This document shows positions 1 through 64,000 of a DNA stretch of 64,000 nt, one piece after another. The stretch lies in contig JAFDFZ010000008.1 of NCBI GenBank assembly GCA_019309565.1, forward strand, positions 36,751 to 100,750, written 5' to 3'. The stretch's first letter is position 1. The number at the start of each line of letters is the position of its first letter. The notes beneath the pieces are model-generated. The model did no database searches. It saw nothing but the letters and a program-made list of their open reading frames with translations, and was not told where the DNA came from. The position numbers and the translations under genes were made by a program. The DNA comes from Deltaproteobacteria bacterium. Its GTDB lineage: Bacteria; Desulfobacterota; Desulfobacteria; Desulfobacterales; SURF-15.

Positions 1-1
1 T

Positions 2-784
2 ATACCTGAAGGCGAAACGGTGGACCGCATCCACCTGCGAAATTCCAATCGGGTAAAACTATTGAATTTTAGCATCCACTGTGACGACTTCGATGTAAAA
101 TTCTATGAAACCGGGGCGCCTAAAGAATACCGCTCCAGTCTCACCATCTTAAAAAACGGACGGGCGGTTTTAAAGAAAGATATCATAGTCAATGACCCCC
201 TCCATTATGACGGAATCAACATTTTTCAATCAAGTTACGGAGCTCTGGCCCCGAAGGGGGTAACTCTGAACTTCAAGAGCACAGCGACCGGGATGCAGTA
301 TTCAGTGTCGGCCACCGTTGGAGTGCCTGTTGTGATACCTGAAGCCGGCGGTGAGTTTGTCATCAAAGATTATAGAAGCTCCTATAACTTTAGAGGCAGA
401 AATATCGCCGAAGTGTTTCTGGGGACCCTAACACCCAGAGACGGTCAACCCCTGCAGGTGGTCTTGCCCCTGCGGTTTCCAGAGTTTGATCGGATGCGGA
501 AAGGAAAGTGGGTTGTATCTGCGGTTGATCCTCAATACTGGTACTACACAGGCCTTCAGGTCACAAGCGATCCCAGCGTTGGGGTTGTCTATGCAGGATT
601 TATTATCATGATTATCGGGTGTTACATTACCTTTTTTATGTCCCACCAGCGTATCTTCATCGAAGTGACATCCCGGGGAGATTTCAGCCAAATCACAGTT
701 TACGGCACCGCAAACAAAAACAAACTGGGCGTGAACAAGAAAGTAAAAAACATTTCACAGAAGCTTAAAGGATTGGGTAAATGA
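2..784 (+). CDS. resB: ResB-like cytochrome c biogenesis protein (5' truncated by window edge)
   Basis: Reading frame stays open to the window start upstream of the listed GTG at 20; C-terminal TM segment (VGVVYAGFIIMIIGCYITFFMSHQRIFIEV) typical of ResB; overlaps the CcsB/ResC gene. Confidence 0.85.
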   Translation: MPEGETVDRIHLRNSNRVKLLNFSIHCDDFDVKFYETGAPKEYRSSLTILKNGRAVLKKDIIVNDPLHYDGINIFQSSYGALAPKGVTLNFKSTATGMQYSVSATVGVPVVIPEAGGEFVIKDYRSSYNFRGRNIAEVFLGTLTPRDGQPLQVVLPLRFPEFDRMRKGKWVVSAVDPQYWYYTGLQVTSDPSVGVVYAGFIIMIIGCYITFFMSHQRIFIEVTSRGDFSQITVYGTANKNKLGVNKKVKNISQKLKGLGK

Positions 785-1614
785 CCAGTTCAATTATTTT
801 GTCCGTCACAATGTTTCTTTATGGAATTGCAGCTTTCCTGTACCTTTTTTCATGGATATTTAAGAATATTACAGCCGGCAGACTGGCTACGGCAGCGGCA
901 TGGATCAGTGTCATTGCTAATTCAGCGGGAATCGCTCTTCGCTGGATAGAATCCTATCGATTGGGAATCGGCCACGCACCTCTTTCAAATTTCTACGAGT
1001 CGTTGGTCTTCTTCACATGGGTCATAGCTATTATCTATCTGGTACTTGAATACCAATACAAAAACCGAATCATCGGGGCATTTGTAACACCCATCGCATT
1101 TCTGGCTATCGCCTATGCCTCTCTTTCCCCTAATATCAATGATCGCATCCAGCCTCTTATCCCTGCTTTGAAAAGCAACTGGCTGATTGCACATGTGATT
1201 ACCTGTTTTATCGGGTACGCTGCGTTTGCCGTGGCTTTCGGCACCAGTATCATGTTTTTGATTAAAAGAGAAAACCCGCACGGAAAAAGTATGCTGTTGG
1301 GTATGTTCCCGCAAGCCCGCATACTGGACGAATTGAGTCATCAGTTGACAATGTTCGGATTTCTTTTTCTTACCGTCGGTATCATCACCGGCGCGGTTTG
1401 GGCAAACTCGGCCTGGGGCCGATACTGGGGCTGGGATCCCAAAGAGACATGGTCACTGATTACCTGGTTTGTGTATGCCACCCTTCTTCACGCACGGATG
1501 ATGCGTGGCTGGCACGGTAAGCGAATTGCCTATCTTTCCATCATCGGATTTGCAGCTGTGTTATTTACCTATTTTGGCGTAAACTACCTTCCCGGCCTGC
1601 ACAGTTATGGATAA
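781..1614 (+). CDS. ccsB: Cytochrome c biogenesis protein CcsB/ResC (CcsA family)
   Basis: Multi-TM protein with the tryptophan-rich motif WGRYWGWDPKETWSLITW; overlaps the resB stop. Confidence 0.93.
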   Translation: MTSSIILSVTMFLYGIAAFLYLFSWIFKNITAGRLATAAAWISVIANSAGIALRWIESYRLGIGHAPLSNFYESLVFFTWVIAIIYLVLEYQYKNRIIGAFVTPIAFLAIAYASLSPNINDRIQPLIPALKSNWLIAHVITCFIGYAAFAVAFGTSIMFLIKRENPHGKSMLLGMFPQARILDELSHQLTMFGFLFLTVGIITGAVWANSAWGRYWGWDPKETWSLITWFVYATLLHARMMRGWHGKRIAYLSIIGFAAVLFTYFGVNYLPGLHSYG

Positions 1615-2059
1615 ATTAAGGCTGTAACAGCAATTTTTCGGCGAGCTAAAATATTTTCCGCCTTCACCACAGAGAATTGCTTGAGCTGTGATTTTTCCTT
1701 GACACTCATATAATCCACCGATATATTCGTCACCTTAAACTTTCGGTATAAGAAACTCAGAAGGTGCTTAAATAACCGTTTTATTAGACGAAAAACTTAA
1801 CAAATGTGTCAAGTCTCAATATATTGTGGTGTACAAAACAAACAGATACTTGATGCTGGTTACTGGATGCTCGATGAAATAAACTATTAGTCCTTTTTTT
1901 TATATATCCAGTATCAAGGATCGAGTATCCGGCATCAGCCAAGTTTTTCCCAAGCCGTAAGTTAATATGCAAGCAGTCACTTATCGGTTTGAGGCTAAGC
2001 TTTGCTGGATATCATGCTCGATTTACTTGTAACTCAATCAGACGGTTTACGGGGTTTAT

Positions 2060-2863
2060 ATGAGCACAGCACAAGACAAATTAAATCAAGATGCAGCAGA
2101 ACAATCCCAGCAGCCGATTGAATCCCCAACTGAACAAGACAATGAAGATAAGAAAGGAAACGGCGCAGGCAGTGCGATTCTGTTGTTTTTCATCCTTGGT
2201 TTCATCGCAAGCCTGATTATGGGCTGGGTGATTTTCCCCAAAGTTCTGTATTCCAGGAAAAAACAACCCATCAACTACAATCATGCTCTTCACATCGAAC
2301 TTGTCGATGGCAGTTGTGAAAACTGCCATTATTTCAGGCAGGACGGAAGCTTTTCCGGTATTCCAAAACTTGCGGACTGCCTGGAATGCCACGAAGAGAT
2401 TAACGGTGTGAGCCCGGAGGAAGAAAAATTCTTCACCCAGTATGTAACAACGGGCAGAGAGGTTCCCTGGTTGATCTATTCAAAACAGCCTCCAAATGTA
2501 TTTTTCAGCCATGCCCCGCATGTAAAGATGGCAAAACTGGGCTGCGTTACCTGCCATGGACCCATTGGAGAGTCGACTGAACCGAAAATCTATGAAGAAA
2601 ATCGACTTACCGGTTACAGCCGGGATATCTGGGGAAGAAACATCGCAGGGATTAAGAGAAACACATGGGATCGCATGAAAATGAACGATTGCGAGGAATG
2701 CCATCAAAGAATGGCTTACACTGAAACCGTAGCGGAGATTCAGCAACCGCTTATTCGGCATCTCAAGGAAATGGTTGCGGTGGTCTTTCCCAATGCGGCA
2801 CAAACAAAGAAAGGATCCAGTGTTCAAACGGGAAAAGGTGCATGCTTCAGGTGCCACAAATAG
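2060..2863 (+). CDS. qrcA: Membrane-anchored multihaem cytochrome c, QrcA subunit of the Qrc complex
   Basis: N-terminal TM anchor and five canonical CXXCH motifs (CENCH, CLECH, CVTCH, CEECH, CFRCH); followed by QrcB, QrcC and QrcD-like genes. Confidence 0.88.
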   Translation: MSTAQDKLNQDAAEQSQQPIESPTEQDNEDKKGNGAGSAILLFFILGFIASLIMGWVIFPKVLYSRKKQPINYNHALHIELVDGSCENCHYFRQDGSFSGIPKLADCLECHEEINGVSPEEEKFFTQYVTTGREVPWLIYSKQPPNVFFSHAPHVKMAKLGCVTCHGPIGESTEPKIYEENRLTGYSRDIWGRNIAGIKRNTWDRMKMNDCEECHQRMAYTETVAEIQQPLIRHLKEMVAVVFPNAAQTKKGSSVQTGKGACFRCHK

Positions 2864-2883
2864 GAAAAATCCGGACTCTGAAG

Positions 2884-2912
2884 GTCACTGCCTGGTTAAA
2901 CCAGGCAGTGAC
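2884..2912 (+). promoter_or_regulatory. Perfect inverted repeat (intra-operon hairpin) between qrcA and qrcB
   Basis: gtcactgcctgg-ttaaa-ccaggcagtgac: 12-bp perfect stem, 5-nt loop, no U tract after it. Confidence 0.8.
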
Positions 2913-2960
2913 ACGTTGGTTTACGTTATGAGGTTTGCAGTTTCCTAAGGGGTCGAATCG

Positions 2961-5243
2961 ATGAAAATAGACAGAAGAAGTTTCTTATCGTTTGTAATCG
3001 GAGGTGCTGCTGGTACATCCCTCTCTCCACTTCCCTGGAAATTAACGGATGACCTGTCAATCTGGACACAAAACTGGCCCTGGACCCCCGTTCCTCCGGA
3101 CGGGGAAGTGTCTTATGTCAACTCTGTCTGTGAGCTTTGTCCCGGCGGATGCGGCATTACAGTGCGCAAGATCGATGATCGAGCGATTAAGATCGAGGGT
3201 ATGAAAGGGCATCCTGTTAACGATGGCAGGATTTGTATACTCGGTCTTTCCGGCCTTCAACTGCTCTACGGCCCGACCCGCATCACAACCCCATTAAAGC
3301 GTTCCGGCAAACGGGGCAGCGGAAGCTGGCAGAAAATATCCTGGCAGGAAGCCATATCGGAAGTGGTGGCGAAACTCGATGAATTACGCCAACGAAAACA
3401 AACCCACACACTTGCCTGTATTTCTCAAAAAGATATAGGAACCGTACCCAAGCTGCTTCAAAGATTTCTCACCGTATATGGTTCTCTTAATTTTATGCGA
3501 ATGCCTTCCATTCAGGACACCTATGAGCTTACGTTGCATCTGATGCAAGGGGTCCGGGGTTCGGCAGGATTCGACATTGAAAATTCCGATTTTGTTTTAA
3601 GTTTTGGAAGCGGAATCATTGAAGGATGGGGATCGCCGGTCAGGATGTTTCTTGCTCACAGTAAATTGCTCAGAAACGGTGCAACGGTTGTACAAATCGA
3701 ACCGCGCCTATCATTGACCGCCTCCAAGGCCAGTAAGTGGATCCCTGTAAATCCGGGAACAGAGGCGGCACTGGCCCTTGGCATTGCTCATGTCATCATC
3801 CAAAAGTCGCTTTTTAAACCTGCGTTTGTCGAAAACTATGTTTTCGGATTTAAAGACTGGACCGACAACCAGGGAAATCCTGTTGAGGGCTTTCAAAAAA
3901 TCGTCTTAAGGGATTATACGCCGGATCAGGTGTCTAAAATCACAGGAGTCGAAAAGAAGATTATCGTGTCTTTGGCAGAAGCATTTGCCCGAGCAAAACG
4001 ACCTCTAGCTATCTGCGGTCGCGGTCAGGGAAGAATCCCTGGAGGCATTCGGGAATTCATGGCGGTACATGCGTTAAATGCACTGGTCGGCAACTTGAAT
4101 AAAAAAGGGGGAGTGTGGGCATTGCCAAATCCGGATTATATCCGTTGGCCTGAACCTGAAATGGACCAAATTGCTTCAGCAGGTATTCAAAAAGGCAGAC
4201 TGGACGAGGCAGGAACCGCAGCATATCCCCATTCAAGGTATTTGACCGAGCGGTTCATTGAAAATATTAACGCAAAGGCGGCGTATCCCATAAATATGCT
4301 GTTTGTCGCAGGGGCCAATCCCCTTTATGCGCTGTCGGATACCGAAGCAACAAGAACCGCCTTTAACAATGTGCCGTATATTGTGAGTTTTTCGTCCTAT
4401 ATGGACGAAACCTCGCAGCAGGCCGATTTAATTCTCCCAAACCATATCTACCTTGAACGTTACGAGGATCTGCCCCAGCCTCTGGGATTGCAGCGACCGA
4501 TCATTGGGCTGATGAGACCGGTGGTTCGGCCCCTTTACAACACGAGACACGTTGGTGATGTGGTTCTTCAAATGGCAAAGGGGTTGGGAGGTGCTGTAGC
4601 AAAGGCTTTTCCGTGGAAAAACTATGAGAGCTGTCTGGAAGACTCGCTTGGTCATAAACTCGACACCCTGCTGAAACAGGGATACTGGATGGACAGGGGA
4701 TTTTCAGCTTCACCGTGGAATAGGGCTTTTCATACACCATCGGGTAAGTTTGAATTCGTCGTTTCCAGTGACTCCGGCAAAAAACATAGGCTGTCCCCCG
4801 GCTACAAATCCCCAGAACCTGCAGCAGACAGCGCTTCCTATCCATTGCTCCTGATCCCTTATGATTCCATGCGCCTGCTGGCAAACGACTTTTTAGCAGC
4901 CCCACCGTTTCTCGTTAAAACAGTGGAGGATATTGTCCTTAAAGGCAAGGACCTTTTTGTTGAAATAAATCCCGAAACCGCCAGAAGGTTGAAGTTATCC
5001 GAAGGCAAATATGCCCGGTTGACAACCCCGAAGGGGGCGGTTCGGGTTAAAGTTCATCTTTACGATGGAATTATGCCGGGTATCATCGCCCTTCCAAGGG
5101 GACTGGGTCATACTGCCCCCAGAAGCGATCGATATCTTACAGGGAAAGGAATTAATTTCAACGAGCTGATCGGCCCCGTATTAGACCCTGACTCGGGCCT
5201 GAACGAGGCGTGGGGAATTCGAGCACAACTAAGCAAGGCATAG
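2961..5243 (+). CDS. qrcB: Molybdopterin-oxidoreductase-like subunit QrcB
   Basis: Twin-arginine signal (RRSFLSFVIGGAAG), N-terminal Fe-S motif CELCPGGC...C and molybdopterin oxidoreductase fold sequence; position in qrcABCD order. Confidence 0.9.
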   Translation: MKIDRRSFLSFVIGGAAGTSLSPLPWKLTDDLSIWTQNWPWTPVPPDGEVSYVNSVCELCPGGCGITVRKIDDRAIKIEGMKGHPVNDGRICILGLSGLQLLYGPTRITTPLKRSGKRGSGSWQKISWQEAISEVVAKLDELRQRKQTHTLACISQKDIGTVPKLLQRFLTVYGSLNFMRMPSIQDTYELTLHLMQGVRGSAGFDIENSDFVLSFGSGIIEGWGSPVRMFLAHSKLLRNGATVVQIEPRLSLTASKASKWIPVNPGTEAALALGIAHVIIQKSLFKPAFVENYVFGFKDWTDNQGNPVEGFQKIVLRDYTPDQVSKITGVEKKIIVSLAEAFARAKRPLAICGRGQGRIPGGIREFMAVHALNALVGNLNKKGGVWALPNPDYIRWPEPEMDQIASAGIQKGRLDEAGTAAYPHSRYLTERFIENINAKAAYPINMLFVAGANPLYALSDTEATRTAFNNVPYIVSFSSYMDETSQQADLILPNHIYLERYEDLPQPLGLQRPIIGLMRPVVRPLYNTRHVGDVVLQMAKGLGGAVAKAFPWKNYESCLEDSLGHKLDTLLKQGYWMDRGFSASPWNRAFHTPSGKFEFVVSSDSGKKHRLSPGYKSPEPAADSASYPLLLIPYDSMRLLANDFLAAPPFLVKTVEDIVLKGKDLFVEINPETARRLKLSEGKYARLTTPKGAVRVKVHLYDGIMPGIIALPRGLGHTAPRSDRYLTGKGINFNELIGPVLDPDSGLNEAWGIRAQLSKA

Positions 5244-5329
5244 CGCGCTCGATCACACCGCAAGGTGGAAGAGTGGCTATTCGGAGCCATATTGTTAGAT
5301 AGTCCATAACTACTGGTATCTTAGAGGTT

Positions 5330-6124
5330 TTGATGAAAAACACAAATAAACGTCCTAAAGCCAACAAGTACGGGATGGTGATTGACCTCGATTTATGTAC
5401 CGGTTGCGGGTCATGTATGGTCGCATGTATGGCAGAAAACAATATCCCCTTTAAAGAGGACGAATCCGATAAACTGGACAGCATCACCTGGATGCGTGTC
5501 TATCGGCTGACAAACGGAAAGTCTTTTCCGAACGCAGATGTTTGTTACCTGCCAAGACCCTGCATGCATTGCGGCGGGCCCGACGATCACGGCCATTCAC
5601 CCTGTGTCTCTGTGTGTCCTTCTACTGCAACGGATTACAGTAAAGAAACCGGTATTGTGAGCCAGATTTATTCGAGATGCTTCGGGTGCAGGTACTGCAT
5701 GGCGGCCTGCCCGTACCATGTCCGGTACTTTAACTGGTGGGATCCTGTCTGGCCTAAAGGAATGGAAAAATACCTAAACCCCCATGTATCGGTGCGAATG
5801 AGGGGTGTGGTCGAGAAGTGCAGCTTCTGCTTTCACAGATACCAGCTTGCAAAAAACAAAGCGTTTATGGAAGGCCGAAGGGAACTAAAAGAGGATGAAT
5901 ATCAAACGGCATGCGCACAGGCATGTCCGGCAGGAGCGATAACGTTCGGGGATTTAAACAACCCGACGCATGCGGTGTATAAATTAAAGCAAAGCCCGAA
6001 TGCGTTTAGACTGCTTGAAAAGCTGGGAACCAATCCCAAGGTGTACTACCTTTCGAGCAAAGAGTGGGTGAGACGGGCTGGTGACAATTATCTGGTCCGG
6101 GAACAAAAACAGAAAAAAGCCTGA
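5330..6124 (+). CDS. qrcC: Periplasmic iron-sulfur subunit QrcC
   Basis: Ferredoxin-like Cys motifs CTGCGSCMVAC, CMHCGGP...CVSVCP, CFGCRYCMAACPY; in qrc operon. Confidence 0.9.
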   Translation: MMKNTNKRPKANKYGMVIDLDLCTGCGSCMVACMAENNIPFKEDESDKLDSITWMRVYRLTNGKSFPNADVCYLPRPCMHCGGPDDHGHSPCVSVCPSTATDYSKETGIVSQIYSRCFGCRYCMAACPYHVRYFNWWDPVWPKGMEKYLNPHVSVRMRGVVEKCSFCFHRYQLAKNKAFMEGRRELKEDEYQTACAQACPAGAITFGDLNNPTHAVYKLKQSPNAFRLLEKLGTNPKVYYLSSKEWVRRAGDNYLVREQKQKKA

Positions 6125-6148
6125 GACAAATCAAGGAGCACGTAAAGA

Positions 6149-7390
6149 ATGGATTCCGCATTAATACCAGAAGGCGTTAAGCGATGCCCTCTGTGGCAAT
6201 TTGCTTTGGGGATTGCTGTTGTCGGTGCTGTTTTGCTCTGGGGCGTCTATGCCATGTTGCTTGTCTGGATTAAGGGATTGAATCAAACCAACATGAATGA
6301 TGCCTATGGGTTTGCGCTTTGGATCTGGGCAGATCTGACCATCATAGCACTTGGCGGGGGGGCCTTTTTTACAGGTTTTCTTCGATACATCATCGGGATT
6401 GAGGATCTGAAGAACATTCTTAACTATGCTGTGCTTATCGGATTTATATGTTACAGTTCGGCGCTGCTCATCCTGGGTCTGGATGTGGGACAGCCCCTTA
6501 GAGGATGGTTTATTTTCTGGCATGCAAACGTGCATTCCATGTTGACGGAAGTGGCTTTTTGCCTGACCGTTTACTTCGGGGTCTTAACGATAGAATACCT
6601 TCCACTGATCCTTGAAAATCGCCAAATCGACAAAGTGCCGTTTTTTCATAATTTAAGCCACAATCTTCACGGAACCATGGCGGTATTTGCGGCAACCGGT
6701 GCGTTTCTGTCCTTTTTCCACCAGGGCTCCCTGGGAGGCGTGCCCGGGGTGTTGTTTGCACGTCCATTCGGCTACAGAGAGGGGATCTTCGTATGGCCCT
6801 GGACCTTCTTTCTGTTTACATGGTCTGCAGCGGCCGTCGGTCCCTGTTTCACGATCCTGATAACCCGCATAACCGAAAGGATAACCGGCAAAAAGCTGGT
6901 GAAGGAAAATGTAATTCAGATGCTGGCCAAGATCGCCGGTTGGATGCTGGCCACCTACATTATCGTGAAAATTATCGATACCATCTATTGGGCCACAGTC
7001 ACCGCTCCTTCCAAAGGATTTACCTTAATGGATTTTTATAGCAACAATCCCTTTTATGGCATCTGGATATTGGTGCTGGAGATCGTCGTCTGCGGCATTG
7101 TTCCGGCTGTCATATTGGTTAACAAGAATTGGCGAGAAAACAAAAGGATGCTGGCTGTTGGGGTGAGTCTGGCGGTTATCGGGGTGTGCGTCAATCGATG
7201 GGTTATGATTCTTCAGGTGCTGGCAATACCGGTGCTGCCTTTCGAAAGCTGGAACATGTATATTCCAAGCTGGCAGGAAATTGCCACCACCATACTGCCC
7301 ATTGCTTATGGAATTATCTTGATCATGCTATCTTACCGCTATTTACCGGTGTTTCCTCAAGAAAAAGAACTCAATCCTGTGGAGGGATAA
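6149..7390 (+). CDS. qrcD: NrfD/PsrC-like integral membrane subunit QrcD
   Basis: 413 aa polytopic NrfD-like protein, follows QrcC. Confidence 0.9.
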   Translation: MDSALIPEGVKRCPLWQFALGIAVVGAVLLWGVYAMLLVWIKGLNQTNMNDAYGFALWIWADLTIIALGGGAFFTGFLRYIIGIEDLKNILNYAVLIGFICYSSALLILGLDVGQPLRGWFIFWHANVHSMLTEVAFCLTVYFGVLTIEYLPLILENRQIDKVPFFHNLSHNLHGTMAVFAATGAFLSFFHQGSLGGVPGVLFARPFGYREGIFVWPWTFFLFTWSAAAVGPCFTILITRITERITGKKLVKENVIQMLAKIAGWMLATYIIVKIIDTIYWATVTAPSKGFTLMDFYSNNPFYGIWILVLEIVVCGIVPAVILVNKNWRENKRMLAVGVSLAVIGVCVNRWVMILQVLAIPVLPFESWNMYIPSWQEIATTILPIAYGIILIMLSYRYLPVFPQEKELNPVEG

Positions 7391-7412
7391 TCCGACTTCG
7401 GGAGGAAGGATC

Positions 7413-7571
7413 ATGTTGCCGTTTTCGTTTGAATGGGTCTGGGATATGGGACATATTGTTTTCCATGGTGCCCTGTGGTTTGCACTGAATGTCATTGGTA
7501 TCGGATTGACATTTTGTATAGCCAAAGCCGTTTATGACACCATGAAAGGAAAAGGCTCCTCCCATCAATAG
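7413..7571 (+). CDS. Small single-TM protein (52 aa) downstream of qrcD; not in the supplied ORF track
   Basis: GGAGG at about 7401-7405 then ATG: MLPFSFEWVWDMGHIVFHGALWFALNVIGIGLTFCIAKAVYDTMKGKGSSHQ*. Short, hydrophobic, co-directional, 22 bp after the qrcD stop. Confidence 0.75.
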   Translation: MLPFSFEWVWDMGHIVFHGALWFALNVIGIGLTFCIAKAVYDTMKGKGSSHQ

Positions 7572-7660
7572 ATAAACCTTAAGTTTCACACCACTATTTT
7601 ACTGTAAAACAGACAATGCCTCTTTAATAAACCGACAGACCCCGTGTTGGATAACAGAAA

Positions 7661-8914
7661 ATGGATAAAATCATTATCGAAGGCGGTAAGCCTCTTAAGG
7701 GGAAAGTTCGAATCAGCGGCTCCAAAAACGCTGCCCTTCCGTTAATGGTGTCGTCCCTGCTGGTGGATGGAGAGAGTGTCTTTTCAAACGTTCCGAAATT
7801 ACATGATATTGAAAGCATAAAACGCCTCCTGTCAGATCTTGGAGCGCGCATTGAAACCACCGGGGATCACGTTCGAATCCATGCAGGCGGACTTTGCAAC
7901 CATGAAGCCCCGTATGACATCGTAAGAAAGATGCGGGCTTCCATTTTAGTCCTGGGCCCGCTGATCGCTAGGCTCAAAAAGGCAAGAGTCTCCTTGCCGG
8001 GAGGGTGTGCCATTGGAGCTCGGCCGATTAATCTTCATCTGGACGCGCTAAGCAGGCTTGGTGTTGATATAAAACTGGAGCATGGCTATGTGCAGGCCTC
8101 TGTGGAGCACCTGAAGGGAAGCGATATCTTTTTCGACATTGCAACTGTCACCGGCACCGAAAACATCATGATGGCAGCTGCATTGGCCGATGGTGTCACC
8201 ACGTTGCACAATGCGGCTCAAGAGCCTGAAGTTGTCGCCCTTGCCGAGGCGCTTAACATGATGGGAGCAAAAGTGCAAGGCGCAGGGACTCCGACCATCA
8301 CCATAACCGGTACATCCGAGCTTAGACCTGTTTCGATTTCCATCATTCCGGATCGTATCGAGACGGGCACTTTTATGATAGCAGCCGCCTTGACCCGCGG
8401 AGACATAACCCTCGTAGACTGCGAACCAAGCCATCTCGAGGTGGTTATCGACAAATTAAGGCACACCGGAGCCCGTGTTGAGCTGGAAGAAAAATGCATC
8501 CGGGTATCGGGACCGAATACTCCGCTGAGCGTTGACGTTAAAACGTTGCCCTACCCAGGGTTTCCTACCGATTTACAGGCCCAGTTCATGGTGTTGATGA
8601 GCGTTGCAGACGGTGTCAGCATAATTTCGGAAACCATTTTTGAAAATCGTTTCATCCACGTAAGTGAACTCAAAAGAATGGGCGCCGACATCACCATCTC
8701 CGGAAATACCGCCACCGTCAGGGGGGTGTCAAAGCTTTCCGCCGCACCGGTTATGGCAACCGATCTTCGCGCAAGCGCCTGTCTGGTTTTAGCGGGTCTC
8801 GTCGGCGAAGGTACGACCGTGGTAAATCGTGTGTATCATCTGGATCGAGGATACGAATCCATTGAAAAAAAATTTTCAGCGCTGGGTGCAAACATAACAC
8901 GCATTAAAGGTTAA
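7661..8914 (+). CDS. murA: UDP-N-acetylglucosamine 1-carboxyvinyltransferase
   Basis: MurA sequence: [22 protein letters not shown]..., [16 protein letters not shown]. Confidence 0.97.
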
Positions 8915-8991
8915 CGAAAGGGGCTATGCAGTCCCGCTTAGACGAAACCTTTGCCTTGCTCCCACAGGCTTAAGGAAATCTTCCTCCTGCA

Positions 8992-11475
8992 ATGAAGGCC
9001 ATGGCCGATAAAATGTTTTTTCGGCCGATTATTCCCCTTTTGCTGGCAATGATGGCCGGTATCATGGCGGGCATATGGCTGCCGGACAAAATGCTATGGG
9101 CAGCAGGTCTTGGTATCGTATGTTTCGGGCATATCTGCCATTCAATATGGCGAAAAAAGGCGATATTGCTGACCCCCCTGATTTTTTACCTGACATGCGG
9201 GTATCTTTCTGTTCAACCATGGGTTGCACCGCGCTTTCCCCCCGATCATATCACGCATTTTCTCAATTCAACTCCCCTTAAGATTGACGGTACGATACAG
9301 AGCAATCCGTCTGAAAATCCCAGGCGCATCCGCTTTGTCTTAAAAACCGAATCCATAGCCTCGACGCACCAGCTGCAACCCGCAAGGGGCAGCATTCAGG
9401 TGACTGTTTACGGAAATCACCCGAAACTCACCCGGGGCGACAGGATATCTTTTACAAGCAAAATACGACCGTTTCGGAATTTTAAGAACCCGGGAGCATT
9501 CAACTATCGAAGATACATGAGCTTTCGGAAAATATGGGGCGCTGCCTACACGTCAGCTAAAAACCTGAAGGTCTTAAGCCGATCAAAGCCCCAAGGGGTG
9601 ATGTGGCGGATCCAGAGGATTCGGGATAAGATATCACAGTTGATCGATCACAGTGCCGGAGCAGATACGAATGCAGTATTGAAAGCATTGATCATTGGTG
9701 ATCGATCCGGTATTTCCCGCAAGCTTTATGACGTTTTCAACCGAACCGGCGTGGGACACCTGCTTGCCATCTCCGGGCTGCATATTGGAATGATTGCCTC
9801 TTTCGCCTTTTTTGTTTTCCGTGCGCTGCTGTCTTTCGTAAATCCCATACTGTGGCATGCCTGGACGCGTAAAGGGGCGGCGCTGCTGTCTCTTGTTCCC
9901 GTGTGTATATACGGAGTGTTGTCCGGTATGAGTCCCTCCACCCAGCGCGCTGTGATCATGGTGGGGGTGTTCTTGTTTACCTTTCTGCTTGAGCGTGAAC
10001 GGGATGCCATAAACACCCTTGCGGTCGCCGCCATGGTTATCCTGATAATAAATCCCGTATCGTTGTATTCAATATCATTTCAGTTTTCATTTACAGCCGT
10101 TTTTTGCATATTGTATGGTTTTTCGAGGCTTGCGGATACCAGCCGGCAGCAGCCCTGGGCTGTCATGCCAAAATTGTCCGCCGTTCAAAAACAGGTTTAC
10201 TGCTTTTTTTTCGCCTCTATATTTGCTGTTCTCGGTTCCATGCCCATCGTTATGAAAAACTTCAATCAGGTTTCCCTGGTTGGATTACTTGGCAACCTGC
10301 TGGCCGTTCCGATTATTGGTGCGATGGTCGTTCCCATGGGGTTGCTATCGGTCTTCCTGTATCCGCTAAGCACGGCAGCAGCTAATGGGGTCATTCATCT
10401 GGCAGCCATTATTCTATCACCAACCCTTGGGGTGATTTCCTTCTTATCCGAGCTTCCCTTTGCGGCTGTAAAAACCGTAACTCCTTCTGCGTTTGAGATC
10501 ATCGGCTATTACCTGCTTGGCTGGGCGATGATGGAAGCAATTAGAAAGCCCGCAGCAAACCGAAAACATGCCGCAGCCCTGGCCGTCATTGTTTTGCTGG
10601 CATTCGGTGCAGATATCGGGTACTGGCTTCACAAACGGGTGTGGCATAGAGATTTTCGGACAACCGTCATCGATGTAAGCCAGGGAAACGCCGCCCTGCT
10701 GGAATTGCCCGGAGGGAAAAATATATTAATCGATGGCGGCGGATTTTCCGACAACTCAACCTTCGATATCGGAGAAAGAGTTCTTGCGCCTTTTCTGTGG
10801 AGTAAGAAAATCACCCGTATCGATACCATGATCCTCACCCACCCCAACAGCGATCACCTGAATGGATTATTATACATCGCCAGGCATTTTGGTGTAAACC
10901 AGATATGGACGAACGGAGAGGCGGTCCACTCGATCGGGTATCGGCGATTATTGAGGATTGCAGAGGAAAAAGGCATTCAAATGCCGGAGTTTCCCTCTTT
11001 TGTTAAAGCACATGATTATAACGGTGTACGCCTGGAAATTCTATATCCTCCAGGCAATTTCCAGCTTCTTAAAAAATGGGACAAATGGCGGAGCGTGAAC
11101 AACAATTCTCTGGTTGTAAAAGCCCGGTATGGAGCGATATCTATCCTTTTTCCAGGCGATATCATGCATGAGGCTGAAAAAGAACTGGTAGCCCTTAAAG
11201 GCGCAAGGCTCAAGAGCACGGTTCTCATATCCCCTCACCACGGCAGCAAGGCTTCAAGCAGCGAGGTTTTTCTTGAAAAGGTGTCGCCCAAATGGGTAAT
11301 CGTCTCTTCGGGCTGGAAAAACAGATTCGGATTTCCTCATCCGCTGGTAATGAAAAGATATGAAAAGCTCGGAAGCAAGGTTCTCAATACCGCGGAAAGT
11401 GGTGCCGTAACCATTTCAACAGACGGCCGGATGGTAACCGTAAGACCATTTGAACCGAAACAGCTCAATCAATGA
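8992..11475 (+). CDS. comEC: DNA internalization-related competence protein ComEC/Rec2
   Basis: Competence domain (HLLAISGLHIGMIA) followed by metallo-beta-lactamase-like domain (LTHPNSDHLNG, ISPHHGSKASSS). Confidence 0.95.
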   Translation: MKAMADKMFFRPIIPLLLAMMAGIMAGIWLPDKMLWAAGLGIVCFGHICHSIWRKKAILLTPLIFYLTCGYLSVQPWVAPRFPPDHITHFLNSTPLKIDGTIQSNPSENPRRIRFVLKTESIASTHQLQPARGSIQVTVYGNHPKLTRGDRISFTSKIRPFRNFKNPGAFNYRRYMSFRKIWGAAYTSAKNLKVLSRSKPQGVMWRIQRIRDKISQLIDHSAGADTNAVLKALIIGDRSGISRKLYDVFNRTGVGHLLAISGLHIGMIASFAFFVFRALLSFVNPILWHAWTRKGAALLSLVPVCIYGVLSGMSPSTQRAVIMVGVFLFTFLLERERDAINTLAVAAMVILIINPVSLYSISFQFSFTAVFCILYGFSRLADTSRQQPWAVMPKLSAVQKQVYCFFFASIFAVLGSMPIVMKNFNQVSLVGLLGNLLAVPIIGAMVVPMGLLSVFLYPLSTAAANGVIHLAAIILSPTLGVISFLSELPFAAVKTVTPSAFEIIGYYLLGWAMMEAIRKPAANRKHAAALAVIVLLAFGADIGYWLHKRVWHRDFRTTVIDVSQGNAALLELPGGKNILIDGGGFSDNSTFDIGERVLAPFLWSKKITRIDTMILTHPNSDHLNGLLYIARHFGVNQIWTNGEAVHSIGYRRLLRIAEEKGIQMPEFPSFVKAHDYNGVRLEILYPPGNFQLLKKWDKWRSVNNNSLVVKARYGAISILFPGDIMHEAEKELVALKGARLKSTVLISPHHGSKASSSEVFLEKVSPKWVIVSSGWKNRFGFPHPLVMKRYEKLGSKVLNTAESGAVTISTDGRMVTVRPFEPKQLNQ

Positions 11476-11508
11476 CCAAAGGGCAACGCCATCACATAAC
11501 CCGCATGA

Positions 11509-12033
11509 TCAATCGGGTAATCGTACGACCAGAACCGGTTTCTTGGAACGGCGAATCACCTTCTTGGCTGTACTGCCGATAAGCGCCTCTTCTATCATGC
11601 CGTGACCGTGACTTCCCATGACGATAAGATCGCAATTCCTCTCATCAGCAACCTTCAGGATCTGTTGCACCGGGTTGCCCCTTTCCACAATGATTTCATC
11701 CGTCACGAAATCGGGATGCTCATCGTCCGCTTTGATGTTTTCGCTGAATGTGTGCAGGATTTCTCGAATGGCGACATTATCTCTCTTTTTGCCAATGAGA
11801 GCTTCCCTGGCCTGCTCATAGTGTCGTTTCTTGATCTCCTCCCACTGATCGGCACCAATGAACGGAGCAACTTTCGATTCAAGATCAGGATCTTCAAAAA
11901 GCACGTGAAGAATGGTTATACCTGCACCGTAAAGGTTGGCAAGACTCACTGCATAGGCGAATGCATGAAATGCCGTCTCAGACAGGTCCGTGGTATATAG
12001 AATTTTTTTTATCTGAACCTTTGGTAAAATCAT
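11509..12033 (-). CDS. Universal stress protein (UspA family)
   Basis: KKILYTTDLSETAFHAFAYAVSLA... DLIVMGSHGHGMIEEALIGSTAKKVIRRSKKPVLVV. Start trimmed to MILPKVQ, preceded by CAGGAGAG. Confidence 0.92.
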   Translation of the reverse strand: MILPKVQIKKILYTTDLSETAFHAFAYAVSLANLYGAGITILHVLFEDPDLESKVAPFIGADQWEEIKKRHYEQAREALIGKKRDNVAIREILHTFSENIKADDEHPDFVTDEIIVERGNPVQQILKVADERNCDLIVMGSHGHGMIEEALIGSTAKKVIRRSKKPVLVVRLPD

Positions 12034-12058
12034 TTTTCTCTCCTGTTTGCTGGTTGAA

Positions 12059-12163
12059 TAAACCCCGTTGTTGGAGGGCAAATCAAAAGAAGCAGTCATC
12101 AGATGCTGATAAATCAGGCAATCGGGCCATTTTAATATTTGATTTACGCAACTACGGGGCAAA
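12059..12163. mobile_element. MITE-like element, subfamily B (CCCCGTTGTTG...GCAACTACGGGG)
   Basis: Left TAAA|CCCCGTTGTTGGAGG, right GCAACTACGGGG|CAAA; subterminal inverted repeat GCAAATCAAA/TTTGATTTACGC. Confidence 0.6.
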
Positions 12164-12464
12164 CATATGATCACCCTTCTGCCAATCCCTAAAGGAGACA
12201 ATAAACGGCAACCAGGGAGATGTCAAGCGCCGCTTGTCTTAACACCGGTCATTCTCGGATCATGTGAAAAGCGTACCAATTAGCCGAATCATCCCATTTT
12301 GACCGGTATTGAGCAGGACAATAAAAACCGTTCAAAGAAAGTGAGCCTTAAAAATGCCTTTGCCTGGGGCGATGATTCTGATAAACATATAAACTGAAAG
12401 GTTTCAACCCAGTTGGCCTTTGGCTAATGGGACCTGCGTCCCGGTAGGAATATAAGGCAACGCT

Positions 12465-13256
12465 ATGCACGATGAGCTGATAAAAACGAAACTGGATGCA
12501 CTGTATGATGCATATAATAATCCCGCATATATACATCCCGATCCCCTTGAGTTCTTATTCAATTACCGGAATCTTGAGGATAGAGAAATTGTGGCCATAA
12601 TCGCCGCGGCTTTAGCCTATGGCAGGGTGAATCAAATACTGAAAAGCGTCCGCAGGGTGCTGCAGATAATGGGTCCGGCTCCACTTGGTTATTTGAAAAA
12701 TGCGTCGGCCGAATCTCTTCAAGAACATTTTGCTGGATTTGCCCATCGGTTTGCATCTGCTAAGAATCTGTGCGCCTTTCTGCTGGCGTTAAAGCAGTTG
12801 ATCCAAAACCATGGTTCGCTCTATGAATGTTTTCTTTCCGGATACAGCAGAAAAGATGACACGGTGCTGCCAGCGCTGATAGAGTTTTCCAGGAAGCTTC
12901 ACGGGATGGATAACCTTACACCGGGGCATCTTGTTGCCAGACCGGAGAAAGGAAGCGCATGTAAGCGATTAAACCTTTTCTTGCGCTGGATGATCAGAAC
13001 AGACGCCGTAGATCCGGGAGGTTGGGATGAGGTTCAAGCATCAAAGCTCATCGTTCCATTGGATGTACACATGCATCGCTCGGGTATTCTGCTCGGATTT
13101 ACAAGGCGCAAACAAGCCGATATGCGCACAGTACTTGAAATCACAGCCGGGTTTCGGAGAATCGCCCCTGAAGATCCGGTGAAATACGATTTTGCGCTCA
13201 CCCGCCTTGGGATTCTAAAAGAAACAGATCTTGAGTCGTACCTAAGGTCCGCTTGA
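12465..13256 (+). CDS. TIGR02757 (DUF2400) family protein
   Basis: YNNPAYIHPDPLEFLFNYRNLEDREIVAIIAAALAYGRVNQILKSVRRVL...; HMHRSGILLGFTRRKQADMRT. Confidence 0.88.
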   Translation: MHDELIKTKLDALYDAYNNPAYIHPDPLEFLFNYRNLEDREIVAIIAAALAYGRVNQILKSVRRVLQIMGPAPLGYLKNASAESLQEHFAGFAHRFASAKNLCAFLLALKQLIQNHGSLYECFLSGYSRKDDTVLPALIEFSRKLHGMDNLTPGHLVARPEKGSACKRLNLFLRWMIRTDAVDPGGWDEVQASKLIVPLDVHMHRSGILLGFTRRKQADMRTVLEITAGFRRIAPEDPVKYDFALTRLGILKETDLESYLRSA

Positions 13257-13524
13257 TTAGAATTTGGCCATAGGAATCAAAAGACCCCGCAACCTTAAAC
13301 CACATGGCTCGATTTTTTTTGACAACAAGAACCGCTTTTGCTACATGCTCCTTAAATAAAACAAGTTGTTGCGGAAACCTATTTGCCATCCCTTCACTGT
13401 TTTAAGAGAAATTCAACCCTGGGGGCATAAACAACCTTTGGGAAGGCTTCTTAGGTTCTCTTTTAAATGCACCAAGGCAGTTACGGCATGTGTGACAAGG
13501 GATTTGAATCAGGAGAAAAATACA

Positions 13525-15930
13525 ATGCAAAGAGCAATCAGGAAGGCGGCTGTAATCGGAGCCGGCGTCATGGGTGGTGGTATAGCTGCACTGCTCACAG
13601 GAGCCGGCATTTCAACACTTCTTCTGGATATGGTACCATCGGATCTAAAGGATAATGAAAGAGAAGATCCTGATGCTCGAAACCGAATCGTAAAGGCTGG
13701 TCTTGATCGAGCCATCCTGTCAAAGCCCCCGCTTTTTTTTCACCCGGATGATGTCGGTCGTATCTCAATTGGAAATTTTGAAGACGACTTCGACAGGTTA
13801 TCCGAGTGCGATTGGATCGTTGAAGCGGTGGTGGAAAATCTTGGCATAAAACAGGACATTTTAAAGCGGGTCGAAACCCATAGAAAACGGGGGACTATCG
13901 TATCCTCCAACACATCGGGCATCCCGTTGAAGAAAATCTCAGAACCTCTGGGAGAAGAGTTCAGGCAACATTTCATGGGCACTCACTTTTTCAATCCCGT
14001 TCGATACATGAAACTGCTTGAGATCATTCCTGGAGAAGATACACTTCCTGAGCTTTTGACATTTATGGCCGATTTCGGTGAACGTATCCTGGGCAAAGGA
14101 ATTGTCTGGGCAAAAGACACACCTAACTTTGTGGCAAATCGAATCGGTGTTCAGGGCATAGTTAAAGCCATGCAGTTGATGGTTGAAGACGGGCTTTCCA
14201 TCGCTGAAGTGGATGCTATGCTCGGAACATCAATGGGAAGACCCAGGACCGCCATTTTCAAAACCATTGATATAGTTGGCCTTGATGTTCTTCGACATGT
14301 AGCAGAGAATACCTATGAACTTGTTCCCGATGACGAAGCGCGGGATAGCTTTGTGCTTCCTGATTTTGCCAAACGAATGATAGAAAGGAACCTGATCGGT
14401 AAAAAGGCTGAAAGTGGTTTTTACAAGACAGAGCTTACAGCGGATTTCAAGAAAATACGCAAAGTTATCGACCCCCGCACATTAACGTATTCAGAATACA
14501 CCCAGCCAGTGTTCCCATGTTTGTCCGAGGCGGCAAAAGCAAAAACGTTGCCCGAAAAAATAAGAGCCATCGTCTACGGCAAAGACAGGGGAGCACAGTA
14601 TGTATGGAAAGTCCTGGCACACGGACTGATCTATGCTGCCAATCGAGTTCCTGAAATCTCCGATTCCATAGTAAACGTGGATAATGCAATCAAATGGGGC
14701 TTTAATTTCGAGATGGGGCCTTTTGAAACATGGGACGCCATCGGGCTTGAAAAATCTGTGAGAAGAATGGAAAAGGAGGGTTTTAACGTTCCTGAGAAGA
14801 TCATGAGAATGCTGGCATCCGGCAACAGTTGTTTTTATAAAACGGAAAACGGACAGCGGTTTTACTACGATTTTATCCAGGCAACCTACAGGGAATGTCC
14901 GGTTCGAGAAAACATCCTGTCGCTGCAGGTGCTGAAAGATTCGAACAGGGTGGCCAGATCGTGTGCTTCGGCATCTCTGATTGATCTTGGCGATGGGGTG
15001 TTTTGCTGTGAATTTCACACAAAAATGAACATCATCGACAAAGAGATCGTCGATTTTCTGGAAGAGATTTTCGAGCATGTAAGTCAAAACGGATCAGGAC
15101 TGGTGATCGGCAATCAGGCAGCAGGAGTTCCGGGCACGTTTTCAGCGGGTGGCGATCTCCCCTATATGGCAATGCTTGCAAAGGATCGCAAATACAGCGA
15201 AATGGAATCCTTTCTGAACACAGCCCAGCAGGGCCTTCAAAGCGCAAGATACGCTCCCATTCCGGTAGTGGCGGCCCCGTACGGAATGACGCTTGGGGGC
15301 GGATGTGAAGTGTGTTTGGCTGTGGACAGAATTGTGGCCCATACAGAGCTTTACATGGGGCTTGTGGAAATCGGTGTGGGGCTGCTGCCCGCCGGCGGCG
15401 GGTGTCTGAATCTGTGGAAGAAATTCCTAAAAAGCGTGCCTCAAGTGGTAACCGGCCTTGATTTATCCAAATTTTTCACGTCTGTTTTCATGAATATCGC
15501 CCTGGCAAAGGTATCTACCTCAGCGGCCGATGCAAGGGCAAACGGCTTTCTGGGACCCAATGATAGAATCGTCTTTAACAGGGACTACCTGATCGCAGAG
15601 GCGAAGAAAGAAGTGCTCAGCATGGTGGAGCAGGGCTATGCTCCGCCCATTGAAAAGAAAATACCGGTAATGGGACAGGCCGCCCAGGGAATGATAAAGG
15701 CAGAAATTTACAACATGCTCAAGGGAGGATTCATTTCCGAATACGATGCGTTTTTGGCCGAGAAAATCGCCTATGTGCTAAGCGGTGGAGATGTGCGGGA
15801 CAATAGCGAGGTTGAAGAAGAGGTGATTCTTAAGCTTGAGCGGAAGACATTTGTCGATCTCTGGAAGCAGGAAAAAACGGTGGCACGGGTGGAGCATTTT
15901 CTTAAAACCGGCAAACCACTTCGCAATTGA
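13525..15930 (+). CDS. 3-hydroxyacyl-CoA dehydrogenase / enoyl-CoA hydratase fusion (FadB/FadN-like)
   Basis: N-terminal Rossmann motif (AAVIGAGVMGGGIAALL), C-terminal crotonase-like domain; ORF start trimmed to MQRAIRKAA, preceded by AGGAG. Confidence 0.92.
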   Translation: MQRAIRKAAVIGAGVMGGGIAALLTGAGISTLLLDMVPSDLKDNEREDPDARNRIVKAGLDRAILSKPPLFFHPDDVGRISIGNFEDDFDRLSECDWIVEAVVENLGIKQDILKRVETHRKRGTIVSSNTSGIPLKKISEPLGEEFRQHFMGTHFFNPVRYMKLLEIIPGEDTLPELLTFMADFGERILGKGIVWAKDTPNFVANRIGVQGIVKAMQLMVEDGLSIAEVDAMLGTSMGRPRTAIFKTIDIVGLDVLRHVAENTYELVPDDEARDSFVLPDFAKRMIERNLIGKKAESGFYKTELTADFKKIRKVIDPRTLTYSEYTQPVFPCLSEAAKAKTLPEKIRAIVYGKDRGAQYVWKVLAHGLIYAANRVPEISDSIVNVDNAIKWGFNFEMGPFETWDAIGLEKSVRRMEKEGFNVPEKIMRMLASGNSCFYKTENGQRFYYDFIQATYRECPVRENILSLQVLKDSNRVARSCASASLIDLGDGVFCCEFHTKMNIIDKEIVDFLEEIFEHVSQNGSGLVIGNQAAGVPGTFSAGGDLPYMAMLAKDRKYSEMESFLNTAQQGLQSARYAPIPVVAAPYGMTLGGGCEVCLAVDRIVAHTELYMGLVEIGVGLLPAGGGCLNLWKKFLKSVPQVVTGLDLSKFFTSVFMNIALAKVSTSAADARANGFLGPNDRIVFNRDYLIAEAKKEVLSMVEQGYAPPIEKKIPVMGQAAQGMIKAEIYNMLKGGFISEYDAFLAEKIAYVLSGGDVRDNSEVEEEVILKLERKTFVDLWKQEKTVARVEHFLKTGKPLRN

Positions 15931-15970
15931 TGGCTATTGAAGCAATTTCTTCTTTAAGGAGATAAAGAAA

Positions 15971-17164
15971 ATGAGAGACGCCTATATTGTCACATCCATC
16001 AGAACTCCTGGCTGTAAACGAAACAAAGGCGCCTTTAAAGACACCCGACCCGAAGATCTTCTATCCTTCATTTTAAAGGAAGCGGTTCAAAGAACACCGA
16101 ACCTTGAAATGAAAGACGTTGAAGACATCATGATCGGCTGTGCTTTCCCGGAAGCAGAACAGGGGCTCAATATCGGAAGAGTGGCCTCGCAGATAGCGGG
16201 GTTTCCGGTCGAGGTCCCCGGTGCGACCGTAAATAGATTCTGTGCTTCAGGGCTTGAGGCCATTGCCCTGTCCTCGCTTAAAATCATCGCCGGATGGTGC
16301 GATATCGCCATCGGCGGGGGCCTTGAATCCATGACCTATGTCCCCATGGGCGGCAATCTGCCCAGACCTCATCCTGAGTATGCCAGAAAACATGCGGAGC
16401 TCTATGTTTCAATGGGAATCACCGCAGAAAATGTAGCCAAAAAATATGATATTTCAAGAGAGGCTCAGGATGAATTTGCCTATCACTCTCAAATGAAGGC
16501 CGCTGAAGCTACAAAAAACAAATTGTTTAAAGAACTGGTTCCCACGCCGGCTACCCGGTATGTCCAAAAGAAAGACAAGACCTATCAAAAAGAGACGTTT
16601 ATCATCGACTACGACGACGGCATTCGCCCGGACACCACCTTAAAGGGCCTGGCGGGGTTGAATCCGGTATTTGCCGCAGGAGGCAGCGTTACAGCGGGCA
16701 ACTCCTCCCAAACAACCGACGGTGCTGCGGCAACCGTCATTATGAGCGAGAACAAGGTCAAAGAACGGGGAATCAAGCCCATCGCCAAATTCAAGCATTA
16801 CACAACCGTTGGATGTCGTCCCGAGGAAATGGGTGTTGGCCCCCGTTTCGCCATACCCAAACTGCTTGATCTTGCAGGATTGAAACTGGAGGATATCGGT
16901 CTTTTTGAAATAAATGAAGCCTTTGCTGCTCAGGCGGTTTATTGCATAAGGGAACTGGGGCTGGATAAACACATGGATAAGGTAAATATTCACGGCGGAG
17001 CCATTGCACTGGGACATCCCCTGGGATGCACGGGGGCCAAGCTGTGTGCCACCCTTCTTAACAACATGAAGGAGCGAGCAGCAACATACGGCGTCGAATC
17101 CATGTGCATCGGGGGTGGAATGGGAGCCGCCGCGTTGTTTGAACTATGTGATTCACCCGGTTAA
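15971..17164 (+). CDS. Acetyl-CoA C-acyltransferase (thiolase)
   Basis: NRFCASGLEAIA, NEAFAAQ, GGAIALGHPLGCTGAK thiolase motifs; partner of the upstream FadB-like gene. Confidence 0.95.
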   Translation: MRDAYIVTSIRTPGCKRNKGAFKDTRPEDLLSFILKEAVQRTPNLEMKDVEDIMIGCAFPEAEQGLNIGRVASQIAGFPVEVPGATVNRFCASGLEAIALSSLKIIAGWCDIAIGGGLESMTYVPMGGNLPRPHPEYARKHAELYVSMGITAENVAKKYDISREAQDEFAYHSQMKAAEATKNKLFKELVPTPATRYVQKKDKTYQKETFIIDYDDGIRPDTTLKGLAGLNPVFAAGGSVTAGNSSQTTDGAAATVIMSENKVKERGIKPIAKFKHYTTVGCRPEEMGVGPRFAIPKLLDLAGLKLEDIGLFEINEAFAAQAVYCIRELGLDKHMDKVNIHGGAIALGHPLGCTGAKLCATLLNNMKERAATYGVESMCIGGGMGAAALFELCDSPG

Positions 17165-17216
17165 CTCTGGGTGTTCAAGACAACTTACCAATGAGGGTTT
17201 TTAGATTTCATCGCTC

Positions 17217-17287
17217 CATGAATCACCAGTCCCGCTTTATTGCGGGATGCAAACTCATGCATAAGGGCTCGTAAAGAAAGAGCAGGC
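17217..17287. repeat. Dispersed intergenic repeat, copy 1 (pair with 33704-33773)
   Basis: CATGAATCACCAGTCCCGCTTTATTGCGGGATGCAAACTCATGCATAAGGGCTCGTAAAGAAAG, aligns by eye with the second copy. Confidence 0.55.
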
Positions 17288-17460
17288 AATCCTTCGATAC
17301 AAAATGCTGTTACAAAAAATAAAGTTTTCGATAAAATTACTTATATATCAAGCTCTTTCTTAACGATCCCTAATGGCTTTCAAACAGTGCACGATTGCGC
17401 TGCTGATGATTCATTCCGCGATCTTAAAAGCTTTACGAGAAAAACTTCCCGAGCTGTCAT

Positions 17461-18234
17461 CTAGATATCAAATTCCGCCACGATAAAGGTATGATCCGAA
17501 GGTCGTTTCAGCAGCCGGGGCCGCTGGTCGATCCAGGCGTTCTTTGACTTTCTGGCAACGGACCCCGTTGCCCAGATGTGATCCACTCGCCATCCCAGCC
17601 CGTGCTTTACGCTGTTGGGTATTCGGTAATCCCAAAACGTATATTGTCTCGCATCGGGATTGTGCTTTCGAAACACATCCACAAATCCCCAGTTCTTTAC
17701 ATCCTGCAACGCTTTGTGTTCATCAGGATGATATCCGATACTGCCCAGAAGCTTTTCCGGATCGTACACATCAATGGGTTCAGGGGCCACATTAAAATCC
17801 CCCGCCCAGATCAAAGCCGCATCCGGTGTAAAATACTTTTCAAAATAGCTCTTAAGACTTTTGAACCAGTTGAGCTTGTAAGCGAATTTTTCAGATCCAG
17901 GATCTTGTCCCTGAGGTACGTATGTGTTTACAATCGAAATACCCATTACCTGACTCATGATGAGACGGGCTTCTTCAGGTTCATCGGACCTTCCGAATCC
18001 GATGCGAACCGACTCCGGGATGGCACGATTGAGGATGGCAACTCCATTGTAACTTTTTTCTCCTTTAAAGGAACAATGGTATCCCATTTCTGTAAACGGC
18101 TGCCGGGGAAAATCATGATCCTGTACCTTGGTTTCCTGGATACAGAGAACATCAGGGGTTTCTTTTTCGATCCATGTCAGCAGAATCGGCAATCTGGCCC
18201 TGATCCCGTTTGTATTAAAGCTTGCCACTTTCAT
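17461..18234 (-). CDS. xth: Exodeoxyribonuclease III
   Basis: MKVASFNTNGIRARLPILLTWIEKETPDVLCIQETK ... DHTFIVAEFDI. Confidence 0.95.
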   Translation of the reverse strand: MKVASFNTNGIRARLPILLTWIEKETPDVLCIQETKVQDHDFPRQPFTEMGYHCSFKGEKSYNGVAILNRAIPESVRIGFGRSDEPEEARLIMSQVMGISIVNTYVPQGQDPGSEKFAYKLNWFKSLKSYFEKYFTPDAALIWAGDFNVAPEPIDVYDPEKLLGSIGYHPDEHKALQDVKNWGFVDVFRKHNPDARQYTFWDYRIPNSVKHGLGWRVDHIWATGSVARKSKNAWIDQRPRLLKRPSDHTFIVAEFDI

Positions 18235-19457
18235 TCAAACAAACGTAACCTCCCTGTATTGTCAAACTGAAACGCTACAGGATCGACCCCCGCGTTGATC
18301 CCTTCTCTTTCCCGAAGCTCAGGCAAAAGTGCTTTCGATGCCCAAAAGGTTTCAAGATCCAGGGTATTTTTTATTCGCACCATACGAGCTTTTGCAGGCT
18401 CGGGAAGCTTGCTCAAGGCCGTTTCGATGGCTGCCCGATCATTTTCAAGAGCAATAGGAACCCTGGCGGCCCGAAACACCCCTGAAGTAATGGCATTCAT
18501 GTACATGGCAGAATAGTCTATTTGATCCTTAACCCTCCGGGTGGTCAGGTCTGCCCAGCCGATTCCCATGGCGTTCCCGTGGGAGGGCGCAGTAATATCA
18601 AGCACGATAAGCGTTCGATAGTCGGGTTCTCTCGGCCCTCCATCCCTGCGCCAGAAGCCGATGACATTGGGGTCCATCCCGCCGCCGCTTATATCCTTTC
18701 CGATTTCATCCACTATCAGAATATCCAGATCATCCACGGGAATTTTGGGGAAAAGTTTCCAGGCCTCTTTCAACAGGCGCTGATCGATTTCCACAAACGA
18801 TTCCGGCATCGCCAGTTGGATGTCCTGGGTTCCCCCCTTTGCGTTTTCCAGCACCGCTATTCCACAGAGAACAGGAGCTTTTTCCAGGATTGTTTCAGCG
18901 GCCGGTACAATGGCATCTGCCACACCGATACCATGAATGGCCTCAGCCCCCCGATGTTTGCCACAGCCGATCACAAGCATCTTACAAAGGCCCGATTCCA
19001 CCGGTCTTCTAAATAATGTATGGGGCTTTATTCGATTCAAAACAACGATGTGCTCTGCCTCAAGGGCGTCTTTGGAGAAAAAGACATCGGTACCGTTTGA
19101 CAATTTCCCAAGTGAAACCACATCCATCGTAGAGATGATGGGTGCGCCGACTGCATCTTCATGGATGCCCATATTTTTAAGCAAACTTTTCTGTCCCTCG
19201 GCCGTCGCTCCTCCGTGTGAGCCCATGGCGGGTATGATAAAGGGGCTTAGCCTGCGTTCTTTAAGACAGGATACCACGGCTCTAACAATCCGCTGAAGAT
19301 CATGGATACCCCGTGAACCCACTGCAATCGCCACACTGTCACCGGGCCGAGTATCCGCTTTTAGCTTTGAGAACCGGCCTCTTACCGCAGCTTCAATATC
19401 CTTAATGGAATCCGCCTTGAATGTCTGCTGGATTCTATACATTTCAGGGAATTTCAT
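18231..19457 (-). CDS. Lactate racemase-like (LarA/DUF2088-type) domain protein
   Basis: VAIAVGSRGI, IPAMGSHGGATAEGQ, VLNRIKPHT; overlaps the xth start by 4 nt. Confidence 0.65.
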   Translation of the reverse strand: MKFPEMYRIQQTFKADSIKDIEAAVRGRFSKLKADTRPGDSVAIAVGSRGIHDLQRIVRAVVSCLKERRLSPFIIPAMGSHGGATAEGQKSLLKNMGIHEDAVGAPIISTMDVVSLGKLSNGTDVFFSKDALEAEHIVVLNRIKPHTLFRRPVESGLCKMLVIGCGKHRGAEAIHGIGVADAIVPAAETILEKAPVLCGIAVLENAKGGTQDIQLAMPESFVEIDQRLLKEAWKLFPKIPVDDLDILIVDEIGKDISGGGMDPNVIGFWRRDGGPREPDYRTLIVLDITAPSHGNAMGIGWADLTTRRVKDQIDYSAMYMNAITSGVFRAARVPIALENDRAAIETALSKLPEPAKARMVRIKNTLDLETFWASKALLPELREREGINAGVDPVAFQFDNTGRLRLFE

Positions 19458-19757
19458 GCTCTATTTCTCCCATTATCAGTCGCTTTGTTTTAAACCTCCA
19501 TTTGTTGTTCGCTCTGGGTATAACAAAAAATTGAACAGATAGCCAACAAGAAAGCGTAAGGCAACAATTCTCGATGAACATTGTCAACAAAATTTTACAA
19601 CACTCAGTACGGTTTTTCTTGACATATCCCCTGATCATCGTTTTTATAGGAATGCTGGTTTTTCTTATAAGAGTTCACTCCGATATTGATATTCACCGCT
19701 TGTCATTGAATATGTTTGACATGCAATCACGGGTAACGAATTGAAAGGAGGGAAAAC

Positions 19758-21494
19758 ATGGACAAAATATTAAGAATTAACATGGGAGCAGATGGCGGCC
19801 CAAAGGCCACCGAAGAACCCTTGGGAGATTATTCGGGTCTGGGTGGACGGGCGATGACCTCGGCGATCGTGTCAAAAGAAGTGCCCCCGCTTTGCCATCC
19901 GCTGGGTGAGGACAACAAGCTGGTCATCGCACCCGGGCTTTTGAGCGGAACGGCCGCGGCCATGTCCGGCAGGCTTTCCATCGGGTGCAAAAGTCCGCTG
20001 ACAGGTGGCATCAAGGAAGCCAATGCAGGAGGTCAACCCTCTCAGGTTCTTGCCCGACTGGGGTATGCCGCCATCGTTCTGGAAGGAAAACCCAGGGACG
20101 ACATCTTTTATAAAGTGTTCATCAATAAAGACGGTGTTACAATAACACCGGACAACAGTTTAAAGAAACTGGGCAACTACGACCTTGTGGACAAGATGAA
20201 AGCCGAATTCGGCGAGAAGATTGCCTGCATGTCCATTGGCCCTGCCGGTGAGATGAAGATGGCAGGGGCTTCGATCGCCTGTACGGATATGGAACTTCGG
20301 CCTACACGGCATGCAGGAAGGGGTGGTGTCGGAGCGGTAATGGGGGCTAAGGGGGTTAAAGTCATTGTTCTTGACGATACCGGCATGAAAATGCGCGCAT
20401 CCAAAGACCCTGAAAAATTTAGAGCGGCCAATAAAGAATTTGTAGCTGGACTTCGAAAACATCCGGTCAGCGGGGAGGGACTTCCGAAATACGGCACAAA
20501 TGTGCTAACCAATGTCATCAGCGAAGCAGGGGCATATCCGACGAAAAACTTCATGTGGGGAAGCTTCGAGATGTGTAATAAAATCAGCGGTGAAACTCAG
20601 GCTCAAACGGAAATCGACCGTGGCGGTGTTGCCACACACGGCTGTCACCGGGGCTGTGTCATCCGGTGCTCGGGTATCTATATGAACAAAGACGGCCATT
20701 ATCTTACCAAACAACCTGAGTACGAGACCGTTTGGGCACACGGCGGGAACTGCGGCATTGACGATCTTGATGCCATAGCTCAACTGGATCGTCTGGATGA
20801 CGATTATGGTCTCGATACCATCGAGATGGGGGCGACCATTGCCGTTGCCATGGAAGCGGGCATTGCGGAGTTCGGAGATGCGCAGGCTGCCATCAATCTT
20901 GTGAAAGAAGTTGGAAAGGGAACGCCTCTTGGGCGTATCTTGGGCAATGGCGCTGAAGTAACGGGCCGGGTTTTCGGTGTCGAAAGGATTCCCACGGTCA
21001 AAGGACAGGCGATGCCGGCTTATGACCCGCGGGGCATTCAAGGAATCGGTGTTACATATGCCACCAGCACCATGGGGGCGGACCACACCGCAGGGTACGC
21101 GGTTGCAACGAATATCCTGGGAGTAGGCGGAAGCGTGGATCCCCTGAAGCCCGAGGGCCAGGTGGAGCTGTCCAGGAATCTACAGATTGCCACAGCAGCA
21201 ATAGATTCTACCGGTATGTGTCTGTTCATAGCGTTTCCGTTGCTGGATCAACCCGAAACCTTCCAGGCCCTTATAGATATGCTTAATGCTTTTTACGGCC
21301 TGAGCTTAACAGCAGATGATGTGACGGAGCTGGGTAAAAAAGTGCTTAGCTTTGAAAGAGACTTCAACAACCGAGCGGGTTTCACAGCCCAAAAAGACAG
21401 GCTGCCCGAGTTCTTCAAAAAAGAGAAACTGCCACCGCATAACATCACCTTCCAGGTCAAGGACGAGGATCTGGATCAGGTATTCAACTGGTAA
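19758..21494 (+). CDS. aor: Aldehyde:ferredoxin oxidoreductase family (tungsto-enzyme)
   Basis: LRINMGADGGPKATEEPLGDYSGLGGRAMTSAIV..., APGLLSGT.., PLTGGIKEANAGG; AOR N-terminal and central domain sequence. Confidence 0.93.
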   Translation: MDKILRINMGADGGPKATEEPLGDYSGLGGRAMTSAIVSKEVPPLCHPLGEDNKLVIAPGLLSGTAAAMSGRLSIGCKSPLTGGIKEANAGGQPSQVLARLGYAAIVLEGKPRDDIFYKVFINKDGVTITPDNSLKKLGNYDLVDKMKAEFGEKIACMSIGPAGEMKMAGASIACTDMELRPTRHAGRGGVGAVMGAKGVKVIVLDDTGMKMRASKDPEKFRAANKEFVAGLRKHPVSGEGLPKYGTNVLTNVISEAGAYPTKNFMWGSFEMCNKISGETQAQTEIDRGGVATHGCHRGCVIRCSGIYMNKDGHYLTKQPEYETVWAHGGNCGIDDLDAIAQLDRLDDDYGLDTIEMGATIAVAMEAGIAEFGDAQAAINLVKEVGKGTPLGRILGNGAEVTGRVFGVERIPTVKGQAMPAYDPRGIQGIGVTYATSTMGADHTAGYAVATNILGVGGSVDPLKPEGQVELSRNLQIATAAIDSTGMCLFIAFPLLDQPETFQALIDMLNAFYGLSLTADDVTELGKKVLSFERDFNNRAGFTAQKDRLPEFFKKEKLPPHNITFQVKDEDLDQVFNW

Positions 21495-21520
21495 TAAATG
21501 AAACCGTTTTTGATAAAAAT

Positions 21521-21550
21521 AAAAAGGGGGTTCGATCGAACTCCCTTTTT
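21521..21550 (+). terminator. Rho-independent terminator after AOR
   Basis: aaaaagggggttcgatcgaactcccttttt: long stem with one G-T wobble and a T5 tail. Confidence 0.8.
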
Positions 21551-21625
21551 ATTGGATCGAAAACCTGAAAGATATTTTCTCGGCAAAGACGGCCATCATT
21601 ATCAGACCGACATCTTGTCCCGCTT

Positions 21626-22225
21626 ATGGTTGAAAAGCATTTCCATATAGATATGTCCATCAAAGAGGCATTGATGCCTCTATTTTTGCCCCTTCTCGGA
21701 AAGGGGTTTCGGGTTACCGCTCAGATGGGGTGCAGTATCAAGGATTTCCTGTGCGGACAACTCGGAATCGATGCGGGTTATCTGGAGCATCGCATTCAAA
21801 CCGTTTTTCTTAATGGAAAAGCGGTCGACGATCTGGAAACCGCGCATATCATGGAAGGAGCAGTGCTGGCGCTTTCAGGTGCAATGCCGGGGCTGGCCGG
21901 AGCTACCCTGAGGCGGGGGGGGCGGCTTCGCCAGATGAGGGGTGAAATCTCTTATGCAAATGACCATGTGATATGCTCGGGAAAACAAGGACAATTAACG
22001 CTTAAGCTGTTTAATCTTACCTTAAAGGATCTTGGGCCGAGGTTCCTGCAAAGAGGCATCTGGGTAAAGGGAAAAGAACTGCAGCATTTTCTGACTCAGC
22101 GGGTAGATCTTATCCGGCAAAATTGCCGGGATATTAGACTAAACGGTCATACTGCCGATATCTCGAAGATTGTAACCACCGACTGGGGCGATTCGGATGT
22201 GCTTTTCACGGTCGCTTACGCTTAA
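21626..22225 (+). CDS. Conserved-looking hypothetical; possible MoaD/ThiS-like beta-grasp domain with C-terminal extension
   Basis: Segment RIQTVFLNGKAVDDLETAHIMEGAVLALSGAMPGLAGATLRRGG resembles the C-terminal half of MoaD/ThiS folds; gene follows AOR. Confidence 0.55.
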   Translation: MVEKHFHIDMSIKEALMPLFLPLLGKGFRVTAQMGCSIKDFLCGQLGIDAGYLEHRIQTVFLNGKAVDDLETAHIMEGAVLALSGAMPGLAGATLRRGGRLRQMRGEISYANDHVICSGKQGQLTLKLFNLTLKDLGPRFLQRGIWVKGKELQHFLTQRVDLIRQNCRDIRLNGHTADISKIVTTDWGDSDVLFTVAYA

Positions 22226-22251
22226 AGCCCTTTTTGCCAGTTTGACTGAAC

Positions 22252-22263
22252 CCCGTTGTTGGA
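22252..22263. repeat. Solo end of the MITE-like family (CCCCGTTGTTGG)
   Basis: Matches the subfamily B left terminus; no partner end found nearby. Confidence 0.35.
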
Positions 22264-22281
22264 AAAGCTCTATAAATCTTG

Positions 22282-23370
22282 CTATCCATACTTGCGTTCA
22301 AATGTTTTCATAAAATCGACAAGCGCCGCCACCGATGAGATTGTAACGGCATTATAGATTGAAACGCGGCAGCCGCCCACCGAACGATGGCCTTTCAAGC
22401 CGTAAAAACCGCTCATCTCGGCTTCCTGTATAAATTTGGCTTCCAGATTCTGAATCGACAGCCGGAAGGTTATGTTCATCAGAGAGCGACTGTCTGGCTC
22501 AGCGGTTGGGTTGTAAAACCCGCTTTCGTCCAATACGCCATAAAGCATTTGTGCTTTCTTCTGGTTGATGGATGCCATCTGCTCCAACCCGCCGATGGTC
22601 TCTTCCAGCCATTTCAGGACTAGCTGGGCGGTATAGATGGAAAAGCACGCGGGTGTATTGAACAGCGAGTTTTTGGATGCATGGGTTCTGTAACTAAGCA
22701 TGGTGGGCAAGGTCTCCGGCACCCTCTCAAGGAAATCCTTACGGATAATTGCCAGGCATGCACCGGCAGCTCCAAGATTTTTCTGGATCCCACCGTAAAG
22801 GAAACCAAATGGAGACACGTCAAACGGCCTGCTCATGATATCCGAAGACATGTCGGCCACAAGCGGTATATGTGCGGATTCCGGAAATTCCCTGAACTGG
22901 GTTCCCCTTATGGTATTGTTCGAAGTAAAATGAAGATAAGTGGAACCCTCATTATAAGGGATTTTTTGAGGGATATAAGAAAAATCCCGATCTTCTGAAG
23001 ATGCCACAATATGGATGGATTTGCCCTGAAGTTGAGCTTCCTTTATGGCTTTAGCGGACCACAAACCGGTGTTGACATAATCTGCCGTATCACCTGCTTT
23101 AAGGAAATTCATGGGAACCATGCAAAATTGCAGACTGGCACCGCCCTGCAGAAAGAGCACATGAAAACGCTCATCAAGTTTCAACAATCGCTTGAGCCGA
23201 TCCACAGCGTCATTTAACACACCTTCAAACCATCTGGATCTGTGGCTGATTTCCACAATAGACATCCCGGAATACTGGTAATCTAAAAAGGATTCCTGGA
23301 TCTCTTCTAACACACAAAGGGGCAGCGCTGAAGGTCCCGGGTTGAAATTGTGAACTTGCTTTTTTTTCAT
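22282..23370 (-). CDS. serC: Phosphoserine aminotransferase
   Basis: NFNPGPSALPLCVLEEIQESFLDYQYSGMSIVEISHRS... Start trimmed to MKKKQVHNFNPG. Confidence 0.96.
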   Translation of the reverse strand: MKKKQVHNFNPGPSALPLCVLEEIQESFLDYQYSGMSIVEISHRSRWFEGVLNDAVDRLKRLLKLDERFHVLFLQGGASLQFCMVPMNFLKAGDTADYVNTGLWSAKAIKEAQLQGKSIHIVASSEDRDFSYIPQKIPYNEGSTYLHFTSNNTIRGTQFREFPESAHIPLVADMSSDIMSRPFDVSPFGFLYGGIQKNLGAAGACLAIIRKDFLERVPETLPTMLSYRTHASKNSLFNTPACFSIYTAQLVLKWLEETIGGLEQMASINQKKAQMLYGVLDESGFYNPTAEPDSRSLMNITFRLSIQNLEAKFIQEAEMSGFYGLKGHRSVGGCRVSIYNAVTISSVAALVDFMKTFERKYG

Positions 23371-23610
23371 CGTTTCTTTCCATTCTTTCTTTGAGCCTTT
23401 GTGTCTTTGTGGCAATGCAAAAAGATATTCTTTCTACCAATCGCATTGGAAATGTCAAATGGAATTTCTTTGCCCTTTTCAAATACAACAAGGTGTTGAC
23501 AACCATGAAAGCATCTCCTATGCAAGCAGGGAAAAGTTAATGGGACAATATATGAACCTGTTAAGGGTCGTTGAGGCGAATATCTTTTCAACCAAAGGAC
23601 AGAAGAGCTG

Positions 23611-24933
23611 ATGAAAATTTTCACCTACCCTTCGAAGACAGCAGAAAAAAAGATTTCATCCATTATAAACCGCAACTTGACATTCAAGAAAAAAGATATT
23701 GCTGAAGTCACAAAAATCATCGATTCCGTGAAGAAAAAGGGTGATACGGCGCTTATAGAATATGTCAACCGGTTCGACGCCCCTCATTTAACCATTGAAG
23801 AACTTCAGGTATCCTCAAGAGAACTTAAAGCGGCTTTAGGCCATGTGGAAGGAAGTTTCTTGCGAGCCTTAAACCGCGCGGCAAGACAAATTACAACGTT
23901 TCATCAACAACAGTTGCAACGGTCCTGGATCGATACTAGAAGAGCCGGCACCATACTCGGGCAAATGATCACACCGGTAGATACTGTGGGCCTTTATGTG
24001 CCGGGAGGAACAGGCGGGCAAACCCCTCTGGTATCCACTGTATTGATGGGAGCGATTCCAGCGCGGGTTGCCGGCGTAAATCGGATCGTGATGGCAACCC
24101 CACCCCGCAGGGATGGAACCGTAAACCCCCATCTTCTGGTGGCCGCAAAAAAAGCGGGGGTCACAGAAATCTATAAAATCGGAAGTGCCTGGGCGATTGG
24201 CGCGATGGCCTTCGGTACCAGGACGATTCCCAAAGCGGACATGATTGTAGGGCCCGGCAACATTTACGTCGCGCTGGCCAAACGAATAGTGGCCGGGGCT
24301 GTGGGCATCGACATGTTTGCCGGTCCAAGCGAAATTTTAATCGTGGCGGATACCACTGCAATACCCCGATTTATTGCAGCAGATCTTCTCTCTCAGGCGG
24401 AACACGACCCATTATCCTCCGCGATATTAGTAACGGATTCCATTGAAGTGGCCACGGCTGTGGAATCAGCCATCGACTCTCAGCTAAAGCAACTACCCCG
24501 GGGGGATATCGCACGAAAATCCATCGCCTCATACGGTGCCATTTTTACCGTACCGGATCTTGAATGCGCTCTTGAGCTTGCCAACCGAATCGCCCCGGAG
24601 CATCTGGAGCTTCAGATTAAAGATCCCTTCGCCTGTATTGGACGAATCCGGAATGCTGGAGCCATTTTCCTTGGTAATTATACTCCGGAGTCGATAGGCG
24701 ATTATATGGCAGGGCCCAATCATGTGCTTCCAACGGGTGGAACCGCACGATTTGCGTCGGCTCTTTCCGTCGACCACTTCGTTAAAAAAACCAGCCTCAT
24801 TCACTATACTTACGATGCATTTAAACGGGAAGCATCCGACACCGCCTGCCTGGCCCGGATCGAAGGCCTGGATGCCCATGCTATGGCCGTTCAAATAAGG
24901 ATAGGCGCCCCCAAAAAGCAGGATTCAGTGTAA
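23611..24933 (+). CDS. hisD: Histidinol dehydrogenase
   Basis: YVPGGTGGQTPLVSTVLMGAIPARVAGV, VGPGNIYVALAK, GPSEILIVAD, AEHDPLSSAILVT. Confidence 0.97.
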   Translation: MKIFTYPSKTAEKKISSIINRNLTFKKKDIAEVTKIIDSVKKKGDTALIEYVNRFDAPHLTIEELQVSSRELKAALGHVEGSFLRALNRAARQITTFHQQQLQRSWIDTRRAGTILGQMITPVDTVGLYVPGGTGGQTPLVSTVLMGAIPARVAGVNRIVMATPPRRDGTVNPHLLVAAKKAGVTEIYKIGSAWAIGAMAFGTRTIPKADMIVGPGNIYVALAKRIVAGAVGIDMFAGPSEILIVADTTAIPRFIAADLLSQAEHDPLSSAILVTDSIEVATAVESAIDSQLKQLPRGDIARKSIASYGAIFTVPDLECALELANRIAPEHLELQIKDPFACIGRIRNAGAIFLGNYTPESIGDYMAGPNHVLPTGGTARFASALSVDHFVKKTSLIHYTYDAFKREASDTACLARIEGLDAHAMAVQIRIGAPKKQDSV

Positions 24934-24969
24934 TTGAAAGTTTGCTGTATCGCACGGTAGCCATAAAGT

Positions 24970-26286
24970 TCATATATCTTTCAAACATAGATTTGCTGGA
25001 GATGCTTTAACAGCCTCGTCAACCGCCTTTAAAGTCTCTGAAAGTCGTTGAAGTTCCGGGGATTGGACCACAGGAATATTGTCATTGCCATTGTGATCCA
25101 GCGCGTCGATGACAAATTTGACGGTGATGATATCGGTATCTCTTGCAGGTTGATAGGCGACTGTTTTATCCTTATTGGTTACAATCTTCGATACAACGCC
25201 GGCCTCGACCAGCTCCGAGAGAATCTGGTTTGCCAGATAGACGGGGATCTTAAGATCTCTTGAGATTTCCTCAGCTTCCCAGGCGGCTTTCGGTCCGGAA
25301 AACCTTGTCACCAAAAAATGCACAATTCTCAAGGATAATAGCCGCTTGAAATAATGGCTGATTCGTCGAGATTCTCTTTCAACTATGGCGATGCTCAGGT
25401 TTTGATGAGCAAAGGCAACCTCTGCTCCCAGCAAAACAATAAGCCAGCTGATTTGAAGCCACACGAAAAAAAGGGGAAGCGCTGCAAAACTGCCGTATAT
25501 GGCATTATACCTGGAAACATCGACCTGGAAAAGGATATATGCCCGCTGGAAAATGACATGCAGTGTGCCTGCAATGATACCGGCCAGCAATGCTGAAGTG
25601 AAATTTACTCTTGTATTGGGAATAAAAACATACAAAAAGGTAAACAGAATCCAAAGCAGCGTGAACGGCAAGAGTTTTAACAAGAAGAAGATTGCAGGGC
25701 TGAATGCTTCGAAGAATCGGACTTCTTGTACGATGCCTTTGACTTCGCCGGCGAGAAAAACGGTCACGGCGCTGGTAACAACCAAGAATACCGGGCAGAT
25801 GAGCATCAGAGAAAAATAATCCGTCATCTTCCTGCCCATACTCCTTTGTCTTGCCACCCCCCATATATCGTTGAAGGCCTTTTCAATATGTGACAGGATT
25901 TTTATTACTGTATAAAAGAGTATGACAAGACCGACACCGGCAACAAGCCCTCCTTTCACGTTTTCGAGCAGTGTTCGAGCAAACCCAACCACCTGAACCG
26001 CCACCTGCTCCTGCCCTTTGAACTGCTCGTAGAGACCCGATTCGAGAGCCTTTTCAAATCCAAAACCTTTGGCAATGCCGAATAACAGTGCCATCACCGG
26101 CACAACCGAAAGCAGAGAGTAAAACGTCAGCGCCGACGCTCGCAAATGAATATCATCCTGTGCAACCCCTCTTATCGTCAAGGTAACGATTCGTAAAATA
26201 CTGATCAGCAGCCGTCTGGCAGGTGAAAGCCGTTCCTCCGGAAGCCGCCAGATTTCAGATTTTAATAACTGTACGGCCTTAAACAA
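24970..26286 (-). CDS. YihY/BrkB family inner membrane protein
   Basis: LRASALTFYSLLSVVPVMALLFGIAKGFG; polytopic, with FNDIWGV motif. Confidence 0.9.
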   Translation of the reverse strand: MFKAVQLLKSEIWRLPEERLSPARRLLISILRIVTLTIRGVAQDDIHLRASALTFYSLLSVVPVMALLFGIAKGFGFEKALESGLYEQFKGQEQVAVQVVGFARTLLENVKGGLVAGVGLVILFYTVIKILSHIEKAFNDIWGVARQRSMGRKMTDYFSLMLICPVFLVVTSAVTVFLAGEVKGIVQEVRFFEAFSPAIFFLLKLLPFTLLWILFTFLYVFIPNTRVNFTSALLAGIIAGTLHVIFQRAYILFQVDVSRYNAIYGSFAALPLFFVWLQISWLIVLLGAEVAFAHQNLSIAIVERESRRISHYFKRLLSLRIVHFLVTRFSGPKAAWEAEEISRDLKIPVYLANQILSELVEAGVVSKIVTNKDKTVAYQPARDTDIITVKFVIDALDHNGNDNIPVVQSPELQRLSETLKAVDEAVKASPANLCLKDI

Positions 26287-26363
26287 ACCTATTCCTTTCC
26301 ACCTCCATGGTTTTTCTTGAAACTGAGGTTTGTTCCGGTTTCGGGTGTTGGGAAAATTAGCAT

Positions 26364-27017
26364 TTATTTGGATTCCTTCACCTCGAATGCCTCATCCAAT
26401 TGTGCCCTGATAAGCTTCACCCATTTTTGAATCACAGCTTTAGCGCGTTTTTTCATCAAACGGCGCTGTAAATCGATGCCGCCTGAATGTTGGCGGCTGT
26501 CTACAAGTGCAAGGAGTCTATCGGCGGTCTTTGAATCGAGAAACTCCACCTCAATCGAAGCTTCGTCCAGGCTTAAAGCAGTGTCTGCAGGGTGATAGGA
26601 AAGCCGCGGTTTGGTTGCTTTTACACCGGTTATCGCCACTCTAATACGAACCACATCAGGACCCGGAATATCAGAAACAACATGGCTTTTTTTCAAAGCG
26701 CCGATTAGTTCCTGTCTGAAATATTCGGTCAAGAATTTCAGTTCACCGGGATCTATGCCCCGTCCCAATGAATCTGGATGCAAATAGACGATGACAGGAT
26801 CGATGAAAAACCGGGTGTATTTCGCGGGTAGTTGTTCTGCGCTTTTCAGGGGCTTTCGATAAACATAGAGCCCCTTAATATTCGGATCTGCTTGCAGATC
26901 TCCATAATCGGCAAGGAATCCGGACCATTTGGGAGTTTTTGAAACACATCCCAAAAGAAATAGCAAGAGAAGACAGACCAATGGATTCAACGAAAACCGA
27001 GTGCAAACTGTTTTCAT
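26364..27017 (-). CDS. DUF3313-like lipoprotein
   Basis: Lipobox LLLFLLGC; GFLADYGDLQADPNIKGLYVYRKP... Confidence 0.75.
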   Translation of the reverse strand: MKTVCTRFSLNPLVCLLLLFLLGCVSKTPKWSGFLADYGDLQADPNIKGLYVYRKPLKSAEQLPAKYTRFFIDPVIVYLHPDSLGRGIDPGELKFLTEYFRQELIGALKKSHVVSDIPGPDVVRIRVAITGVKATKPRLSYHPADTALSLDEASIEVEFLDSKTADRLLALVDSRQHSGGIDLQRRLMKKRAKAVIQKWVKLIRAQLDEAFEVKESK

Positions 27018-27277
27018 ATTTACCTCTTATTGCTGTCCAGAGAAGGCTACATCCATTTCCTGTTAATTACCAAACAGAGTATATGCTTAACACCATGCCG
27101 ATGGTTTTCCATTCCCTGTGCTGTCATCTGAAAGCAAAGGGAAAGGAGATCATAGAAATAATAGTTTGTTCTTCTTCAGAATGCAACCTGCTTTTGCCAG
27201 ATGTTATTATGAGCCAGGTTGAGCGGTTCCTCCTAACCCCGAACCCTGAACCTGGAACCGATTAGTTTAGCTATAAG

Positions 27278-27395
27278 TAAACCCCGTTAGAGAACGATGT
27301 TCTCTAACGACTATAGATGGTGGCATTAAACCACCATCTATAAGGAGTTATCTATACAACCGACAGGAGTCGGTGGCTTTCTCTAACGGGGTAAA
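27278..27395. mobile_element. MITE-like element, subfamily A copy 1 (118 bp)
   Basis: TAAA|CCCCGTTAGAGAA...TTCTCTAACGGGG|TAAA: 13-bp perfect TIRs, identical flanking tetranucleotide, internal hairpins; 3 mismatches to the copy at 32869. Confidence 0.85.
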
Positions 27396-27635
27396 CAATA
27401 TACCTGTTGGTAGCCGGAATCTTCCAGGGGGCAATGGGTTTTCTGCCATCCCCGGATAAGACATCGACATAAAATATGTTGATATATATGATCAATTGAT
27501 ATAATAAATATTTACATATGACGTATGTTGATGTATTTAATTAAATTTGAACTGCGGTTATGTTGAATTTGCCGCTTGTTACAGGTGGCAAATCGATAGC
27601 ATCGATCAGGATCCTTAAAGCAAAAGGAGGCGGTA

Positions 27636-27860
27636 ATGAAGAAATGGTTATTGCTTGTCGGCACTGTGTTACTTCTTATGGGCTGCGCCACACCTGCTCA
27701 ACGGGCGGATTTTAAAAAGCACGACACGATGTATGCAAGCTGGGAACACTTAAAATTCAGCATTCACGGCTATAAAAATCCGACCTTAAAAGATGCCGAC
27801 AAATCAGATACCGAGGGCTGGTGGGGGGAACCCATAGAGGTACCGTACGGAGTGAAGTAA
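27636..27860 (+). CDS. Small lipoprotein, hypothetical (74 aa)
   Basis: MKKWLLLVGTVLLLMGCATPAQ lipobox; AAAGGAGG ribosome-binding site upstream. Confidence 0.8.
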   Translation: MKKWLLLVGTVLLLMGCATPAQRADFKKHDTMYASWEHLKFSIHGYKNPTLKDADKSDTEGWWGEPIEVPYGVK

Positions 27861-27875
27861 GTCCATACTTTGATA

Positions 27876-27926
27876 AGGGTCACATCTGTTGAGCCTCTTT
27901 GGCTCCTTGTGACCCTCTGATTTTTA
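27876..27926 (+). terminator. Terminator-like hairpin
   Basis: AGGGTCACA...GAGCCtctttGGCTC...TGTGACCCT then a T5 run; stops transcription from the small lipoprotein, opposite the pgk 3' end. Confidence 0.65.
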
Positions 27927-27987
27927 ACTTACCACAAGAAATTTTTCCGAACGGAATGTGAACATCTGTGGTTCTTTCCCCTGATTT

Positions 27988-29184
27988 TTATTTATCGGTA
28001 AGTGCCGCCACTCCTGGCAGTTCCTTTCCCTCCATAAACTCAAGAGACGCCCCTCCGCCCGTGGATACATGGGATACATAAGCTGCTACACCCGCCTTGT
28101 TGACAGCCAGCGCCGAATCTCCTCCACCGATTACCGTAACGGCACCTGCAGATGTGGCATCCGCCAGCGCTTTTGCAATACGATAAGTTCCTTTGGCTGT
28201 AGCCTCAATCTCAAACACACCCATGGGGCCGTTCCAGAAAATGGTTTTAGCCTCTCTGATGATACTCTCAAACAGTTCTATGGATCGGGGGCCGATATCC
28301 AACCCAAAAGCGCTGGGCGCAATCGCATCGATACTCACTGCTTTTAGTTCGCCTGCCTGTCGATCGGCAAAGTTAAATATCTCAGAGACCATGCAATCAA
28401 CCGGCAGTACAAGCTTGTCACCGCCTTTTTTCAGTAGCTTTTCTGCAAAATCGATTTTATCTTCTTCCAGCAAAGACTTGCCGATTTCTTTTCCGGTGGC
28501 TTTAAAAAAGGTATACGCCATCCCTCCACCTATGATAATTTTATCCACTTTCGGCAGCAGGTTGGAGATCACATCTATTTTACCGGATATCTTTGCCCCG
28601 CCTAATATTGCAACAAACGGCCTTTGAGGATTCTCCAGCGCTTTTCCAAGATACTTAAGCTCTTTGTTCATCAAAAATCCCGCGGCGCACTGTTTAATAA
28701 ACCGGGTGACCCCTACCGTAGAGGCATGGGCTCGATGAGCGGTTCCAAAGGCGTCGTTGACATAAATTTCTCCCAGCCTGGCAAGCCTTTCAGCAAAGTC
28801 CGGGTCGTTGTTGGTTTCTTCTTTGTAAAACCTTAAGTTTTCAAGCAAGAGTACATCCCCATCATTGAGTTTATTTACAGCAGCTTCAACACGAGCCCCG
28901 ATACAGTCTTCAACAAACAATACCTCCTTTCCAAGAAGTTGACCTAAAACCGGAACGCATGGTTTGAGCGACAGCTCCGGGATACGTTTCCCTTTGGGCC
29001 TTCCCAGATGAGACATAATGATAAGCCGCCCCTCCTTATCCAGGATGTATTCCATCGTTGGAAGCGCCGCACGAATCCGATTATCATCGGCTACCTTTCC
29101 ATGTTCGAGTGGAACATTGAAATCCACCCGCATCAGCACCCGCTTGCCTTTCACCTCAATATCCTCAATGCTTAATTTCGCCAT
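27988..29184 (-). CDS. pgk: Phosphoglycerate kinase
   Basis: [53 protein letters not shown]. Confidence 0.97.
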
Positions 29185-29256
29185 AAACGGCCTCCTTTTT
29201 TCACCCCTCAGAGTCTATGCTTTCCCCGAAACCAAGCTCGGAAAAAGCGGCCCCTT

Positions 29257-29325
29257 TAAAGGTAAAAGAGTATTTTGCCTTTAAAAATTTCATTCGACGC
29301 TATCGTATAAGAATTTCACAGAAAT
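29257..29325. repeat. Dispersed repeat C, copy 1 (inverted copy at 45611-45680)
   Basis: aggtaaaagagtattttgcctttaaaaatttcattcgacgctatcgtataagaatttcacag; contains hairpin TTTAAAGGTAAAA/TTTTGCCTTTAAA. Confidence 0.7.
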
Positions 29326-29380
29326 AGGCTGTGAAACTTGAGTATCAGTAACTATCCCGACTAAAAGCGTGTAATTCAAT

Positions 29381-29425
29381 AACGACAACAAACTGTCGAT
29401 GCGATCTTATCAGGCGCCTATAGGT
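29381..29425. repeat. Dispersed repeat D, copy 1 (pair at 42329-42373)
   Basis: aacgacaacaaactgtcgatgcgatcttatcaggcgcc; small hairpin CGACA-ACAAAC-TGTCG. Confidence 0.5.
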
Positions 29426-29557
29426 AAGGGATATCTCAAACGTGGAAAATCTTAAACCCGTTTTAGACTTATTCTAACTCCCTTTTTAGCAATATTGTTA
29501 CCAAAATAAGCATAATGAAGTCAAACCGTAAATACCCCTTGACGCGGTTTAAGTTGT

Positions 29558-29635
29558 TGCTATAAGAGGCAAGCAGAGCTTAAGGGCTTCACCCTGATTG
29601 AAATGATGGAGTGCTGGGCATACAGAAAGGTTTGA
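29558..29635 (+). pseudogene. Relic of a type IV prepilin / pseudopilin N-terminus
   Basis: One frame reads ..YKRQAELKGFTLIEMMECWAYRKV*; KGFTLIEMM is the prepilin peptidase recognition motif, with no usable start and no downstream pilin body. Confidence 0.6.
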
Positions 29636-29849
29636 TTATATATAACACGAAAAATGGACCGCCTTAAACTATGATCACCCCGTGAGGTTTAACTGCGATT
29701 ATGCGAATAGTATTGTTTATGGAATTTGATGGTTTTTATCCATATCGCTTGTCTTTCCATGGTATGGATTTTGCTTTATAGGAGCTTGATAAGATATGAC
29801 AGCAGGCCCTGAACTTAAGACTATAAGAAGGAAATGACCCGGAGGTGTG

Positions 29850-30392
29850 ATGAAAAGGAAACTTTCAACCTATTGCATCTGTTTTGTTTTGATAACAGTC
29901 ATTGGAAACTGTTCGAAAATAAGAATATGGACAAGCAGCCCTGTGATCCAAATCATCGAGAACGACTATTTTGAGGCAGAGTTAGAACCCGCACTCAAAA
30001 TGGATGAAAAATTCTTTGACGCCTTCCGGCTGGTGGTAAGGAACAAATCCGATAGAAATCTTGTCATCGATTGGGTCAAAACCCGTTACATATATGAAGG
30101 TAAGATCACCGGGGGATTTGCTTTCAAGGGGCTTGCTGCCGATAACATAAATCGTCCCCCCGCCGTCACCGTTTCTGCGGGCGAAACCTTTGAAAGGATG
30201 ATCTGGCCTGTAAAATTGATTGGCTTTGAAAGATTGCGCAGCTCCAATGTGAAGGCTGGCGAGTCGGGTCTTAACCTAGGTCTTCTTCCGGCCGGAGAAA
30301 ACGGGATTCTCCTGGTAGTGTCGGTAGATGATAAAGAAATTCGTGAGAAAATAATGCTGAATATTGAAGTTACGGAAATTAGCAAATATTGA
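29850..30392 (+). CDS. Hypothetical lipoprotein (about 180 aa)
   Basis: MKRKLSTYCICFVLITVIGNCS signal/lipobox-like; GGAGG upstream. Confidence 0.7.
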   Translation: MKRKLSTYCICFVLITVIGNCSKIRIWTSSPVIQIIENDYFEAELEPALKMDEKFFDAFRLVVRNKSDRNLVIDWVKTRYIYEGKITGGFAFKGLAADNINRPPAVTVSAGETFERMIWPVKLIGFERLRSSNVKAGESGLNLGLLPAGENGILLVVSVDDKEIREKIMLNIEVTEISKY

Positions 30393-30466
30393 TCTTCGAT
30401 ACTTCCTTATTATATGCAATAAACAGAAGATGAACAAAACCAAACACAAAAAGGAGCTGGCATATC

Positions 30467-31294
30467 GTGCAACGCATCATCTCTGTGGTCGTCTTTTTTT
30501 CTATTATCGCCATCATTGGTTTACCCTCAAGGCCCAAGGCTTCTTCGATGATGACCTCCCAAAACCAAATAGAAGATAAATTATATACCTTAAAATGGAT
30601 GATCGCTCAAAATCAAAAGCAAGAGATGGTTCCATTAAAAGAAAAAGAAGAGGAGGATTTTTTCGATCAAGAGGAAGAAGAAGAGCTTTTTATGGTGCCG
30701 GATCCGATCGAAGGCTGGAACAGGATGATGTATCATTTCAACGACAAACTCTACTTCTGGATTCTAAAACCTATTGCAGTGGGGTACCGAAACCTGGTTC
30801 CGGCAGTAGCCAGAACAGGCATTAAGAATTTTCTCTATAACGCCACTGCCCCCGTTCGGTTTGTCAACTGCCTGCTTCAGGGAAAATGGAAGAAGGCTGA
30901 AGCTGAATTAAGCAGATTCATGATCTGCACGTCATTCGGCATACTGGGGTTTGGAAATCCTGTGAAGAATTACCCGGAACTCAACCCCGGTGCCGAAGAT
31001 CTGGGTCAGACTTTTGCCTCATGGGGAATCAAGGGCGGCATTTACATTGTTTGGCCTTTTTTTGGACCTTCCACTATTCGCGACTCTGTGGGCAGCGCCG
31101 GTGACCTTTTCTTGGATCCAACTTTCTTAATTAATCGGCTTGACGTCAGCATTGCGATCTGGTCTGTTGAGCTTGTAAACAACACCTCCTTTCGAATCGG
31201 AGACTACGAAGCAATCAAGGAAGCATCCTTTGATCCCTATGTAGCCATCAGAGACGCGTATTTGCAGAATCGAAAAAAGAAAATTGAACAGTAG
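30467..31294 (+). CDS. mlaA: MlaA (VacJ) family lipid-asymmetry lipoprotein
   Basis: DPIEGWNRMMYHFNDKLYFWILKPIAVGYRNLVP..., GAEDLGQTFASWGIKGGIYIVWPFFGPSTIRDSVG. Confidence 0.93.
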   Translation: MQRIISVVVFFSIIAIIGLPSRPKASSMMTSQNQIEDKLYTLKWMIAQNQKQEMVPLKEKEEEDFFDQEEEEELFMVPDPIEGWNRMMYHFNDKLYFWILKPIAVGYRNLVPAVARTGIKNFLYNATAPVRFVNCLLQGKWKKAEAELSRFMICTSFGILGFGNPVKNYPELNPGAEDLGQTFASWGIKGGIYIVWPFFGPSTIRDSVGSAGDLFLDPTFLINRLDVSIAIWSVELVNNTSFRIGDYEAIKEASFDPYVAIRDAYLQNRKKKIEQ

Positions 31295-31460
31295 CCGGGG
31301 TGCGGGATTTTTTCAAACATTTTTCCGATTTCACGGCAATTTTCGGTAAATTTCCTGTTGAAGCAGGGTGATCGGATTTTCAAATGACTAAATTCATGCA
31401 AGTTGTGAAAGGTGTGGTCATGAAGATCGGAAATGAAGAAGCTGTCTGCAAAATGATAAA

Positions 31461-31895
31461 CTAGCCCTGCTCTTCCAGCAGTTTTCTTAGAATCGTCAAT
31501 ATGGGCGGCTTCAGCGTACGCCATTTGGGTTTCAAGGCTTTATCACCATACCATGAGAACTCCACCGCATCGAATCTTTCCGGGATGGTGTTTTCACCTT
31601 TCTCTCCGTAAATTACAGCCGGATAGTATTCCACAAAAAACATGCGACTTGGATCGATGTTGAAAGTCTTTGTCACCGTGGTGGCTATATGCCCGGAGCA
31701 ACTCCGCACCGACAAAGGGCTGTCAGGAACATCGGTTACGATAACTACAATTGGCCTTAAATGCTTAATCCCTTTATGTTCGCCCTGCTTGAGATCGAAA
31801 ATTCTCAGCCGGCATTTGCCGCTGCAAAGCCGCAACTTGCCCCCCCATCCTTCCCATGAAAAAATATCATCAAAAACCAGAACCACAACTTCCAC
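31461..31895 (-). CDS. Hypothetical protein (144 aa) opposite-strand between mlaA and mlaC
   Basis: Long open frame in an otherwise unassigned gap: MEVVVLVFDDIFSWEGWGGKLRLCSGKCRLRIFDLKQGEHKGIKHLRPIVVIVTDVP... Confidence 0.65.
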   Translation of the reverse strand: MEVVVLVFDDIFSWEGWGGKLRLCSGKCRLRIFDLKQGEHKGIKHLRPIVVIVTDVPDSPLSVRSCSGHIATTVTKTFNIDPSRMFFVEYYPAVIYGEKGENTIPERFDAVEFSWYGDKALKPKWRTLKPPILTILRKLLEEQG

Positions 31896-32093
31896 CTCCT
31901 AGACTTTGGCCGCAGGATACAACAAACGATGAAACACTTGCGGCCGGTAATTCTCTTAAAATGTGATGAAACCAAATTGGTATTATATCTTACAATTAGT
32001 TGTCTCTGTGAGCAATATCGATCAGATTCAACAATTGATCCTTGACAAAAAGACCCTGTTTTTCTATAGGTAAACAAAGAAAATTTCCTGTCC

Positions 32094-32864
32094 ATGAAAG
32101 GTTTTCCAAAGAAAGGAAATAATCCCATGAGATGGATTCAAGTTGTTTGCTGGTTGCTGCTTTTGGGAAGCCCTGTGTTGACGTACGGTACGCAACCTGT
32201 GGATGCGCTTAAAGCACCCATCGATGAGGTCATTCGTATCCTGAAAGATCCTCAGTATAACGATGCGGCCAAGAAATCCGTTCAGAGAGAAAAAATTTGG
32301 AACATCATACAGGGCATTTTCGATTTCAAAGAAATTTCCATGCGAACACTGGCAGGAAACTGGAAAAAGTTATCGCCGGAACAACAAAAGGAATTTATAA
32401 ATGTCTTTTCACGATTTCTGGGTAATATCTACCTCGACAGAATCCAGAGCGGCTATAGCGATGAAAAGATAGTTTATGAAAGCCAGGAAATGCTTTCAGA
32501 AACGAAGGCAGTGGTGAAAACCAAGATCGTCCGAGATAACAACATGGAAATCCCCGTGGATTATCGAATGCGCAAGCGCGGAAACACGTGGAAAATATAC
32601 GACGTTCGAATCGAAGGGGTAAGCCTGGTAAAAAATTACAGAACCCAGTTCAAGCAGATTTTAATGAAAGAAACCCCCGATCAACTCATTGAACGAATCA
32701 AAAGAAAGGTTGAGGAGCAAAAACGAAAAACCGTTTCAGAAACCCCGCTCAGTCCTGAAGGTGTTGTCGCCAGAAGCAGATACGCCTGGCAGCATTTTAC
32801 TCAAGGATATTTTCTGCTTCTCTTATCGGATATCGGTCATCTGAGATCCTACTTGAACCACTAG
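32094..32864 (+). CDS. mlaC: MlaC/Ttg2D family phospholipid-binding periplasmic protein
   Basis: PIDEVIRILKDPQYND..., FDFKEISMRTLAGNWKKLSPEQQKEFINVFSRFLGNIYLDRI. Confidence 0.93.
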   Translation: MKGFPKKGNNPMRWIQVVCWLLLLGSPVLTYGTQPVDALKAPIDEVIRILKDPQYNDAAKKSVQREKIWNIIQGIFDFKEISMRTLAGNWKKLSPEQQKEFINVFSRFLGNIYLDRIQSGYSDEKIVYESQEMLSETKAVVKTKIVRDNNMEIPVDYRMRKRGNTWKIYDVRIEGVSLVKNYRTQFKQILMKETPDQLIERIKRKVEEQKRKTVSETPLSPEGVVARSRYAWQHFTQGYFLLLLSDIGHLRSYLNH

Positions 32865-32868
32865 TCAG

Positions 32869-32986
32869 TAAACCCCGTTAGAGAACGATGTTCTCTAACG
32901 ACTATAGATGGTGACATTAAACCACCATCTATAAGGAATTATCTATACAACCGACAGGAGTGGGTGGCTTTCTCTAACGGGGTAAA
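32869..32986. mobile_element. MITE-like element, subfamily A copy 2 (118 bp)
   Basis: TAAA|CCCCGTTAGAGAA...TTCTCTAACGGGG|TAAA; 115/118 identical by eye to 27278-27395. Confidence 0.85.
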
Positions 32987-32994
32987 ACGATGCG

Positions 32995-33663
32995 CTACCC
33001 TTCATAGAGCACCGCCAGAATCGTTGCCTTGCTGCTTTTCGCTGTAATCAAATGCGGTGTCGCAGATAAGTAATACGCACTATCACCCGGATTTAGATGG
33101 AAAATCTCCTCTCCTATTTTTAACATCGCCACCCCATTCAGAACATAGATAAACTCCTCTCCTTCGTGAATAGAACTCTCTTCTTCAGGGGCTTCCTCCA
33201 GTTGAACGATTAAAGCCTCCATATGGCGGCCCTTTACCTCCGGAGCCAGGCTTTTGTATGTGTATATCGGCTTCTGGCCTTTGCCGGATGTGGAGCGGGA
33301 GACAGTTTTCTGCTCTCCCTTGCGGGTAATCGAATAGAGTTTTTCGCCGATGCCCGAAACCAGACGGCTTAAAGCGCTGTCTAATGCTTTCGATAGTTTT
33401 ATGAGCGTGCCGAGCTGGGGTTGAATCTCATTGTTTTCGATCCTGGACAGAAATTCCACTTCAAACCCGGTCAGCTTTGAAAGCGTTTCCAGCGATATTC
33501 CTTTCTCCTCTCTTAAGCCGCGGACTCTGTGTCCGATATCCTCCGGACTGATTTCCTTTTCTACTTTGATGGCGCCGGTGAGATCTTCGAAAAAATCGAC
33601 GTTGATATGGGGAACAGTTTCTTTCTTTTCCATCATGCACTCCTCATTGCCCCCTTTTAACAT
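32995..33663 (-). CDS. XRE-family HTH regulator with C-terminal cupin domain
   Basis: HRVRGLREEKGISLETLSKLTGFEVEFLSRIENNEIQPQLGTLIKLSKAL; HEGEEFIYVLNGVAMLKIGEEIFHLNPGDSAYY. Confidence 0.92.
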   Translation of the reverse strand: MLKGGNEECMMEKKETVPHINVDFFEDLTGAIKVEKEISPEDIGHRVRGLREEKGISLETLSKLTGFEVEFLSRIENNEIQPQLGTLIKLSKALDSALSRLVSGIGEKLYSITRKGEQKTVSRSTSGKGQKPIYTYKSLAPEVKGRHMEALIVQLEEAPEEESSIHEGEEFIYVLNGVAMLKIGEEIFHLNPGDSAYYLSATPHLITAKSSKATILAVLYEG

Positions 33664-33703
33664 TTAACTGAAGGATCGGGGGATTTTGTTTAACCCATCT
33701 GCC

Positions 33704-33773
33704 CACGAATCATTACCCCAGCTACTGGAATCGGGATGCAAATCCATGGCAAGGGCTTTTAAAGATAGACCAA
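33704..33773. repeat. Dispersed intergenic repeat, copy 2 (pair with 17217-17287)
   Basis: CACGAATCATTACCCCAGCTACTGGAATCGGGATGCAAATCCATGGCAAGGGCTTTTAAAGATAG. Confidence 0.55.
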
Positions 33774-33795
33774 GTCACCCTTTGGCTTTGAAAGG

Positions 33796-34815
33796 TCATG
33801 CCCGTCCGGTCATTTCCTTTGGAATTCTTCCGGTATGGACAGCTTCCGAACGCAGCCGCCGTCCGATGATTCTCTCTACCATTTTCCCGATTTCAAGGAT
33901 CTTGTCAACATCCACTCCCGTATCGATTCCCATCTCATCCATCATCACCACCATATCTTCGGTTGAAACCAGACCGGTTATGGTGGGATCGGCGTAATAA
34001 TATTCACCGGTTCCGGCCACAGGCACACCGTCCACAAAATTTGCAGGCTGCCCGCCGGTTCCTCCCATGGCGGATTCAAAATGCGTAATCCCTGCCTGTA
34101 ACGCTGCCAGCACGTTTGCAAGCCCCCATCCACGGGTGACGTGAAAATGAGCTACATGCTTGGAAGGATCCGGCATGGCATCCAGGATCATGGAGAAATA
34201 CTCATAGACGCGGTTTGGCGGAGCTGAGCCGTCATGGTCGGCGTGTTCGATATCGTCGGCGCCGATATCCAACCACCTTTGAGTAAATTCCACGGCCTTT
34301 TTCAATTCTGTTGGGCCCTCTATTGGGCAGCCCCAGATGGTGCTGACCGTTCCGCATACTTTCATCCCTGCATCATGAGCCTTGGGGATGTAAGCTTCGC
34401 ACATCTTCCAGTATTCTGCCAGCGTCAGTCCCGAATTCTTCTTATGATGTGATTCACTGGTGGAAACCATAAACAGGATGCGATCAGGGCCATAGCCTTC
34501 TTTTCGTGCTTGAACCGCACGATCCGCTGCCCTTTCTCTTATGGTAACTGCGGTAAGCTCGATGTCGCTGAGCAGATGACCCACTTTTTTGCTTTTATGA
34601 AGCAACTGCATCAGTTCATCTGCATCTTTAAATTGAGGCATGCCCTTTGGATTGCCGAAGTTGGTCACCTCAATTCGCTTAAAGCCCGCAAGGATCAATT
34701 GTTCGGAGACCCAGAGCTTCGCACCTGTGGGTATAAACTTCTCTTCATGCTGAAAACCGTCCCTTACAGTGATATCACCAAGAACAACCTTTTTCGGATA
34801 GGTTAGTTGTGCCAT
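33796..34815 (-). CDS. Hydroxymethylglutaryl-CoA lyase-like (pyruvate carboxyltransferase-like TIM barrel)
   Basis: VVLGDITVRDGFQHEEKFIPT..., GGTGGQPAN; start trimmed to MAQLTYPKK. Confidence 0.85.
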   Translation of the reverse strand: MAQLTYPKKVVLGDITVRDGFQHEEKFIPTGAKLWVSEQLILAGFKRIEVTNFGNPKGMPQFKDADELMQLLHKSKKVGHLLSDIELTAVTIRERAADRAVQARKEGYGPDRILFMVSTSESHHKKNSGLTLAEYWKMCEAYIPKAHDAGMKVCGTVSTIWGCPIEGPTELKKAVEFTQRWLDIGADDIEHADHDGSAPPNRVYEYFSMILDAMPDPSKHVAHFHVTRGWGLANVLAALQAGITHFESAMGGTGGQPANFVDGVPVAGTGEYYYADPTITGLVSTEDMVVMMDEMGIDTGVDVDKILEIGKMVERIIGRRLRSEAVHTGRIPKEMTGRA

Positions 34816-34975
34816 GGCGTTTCTCCTCATATAGCAATCCGCTACCCGCCTCAAGCCGGGAGCTTTAGGGACCAAGAGGTCAAGGGTAACAGATCAGTAT
34901 CCACAGGACCCTTGTCCCCTTGAATCCTTGAACACTCGAACCCTGTATCGAAGAAATCAAACTTAAACCTTCGTC

Positions 34976-35083
34976 CAAACCCCGTTGTTGAATAACAACT
35001 TTGGTCTGTAGCCTGAAATGACGATAAGTTCATACCAAAAAATAACAAATTTGCATTATTGTTTTAAACAACTACGGGGTAAA
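34976..35083. mobile_element. MITE-like element, subfamily B
   Basis: CAAA|CCCCGTTGTTGAATAACAAC...CAACTACGGGG|TAAA. Confidence 0.6.
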
Positions 35084-35155
35084 GGGCTCTTCTCCCATTC
35101 CTTGATGGGAACAATAATAAATGCCGATCACCACCACATCAATCCTGCTGATCCC

Positions 35156-35938
35156 CTATTTTCCTTTATATACCGGCTTTCGCTTCTCCCGAAACGCCGC
35201 AAGCCCTTCGAGCCTGTCTTCGGTAGGGATGGTGACCCGGTAAGCGTTGGATTCTATGCCAAGTCCCGTGTGAATATCTGTTTCCATACCGAAATTGATG
35301 GCAAACTTGGCCTGTTCGATGGCAATGGGGCCTGCCTCGCAAATCATGGCCGCCATCTTCTTACATTCGTCCATGAGCACTTCCTGTTCACATATTTGGT
35401 TTACAAGGCCGATTTGCAGCGCTTCCTCGGCCCCCACACGTCGTCCGGTGAAGATGAGTTCTTTGGCTTTTCCACGTCCGATAAGCCGCGGCAATCGCTG
35501 TGTGCCGCCGCCTCCCGGTATGATCGCCAATCTTGTTTCCGTAAGCCCCATGCTTGAATTCATCGACGCGATCCGAAGATCGCTGGCAAGGGCAAGCTCG
35601 GTGCCCCCCCCAAGTGCGATCCCGTTGATGGCTGCAATTACCGGTTTATTTAATGTCTCAATGGCAGTGAAAAGGTTGCCAATGGTATAGATAAATTCTT
35701 TTACCTGGATATCGGAAAGCGTCTGGCGCTCTTTCAGATCAGCTCCTGCGCTAAACGCCTTTTCTCCGGCCCCCGTAATAATTACAACCCGTATCTCCGT
35801 GCTAAAACGAATGGATTCAATCTTATTTTTAAGAGCATGGAGCAATTCAAAATTAAAGGCATTCATGACCTCAGGACGGTTTAGCGTCAGAATACACACG
35901 CTGTCCTGTTCCTCGGTCAGAAGGACATCTTCACTCAT
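35156..35938 (-). CDS. Enoyl-CoA hydratase/isomerase
   Basis: SAGADLKERQ, INGIALGGGTELALASDLRIAS, IPGGGGTQRLPRLIG. Confidence 0.94.
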   Translation of the reverse strand: MSEDVLLTEEQDSVCILTLNRPEVMNAFNFELLHALKNKIESIRFSTEIRVVIITGAGEKAFSAGADLKERQTLSDIQVKEFIYTIGNLFTAIETLNKPVIAAINGIALGGGTELALASDLRIASMNSSMGLTETRLAIIPGGGGTQRLPRLIGRGKAKELIFTGRRVGAEEALQIGLVNQICEQEVLMDECKKMAAMICEAGPIAIEQAKFAINFGMETDIHTGLGIESNAYRVTIPTEDRLEGLAAFREKRKPVYKGK

Positions 35939-36061
35939 GGCTTTCCCCCGTTTTCCTTTGTAAAGCGGTTTTAACAGTATGAAAAAGAACCGGCACCCCG
36001 ATGGTTAATGGATTTGAAACACCCCTATCCATCAGGTAAGAACCTTAAGAGCTTTGGTTTA

Positions 36062-37210
36062 CTAGCAACCGATATGCCGAGAAATCACGATGCGCTGCAC
36101 CTCGGAAGTACCCTCTCCAATGTCCAGCAATTTCTGGTCTCGGTAAAATCGCTCGACATGATATTCTTTCATCAATCCGTATCCGCCGTGAATTTGCACC
36201 GCGTGATTGACCACCCTGCCCATCACTTCGGAGCAATAAAGCTTGGCCATGGCCGCCTCTTTCTCAAAAGCTCTGTTTCTATCCCGCAGCCAGCAGGCCT
36301 TGTAGATGAGGTTTCTTGCACATTCGATTTCAACCGCACAGTCCGCCAGTTTGAAGGCAACAGCCTGAAATTTACAAATAGGTTGTCCAAACTGCACTCG
36401 CTGCCTGGCGTATTTCAAAGCTGCTTCAAAGGCGCCTTGAGCTCCCCCAAGTCCCATGGCGGCTATGGACAGTCTCCCTCCGTCAAGTGTCGCCAGCATT
36501 TGATGGAATCCGTCTCCCCGTTTCCCCAAAATATTTTCGTTCGGCACTCGAACATCATCAAAGTAGAGCTGAGCCGTATCCGAAGCTCTCCACATCATTT
36601 TCCCCTTCATGGGTATGGCTTTAAAACCCGGTGTGCCGCTTTCCACGATAAAACATGTGTATTCCGGTTTCCCTCCCGATCGTTTGCCCGTAACCGCCTG
36701 AACGGTAACCCCAAGAGACATCTCGTTAGCAGCATTGGTGATGAATATCTTGGAACCGTTCAGCACCCACTGGTTTCCGTCCTGTACCGCGGTGGTTTTG
36801 CTGCCGCCCGCATCGGAACCTGCTGTGGGCTCTGTCAGCCCGAAGCCCCAAAGCCCTTCTCCTCTACATAACTTCGGCAAATATTTGCGCTTTTGCTCTT
36901 CGGTTCCGTAATAATATATTGGACCGATTCCAAGGGAATTTCCCGCGGCAATGGTGGCGGCCTGGGAACCATCGACTCTGGCGATCTCCTCTACCGCAAT
37001 AATATAGGAAAGGTAATCCAATCCCTGGCCCTCGTATTTTTCTGAAACGAACATACCAAACAGACCAATGTCTCCCATTTTTCTGGTAAGCTCAACAGAA
37101 AATGTCTCTTTTTCATCAAGATCCGCCGCCACCGGAGCAATCTCACTTTCCGCAAATCTGCGAACCTCTTTTCGAATCATTTCCTGTTCTTTTGTAAGAT
37201 CGAAATCCAA
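36062..37210 (-). CDS. Acyl-CoA dehydrogenase
   Basis: FGLTEPTAGSDAGG, LQIHGGYG-type motif (VQIHGGYGLMKEY); start placed at TTG after AAAGGAGG. Confidence 0.94.
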   Translation of the reverse strand: MDFDLTKEQEMIRKEVRRFAESEIAPVAADLDEKETFSVELTRKMGDIGLFGMFVSEKYEGQGLDYLSYIIAVEEIARVDGSQAATIAAGNSLGIGPIYYYGTEEQKRKYLPKLCRGEGLWGFGLTEPTAGSDAGGSKTTAVQDGNQWVLNGSKIFITNAANEMSLGVTVQAVTGKRSGGKPEYTCFIVESGTPGFKAIPMKGKMMWRASDTAQLYFDDVRVPNENILGKRGDGFHQMLATLDGGRLSIAAMGLGGAQGAFEAALKYARQRVQFGQPICKFQAVAFKLADCAVEIECARNLIYKACWLRDRNRAFEKEAAMAKLYCSEVMGRVVNHAVQIHGGYGLMKEYHVERFYRDQKLLDIGEGTSEVQRIVISRHIGC

Positions 37211-37549
37211 GTCCACCTCCTTTGCGCTATATCCCTTGAATGTACCGGAATTAGTTATGGATAAGGCATAACGAATTGAAACAGACACGGCAGAATGGAA
37301 CAATAGGAGGTGATTCCCCCTTCATTCCATTTTTTTGAACAAGCGCTCAATCAACCAGTGCAGCCAAACTTATATGAACAGCCTCAACCAATGTCAACAA
37401 AATTCTGTTTCTGGCGTCTCTTCGTTGTTTTCGGACAAGGCTTGACAATATCGGCCACGAAATGATAAAAAAATTTAACAGATGCTCGGAAAATGTTTTA
37501 CAAAGGCAACCGTCCGCATCAATCTTGTTAAAAGCTTAATTTCCAATCA

Positions 37550-37738
37550 ATGCTGCCTCAATCATATCGAACAGGCGACGTTCCGACACGGTTAAAAAAT
37601 CGGGTATTGGCGGAGCCCCGCCGACAGATCGTCGATGCAAGTGTACCGCTTTTCATTCAGCAGGGTTTTCATAAAACCAACACCAGGCAGATGGTCCGGG
37701 CATCGGGTTTTGTGGAGAAAACGAGTGCTGGAAAATGA
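37550..37738 (+). pseudogene. Truncated TetR-family regulator (HTH only)
   Basis: [31 protein letters not shown] matches the TetR N-terminal HTH; ends after about 62 aa with no ligand domain. Confidence 0.65.
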
Positions 37739-37791
37739 AATACGCATCACCGGTCTTTTCGTATAAGTATCGCAAAAGAAAAGGAGAAACC

Positions 37792-40700
37792 ATGAGCCAG
37801 GAAGTGGAGGTTTATCGACCGAAGCATCATGTACGGGTGGTGACGGCTACTTCTTTATTTGACGGTCACGATGCCTCCATAAACATCATGCGGCGCATTC
37901 TGCAGGATACGGGTGCGGAGGTCATCCATCTCGGCCACAACCGTTCGGCGGAAGAGATCGTAACCGCCGCCATCGAGGAAGATGTCCAGGGAATCGGTGT
38001 TTCAAGCTACCAGGGCGGGCATCTTGAGTTTTATAAATATATCATCGATCTCCTTGCAGAAAGCAATGCCTCGCATATTAAGGTATTTGGCGGCGGGGGC
38101 GGGGTGATCATACCCAGCGAGGCTCGAGAGCTGGAAGCTTACGGGGTGGCAAAAATTTACTCACCCCGGGACGGGGCAAAGCACGGGCTGCAGGGAATCA
38201 TCAACCATATGGTTCAATTGATGGATTTTTCCACCGTCAGCAAAGACAGCTATGATCTCAACAACCTTGTGCCACAAAACAAAAAGCGGATTGCCAACCT
38301 GATCACTGTGCTGGAAAACGCAAAAGACATCCGAGACGGACGGCTTGGGGAGCTTCGAGCCGAGCTTAAGAAAAAGATCGGAAATCGCAAAATACCGGTG
38401 CTGGGAATCACAGGCACAGGCGGATCGGGCAAATCCTCTCTCACCGATGAGCTGATCACGCGTTTGCTGCTTGATCTTAAAGCAGTGACGGTAGGCATTG
38501 TATGCTGCGATCCATCCAGAAGAAAATCGGGAGGCGCACTGCTGGGGGATCGAATTCGCATGAACTCCATTGGCAACCCCAGGGTTTTCATGCGCTCTTT
38601 GGCCACACGTCGTTCCAGGATGGAAATATCAGAAGCAATGGCAGATGCCATCGAGGTACTAAAGGCCGCCGGGTTCGATCTCATCATCGCAGAGACCGCC
38701 GGCATCGGACAGGGAGATTCCACCATCACCGAGATTTCCGATATTTCCATCTATGTCATGACAAGTGAATTCGGAGCCGCATCCCAGCTTGAAAAAATCG
38801 ATATGCTCGATTATGCGGATCTGATCGCGATAAACAAGTTTGAGAAACGGGGAGCGGAAGATGCACTGAGGGATGTACGCAAACAGGTTCAACGCAACCG
38901 GAAAGCATTCGACAAAACACCCGAAGAGATGCCGGTGTTCGGTACCATTGCATCCAAGTTTAACGATGACGGGGTCACCGCCCTCTACCATGCGGTTATA
39001 GACACCATTGCCGAAAAAACGGGCGTAAAGTATCCATCGAATTTGGCAAAACCGGCCACAAAAACCTCCACTTCTAAAACGGTTATCATCCCCCCTGCAA
39101 GGGTGCGATATCTGTCCGAAATTGCAGAAACCATCCGCAGCTATCACAAACACACCCGGCAGCAGGCGGAAACCGTTAGAGAGGCCTGGCACCTTAAAGA
39201 AACCTTGAATGCCCTTAAGCGAAATGAAACCGGAGAGGACACTGAGCCGTTGATTGCGCGTTTGAAAAAAGAATGCTCCAGGGCTGAAAGGGCTTTAAAT
39301 GAACAGACCAAACAGCTTCTTGAAGAGTGGAAAGAAATTCAATCCATATACAGCCAAAAGGAGCTAGTCTACCAGGTTCGCGGTCGTGAGGTTCGATTGC
39401 CGCTTTTTTCAGAATCGCTGTCCCATACGAAAATTCCGAAAATTGTGCTTCCAAGATTTAAAGATCCCGGTGAAATATATCGATGGATGCGGGAAGAGAA
39501 TGTCTCCGGCCGCTTTCCTTATACGGCCGGTGTGTTTCCGTTAAAACGGGTGGATGAAACCCCCACTAGAATGTTTGCAGGCGAAGGGGATCCGGTCAGG
39601 ACAAACCGCAGATTCAAATTGTTGTCCGCCGATTCAGAAGCCAAACGATTGTCCACCGCTTTCGATTCAGTGACGCTGTACGGCCACGATCCGGATATTC
39701 GCCCTGATATCTATGGCAAAGTAGGCACTTCAGGAGTCAGCATCTGCACGCTTGAAGACATGAAGCTTCTTTACAGCGGCTTTGATCTGTGCGCACCGAA
39801 CACCTCGGTTTCCATGACAATCAACGGCCCTGCCCCCATTATTCTTGCTATGTTCTTCAATGCGGCCATCGATCAGCAAATCGAGCGCTTTAAAACAGAA
39901 AACAGCAGAAACCCCACATCAGAGGAGATGCGCAGCATCCGATCCATGGTTCTCTCCACGGTTCGGGGAACCGTGCAGGCGGACATCCTCAAAGAGGATC
40001 AGGGGCAAAACACCTGTATTTTCTCTATCGATTTCTCTTTGAAAATGATGGGAGATATACAACAGTATTTTATTGAAAACGATATTCATAACTTTTATTC
40101 CGTATCCGTATCCGGCTACCACATCGCCGAGGCAGGCGCCAATCCCATCACCCAGCTTGCCCTGACACTGGCCAATGGATTTACCTATGTGGAATACTAC
40201 CTGTCTCGAGCCATGCACATCGATAGTTTTGCTCCCAATCTGTCCTTTTTTTTCTCAAACGGCATGGACCCCGAGTATACGGTTATCGGAAGAGTGGCAC
40301 GCCGCATATGGGCCATCGCCATGCGTGAAAAATATGGGGGCTCTAAAAGATCCCAGATGTTGAAATATCATATTCAAACCTCGGGACGCTCTCTGCACAG
40401 CCTGGATATCCAGTTCAATGATATTAGAACAACGCTGCAGGCTCTTTGCGCCATATATGACAATTGCAACAGCCTTCACACCAATGCATTTGATGAAGCG
40501 ATCACCACCCCAAGCCGCGAATCGGTCCGGCGCGCGCTTGCCATTCAGCTCATTATCAACCGTGAGTGGGGGCTTACCATGAACGAGAACATGAATCAGG
40601 GCAGTTTTATCGTAGAAGAACTGACCAGATTGGTGGAAGAGGCGGTGTTGATGGAATTTGACCGGATCAATGAACGCGGCGGCGTTCTGGGCGCAATGGA

Positions 40701-41070
40701 GACCGGATATCAGAGAAACAGAATACAGGAAGAGTCAATATATTATGAAAATTTGAAACTGAGTGGACAAATCCCGATTATAGGTGTAAACACGTTTCGA
40801 GATCCGGATGCCAGCGAAGAGGAGCTCAGCGAGTCGGTGGAACTTGTCCGGGCAACCGAACAGGAGAAACAATCGCAGATAAAGCGCCTGGCCCGGTTCA
40901 AGAAACGCCATGAAAACGAGGCGCCAGGCGCCCTGAAACGGTTGCAGGAAGTTGTACTGTCTGGAGGTAATATCTTTGCAGAATTGATGAATACCGTGGG
41001 CGTCTGCTCGCTTGGCCAGATTACACAGGCGCTTTTTGATGTGGGCGGTAAATACCGGAGAAACATGTAA
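37792..41070 (+). CDS. icmF: Fused isobutyryl-CoA mutase (B12-binding + MeaI GTPase + mutase)
   Basis: N-terminal B12 domain ([29 protein letters not shown]), G-domain ([15 protein letters not shown]), C-terminal mutase catalytic region ([26 protein letters not shown]); AAGGAG before MSQEVEVY. Confidence 0.92.
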
Positions 41071-41086
41071 CAAAAGGAGAAAACAC

Positions 41087-42262
41087 ATGAAAGAAGCGGT
41101 AATCGTAAGTGCAGTGCGAACAGCGGTGGGAAACTTTAATGGATCGCTTTCCTCAATTGGTGCCACCAAACTGGGAGCGATCGTCATAGAAGCGGCCATC
41201 GAGAAGGCCGGCATTGAAAAGACAGATGTCAATGAGGTCATTATGGGCATTGTGTTGCCGTGCGGCTATGGCCAGAACCCTGCGAAACAGGCCGCCGTCA
41301 TAGCCGGGATGCCCTGGGAGGCAGAGTGTTTGACGGTAAACAAGGTATGCGGATCCGGCTTAAAATCTGTAATGCTTGCCGCACAGGCAATTCAGGTGGG
41401 AGATGCGGACGTTGTAGTCGCCGGTGGCATGGAAAGCATGAGCATGGCTCCCTATTACCTGGAGAAGGCCCGGTTCGGATACCGCATGGGTCCTGCCACC
41501 TTACAGGACCACATGATGCACGATGGGCTCTGGGATATTGTAAACGACTTTCATATGGGAATCTCCAACGAACTTTGCTCGGAAAAATACAATATAAGCC
41601 GGGAGGATCAGGATCACTACGCGGCAGAATCATACAGGCGCGCATTATCCGCCATTCGATCAGGCCGTTTCAAAGATGAGATCGTCCCGGTGATGGTGCC
41701 CCAGAGAAAGGGGGATCCAGTACGATTTGACACCGATGAGTGTCCAAGAGAGACCAGTTATGAAATACTTTCCAAAATGAAACCTGCCTTCAAGGAAAAT
41801 GGAGTTGCCACTGCGGGCAACTCCTCCATCATCAGTGATGGGGCTGCAGCAGTGGTGGTGATGTCAAGGGATAAGGCCGAATCCCTTGGTTGTCGTATTA
41901 TGGCTTCCATTGGTGCACAGGCATCTTACGGGATCGACCTGAAATACCTTCTGGTGGCCCCTATCTGGGCCATCCCGAAATGTCTTGGAAAAGAAGGTAT
42001 GAATATATCGGATGTGGATCTGTTTGAGATAAACGAGGCGTTTAGCGGTTCCACCGTTGCCGTGCTGCGGGAACTCAAACTGGATCCCACCATTGTCAAT
42101 GTGAACGGGGGCAGTGTGGCATTGGGACATCCCATAGGTGCAAGTGGCTGTCGCGTTCTCGTCACCCTGCTGCACGAAATGATCAAACAGGAAAAAAAGA
42201 TCGGCCTTGCCTCACTTTGCCTCGGCGGCGGTGAAGCGGTGGCAATGGTGATTAAACGTTAA
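41087..42262 (+). CDS. Acetyl-CoA acetyltransferase (thiolase)
   Basis: NKVCGSGLKSVMLAAQAI, NEAFSGSTVAV, NGGSVALGHPIGASG; start trimmed to MKEAVIVS. Confidence 0.95.
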   Translation: MKEAVIVSAVRTAVGNFNGSLSSIGATKLGAIVIEAAIEKAGIEKTDVNEVIMGIVLPCGYGQNPAKQAAVIAGMPWEAECLTVNKVCGSGLKSVMLAAQAIQVGDADVVVAGGMESMSMAPYYLEKARFGYRMGPATLQDHMMHDGLWDIVNDFHMGISNELCSEKYNISREDQDHYAAESYRRALSAIRSGRFKDEIVPVMVPQRKGDPVRFDTDECPRETSYEILSKMKPAFKENGVATAGNSSIISDGAAAVVVMSRDKAESLGCRIMASIGAQASYGIDLKYLLVAPIWAIPKCLGKEGMNISDVDLFEINEAFSGSTVAVLRELKLDPTIVNVNGGSVALGHPIGASGCRVLVTLLHEMIKQEKKIGLASLCLGGGEAVAMVIKR

Positions 42263-42328
42263 TTTTAGGCAAAATTCCCTTTTTTTCATCAGGAAAAATT
42301 CGAAAATAAGGGCTGCGCTTTTTCCAAA

Positions 42329-42373
42329 ACGACAACAAATTGTCGATATGATGTTCTTAAGCGTCTAAAACGT
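42329..42373. repeat. Dispersed repeat D, copy 2
   Basis: acgacaacaaattgtcgatatgatgttcttaagcgtc; pairs with 29381-29425. Confidence 0.5.
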
Positions 42374-42393
42374 TACAAGAAAAGGAGTATGAA

Positions 42394-43245
42394 ATGGAAA
42401 TTGAAGCTTTCGGTATTGTAGGTGCCGGTCAGATGGGAAGTGGTATAGCTCAGGTGGCCGCCATTAGCGGTCTGAACGTGGTCCTTAATGATATTGACAG
42501 CACTGCGGTGGAACGCGGAATTCAAACCATTACAAAACTTCTAAACCGTGGAGTCGAAAAAGGCAGAATGACCGAAGCGGATAAGGATGCGGCTCTGGGG
42601 AAAATTAAAACCAGTATCGACCTGGTGGACATGGCATCGGTTGACTTTGTGGTGGAAGCGGCAACGGAAAATGAATCCATCAAGTATCGAATATTCAAAG
42701 AGCTTGATAGGATCTGTCGACCCCAGGTGATACTTGCAACCAACACATCTTCTATTCCCATTGGACGCATAGCCGCTCAAACAAAGCGGCCGGATAAGGT
42801 TATCGGTATGCATTTCATGAACCCGGTGCCGGTTATGAAACTGGTGGAAATTATCCGGGGACTTGCCACCTCGGAACAGACGTTTCAAACAACGTGGGAG
42901 CTTGCGAAAAAATTCGGGAAAACCCCTGCTGAAGCCAACGATTTTCCCGGTTTTATCTCCAACAGGATACTTCTGCCCATGATCAACGAAGCGGTTTATT
43001 GTCTCTACCATGGCGTTGGCACACGAGAGAGTATTGACACGGTAATGAAGCTGGGGATGAATCATCCCATGGGACCTCTTGAATTGGCCGATCTCATTGG
43101 ACTTGATATATGCCTTGCCATCATGGAAACCCTTTTTGAGGGATTTAAAGATTCAAAATACCGGCCCTGTCCGCTGCTGCGAAAATACGTGGAAACCGGC
43201 TGGCTGGGCAGAAAAACCGGGCGCGGATTCTATGAATACAATTAG
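42394..43245 (+). CDS. hbd: 3-hydroxybutyryl-CoA dehydrogenase
   Basis: GIVGAGQMGSGIAQVAA, NTSSIPIGRIA, GMHFMNPVPVMKLVEII. Confidence 0.94.
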   Translation: MEIEAFGIVGAGQMGSGIAQVAAISGLNVVLNDIDSTAVERGIQTITKLLNRGVEKGRMTEADKDAALGKIKTSIDLVDMASVDFVVEAATENESIKYRIFKELDRICRPQVILATNTSSIPIGRIAAQTKRPDKVIGMHFMNPVPVMKLVEIIRGLATSEQTFQTTWELAKKFGKTPAEANDFPGFISNRILLPMINEAVYCLYHGVGTRESIDTVMKLGMNHPMGPLELADLIGLDICLAIMETLFEGFKDSKYRPCPLLRKYVETGWLGRKTGRGFYEYN

Positions 43246-43263
43246 ACAGATTCTGGAGGATAT

Positions 43264-43815
43264 ATGCCAAGAAAAAAAGCAGGTGCAATTGAACCTGTGG
43301 GAAAAAGAATCAAGAAGGTAAGAGAACAAAAGAAGCTTACTCTTGACTGGATGGCCAATGAAACCGGTTATTCCGTCGGCTATTTAAAGAAAATCGAGGC
43401 CGGCAAAGAGATCCCCCCGGTGGGCACCCTTCTTACCATTTCAAGAGCGCTTGATCTTGATTCCGGATTTTTCCTGAGAACCCAGGAATCCAACCTGAAC
43501 AACCGTATCAAGGCATATACGAAACGCACGGAAAACTATGCCTATACCACCCTGACACCAGGAGCAGAAAACAAACATCTGAAAGCCTTTCAGGTTACCG
43601 TGGATCCGATGAAGGACCATAAAGGGGTCGGTTACCTTCACGAAGGAGAAGAGTTTGTGTATGTGCTTTCTGGAAACATCGAAGTGACAGTGGGCGAGCA
43701 TGTGAACAAACTTGCAACCGGTGAATCCCTTCATTTCAACTCGGGCATCAAGCACAAAATGAGAAACCCCGGAAAGGTTAAAACAGAGCTTTTAGTGGTG
43801 CTCTACAGCCCGTAA
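43264..43815 (+). CDS. XRE-family HTH regulator with cupin domain (second copy in locus)
   Basis: GKRIKKVREQKKLTLDWMANETGYSVGYLKKIEAGKEIPPVGTLLTISRAL; LHEGEEFVYVLSGNIEVTVGEH. Confidence 0.93.
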   Translation: MPRKKAGAIEPVGKRIKKVREQKKLTLDWMANETGYSVGYLKKIEAGKEIPPVGTLLTISRALDLDSGFFLRTQESNLNNRIKAYTKRTENYAYTTLTPGAENKHLKAFQVTVDPMKDHKGVGYLHEGEEFVYVLSGNIEVTVGEHVNKLATGESLHFNSGIKHKMRNPGKVKTELLVVLYSP

Positions 43816-43899
43816 GGGGGCAGGAATGTGGATTGAGAATTTTCCGGAATCCACAGTGTGCAGATTTTCAATATCCCTTCCCCTGCATGGAGATGGTTC

Positions 43900-45054
43900 A
43901 TGACATTTTGGCTCACGGATGAACAGCTCATGATTCAGGCCATGGCAAGGGAGTTTGCCAGAAAGGTGCTTGCTCCCACAGCCATGGAACGAGATCGAAC
44001 CGGCCAGTTCCCCATCGAAAACATTAAAAAGATGGGAGAACTGGGTTTTATGGGTATGATGATCCCACCTGAATATGGAGGAGAAGGTGCCGACACCGTA
44101 AGCTACGTGCTTGCGCTTGCGGAGGTGGCCTATGCGTGTGCCTCAACGGCTGTTGTGATGTCCGTGCAAAACTCCATTGTATGTGAAAGCATCTACCGGT
44201 ATGGAACCGAGCACCATAAACAACAATTCTTAAAACCTCTTGCATCCGGATCTGTCTTAGGCGCCTTCGCCCTCACAGAACCCCATGCAGGATCGGACCC
44301 TGTCAGTCAATCCACCACTGCAGTGCGCGATGGAAACCATTATGTCCTTAATGGTACCAAACGCTTTATTACCTCGGGAAAAAGTGCAGGTATCGTTATT
44401 GTAACCGCGAAAACGGATGAAAGCAAAAAACATGAGGGGATCAGTGCTTTTATCGTAAAGAAGGATACCCCGGGGGTTATCGTGGGGAAACCGGAAAACA
44501 AAATGGGGCTTTGTGCATCGGACACCACCGATCTTGTCTTTGAAAACTGCCGGGTTCCCGTGGAAAACAGACTCGGCGAAGAAGGCGACGGCTTTAAGAT
44601 CGCCATGTCCTGTTTGGATGGGGGGCGCATCGGCATTGCGGCTCAGTCCGTGGGGGTGGCTCAGGCCGCGCTGGATGCTTCGGTTAAATATACCAAACAA
44701 AGAAACCAATTCGGCCAGTTAATCTCAAAGTTCCAGGGTATTCGCTGGATGATCGCCGATATGGCCACCGAAATAGAAGCGGCCCGACAGTTAACCCTGG
44801 CGGCAGCGACCAGAAAAGACAGAGGTGAAAAATTTACCCTTCAGGCATCCATGGCGAAGTTATATGCCTCTGAGATGGTGAATCGGGTGACGGCAAAAGC
44901 ATTACAAATCCACGGTGGATACGGTTTCATCAAAGACTATTCGGTTGAGCGCCTCTATCGAGACGCGCGCGTTTTCACCATCTACGAGGGCACCTCAGAG
45001 ATTCAACGAATTGTCATCTCCAACCATATTTTGAAAGACAAGCGCAGGTTTTGA
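43900..45054 (+). CDS. Acyl-CoA dehydrogenase
   Basis: GAFALTEPHAGSDPVSQSTTAV, LQIHGGYGFIKDYSVERLYRDARV; start trimmed to MTFWLTDEQ. Confidence 0.95.
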   Translation: MTFWLTDEQLMIQAMAREFARKVLAPTAMERDRTGQFPIENIKKMGELGFMGMMIPPEYGGEGADTVSYVLALAEVAYACASTAVVMSVQNSIVCESIYRYGTEHHKQQFLKPLASGSVLGAFALTEPHAGSDPVSQSTTAVRDGNHYVLNGTKRFITSGKSAGIVIVTAKTDESKKHEGISAFIVKKDTPGVIVGKPENKMGLCASDTTDLVFENCRVPVENRLGEEGDGFKIAMSCLDGGRIGIAAQSVGVAQAALDASVKYTKQRNQFGQLISKFQGIRWMIADMATEIEAARQLTLAAATRKDRGEKFTLQASMAKLYASEMVNRVTAKALQIHGGYGFIKDYSVERLYRDARVFTIYEGTSEIQRIVISNHILKDKRRF

Positions 45055-45073
45055 TTTGCTTGCAAGGAGGTGG

Positions 45074-45559
45074 TTAATAATCTTTGAAGATCCGAGCTGC
45101 CAGTTCGATATCCTCCGGGCTGAAAACAAAAAGGCATCTTTCTTCAGGTGAAGATACAGATCCGTAAACGTAATTGATGTTAATACCTTCTTCTCCGAAT
45201 TTGGATGCAACTTTTGCCAGCTCTCCGGGTCTGTTTTCAAGTTCGATTGCGATCACCGGCATAACGTCAAATAGATAATCGTTTTTCGATAAGATATCCA
45301 CGGCCTTATCGGTGTCATCGGCCAGGAAACGAATCAGTGCGAATTGGGCCGAGTCTTTCCTCATGGAATTGTAGCTTGCCACCGATGCAATTCGTTTAAG
45401 AGAACGGCCTCTTGCTTCAAACAGCTTCTGTACATAGGCCGATGCATCCTGAATGGTAAGCGCATCAATATTGATTCCGGCTTCGGCAAGCAGGGACGAG
45501 AACCTGCCCAGCTCTCCCGGCACATTCTTTAAAAAAAGATTAATCTCGGTTCGAACCAT
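45074..45559 (-). CDS. Tandem ACT-domain protein
   Basis: TEINLFLKNVPGELGRFSSLLAEAGINIDAL ... IAIELENRPGELAKVASKFGEEGININYVYG: two ACT repeats. Confidence 0.88.
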   Translation of the reverse strand: MVRTEINLFLKNVPGELGRFSSLLAEAGINIDALTIQDASAYVQKLFEARGRSLKRIASVASYNSMRKDSAQFALIRFLADDTDKAVDILSKNDYLFDVMPVIAIELENRPGELAKVASKFGEEGININYVYGSVSSPEERCLFVFSPEDIELAARIFKDY

Positions 45560-45610
45560 CTCTTACCTCTTTTTTTATTTTTGCACTCAAGTTTCGCACC
45601 CTTAAATGCG

Positions 45611-45680
45611 TTGTGAAGACTTATAATGATGGCGTCGAATGAAATTTTTGGAAGGCAAAATACACTTTACCATCCTTCGA
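45611..45680. repeat. Dispersed repeat C, inverted copy
   Basis: Reverse complement reads aaggatggtaaagtgtattttgccttccaaaaatttcattcgacgccatcattataagtcttcacaa, homologous to 29257-29325. Confidence 0.7.
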
Positions 45681-45790
45681 TGACGGCACAATGGGGGTCA
45701 ACAAAGCGCTTAAACCAAAGGTATCAAGATCTTCCACTACTTAGCATCCTTTCCCTTGTGCCTTTCTGCTAAGTTTGTATTGCGAAACAA

Positions 45791-47311
45791 TCACCTTGCT
45801 CCATATCGCTTTTTTATTTGCACTCTATCGGGCGAGCCGTCCGGCAGCAGCGGGAGGTCGGAAGCAAACTCCACATACTGTGGCTTCTTGAAGCTTGCGA
45901 TTCGTTCACCAACAAACCGAATAACGGCCTCCGCCTCAAGACTCTCACCGGCCTTAAGCTGGCATACGGCCTTTATGCCTTCATTCCACTTTGGATCCGG
46001 CACCCCAAATACAACCGCTTTCTCTATGCTTGGATGTTCCAAAAGAACCCGTTCCACTTCTACCGGATAGACGTTCTCCCCCCCCGGCTTGATCAGTTCT
46101 TTTTCCGCCTTCCTGCCTTCATACCAGAGGAATCCATCGGAATCAAAGCGCCCCAGATCACCGGTATGATGCCATCCCCCGCGAAAGGCCTGAGCGGTAT
46201 CTTCCGGTAAATTCCAATATCCAAGGAACACATTGGGGCCCCTTACGGTAATCTCGCCGATCTCTCCCACAGATACCGTTCTATCGTTATCATCAACCAG
46301 TCGCACGCGATTGAGCGGAAGCATCCTGCCTGCAGAACCTGGTCTTTCGTTATAGCGGCCGAGGGTGGCAAAACCTGAAACCTCTGTCTGTCCGTACACG
46401 CAGTAAAACGTGCCCCCGGTCATCGCTTGATATCGTTCTATAGTATCGGGTATATCGATACCGGCAACTGCCCGAAGCGACTGTATGCGAATTCGATGGG
46501 TTTCATGGGCCTTCATGATGGATGAAAGAACGGGGGAAAAGTCGAAAATCACCGAAACGCTCTTGTCCTCGATGAGCTGGGCGGCTTGAACGGAATCAAA
46601 TTTACTCATGTTAATGTTCAATGCCCCGGCATGGAAACTCATGGTAGCCATGAAAAGACCACCCACGTGAAAAAGGGGCAAAAGATTCAAATGCACGTCA
46701 TCTGTTTGAATCTGCATGCTTTGGCTTAAGTGAATATTTGAACAGATCATGTTTCTGTGGCTTAACAAAGCGCCCCGTGGGCTGCCTGCCACCGCTGCTG
46801 TATGGATAATGATAAAGCCGTCTTGATCGCAGATCTCCACGGGTTTAAAATCGCCGCCTCGTTCCATAAGGGATTCAAATTCCAGGAATCCGCCGGCTGC
46901 TGGTGTCAGGTTAAAATACGCTTTCACGGATTGAAGCGTTTCCTTTGAGTTTTCGATCAACTCCTGAAACTCGGCATCGACGAAAAGCAAGAAGGGCTTG
47001 GCATCGTTCAGATTGTAAACAACTTCCTTAGCGGAAAGCCTCCAGTTAATAGGCAGCACTATAGCACCCAGAGCCGCTGATGCACCGTAAAGCAGAAAGT
47101 ACTCCAGGCTGTTTTTACCAAAAACTCCGATCCGATCCCCCTTTTTAATTCCGGCCTGCTGCAAGCCTTTCGCCAGTTGATCGACCTTTTCTTTGTACTC
47201 GGCAAAGGTAATGAGACGCTGGCTGTCCGCATCGTACCACGCCGGACGATTATGGAAACACTGGGCATTTCGTTGAATCAGATCATAAAAGGTAAAATCA
47301 AAAAGCCCCAT
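45791..47311 (-). CDS. Acyl-CoA synthetase (AMP-forming, class I)
   Basis: YGQTEVSGFATLGRY, HHTGDLGRFDSDGFLWYEGRKAEKELIKPGGENVYPVEVE. Confidence 0.93.
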   Translation of the reverse strand: MGLFDFTFYDLIQRNAQCFHNRPAWYDADSQRLITFAEYKEKVDQLAKGLQQAGIKKGDRIGVFGKNSLEYFLLYGASAALGAIVLPINWRLSAKEVVYNLNDAKPFLLFVDAEFQELIENSKETLQSVKAYFNLTPAAGGFLEFESLMERGGDFKPVEICDQDGFIIIHTAAVAGSPRGALLSHRNMICSNIHLSQSMQIQTDDVHLNLLPLFHVGGLFMATMSFHAGALNINMSKFDSVQAAQLIEDKSVSVIFDFSPVLSSIMKAHETHRIRIQSLRAVAGIDIPDTIERYQAMTGGTFYCVYGQTEVSGFATLGRYNERPGSAGRMLPLNRVRLVDDNDRTVSVGEIGEITVRGPNVFLGYWNLPEDTAQAFRGGWHHTGDLGRFDSDGFLWYEGRKAEKELIKPGGENVYPVEVERVLLEHPSIEKAVVFGVPDPKWNEGIKAVCQLKAGESLEAEAVIRFVGERIASFKKPQYVEFASDLPLLPDGSPDRVQIKKRYGAR

Positions 47312-47455
47312 AGGACTGATTCCTCAATATCGGGTGTTTGAAGAATTCTCTAAACCCATGCAGCCGCCCCGGGCTGCATGATGGCCATGTGGAGCGCTCC
47401 CGCCCTTGAGCTGCGATCAAAACACAGCAGGGCGGGAACAGTTTGTGGATGGCTT

Positions 47456-48070
47456 TTATTCCGGAAAAGTTGCCTGAAAAGTCGCAACCCTGGTTAAGCC
47501 ATCGGCATTGAATACAGCCGAACCCTCTTTGACATGGATCGGAAATTTAAACTCCGGTATTCCCTGCCACCACACACCAAGCTGTTTTAGCGCTGCTCCG
47601 GCACCGCCTTTGCCTGTCTTTTCCTTTAGCTTGAACCCGCCCGCAACCAGAAGGCTCAGCAAAGACTGCCTTCCATCGAACATGGCATGCACACGAAGCT
47701 GATTTGTTTTCCCGGGCGGTATCCACATGCCTTCCTGGAGCATAACGGTGTTCAGATCAAACTCCTCAAAGGCGACGCTGAATTTTAAGCTTTCCATAAA
47801 TACCGGGAATTTATTGGGATTTTCAATATCAAAGATAAACGCCAGATCAAGGGGCGCGCCGTAATTGTCCGGCTTTCCCACTGTGGGTTTGACCTTGTTT
47901 GAAAAATACCACCAGCCCCAGTAATGTTCCACTTCCACATGGCTTAATTTTATCACGGGCATCTTGAAATTACTTTCCGATGGCTTCGGATACCAATATG
48001 CACATCCCATAAAAAGAACGGCCATTACCAGAATACTCATCCATTTAAATCGCATTGATTTTTCTGTCAT
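47456..48070 (-). CDS. LEA14/late-embryogenesis-type lipoprotein, hypothetical
   Basis: Lipobox AVLFMGCAYW; IENPNKFPVFMESLKFSVAFEEFDLNTVMLQEGMWIPPGKTNQL resembles a water-stress/LEA14 domain. Confidence 0.65.
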   Translation of the reverse strand: MTEKSMRFKWMSILVMAVLFMGCAYWYPKPSESNFKMPVIKLSHVEVEHYWGWWYFSNKVKPTVGKPDNYGAPLDLAFIFDIENPNKFPVFMESLKFSVAFEEFDLNTVMLQEGMWIPPGKTNQLRVHAMFDGRQSLLSLLVAGGFKLKEKTGKGGAGAALKQLGVWWQGIPEFKFPIHVKEGSAVFNADGLTRVATFQATFPE

Positions 48071-48099
48071 TTTAAGACCCCCTTGTTCTTTTAAAGGGT

Positions 48100-48912
48100 T
48101 CAAGTAAGCCAACGTTTTCTCCGCTTGTAGTGCTTCACATCTCTAAAACTTTTTCTTCCCCCGAAATCGGTCATTCCCAGATAGAAATCCTTGATGTCGG
48201 GATTCTCTTTTAGCTTCTCGGCACTGTCGTCCATAACGATCCTGCCGTTTTCCATCACATAGGCATGCGGTGCCACACTTAAGGCAAGCTTTGCGTTTTG
48301 TTCCACCAGGAAAATCGAGATTTTTTCTTCCTGATTAAGCCTCATGATGATGTTGAATATTTCGTGGATCAAAAGTGGCGCAAGCCCCATAGAGGGCTCA
48401 TCGAGAAGAATCAGCTTGGGCCGCGTCATCAGAGCCCGGCCCACAACGGTCATCTGCTGCTCACCGCCGCTTACTAATCCTGCCACCTCATTGCGCTTCT
48501 CTTTGAGCCGTGGAAAGTAATGGTAGACCATCTCCAGGCTGTCTTTTATGGATCTGCCGTCTTTTCTCATGTGAGCGCCCACCTTCAGATTTTGTTCAAC
48601 GGTGAGATGCTCGAAGACTCTGCGGCCTTCTATGACCTGAACGATGCCCATCTTTGCAATCTTCTCAGGCCCCATCCTGTCGATCCGCTGGCCCAGAAAC
48701 TCGATGGACCCGTCGGTAACCTGCCCGTCTTCATGTTTAAGTAAACCGGAGACCGCCTTTAGGGTCGTGCTCTTGCCCGCACCATTGGCACCGAGAAGCG
48801 CAATGATGCTTCCTTCCGGCACCTCGATTGAAACTCCTTTGATGACCAGGATCACTTCATGGTATTTTACTTCTATATTGTTTATTTTCAATATGAGTTC
48901 TTTTTTCGACAA
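48100..48912 (-). CDS. livF: Branched-chain amino acid-type ABC transporter ATP-binding protein
   Basis: Walker A GANGAGKST, signature VSGGEQQMTVVGRALMTRPKLILLDEPSMGLAPLL. Confidence 0.93.
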   Translation of the reverse strand: MSKKELILKINNIEVKYHEVILVIKGVSIEVPEGSIIALLGANGAGKSTTLKAVSGLLKHEDGQVTDGSIEFLGQRIDRMGPEKIAKMGIVQVIEGRRVFEHLTVEQNLKVGAHMRKDGRSIKDSLEMVYHYFPRLKEKRNEVAGLVSGGEQQMTVVGRALMTRPKLILLDEPSMGLAPLLIHEIFNIIMRLNQEEKISIFLVEQNAKLALSVAPHAYVMENGRIVMDDSAEKLKENPDIKDFYLGMTDFGGRKSFRDVKHYKRRKRWLT

Positions 48913-48944
48913 TGCCGTAAACCTCCTTTAGGGGCAGTGGCCGT

Positions 48945-50192
48945 TTACCAACCAAGCCATTCTTTTTCCCACTTATCCGGCCACCGACCTTTTAGATCAA
49001 CGATTTCGACAACCTTAAATTTTCCCCCTTTGACTTCATAAATAGGAACCTTGCCTGAAATGCGATGATCCGTACTGGTATATGTTAGGGGAGGAACACC
49101 CAATCCGATGTCAAATCCCCTGAATGTTTCGAAACCTTTTTTCAATATGCCCTCCCCATTTAAGGCACCGGCCTTGTCGGCACGTTTCATGGCCTCCCAA
49201 AGCGCCAGCACGTTGGCCCATGCCTGAACCGTTCGTATGAGGCGCTTTTCCAGCGGAACCCCGGGGTTGTACTTCTTCGCATACTCAACCACCTTGTCCA
49301 TGTTGGGCACATCGTTTCCGAAAAATTCACACACAGCAGCGCCCATCACCCCTTCGGCCGCCTTGCCGGCCAACCTGGGAAGGTTTTCGTCAAACCCCCA
49401 GTTGTTCACGATGTGGTCCGCATCCAGACCCAGCGCATACGCATCCCGTACAGTCGCAGAAACGGACATGGTGGTGTTACCGTGCCAGACCAGATCCGCA
49501 CCAAAATCCTTCATGGCCAGTACCTGGCTTTTGGCATCGATGGCAGTGAGCGCTACATTCTGGTCTGGTCCTATCTCAAAGCCTAAGATCTTAGCCTGAT
49601 CTTTTATGGCCTTTATGGGAGCGCTGCAGTATGGATGTGCGAAATGGTAACTGCACACAAACCGCGGCTTTCGTTTTCCGTAATCTTTATGTTTCGGCCA
49701 CCGCTTATCGTACCAGGCGGTGATGGCGGCTCTTGCGTTTGTTGAATAATCAACCGCTGCGAACAAATTATATGGTGTCTTTCTGGGATCAGTTAAGTGA
49801 GCGGAATAAGAAGCGGATACATAGGGCATCTTGTCCTTTGTGATGGTGGGAGAAAGCGCTTCTGTGTCACCGGTTCCCCACCCGAGAACGGCTATGCATT
49901 TCAGCCGTTTAAAGAGCTTATATTTTGTAAGCGCCTCTGGTATCCGGTATCCATAATCAAACTGATATAGTTTTATCTTCTTGCCGTTGATGCCGCCGTT
50001 ATCGTTCACATATCGGATCGCCTCTGCGATGCCCAGAGCATAGTCTTTACCCACATCGGAAGTCGCCCCGGTTGTGTCGTTCAGCGCTCCGACCCTGATC
50101 ATAGCAGCCGTGGCACTGAAAGGAATGCCAAACGCCATCAAGGCAACAACAAACAATATCAACCTTTTTGACCAGATATATTTCGCTTTCAT
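48945..50192 (-). CDS. livK: ABC transporter substrate-binding protein (Liv family)
   Basis: Signal peptide, IRVGALNDTTGATSDVGKDYALGIAEAIRYVNDNGGINGKKIKL. Confidence 0.9.
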   Translation of the reverse strand: MKAKYIWSKRLILFVVALMAFGIPFSATAAMIRVGALNDTTGATSDVGKDYALGIAEAIRYVNDNGGINGKKIKLYQFDYGYRIPEALTKYKLFKRLKCIAVLGWGTGDTEALSPTITKDKMPYVSASYSAHLTDPRKTPYNLFAAVDYSTNARAAITAWYDKRWPKHKDYGKRKPRFVCSYHFAHPYCSAPIKAIKDQAKILGFEIGPDQNVALTAIDAKSQVLAMKDFGADLVWHGNTTMSVSATVRDAYALGLDADHIVNNWGFDENLPRLAGKAAEGVMGAAVCEFFGNDVPNMDKVVEYAKKYNPGVPLEKRLIRTVQAWANVLALWEAMKRADKAGALNGEGILKKGFETFRGFDIGLGVPPLTYTSTDHRISGKVPIYEVKGGKFKVVEIVDLKGRWPDKWEKEWLGW

Positions 50193-50395
50193 TTTTATCC
50201 CCCTTAATTGGTGAATAGACGGTTATAAAAGGATCCTTTGACAAGTAGACAGTATCACCTCCTTTGCATTATATTTGAGACCTTTTTAAGAATGAACATT
50301 TTTCAAAGGTCTCTATCCTTGTAGTTTCACCTCAAGAAACAATTTTCACCCCCGAACAACCCGCAATGAACCTGTACCGGTTATCCGGCTTAAAG

Positions 50396-51496
50396 TTAGT
50401 ATGAAAAAGGCCAGAGATTGAAATAGTTTTTCATTTGCCACCATCGATAGGCGATGCCATTGGGCTCAAAAATCATAAACGCACAAATGGCCAGCCCAAA
50501 GGCGGCTTCTTTGATAAACAGAAAATCGATCAGCAGTTTCGGGTAAATATCGGCAAGCGGTAAAACCGCAAGCTGCAGAAGCTCCATTACCACCACCATG
50601 AATATGGATCCGAAAATGGTTCCGTGAATCGAACCCACTCCACCGATAAGAATAACGCCCACCAGCCACAGGGACCAAAACCAGGGAAAATGTTCCGGGC
50701 TGATTGCGGCAAGGTTGCTGATCCAGAATGCGCCTGCGATACCTCCGATAAATCCAGCCACAAAAAATGCAAGCAATTTATGCTTAACGATGTTGATTCC
50801 CATCACTCCCGCTGAAATATCATTGTCCCGGATGGCCACCCAGGCCCTTCCGACCCTGGAACGCAAAAGGTTCAATACGATGGTCACACAGAGGATCACC
50901 AATACCAGCATCAAAAAGTATACTTTCAGATCGGTATCTATCGGCCATGGCCCCACCTTGATGGTTCCGGGAGGAAGAGAGAAGGCCTGTCCCCGCCCGC
51001 CGATCTGGCTGACATACTGGGTTATGATGAAATCCACCGTAATGAACTGGGCGGCCATGGTGGTTAGAATCAAATAAAATCCTTTCACCCGGGCCGACGG
51101 AAGCCCGAATAGAATGCTCCAGATACCGGCAACAAAGGCGGCTACGAATATGCTTATGGGATAAGCCAGGCCAAAATCGATAATCATCTCAGGCCAGGGA
51201 AACTCAAGGATGAGCAACGTGCTGGTATATGCCCCCACCGCAATAAATGCTGCATGGCCAAGCGTTATCTGCCCGCAGAATCCGATCAGCAACTGCACCC
51301 CTAAAGCCCCAAGTATCGTGTAGCCGATTTGGTTGCAAATACTCAGCCAGTAAGAATCTGCAATCATGGGCAAAAACACGAACAGCGTTACCGCCAACAG
51401 GACCATCTTGCCCTTTATGAACCTTGTCTGCCACCAACCGTGATCCTGGGAATAATCTTCGTGGTATACACTACAAGGAAGCCAGGTTGTCGACAT
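50396..51496 (-). CDS. livM: Branched-chain amino acid-type ABC transporter permease
   Basis: GFCGQITLGHAAFIAVGAYTS, RDNDISAGVMGINIVKHKLLAFFVAGFIGGIAG. Confidence 0.92.
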   Translation of the reverse strand: MSTTWLPCSVYHEDYSQDHGWWQTRFIKGKMVLLAVTLFVFLPMIADSYWLSICNQIGYTILGALGVQLLIGFCGQITLGHAAFIAVGAYTSTLLILEFPWPEMIIDFGLAYPISIFVAAFVAGIWSILFGLPSARVKGFYLILTTMAAQFITVDFIITQYVSQIGGRGQAFSLPPGTIKVGPWPIDTDLKVYFLMLVLVILCVTIVLNLLRSRVGRAWVAIRDNDISAGVMGINIVKHKLLAFFVAGFIGGIAGAFWISNLAAISPEHFPWFWSLWLVGVILIGGVGSIHGTIFGSIFMVVVMELLQLAVLPLADIYPKLLIDFLFIKEAAFGLAICAFMIFEPNGIAYRWWQMKNYFNLWPFSY

Positions 51497-51698
51497 TTAA
51501 TCTCTCCTCAAGGAGTTTTGGTTGTTTTTTCGATACTCTTTACCTCAAAATCATATCGAAGATAATTGCCCCCGGCGAAAGCCTAAGTGCGCAAGACATA
51601 AGGCATGGAGCATACGACATAGAGCAAAGCGTTTTCTCTATGTTTTTTTATATAGGCTATGCTCTTAACTCTATGCGCCATGCTCTATGCGCTTTTCA

Positions 51699-52583
51699 TT
51701 AAACTCTCTCAATCCTCTCCCATCCCCATAGTCCATAGGGTTTAAATAGCAGGAATATGGCCATGAAAGCAAACGGTGCTATTTCTTTAACACCGCCGGG
51801 GAAATATTTGTCCAAATAGGCTCCGGATAGGTTTTGTAAGACTCCGATAATAATACCCCCGGCAATGGCTCCAGGCACCGAGTTCAGTCCCCCCAACACC
51901 ACAGCAGGTAATACGAGCAACCCCAGGTAGCCAACAGAAATATTCAATCCGTTTATATTGCCCAGAAGAGAGCCGCCAACCCCGGCGGCCATAAAGGCAA
52001 TGGCCCAGGCAGCGGCATAGACAAACCGTGCGCTTACCCCCAGGGAAAGCGCAGCCATTTCATCATCTGCTGTTGCCTGCATGGCAAGCCCCCATCGGGT
52101 GTACTTAAAAAAACTCACAAAGATAATCAAAAGAACAATGGCGGCGAAAAAACTCCAGAGATAGACCTTGCCGATGATAAGCGGCCCGAGTTTGATGGGT
52201 TCTATGGAAAATACCGGTGGGTCAAACACCCGCGTATCCGTACCCCATATGAACTCAACGGTTCCCTTAAAGAAAAAGGACAGCCCAACCGTTACCATAA
52301 TCACCGTCAATACGGGCTCTCCAATCAGCCTGTCCAGGAAGATCCGTTCGGTCAAAATTCCCAAAACCAGCCCGATGATAAGTGAAATCAGAAGCGATAG
52401 CACAAACGGAATCCCCATCTGGTAAAAGCTCAAGGATACATAAGCCCCAATCAGCGTCATTTCGCCCATTGCAAGATTCAACACACCGGAACACTTATAG
52501 ATCAGCACCCAACCAAGTGCGACCAGGGCATAGATGCCCCCCACCATGATCCCGGTTGTAATGGCCATTAAGAAAATTTCCAT
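51699..52583 (-). CDS. livH: Branched-chain amino acid-type ABC transporter permease
   Basis: GIYALVALGWVLIYKCSGVLNLAMGEMTLIGAYV; VLGGLNSVPGAIAGGIIIGVLQ. Confidence 0.92.
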   Translation of the reverse strand: MEIFLMAITTGIMVGGIYALVALGWVLIYKCSGVLNLAMGEMTLIGAYVSLSFYQMGIPFVLSLLISLIIGLVLGILTERIFLDRLIGEPVLTVIMVTVGLSFFFKGTVEFIWGTDTRVFDPPVFSIEPIKLGPLIIGKVYLWSFFAAIVLLIIFVSFFKYTRWGLAMQATADDEMAALSLGVSARFVYAAAWAIAFMAAGVGGSLLGNINGLNISVGYLGLLVLPAVVLGGLNSVPGAIAGGIIIGVLQNLSGAYLDKYFPGGVKEIAPFAFMAIFLLFKPYGLWGWERIERV

Positions 52584-52645
52584 TTAATGTCGCCCTCCAT
52601 AAGGTCATTGGTCGTTTTTCACTTCTTGCTTGTTTCTTTCAATTC

Positions 52646-54586
52646 TCAATCCCTTACAGCTCGAATCTGCAGATCTGTGTTGATGCGGGCTTGTCTGCCA
52701 TCCTCATACCTGATGGTGGTATCGATGTGAACGGTGTTGTTATCGGAATAAAGCGCTTCTACGATCTGCTGATATCTTTTCTCCACAAAAGCCCGTCTTA
52801 ATTTTCGAGTACGGGTAAGCTCATCGTCGTCCGGATCCAGTTCCTTATATAGGTTTGTAAATTTCACAACCTTAGCTTCTGCAGGCAAATCTTTGTTGGC
52901 CTGGCGGATCTGCTCTTCCAGCAGATCGTATACTTCATTTTTTTGAGAAAGTTCCGGATAGCTCGTATAGGTGATCTTTTTCTCATCAGCCCATTTACCC
53001 ACTACCGAGTAGTCAATACACAGAACAGCGGCGATATAATCCCGTTTGTCTCCGATCACCCACGAATCTTTTATGTAAGGGCTGAACTTCAATCGTGTCT
53101 CAAGGTATTGAGGAGAGAAGGGTTTGCCGTTTCTCAACGTGAATACGTCTTTTGTGCGGTCAAAGACCACCAGATGACCGTCTTCATCGATAAATCCTCT
53201 GTCGTCCGAATAGAGCCATCCATCTCGTAAGGCTTTTGCCGTTGCCTCCGGATTTTTGTAATATCCCTTGAAAACAGAAGGGCTTCTGGTTATGATTTCT
53301 CCATCCTCGGTGATTCGGATTTCTGTTCCCGGAATGGGAAGCCCCACGGTGTCGAATTTGATATCTCCGTTTCGATGCACAACAGATATACCTGCAACTT
53401 CCGTTTGTCCGTAGATTTGTTTTAGATTAACCCCCATGGCATGGAAAAAGCGAAAATGATCGGGGCCCATTGCAGCCCCACCGGTATAGGCATTTCGCAC
53501 TCTGGATAGTCCAAGATGATCTTTAAGTTTCCTTTGTACGGTAACTTGGGCTATCCATTCCAAAAACTTCCAGTACCAGGGTATCGGCTGCTTCTTAAAT
53601 TTAAGATCAGCCACCCGATATCCTATCTTTGTTGAGAGTTCATAAAACTTCCGTTTGGTCCACGTCGAATCCAGATACTTCACCTGCACTGTGCGGGTCA
53701 TCTGCTCATACATCCGCGGGGGAGCAAACATCACATGCGGGCCGATTTCCCGAATATTTTCCTGAGCCGTTTCAGGTTCCTCAGGAAAGTTTATTGTATA
53801 TCCGATTTGAAGGCCACAGGAAATCGACATCATCTGCTCCCCGATCCAGGCAAAGGGCAGATACGAAACATAATCGTCCGTTTCAAAGCAGGGATCAACA
53901 GCCATCAGGTGTTTGCCCATGGTCAGCATGTTATGATGGGAGAGCAATGCTCCTTTTGGAAGTGCTGTGGTGCCGGAAGTATAAAAAAGAAGCGCCACCT
54001 CATCACCGTGGCCCTTTTCTATCATTTCCTTGAATAAATTTGGTTTTTCTCTATCAAGCCGTCTACCCAGTTCCTGCACGTCTCTGAAGCTGATAAGATA
54101 ATCCTGGTGATAATTCCGCATTCCCTTGGGATCATCCCAGATCACCTTTTTGAGCTTGGGGCATTCATGAAAAATGGAAATGGCCTTGTCCACCTCTTCC
54201 TGGCTTTCTGCAAACAGGAACTTGGTATCTGAATGATCGACGATATATTTTACTTCGTCTATCAGGCAGTCCTGGAACAGCCACACCCCCACCCCTCGGG
54301 CACACAGGGTCGCTATCTCAGCCCACAGGCCTTCCGGACGATTGTCACCGATCATGGCGACCTTGTCTCCCTCTTCGATACCAAGCTCAATGAGACCGAG
54401 TGAGAGATACTTCACGTTCTCGAAATAGTCGGCCCAGGTGATGGGAAGCCAAATTCCGAACTCTTTTTCGCGCATGGCGACTCTGTTTTTGCCGAAACGC
54501 ATCGCTCTATCATAAAACAGCTTGGGAATCGTCAGTTCTCTGCTGACATCCGAACCGCTGACATTCAAGCTATGCTCTTGTTGCAT
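52646..54586 (-). CDS. Long-chain fatty acid-CoA ligase-like AMP-binding protein
   Basis: LLFYTSGTTALPKGALLSHHNM, IYGQTEVAGISVVHR; overlaps livG end by 17 nt. Confidence 0.92.
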   Translation of the reverse strand: MQQEHSLNVSGSDVSRELTIPKLFYDRAMRFGKNRVAMREKEFGIWLPITWADYFENVKYLSLGLIELGIEEGDKVAMIGDNRPEGLWAEIATLCARGVGVWLFQDCLIDEVKYIVDHSDTKFLFAESQEEVDKAISIFHECPKLKKVIWDDPKGMRNYHQDYLISFRDVQELGRRLDREKPNLFKEMIEKGHGDEVALLFYTSGTTALPKGALLSHHNMLTMGKHLMAVDPCFETDDYVSYLPFAWIGEQMMSISCGLQIGYTINFPEEPETAQENIREIGPHVMFAPPRMYEQMTRTVQVKYLDSTWTKRKFYELSTKIGYRVADLKFKKQPIPWYWKFLEWIAQVTVQRKLKDHLGLSRVRNAYTGGAAMGPDHFRFFHAMGVNLKQIYGQTEVAGISVVHRNGDIKFDTVGLPIPGTEIRITEDGEIITRSPSVFKGYYKNPEATAKALRDGWLYSDDRGFIDEDGHLVVFDRTKDVFTLRNGKPFSPQYLETRLKFSPYIKDSWVIGDKRDYIAAVLCIDYSVVGKWADEKKITYTSYPELSQKNEVYDLLEEQIRQANKDLPAEAKVVKFTNLYKELDPDDDELTRTRKLRRAFVEKRYQQIVEALYSDNNTVHIDTTIRYEDGRQARINTDLQIRAVRD

Positions 54587-55391
54587 ACAGTTCCTCTTCT
54601 CCCAGATATGCCTTAATCACTTCAGGATTGTTCTGCACCTCTTCTGGTGTGCCGTCCATGATCATGTAGCCGAAATTCAGAACGAAAACCCGGTCGGAAA
54701 TATCCATCACCACCCCCATATCGTGCTCTACAAGCAGGCAAGTTACCTTCCAGCGCTTCTCTTCATTGATGTCGAGGATGAACCGTGCCATGTCCTCCAC
54801 TTCCTCAAGATTCAGCCCGGCTAACGGTTCATCTAGAATCAGCAGCTCTGGTTCCAGGGCCAGCGCGCGACCTAGTTCAACCCGTTTCTGCAAGCCATAC
54901 GGGAGCATTCCAACAGGTTTGTGACGGATGTGCTCGATTTCCAGAAGATCGATGATCTCTTCTTCGATAAACTTTCGATGTTCAATTTCTTCTTTAGCCG
55001 TTTTCCCCACATAGAGCGCCCCTCTGATAATTCCGGATTTAAGATGGATGTGCCGGCCCAGTCGGATGTTATCCAGAACCGTCATTCCCCCGAACACTTC
55101 CACTTTCTGAAACGTTCGGGATATACCCAGTTTTGCGCGCTCATATGGTTTTAAATGATTGATATTCTGACCCTTGAAATAGATATTCCCCTGCTGGGGC
55201 CGGTAAAGACCGTTGACACAGTTCATCATAACTGTTTTGCCTGCTCCGTTGGGTCCGATAATCGAATGAATCTCTCCCTTAAGAATCTTCAAACTCACAC
55301 CGGAAAGCGCCGCAACCTTACCGAAGGACATATGAATATCTTCCAATTCGAGGAGAATATCGTTCTGAGTGTGTGCATTGGATGGATTCAA
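54570..55391 (-). CDS. livG: Branched-chain amino acid-type ABC transporter ATP-binding protein
   Basis: Walker A GPNGAGKT, LPYGLQKRVELGRALALEPELLILDEPLAGLNLEE. Confidence 0.93.
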   Translation of the reverse strand: MNPSNAHTQNDILLELEDIHMSFGKVAALSGVSLKILKGEIHSIIGPNGAGKTVMMNCVNGLYRPQQGNIYFKGQNINHLKPYERAKLGISRTFQKVEVFGGMTVLDNIRLGRHIHLKSGIIRGALYVGKTAKEEIEHRKFIEEEIIDLLEIEHIRHKPVGMLPYGLQKRVELGRALALEPELLILDEPLAGLNLEEVEDMARFILDINEEKRWKVTCLLVEHDMGVVMDISDRVFVLNFGYMIMDGTPEEVQNNPEVIKAYLGEEELYATRA

Positions 55392-55690
55392 TCCTTTTAC
55401 CTCCCGTTATTCGTCAGATCGCTACCACAAAATGCTTCTTAACACCTCTCAGAATGAATATACAGCTTAAGAGTGCTGAAGTCTTAAGCTGTGTGTTACC
55501 ACTCTGCGCCAGTGAAAATCGTATGCTGCCCGATACTTGACAAGGGCATTAGGCGAATTAAGGTATGATAAATGTGAACTGCCTCACATTTTTATAGTTG
55601 TTTTATAGCTGTAAATACAAATTTGTCAAATAATTTATGGATAATGTTGTTTTCCTAACAGCTATGTTACTTTATGTCAATGAAAACGCA

Positions 55691-55719
55691 TTGACAAAAT
55701 AGGAACTTATTGATAATTT
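55691..55719 (+). promoter_or_regulatory. Candidate sigma70-type promoter upstream of ptsH
   Basis: TTGACA (55691-55696), 17-nt spacer, TAATTT (55714-55719). Confidence 0.35.
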
Positions 55720-55818
55720 TCATAAACTCAGTAGATAATACCGCACGTTGATAAAGCTCGCCGCAGCACTGTTTGAACGGAATTTCCGCTGGGCCACGAT
55801 ATGTTTGCGGAGGTTTTA

Positions 55819-55842
55819 CGAATCGGCTGCCCAGCCGATTCG
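55819..55842 (+). promoter_or_regulatory. Perfect hairpin in the ptsH leader
   Basis: CGAATCGGCTG-CC-CAGCCGATTCG, 11-bp perfect arms, about 85 nt before the ptsH start. Confidence 0.7.
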
Positions 55843-55926
55843 CCGTCAGCACGAAGTGGTTGTTTCTTTCACACACTCGGCAGTTTTTTTCTGAGTGCAC
55901 ACGGAGTTGAAGGCGAGAGAGCTGGG

Positions 55927-56205
55927 ATGAGCATTGTATCAAAGGAGCTTATTATCGTAAATGAACTCGGCCTTCATGCCAGGTCGGCGGCATCCATATC
56001 GAAAATCGCCCAAAAAGCCGCTTCAAATGTCTGGATTGTAAAAGACGGCAACAAGGTTGATGCCTCCAGCGTGGTGAACATTCTAACCCTTGCATGTGAA
56101 AAGGGTGCAAAGATAACAATAGAAATCGATGATCCGGCAGATACTCATATCTTAAGAAATATTCAAAAACTTATTGAAAACGGGTTTGGAGAGGATGTCA
56201 ACTAA
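55927..56205 (+). CDS. ptsH: Phosphocarrier protein HPr
   Basis: IVNELGLHARSAASISKIAQKA (His site GLHARSA), DASSVVNILTLAC. Confidence 0.93.
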   Translation: MSIVSKELIIVNELGLHARSAASISKIAQKAASNVWIVKDGNKVDASSVVNILTLACEKGAKITIEIDDPADTHILRNIQKLIENGFGEDVN

Positions 56206-57964
56206 TACAGAGCAAGAAATTATCTTAACCGGCATTGGGGCATCTCCGGGCATTTGCATCGGAAAAGCTTATCTTGTGGATAAAGAAGGCGTGGAGGTAG
56301 TCCAGAAGTATTCTATCGAGGAAAAAGACCTTGAATCGGAAATCAACCGTTTTAAAGCTGCGGTAAAGAAAGCAACCGATGAACTGCACGAGATCATAGA
56401 AAACACCCCTGAGGTGTTCCGTCAGCACGCCTATATCCTCGAGACGCATATGGTTCTGCTCAAGGATAAAATGCTTTACGGGAAAACCATTGATTCCATA
56501 AGAAACGATCGTGTCAATGCGGAATGGGCGCTTAAAAATATTGTATCGAATATTCGATCCATTTTTCAAAACATCTCAGATCCTTACTTAAGAGAACGCT
56601 CCGCGGATATTCTTCAAGTCTCCGATAGGATCATGAGAAGCCTGACAGGGGCGCAGGGCGTAAATATTGCTGAGATTGACAAGAGGGTCGTTCTTGTGGC
56701 TCATGATCTTTCCCCTGCGGATACCAGTCAGATACAAATCGATCGAGTCATGGGTTTTATCACGGATCGAGGCGGCAGCACGTCTCATTCCGCCATCATT
56801 GCTCGTACTCTTGAAATTCCGGCCATCATGGGTCTTGGCAACGCCACTGATTTGATCAAGAATGACGATCTGATCATAGTAGACGGCTCTGCTGGCATCG
56901 TCATTGTCCGGCCCAGTGAAAAATCCCTCGTCGAATATGAAGAACGTAAGGTTCGATTCTACCAACACCGGGCGGTCATAAGCCGGGACAGCTATCTGCC
57001 CGCCGAGACTCTGGATGGAACACGGCTTTTGGTAATGGGAAACATCGAGCTGCCCGAGGAGATCGTATCTGTCATTGATCATGGAGGTGATGGCATCGGC
57101 CTTTATAGAACAGAATTTCAATACCTGAGCCGGACCGATTTTCCAGGCGAAGCAGAATTGTTTGAAAGATACAAAGATGTAGCAGAGGTGATGGCACCGA
57201 AACCGGTTACGATTCGCACCCTTGACATCAACGGAGATAAAGCCCTTGGAAACGCATCAACCTCCGATGAGGAGAATCCCGCCCTTGGTCTTAGAGCTAT
57301 CCGTTATTGTCTTAAAAATCCCGATGTTTTCAAGATCCAGCTAAGAGCTATCCTCCGTGCTGCCGCTTATGGAAACGTCGGGGTGATGTTTCCAATGATC
57401 TCAAGCTGTGATGAAATCCTTGAGGCAAAGTTCCTGCTGAAAGAGGCCGCCGATTCTCTGGAAGCACAAGGTGAAACCTATAAATCAGATATTGAAGTCG
57501 GTATCCTCATAGAGGTTCCTTCTGCGGTTGTTATGGCCGCTGAGATGGCCGAGTTGGTTGATTTTTTCAGTATCGGTACAAACGATCTTATTCAATACGC
57601 ATTGGCCATCGACAGAGGGAATCGACAGGTAGCTCACATGTATCATCCCTTGAACCCGGCCATCTTGCGGATGCTCAAACATGTGGCGGATGTTGCCAAG
57701 GACAAGGGCCTTCGCATCGCCATGTGCGGGGAGATGGCGGGCGATCCATTTCATGTTCCGATTCTCCTGGGCCTTGGGATCAACGAATTGAGCATGAACC
57801 CTCAATCGATTCCATCCATAAAGACCATGATCCGATCCTTACGCATAATCGATACCCTGGAGTTAACCAAAGAGGCTCTTAAAAAAGCCACGGCAAAGGA
57901 GATCGCAGATCTTGTGCAGGAAGCCTGCGGAACCATCATTTCCAATAAGATGCTGGCCGCATAA
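56195..57964 (+). CDS. ptsI: Phosphoenolpyruvate-protein phosphotransferase (enzyme I)
   Basis: GASPGICIGKAYLV, GGSTSHSAIIARTLEIPA, FFSIGTNDLIQYALAIDRGN; overlaps ptsH stop. Confidence 0.95.
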   Translation: MSTNTEQEIILTGIGASPGICIGKAYLVDKEGVEVVQKYSIEEKDLESEINRFKAAVKKATDELHEIIENTPEVFRQHAYILETHMVLLKDKMLYGKTIDSIRNDRVNAEWALKNIVSNIRSIFQNISDPYLRERSADILQVSDRIMRSLTGAQGVNIAEIDKRVVLVAHDLSPADTSQIQIDRVMGFITDRGGSTSHSAIIARTLEIPAIMGLGNATDLIKNDDLIIVDGSAGIVIVRPSEKSLVEYEERKVRFYQHRAVISRDSYLPAETLDGTRLLVMGNIELPEEIVSVIDHGGDGIGLYRTEFQYLSRTDFPGEAELFERYKDVAEVMAPKPVTIRTLDINGDKALGNASTSDEENPALGLRAIRYCLKNPDVFKIQLRAILRAAAYGNVGVMFPMISSCDEILEAKFLLKEAADSLEAQGETYKSDIEVGILIEVPSAVVMAAEMAELVDFFSIGTNDLIQYALAIDRGNRQVAHMYHPLNPAILRMLKHVADVAKDKGLRIAMCGEMAGDPFHVPILLGLGINELSMNPQSIPSIKTMIRSLRIIDTLELTKEALKKATAKEIADLVQEACGTIISNKMLAA

Positions 57965-58013
57965 AGGCAGCATTTCGTGCCTGCCTTAACCGAAACAACG
58001 GGAAAGGAAAGCA

Positions 58014-58484
58014 ATGGGAAGCGGCCATATTAAAATTATTGCAGAAAACCGAAAGGCCCGCCACGATTATCATATTGAAAGCGAGGTTGAAGCAGGCCTT
58101 GTTTTGAAGGGAACAGAGGTAAAATCCCTCCGGCAGGGGCGAGTGAATCTAAAAGACGCCTATGCAAGGATCAAAGACGGTGAGGTATTTGTCTATCAGA
58201 TGCATATCGGTCCTTACCCCCATGCGTCCTACGACAATCATGAGCCGCTTCGACCAAGAAAACTGCTGCTCCATAAGCGTGAGATCAAACGGCTTTACGG
58301 CAAGGTAAATGAAAAAGGCTCAACGCTGGTTCCTCTTAAAATCTATTTCAAAAATGGAAAGGCCAAGTTATCGCTGGCACTTGCAAAAGGGAAACGAAAA
58401 TACGACAAGCGCGATGCCATCCGCCGTCGAGACGAACAGCGGGAGCTTGAGCGTACCCGCAAACAATACACGAGCAAGTATTAA
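58014..58484 (+). CDS. smpB: SsrA-binding protein
   Basis: IIAENRKARHDYHIESEVEAGLVLKGTEVKSLRQGRVNLKDAYA. Confidence 0.97.
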   Translation: MGSGHIKIIAENRKARHDYHIESEVEAGLVLKGTEVKSLRQGRVNLKDAYARIKDGEVFVYQMHIGPYPHASYDNHEPLRPRKLLLHKREIKRLYGKVNEKGSTLVPLKIYFKNGKAKLSLALAKGKRKYDKRDAIRRRDEQRELERTRKQYTSKY

Positions 58485-58575
58485 CCCCGTAGTTGCATAA
58501 GCCACATAGAAAATTGCCATTTTACTCTTTAATAGACCACGTTCTTCCTGGTGCCAATGAATTCAACGGGGTTAA
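58481..58575. mobile_element. MITE-like element, subfamily B in inverted orientation; left flank includes smpB stop
   Basis: TTAA|CCCCGTAGTTGCATAAG...TGAATTCAACGGGG|TTAA; identical 4-bp flanks. Confidence 0.65.
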
Positions 58576-58741
58576 CCCTTAAGCCCAGGGAACCGCAGAC
58601 GAATGCATGCCTGCATTTCGATGTGAACCTGCCAGCGCTTTGATACCCACATAATATCTTGACAAACTTACCGAATAAGCTTAATATTTTAATCAACAGT
58701 TCTTTCAAATACCCTCTTACCCGCCTTTCATCTTAAAGAAT

Positions 58742-59096
58742 GGGGGCGAAACGGGTTCGACGGGGATAATGAAGTTCAGGCTGCATACCGAGCATCCTGT
58801 CTGCTCGTTAATCCGACGGGAACTAAACATAATCGCAGACGATTATGCATATGCTCTGGCCGCTTAATTAGGCCAGCGTCCCGCCGGTTGTTCCTGCGGT
58901 ATCGGCAGGGACGTCGACTCAGCAGGATAGCCACTCTGCCTGCCTGCGGCAGAGCGGGCGAAATTTCAGCAGGCTAAGCCTTCGGGTATCCGGTCTGAAG
59001 GAGACCTGAAGGACGAAAATCAAAATTCAGACTAAGTATGTAGATGCCTGTACGGAATATTTCCGGACGCGGGTTCGACTCCCGCCGCCTCCACCA
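58742..59096 (+). ncRNA. ssrA: tmRNA (transfer-messenger RNA)
   Basis: 5' GGGGGCGAAACGGGTTCGACGGGG, 3' GGGTTCGACTCCCGCCGCCTCCACCA, acceptor pairing GGGGGCG/CGCCTCC; tag frame GCAGACGATTATGCATATGCTCTGGCCGCTTAA (58835-58867) = ADDYAYALAA. Confidence 0.96.
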
Positions 59097-59184
59097 GACT
59101 TCGCCAAGGCTTCGACTGGCAGGCCAGCTTGTGGAAGTAAGCATCATTGCAATTGGCTGATATATGACTTAAAGGAGGCGAAGG

Positions 59185-59310
59185 TTGCCCGCCGCAGCTC
59201 GTCAGGCGTTTGAACATATTTGTCGAGGGCTTTATCAACCCAACGACAAGAAGTTCTATCTGCTGAGCGGCTCGTACGGGACCGGTAAATCGCATCTGTG
59301 CCTGATTACT
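59185..59310 (+). pseudogene. Truncated Walker-A ATPase fragment (defence-type large ATPase remnant)
   Basis: PAAARQAFEHICRGLYQPNDKKFYLLSGSYGTGKSHLCLI then frame runs into antisense of the next gene. Confidence 0.5.
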
Positions 59311-59372
59311 GCACCGGCAAGATGCCAAAAGGAAGTTGTGTCGCTGATCAGCAGGAGTCGCATGGGACTGCC

Positions 59373-60680
59373 TCAAGATTTCGGCAGAGTGAGCAGGAAA
59401 CGCCATGCCGGTACAACCTCTATCTTCCCTGCACCAATTTTTATTTGGTCCTCTTCATTTCGCGTCACTACTGTGCCGGACTTCAAACCGTATTCCGCCA
59501 TCGCCTCGGTCAGAGCTGCAAGCTCCCGTTTCCTGGTTTGTGGCTCGGCCATCGATTCGCAGACCTGAACCAGCATGGGCGAACGGTCGTGTAACTGAGC
59601 CAGGAAATCCACCTCCAAACCGCCTTTTGTCTTGCAGTACCAGATGTCGGGGGTGACACGCCGGAGTGCTGTAAACACTAGATTCTCCAACAGATGACCT
59701 GTGTTGACGAGAATGCCCGAGGCCACCGAGGTAACCAGGGCATGGTCAATGCAATAGATCTTCTTGGGGTTGGTTTTGCTGCGCGCGAGCGATGCGTCGA
59801 ATATCCGCACGGTAAACAGGAAATAGGCGTCTTCGAACCACTCCAGGTATTCTGACACGGCGGATTTGGGAGCCTTGTGGCCGAGCGACTTCAGGTAACC
59901 GGTCAGGCTGTTGATGGAGTAAAGCGAGCCCGTGTTGTCTATCAGCCGGTGCGCGAGATCCATTACAGCCCTGGGATGTGGGATATCATGGCGCTCGACC
60001 AGGTCCCGGAACAGTACGGCGTGAAAGTATTCTTGATGGATCTTTATTCGCAGGTGCCGGTCAAGGCCGACGACCTCCGGAAAGCCACCGGTTTCCCAGT
60101 ACTCTTCAAACGCCTTTTGCACGATAAGCCGCTTCTTCGTGGACATGGGGCCCACCCAGTCGATTTGCTTGTAATCCAGGAATTCCCTGAAAGAAAACGG
60201 AAAGAGCTCCCAGGACAAAGCCCGACCCCGCATCTGGGTGGCGATTTCTTTTGAAAGCATCCTGGCCGACGAGCCCGTGATGTAGACTTCACACTTCTCG
60301 GTTCGCATCAGGCGCTCCACAAAGGGCTCCCATCCGGGGGCCGCCTGGATCTCGTCAAAAAAGCAGTAGATGGTTTCCGTATTCTTCTTCTCCGGATAGA
60401 GTGAATAATAGGCCTCCGTAATCGATCCGAGCCCAACTTGGCGAAGATTGTGGAGCCGATCGTCAAAAAAGTTCAAGTACAGGATGTTTTCACGAGGTAC
60501 GCCGTTATCCAGGAGTCGTTTGATCACCTGGAACAGATAAGTCGATTTCCCGCTGCGGCGCACCCCGATACATACGGTGGCCTTGCCCGGGACCGCCCTG
60601 ATCTTCAAATGCCTGGGCACTCCGGTCTCGAGTTCAACTTCCTGAAAATCCAGGATGATTGACTTCAGGGTCTCTATCAT
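59373..60680 (-). CDS. AAA ATPase with DUF4143-type C-terminal domain
   Basis: GVRRSGKSTYLFQVIKRLL, CFFDEIQAAPGWEPFVERL, ITGSSARMLSKEIATQMRGRALSWELFPFSFREFLDYK; start trimmed to MIETLKSII. Confidence 0.9.
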   Translation of the reverse strand: MIETLKSIILDFQEVELETGVPRHLKIRAVPGKATVCIGVRRSGKSTYLFQVIKRLLDNGVPRENILYLNFFDDRLHNLRQVGLGSITEAYYSLYPEKKNTETIYCFFDEIQAAPGWEPFVERLMRTEKCEVYITGSSARMLSKEIATQMRGRALSWELFPFSFREFLDYKQIDWVGPMSTKKRLIVQKAFEEYWETGGFPEVVGLDRHLRIKIHQEYFHAVLFRDLVERHDIPHPRAVMDLAHRLIDNTGSLYSINSLTGYLKSLGHKAPKSAVSEYLEWFEDAYFLFTVRIFDASLARSKTNPKKIYCIDHALVTSVASGILVNTGHLLENLVFTALRRVTPDIWYCKTKGGLEVDFLAQLHDRSPMLVQVCESMAEPQTRKRELAALTEAMAEYGLKSGTVVTRNEEDQIKIGAGKIEVVPAWRFLLTLPKS

Positions 60681-60784
60681 GCCACCTCCTTGCCGGACAG
60701 AACAGTTTCCAGTTAGCATATTAACTGGCAATAAATATAGCCACTTTATGATCTATCTGTCAAGAGTTATTTCCAGTCGCCAGA

Positions 60785-61135
60785 TAAGAGGTGCTTCTCG
60801 AAGATGCTCGCCGGCTCGGCTGGCAGGGCAAGGCCCTGCCTTTCGATGAAGGGGACATCGAAGACCAGAACGCTTTGGTCTTTGTCGAGACGTTCAAGGG
60901 CTGACAGCGGACAGTGATCAAGATGAAGGTCCGTCCCGAGGCGGAGGAGAAGCTCATGAACGCCCTGCGCAAGGCGGGTGTCGATACGGCATCTGCACGC
61001 CCAGGATCACAAGTACAACCAGACGACGCTGAAGAAAGTCTCGGATCACCTGAAGGCCCTTCGGAGGTTGAGCAAGTCGGAGGATCCGGACGTGCGGGAA
61101 ATGGCGGACACCTATCGCATCAGTCATCTTTCTGC
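60785..61135 (+). pseudogene. Frameshifted coding remnant of unknown family
   Basis: Split-frame readable peptide: ..LPFDEGDIEDQNALVFVETFKG*QRTVIKMKVRPEAEEKLMNALRKAG / IRHLHAQDHKYNQTTLKKVSDHLKALRRLSKSEDPDVREMADTYRISHLS. Confidence 0.45.
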
Positions 61136-61223
61136 TAATACATCCCCTACAACGTAAACCGGGGCATTTATTGCTCAATGCGGCTTTTACCTGGAATAGC
61201 TTATTTTAGGATAGGGAAAAACG

Positions 61224-61540
61224 ATGAAGCGCGGACTCCAGGGCTATTACGTAAGCATAACAACGATGGATGAGAAGGCTCAGGCCTTTGTCTCGGCTCC
61301 GCAGCCCCCGCAACCACCCATTGAGTGGGCCCCGGAGTTGCGCAGCAAGTTCGACCAGGCGCTGTTGGCGGCTGGACAGCATTTCGACCTTCCTGCCGAA
61401 TATCTCCCTGTTTCTTTACATTGTATGTTCACAAGGAGGCGGTTCTCTCCTCAATGATCGAGGGAACGCAGTCATCGCTCTCTAACCTTTTGCTTTTTGA
61501 ACTGGATATGGCGCCTGGCGTTCCTGAGCCGTCGTGATCC
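61224..61540 (+). pseudogene. Frameshifted Fic-family protein N-terminus
   Basis: MKRGLQGYYVSITTMDEKAQAFVSAPQPPQPPIEWAPELRSKFDQALLAAG then in another frame YVHKEAVLSSMIEGTQSSLSNLLLFELDMAPGVP: Fic N-terminal domain broken by frameshift. Confidence 0.7.
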
Positions 61541-61735
61541 CCTGGTTTGCACTTTGACCGCAATTTCGCCTTGGGAAAGATCGGCTTATCAAATTAAAGA
61601 GGGCATATGAAGCTGCTGCCTAGGTACGCGTCCAGCCCCTGGCAGCACGAGGTAAGCAAATCGACTCCGGCGCAACCTACCGTTATGTGGATGAAGACTG
61701 CGCGGTTAATTCAGATATGGTTGTCAGAGCGGCAG

Positions 61736-62917
61736 TTATCCACTTTGCGAGATCACAGTTTCCCAAAGATCCTCGACGTGAAGCGGGTTTAAAATTCGTA
61801 CCCCGCGGACACTAAGTTCCTGTTCCCCGTTGTACAAAACAACCCCCGGAGCGACACGACCGACACCCAGGGTGCGGAATCTCTCCACACCTTTCACGAA
61901 ACCGGAGGAAAAAGTAGCGCCGGACTTGATCTCAACCGGGAAAAGTTTCCCTTCCTCGCGGATCAGAAGATCGACCTCGTTGCCATGGGAGTCACGGAAA
62001 AAATAGACCTCCGGCCTGATTCCCCTGTTAAGCGCGCCCTTGATGATTTCCGTAATGATGAGGTTTTCGTAAAGATTGCCGCGCAGGGGATCGCGAAGTG
62101 CTTGCTCTTCGGTATGGATACCCAGCAGAAAAGCGACAAGCCCGATATCCGTAAAGTATATCTTGGGAGACTTGATTACCCGCTTGCGGATGTTTTCAAA
62201 AAACGGTGGCAGCTCGAAAGTGATATATGAGGCTTTAAGCACGCTCAGCCAGTTGCGGATGGTTTTGGAAGATACGCCCACATCGCTTGAAAGGGAGGCG
62301 AGGTTGACGACCTGGCCCACTCGCCCTGCAAGCAGGGTGAGGAACTGCTGAAATTGCATGAGATCCCGCAGCTGGATCAGAGCGCGCACGTCACGCTCAA
62401 CACAGGTCTGGATATAACCATTATAGAATCGTCGCGGGGTGAGGTTTTCTTCATGCACTCTGGGAAAACTCCCCCTGACAACCAGTTCGAAAGGCCGCCA
62501 TGACGATTGGTAATGACGCAGCTCGGGCAGTGAAAAGGGCCATAGCGCAAGCATGGCAGTGCGGCCGGCCAGTGACTGACTTATGGCCTCATGCAACCTT
62601 GGCTGATGACTGCCGGTCAAAATGAACCACCCTGATCCTCCAATCCTATCCACGATTCCCTGGACATATGACAGCAGCCCAGGAAATCGTTGCACCTCGT
62701 CCAGAATACCGCCTTTATCCATCTGGTTTAAAAAGCCCCGCGGGTCGGCTTCAGCTGCGAGACGGATGTCCGGGTCTTCCAGAGAATAGTAAGTTTTTTC
62801 CGGAAACGTCATGTGTACCAGGGTGGTCTTGCCTGATTGGCGGGGCCCCAGGATAGTGACCACGGGATATTCCGCTGCACATTGAATTAACTCTTTGGAG
62901 ATTTCGCGTTCAATCAT
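61736..62917 (-). CDS. AAA ATPase with DUF4143-type C-terminal domain (second)
   Basis: ILGPRQSGKTTLVHMTFPEKTYYSLEDPDIRLAAEADPRGFL, YENLIITEIIKGALNRGIRPEVYFFRDSHGNEVDLLIREEGKLFPVEIKSG. Confidence 0.93.
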   Translation of the reverse strand: MIEREISKELIQCAAEYPVVTILGPRQSGKTTLVHMTFPEKTYYSLEDPDIRLAAEADPRGFLNQMDKGGILDEVQRFPGLLSYVQGIVDRIGGSGWFILTGSHQPRLHEAISQSLAGRTAMLALWPFSLPELRHYQSSWRPFELVVRGSFPRVHEENLTPRRFYNGYIQTCVERDVRALIQLRDLMQFQQFLTLLAGRVGQVVNLASLSSDVGVSSKTIRNWLSVLKASYITFELPPFFENIRKRVIKSPKIYFTDIGLVAFLLGIHTEEQALRDPLRGNLYENLIITEIIKGALNRGIRPEVYFFRDSHGNEVDLLIREEGKLFPVEIKSGATFSSGFVKGVERFRTLGVGRVAPGVVLYNGEQELSVRGVRILNPLHVEDLWETVISQSG

Positions 62918-62948
62918 GTTCTAAGAATAATGGAATTTTGTGTAAAAT

Positions 62949-63610
62949 ACAACCTCAAATTACCGATTTGCACAATTTGAAAATTGGAAACACAGCCGGG
63001 GTAGAAATGGGAGGTTACCCTCCCAAAGCCCCCAAAGAACCGTACGAGCGCGATTAACGCATACGGTTCCTCAGAGTATGGTTTCGCTACTTCGACGGTG
63101 GACAATTCTTGATCACACCGTCTCGTACCCGTTTGCGGATAAAGTGCCGTATATGCTTCCGGCATCCATTCCGCAAGCTGTGCTATCCGTTGCTGTTTCG
63201 TGTACACGATCGGATTCCAATGCACCCTCCCGTCCCACCAACGGTTCCATACCCCGACACGGCCCTTTCCTCCTCCGGCTCTCCTCGGGTCGGATTCGCC
63301 GCTATCCTCGGTACTATGACCGTGCTAAGACTCCCTGCTGTCATCCTGATGCACTTCGTCGCCTCCGCACACCCTACAAAGAGCTGAAGAACGGGGTGCT
63401 AATGAAGAAGAGATAAAAGATGTAATTGAGACAGGCATTGATATACCTGCCAAACACAAACGACTTGCCAAGGCAAAAGTATATGAATTCAAGCAAAAAC
63501 GTCACGGGAAATATTATGAGCAGAAGCGAGTTGAAGTGTCTTACATAATTGAAGAAAATCTGATAATAACGGTAACAGTATATGTATTTTACGGAAAATG
63601 GGAGTCTTAA
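62949..63610 (+). pseudogene. DUF4258-like protein gene interrupted by group II intron remnant
   Basis: 3' part reads LQRAEERGANEEEIKDVIETGIDIPAKHKRLAKAKVYEFKQKRHGKYYEQKRVEVSYIIEENLIITVTVYVFYGKWES*; joining 62995 to 63373 restores ..FENWKHSLQRAEERG.. in frame. Confidence 0.6.
62996..63372 (-). mobile_element. Internally deleted group II (class C-like) intron
   Basis: Minus strand starts GTGTGCGG; domain V-like hairpin GAACCGTATGCGTTAATCGCGCTCGTACGGTTC (63037-63069), domain VI-like hairpin TGGGAGGGTAACCTCCCA; only a short RT N-terminus-like stretch (KQQRIAQLAEWMPEAYTALYP). Confidence 0.65.
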
Positions 63611-63611
63611 A

Positions 63612-63827
63612 ATGCACGTCTCTTACAACGATAGAATCGATCTTCTCTATATCCGATTAGATGATAAAAAGCAGGATGTGATCAATAGGCGAGTATCGAA
63701 TGATGTTGTGCTGGACATTGGTGAGGGGGATAAGATTATCGGGATCGAAATCCTCGACGCATCCAAGCATGTTACTCTGGATCGCCTATTCCCTGTGAAA
63801 TATAGTGTTTCAAAGGCCGGTGTTTAG
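63612..63827 (+). CDS. DUF2283 family protein
   Basis: MHVSYNDRIDLLYIRLDDKKQDVINRRVSNDVVLDIGEGDKIIGIEILDASKHV; 1 nt after the DUF4258-like stop. Confidence 0.85.
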   Translation: MHVSYNDRIDLLYIRLDDKKQDVINRRVSNDVVLDIGEGDKIIGIEILDASKHVTLDRLFPVKYSVSKAGV

Positions 63828-63973
63828 GAAGTATTTGACCATCCTCCGACATCACCCCCCGTCGCTGCGTTGATTTTACTAATCCTGTAGTTGTTTGTGA
63901 TATTAAGAATTCATACAAAACCGACTGAAAAAGGGTAACACTTTCTCCAGACGAAAAGAAAGGAGGAAGTGTA

Positions 63974-64000
63974 ATGGGAAAGAAGCAGTTTGATCAAAAA
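63974..64000 (+). CDS. Start of a truncated CDS at the window edge (possible transposase)
   Basis: AAAGGAGG then ATGGGAAAGAAGCAGTTTGATCAAAAA; upstream inverted repeat ACACTTTCTCC/GGAGGAAGTGT. Confidence 0.35.

Follow-up and report, generated by a model that had tools for sequence, protein, structure and literature searches.

An oriented, gene-less repeat with inverted and foldable ends, very probably a non-autonomous mobile element with relatives across its phylum

The stretch of DNA considered here, referred to as the window, comprises 64,000 nucleotides of a genome assembly (G000; 5.47 Mb in 288 contigs, 97% complete, 8% contamination), and the relatives of one protein encoded in it are Desulfobacterales. 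Two copies of a short repeat, termed element A, lie on its forward strand at positions 27278–27395 and 32869–32986; each measures 118 bp including a TAAA on both sides, the first copy consisting of 110 bp from CCCC to GGGG with TAAA at either side. The second copy occupies a short convergent gap between a forward-strand gene ending at 32864 and a reverse-strand gene ending at 32995, beginning a few bases past one stop codon and stopping just before the end of the convergent gene. Direct reading bore out the description given in an earlier note on this DNA, namely two copies with three differing positions (97.5% identity), 13-bp terminal inverted repeats (TIRs; CCCCGTTAGAGAA on the left, TTCTCTAACGGGG on the right) and TAAA outside each of them. 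The succession of end, spacing and end occurs twice in the window, as against 0.00 expected from 100 shuffles of the window, and the element is devoid of coding capacity.

In the first copy, the target-side flank AG-TAAA (27276–27281) is followed by the left TIR CCCCGTTAGAGAA (27282–27294), which forms the 5' arm of a closing stem, P1, whose 3' arm is the right TIR TTCTCTAACGGGG (27379–27391); all features are given on the forward strand. A left-end hairpin, P1a (GTTAGAGAAC-GAT-GTTCTCTAAC, 27286–27308), is the alternative to P1, and this pairing, also proposed earlier, is present. The middle hairpin P2 (TATAGATGGTGG-CATTAAA-CCACCATCTATA, 27312–27342) shows compensatory changes at five pairs, and its loop motif C(A/T)TTAAA reappears in relatives of the element; the claim that this TATAGATGGTGG/CCACCATCTATA hairpin is perfect holds for copy 1 and fails for copy 2, in which there is one mismatch (GTGA). 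A right-side hairpin, P3 (CAACCGAC-AGGA-GTCGGTGG, 27357–27376), reads CCACCGAC in some other copies, and the right TAAA (27392–27395) constitutes the second copy of the target tetranucleotide.

Across G000, element A occurs in 40 copies of about 118 bp that are complete or almost so, with identities of 90–100%, together with 77 exact occurrences of the left TIR, so that the possibility of only two copies, raised beforehand, falls away. The copies stand in every arrangement relative to neighbouring genes, with neither placement nor orientation constant, and no match to the element was obtained among plasmids, phages and viral contigs. The same genome holds short forms of 31–33 bp in which only a palindrome, CCCCGTTAGAGAACGATGTTCTCTAACGGGG, is present between TAAA-like flanks; these are minimal forms of element A, and one that occupies the same site as a full copy in a host repeat is accounted for by deletion between the direct repeats TTCTCTAACG. 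Another 31-bp palindrome form (contig C178, L054:2880–2920) carries a compensated change, GTCAGAGAAC/GTTCTCTGAC, and has TAAA and TTTA as flanks, so the palindrome reads on through them.

The boundaries of the element are set by sites with and without it. Within host repeat X, of which G000 holds several copies, a full element A is present in contig C246, a 31-bp short form occupies the same position in C38, and the site is empty in C157, where ...CTAAAAAG-TAAA-AAGGAAGG... runs on uninterrupted. Similarly, repeat W reads ...CACATAG-TAAA-ATTGCC... without interruption at two loci (L251 and L235) and is split by element A at a third (L265). Since a single TAAA in the empty state becomes two in the filled state in both X and W, the element proper is CCCC...GGGG, and these two unrelated host repeats record its clean entry at a single TAAA. 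Several loci of a third repeat, Y, in which AAGTAAAC is found, also have element A, each time at the same TAAA, in agreement with X and W. Empty sites with a single TAAA, which the earlier note had proposed to look for, thus exist, and its term MITE-like is upheld by the copy number, the TIRs, the lack of coding capacity and these empty sites. Element A is very probably a non-autonomous mobile element whose movement depends on a transposase acting in trans, which was not found here.

Two of these host repeats have features of their own. Family W (CCCCGTAGTTG...CAACAACGGGG, also CCCCGTAGTTGC...CAACAACGGGG) is about 97 bp long, occurs in the window at 12062–12159 and at about 58481–58590, and is bordered by matching 4 bp on its two sides, in both orientations (TAAA, TTTA, TTCA and TAGA); one member lies directly upstream of the tmRNA gene (58742–59096). 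Repeat Y (AAGTAAACTACGTACCGGCTT-AAGCCGGTAGCTTTAGGGG) is a REP-like hairpin and a recurrent insertion site of element A, with loci at L271:6749–6835 and elsewhere in the own genome and a fragment in the window at 34843–34885; no Rfam match was obtained for it.

Relatives of the element extend well beyond its own genome. A two-ended pattern search over 395 genomes of the phylum gave matches in 26 of them, and a reversed control gave none, while in an exact-match search with one 14-base end over 390 genomes of the order only G000 and G005, the latter a member of another family, exceeded two copies. G005 contains dozens of related elements in several subfamilies; in G557, which belongs to a different family, one copy is 90% identical to the window element, and several related families have no left hairpin. 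A literature search returned no description of this end sequence as a mobile element, and element A is a member of a large phylum-wide family that is apparently undescribed. A further group, seen in G557 and G477 (L358, L359 and L395–L420), keeps a constant length of about 80 bp between flanks and has the same ends, but its interiors have diverged strongly, and its 4-bp flanks vary yet match each other; this family, in the set formed by G477, G557 and G723, shows little internal folding. In addition, certain G005 elements of about 104 bp (e.g., L282:9850 and L284:1953) share flanks beyond TAAA, GAGTG on the left and GAAAA on the right, which indicates that they are embedded in a larger repeat.

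Insertion is oriented with respect to an asymmetric target. Upstream of the left TAAA, an A is found in 29 and a G in 32 of 34 own-genome copies, and no base is conserved after the right TAAA; among elements from other genomes, G precedes TAAA in 33 of 40. When own-genome copies with a paired TAAA flank are oriented by their interiors, TAAA and never TTTA is read on both sides (37/37), the other 12 paired-end forms having changed or truncated flanks. A fixed orientation is likewise seen in a second family (16/16) and in elements with the CATTAAA loop (12/12), with none reversed. Insertion thus takes place 3' of (A)GTAAA, with GGGGTAAA at the right end, in one orientation. A two-fold symmetric complex of a DDE transposase acting on an asymmetric site is expected to insert in both orientations, and a target of this kind, always the same way round, is odd for an ordinary MITE.

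Own-genome flanks are almost all TAAA and cannot separate a duplication from a part of the element. In G005, left and right flanks are identical in 22 of 29 elements (p = 0.012), weak evidence for duplication; in G477, G557 and G723, collected with a pattern that left the flanks nearly free, the two tetranucleotides are identical in 14 of 18 against 6.2 expected (p about 1e-5), with matched pairs that include CAAA/CAAA, TCAA/TCAA and TGAA/TGAA. Judged from these sequences, the covariation favours a true target duplication, although the same picture could come from subfamilies in which guide and cleavage motifs are matched.

A replication-strand bias offers suggestive, weak evidence on the manner of insertion, being strong in G000 and not reproduced in G005. 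In G000, the TAAA strand is the one with negative local GC skew in 29 of 40 copies, whereas intergenic GTAAA sites lie that way in 42% of cases (p about 1e-4; regression intercept t = -4.4), and the bias holds after correction for gene direction; in G005 it is absent (26/52). An orientation that follows the skew is expected if insertion is tied to replication; the negative-skew strand is, however, not the strand that the IS608 model predicts to carry the left-flank target.

The fold of element A exceeds chance by a wide margin (z = -8.1 as DNA and -8.5 as RNA; 0 of 200 shuffles as stable). As DNA, the closing stem and the left hairpin, each combined with the other two hairpins, are close in energy (-23.1 and -24.2), and as RNA the closing-stem fold is ahead by about 9 kcal/mol. 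Across an alignment of G000 and G005 elements, P1, P2 and P3 are kept, with 92.5% of cells paired and double-sided changes in 21 cells (0 of 500 shuffles), the closing stem and the middle hairpin covarying between the two genomes. P1a gave no covariation signal on this set; once relatives from G557, G618, G696, G723 and G748 were added, 12 double-sided changes appeared, again with 0 of 500 shuffles, so that P1a covaries at the level of the phylum. The aligned rows are related, and such double-change counts do not represent independent events; in slid controls, however, only about half as much pairing is left. Two partners are accordingly open to the left arm, both pairings having been kept over long times. 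The mutually exclusive folds described earlier are in this respect real and old, conserved between lineages, and compensatory changes are present between lineages, so that the other ground for refutation named beforehand falls away as well.

Within the own genome, the behaviour of the stems is different: over 35 aligned copies, the substitution level is the same in paired as in unpaired columns (1.05 each), 27 G-U cells stand against 25 A-C cells, and no selected compensation is seen. In our reading, the structure is kept by which copies can still move and not by a job at each locus. Free mutation of stems among own-genome copies argues against a working switch in each copy, and because single-strand transposition ordinarily requires hairpins at the ends of the transposon, alternative folds alone do not imply one. 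The proposal of an RNA or cruciform switch, in which two exclusive folds would regulate neighbouring genes, is highly unlikely. It draws on the near-equal energies of the two folds as single-stranded DNA and on their conservation between lineages; against it stand the decay of stems at the rate of loops, wobble pairs without strand preference, the lack of a constant gene context, the dominance of one fold as RNA and the absence of the left hairpin from several related families. No Rfam match above threshold was obtained over element A, and a riboswitch or other RNA was rejected on this ground and because of the neutral decay within the genome. An attC-type integron site was also set aside on inspection, given the opposite polarity of the GTT/AAC core and the dispersed copies.

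An autonomous transposase with the same ends, as envisaged by the earlier note, was sought and not found in the genomes searched. Y1 transposase loci were examined in G000, G005 and nine further genomes that contain such elements; none has element ends around it, and Y1 genes were rejected as carriers of element A in these genomes for want of matching ends. G005 has only a degenerate Y1 gene, and G723 contains elements and no Y1 gene. A Y1 fragment near an element in contig C158 of G005 was likewise dismissed as a carrier, the fragment being degenerate and the adjoining element complete in itself. IS1380, a DDE family with CC ends and 4-bp duplications, was tested on account of these features and rejected as partner: its one full copy in G000 has ends that do not match, and G005 has none. 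Moreover, neither G000 nor the G005 loci that were read nor three near-complete genomes (one of 10 contigs) yielded a longer element with these ends, all of these assemblies being incomplete; in the three near-complete genomes no convergent pair of ends spans more than about 350 bp, pairs farther apart having been checked from coordinate lists and in the loci read. The DDE search covered IS1380, and metagenome assemblies often lose repeats, so the absence of a partner is not proven. The lack of a longer element or a transposase gene with these ends is odd for an ordinary MITE.

G000 has several Y1 genes of about 330 aa with TIRs resembling those published for TIR-associated tyrosine transposases (TIRYTs), and the larger Y1 genes of element-bearing genomes resemble TIRYTs with GGGG-starting repeats (cf. 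PMC6006769); the TIRs of the TIRYT-like loci in G000 start GGGGACGT, unlike CCCCGTTAGA. At four loci (L180, L182, L183 and L184), TIRYT-type Y1 genes are flanked by long inverted repeats; that of L183 is interrupted by some 270 bp of inserted DNA in which a W-type repeat lies, and the near-identical L184 is without this insertion.

Among known systems, bacterial MITEs (RUP, NEMIS/Correia, ERIC and Nezha, among others) share with element A a length of about 100 bp, TIRs, the lack of genes, tens of copies, short direct repeats at the ends and a mostly intergenic position; element A differs in having no partner IS found, an asymmetric target used in one orientation and hairpins that covary between lineages. 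IS200/IS605 elements have subterminal hairpins, a flanking target tetranucleotide and make use of the lagging-strand template (PMC6006769), and palindrome-associated elements (PATEs) are their non-coding relatives, with a core lost by repeat-mediated deletion (PMC3119063). PATEs resemble element A in their hairpins near both ends, short target motif, single orientation and core deletions between internal direct repeats; they have neither TIRs nor target duplication (PMC3119063), whereas element A has strong TIRs and end tetranucleotides that match even when they vary. The type A small mobile repeat (SMR) of Haloquadratum (PMC3119063) is similar in that it measures about 110 bp, has prominent inverted ends and no related transposon, is present in tens of copies and moves in a way that is not known, but it has no target duplication and targets other mobile elements, and element A adjoins a duplicated TAAA at many unrelated sites. 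REPINs with their RAYTs (PMC3116915) and TIRYT elements (PMC6006769, PMC3733652) likewise combine inverted conserved ends with a foldable, variable spacer and spread in trans; unlike them, element A has neither the GTAG tag nor the GGGGWSAS motif, and no RAYT or TIRYT gene with its ends was found.

Single-strand chemistry of the HUH type, similar to that of IS200/IS605, is the mode of movement tentatively preferred here. The 110-bp element would insert in fixed orientation 3' of (A)GTAAA, which would leave TAAA at both ends; the enzyme would recognise folded ends on single-stranded DNA (P1a on the left, P3 on the right and the closing stem P1) and would cut at GTAAA on either side, in the manner of IS200/IS605-type HUH transposases acting on palindrome-associated elements. 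Such a mode is favoured by the oriented one-sided target and by end hairpins kept through compensatory change, and it is disfavoured by the strong TIRs, which are not a PATE feature, by the covarying 4-bp flanks, by the want of a Y1 gene with matching ends among the loci examined in 11 genomes (none at all in G723, a degenerate one in G005), by the little-folded family of about 80 bp, and by a skew bias that is missing in G005 and falls on the strand opposite to the IS608 prediction. A conventional MITE, for which a DDE transposase of an unassembled or absent IS would read the CCCCGTTAGA ends as double-stranded DNA and duplicate 4 bp at TNAA, with the hairpins as leftovers or by-products, is possible, if on the doubtful side; TIRs at every copy, flanks that vary together in G477, G557 and G723 and the presence in the same genome of family W with matched 4-bp flanks in both orientations speak for it, and the fixed orientation relative to an asymmetric target, the one-sided target consensus, the structural covariation of internal hairpins, the missing longer element and the unmatched ends of IS1380 speak against it.

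In short, element A resembles a product of HUH transposition in its one-sided, oriented target and its conserved hairpins at the ends, and one of DDE transposition in its inverted ends and the 4-bp flanks that covary. That the phylum-wide CCCCGTTAGA-ended elements form one transposase-orphan superfamily, whose enzyme would read folded ends and an oriented GTRAA and yet leave a 4-base duplication, is a rather unlikely reading that would join both sides; to our knowledge, this combination is not known from DDE or HUH transposases. Spread by a REP- or TIR-associated tyrosine transposase of the host is more doubtful still: REPINs are inverted doublets with compensatory spacer changes too (PMC3116915), and the Y1 genes of about 330 aa in G000 have TIRYT-like TIRs, but no GTAG or CGTC tag is present at the hairpin foot, TIRYT repeats begin GGGG[AT][CG]A[CG] (PMC6006769) and element A begins CCCCGTTAGA, and among the Y1 loci examined there is neither one with element ends nor a RAYT flanked by the repeat.

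The gene-less elements of this family occur in 26 or more genomes of a single phylum; their ends and target are well defined and their fold is conserved, and no recognisable enzyme goes with them. An orphan family of this kind suggests either a mobilisation system not recognised so far or a known one put to a very unusual use. With its oriented target and a substrate that may be single- or double-stranded, it provides a clean test case for how gene-less bacterial repeats spread, and it serves as a warning for annotators that these hairpins are mobile DNA, not riboswitches.
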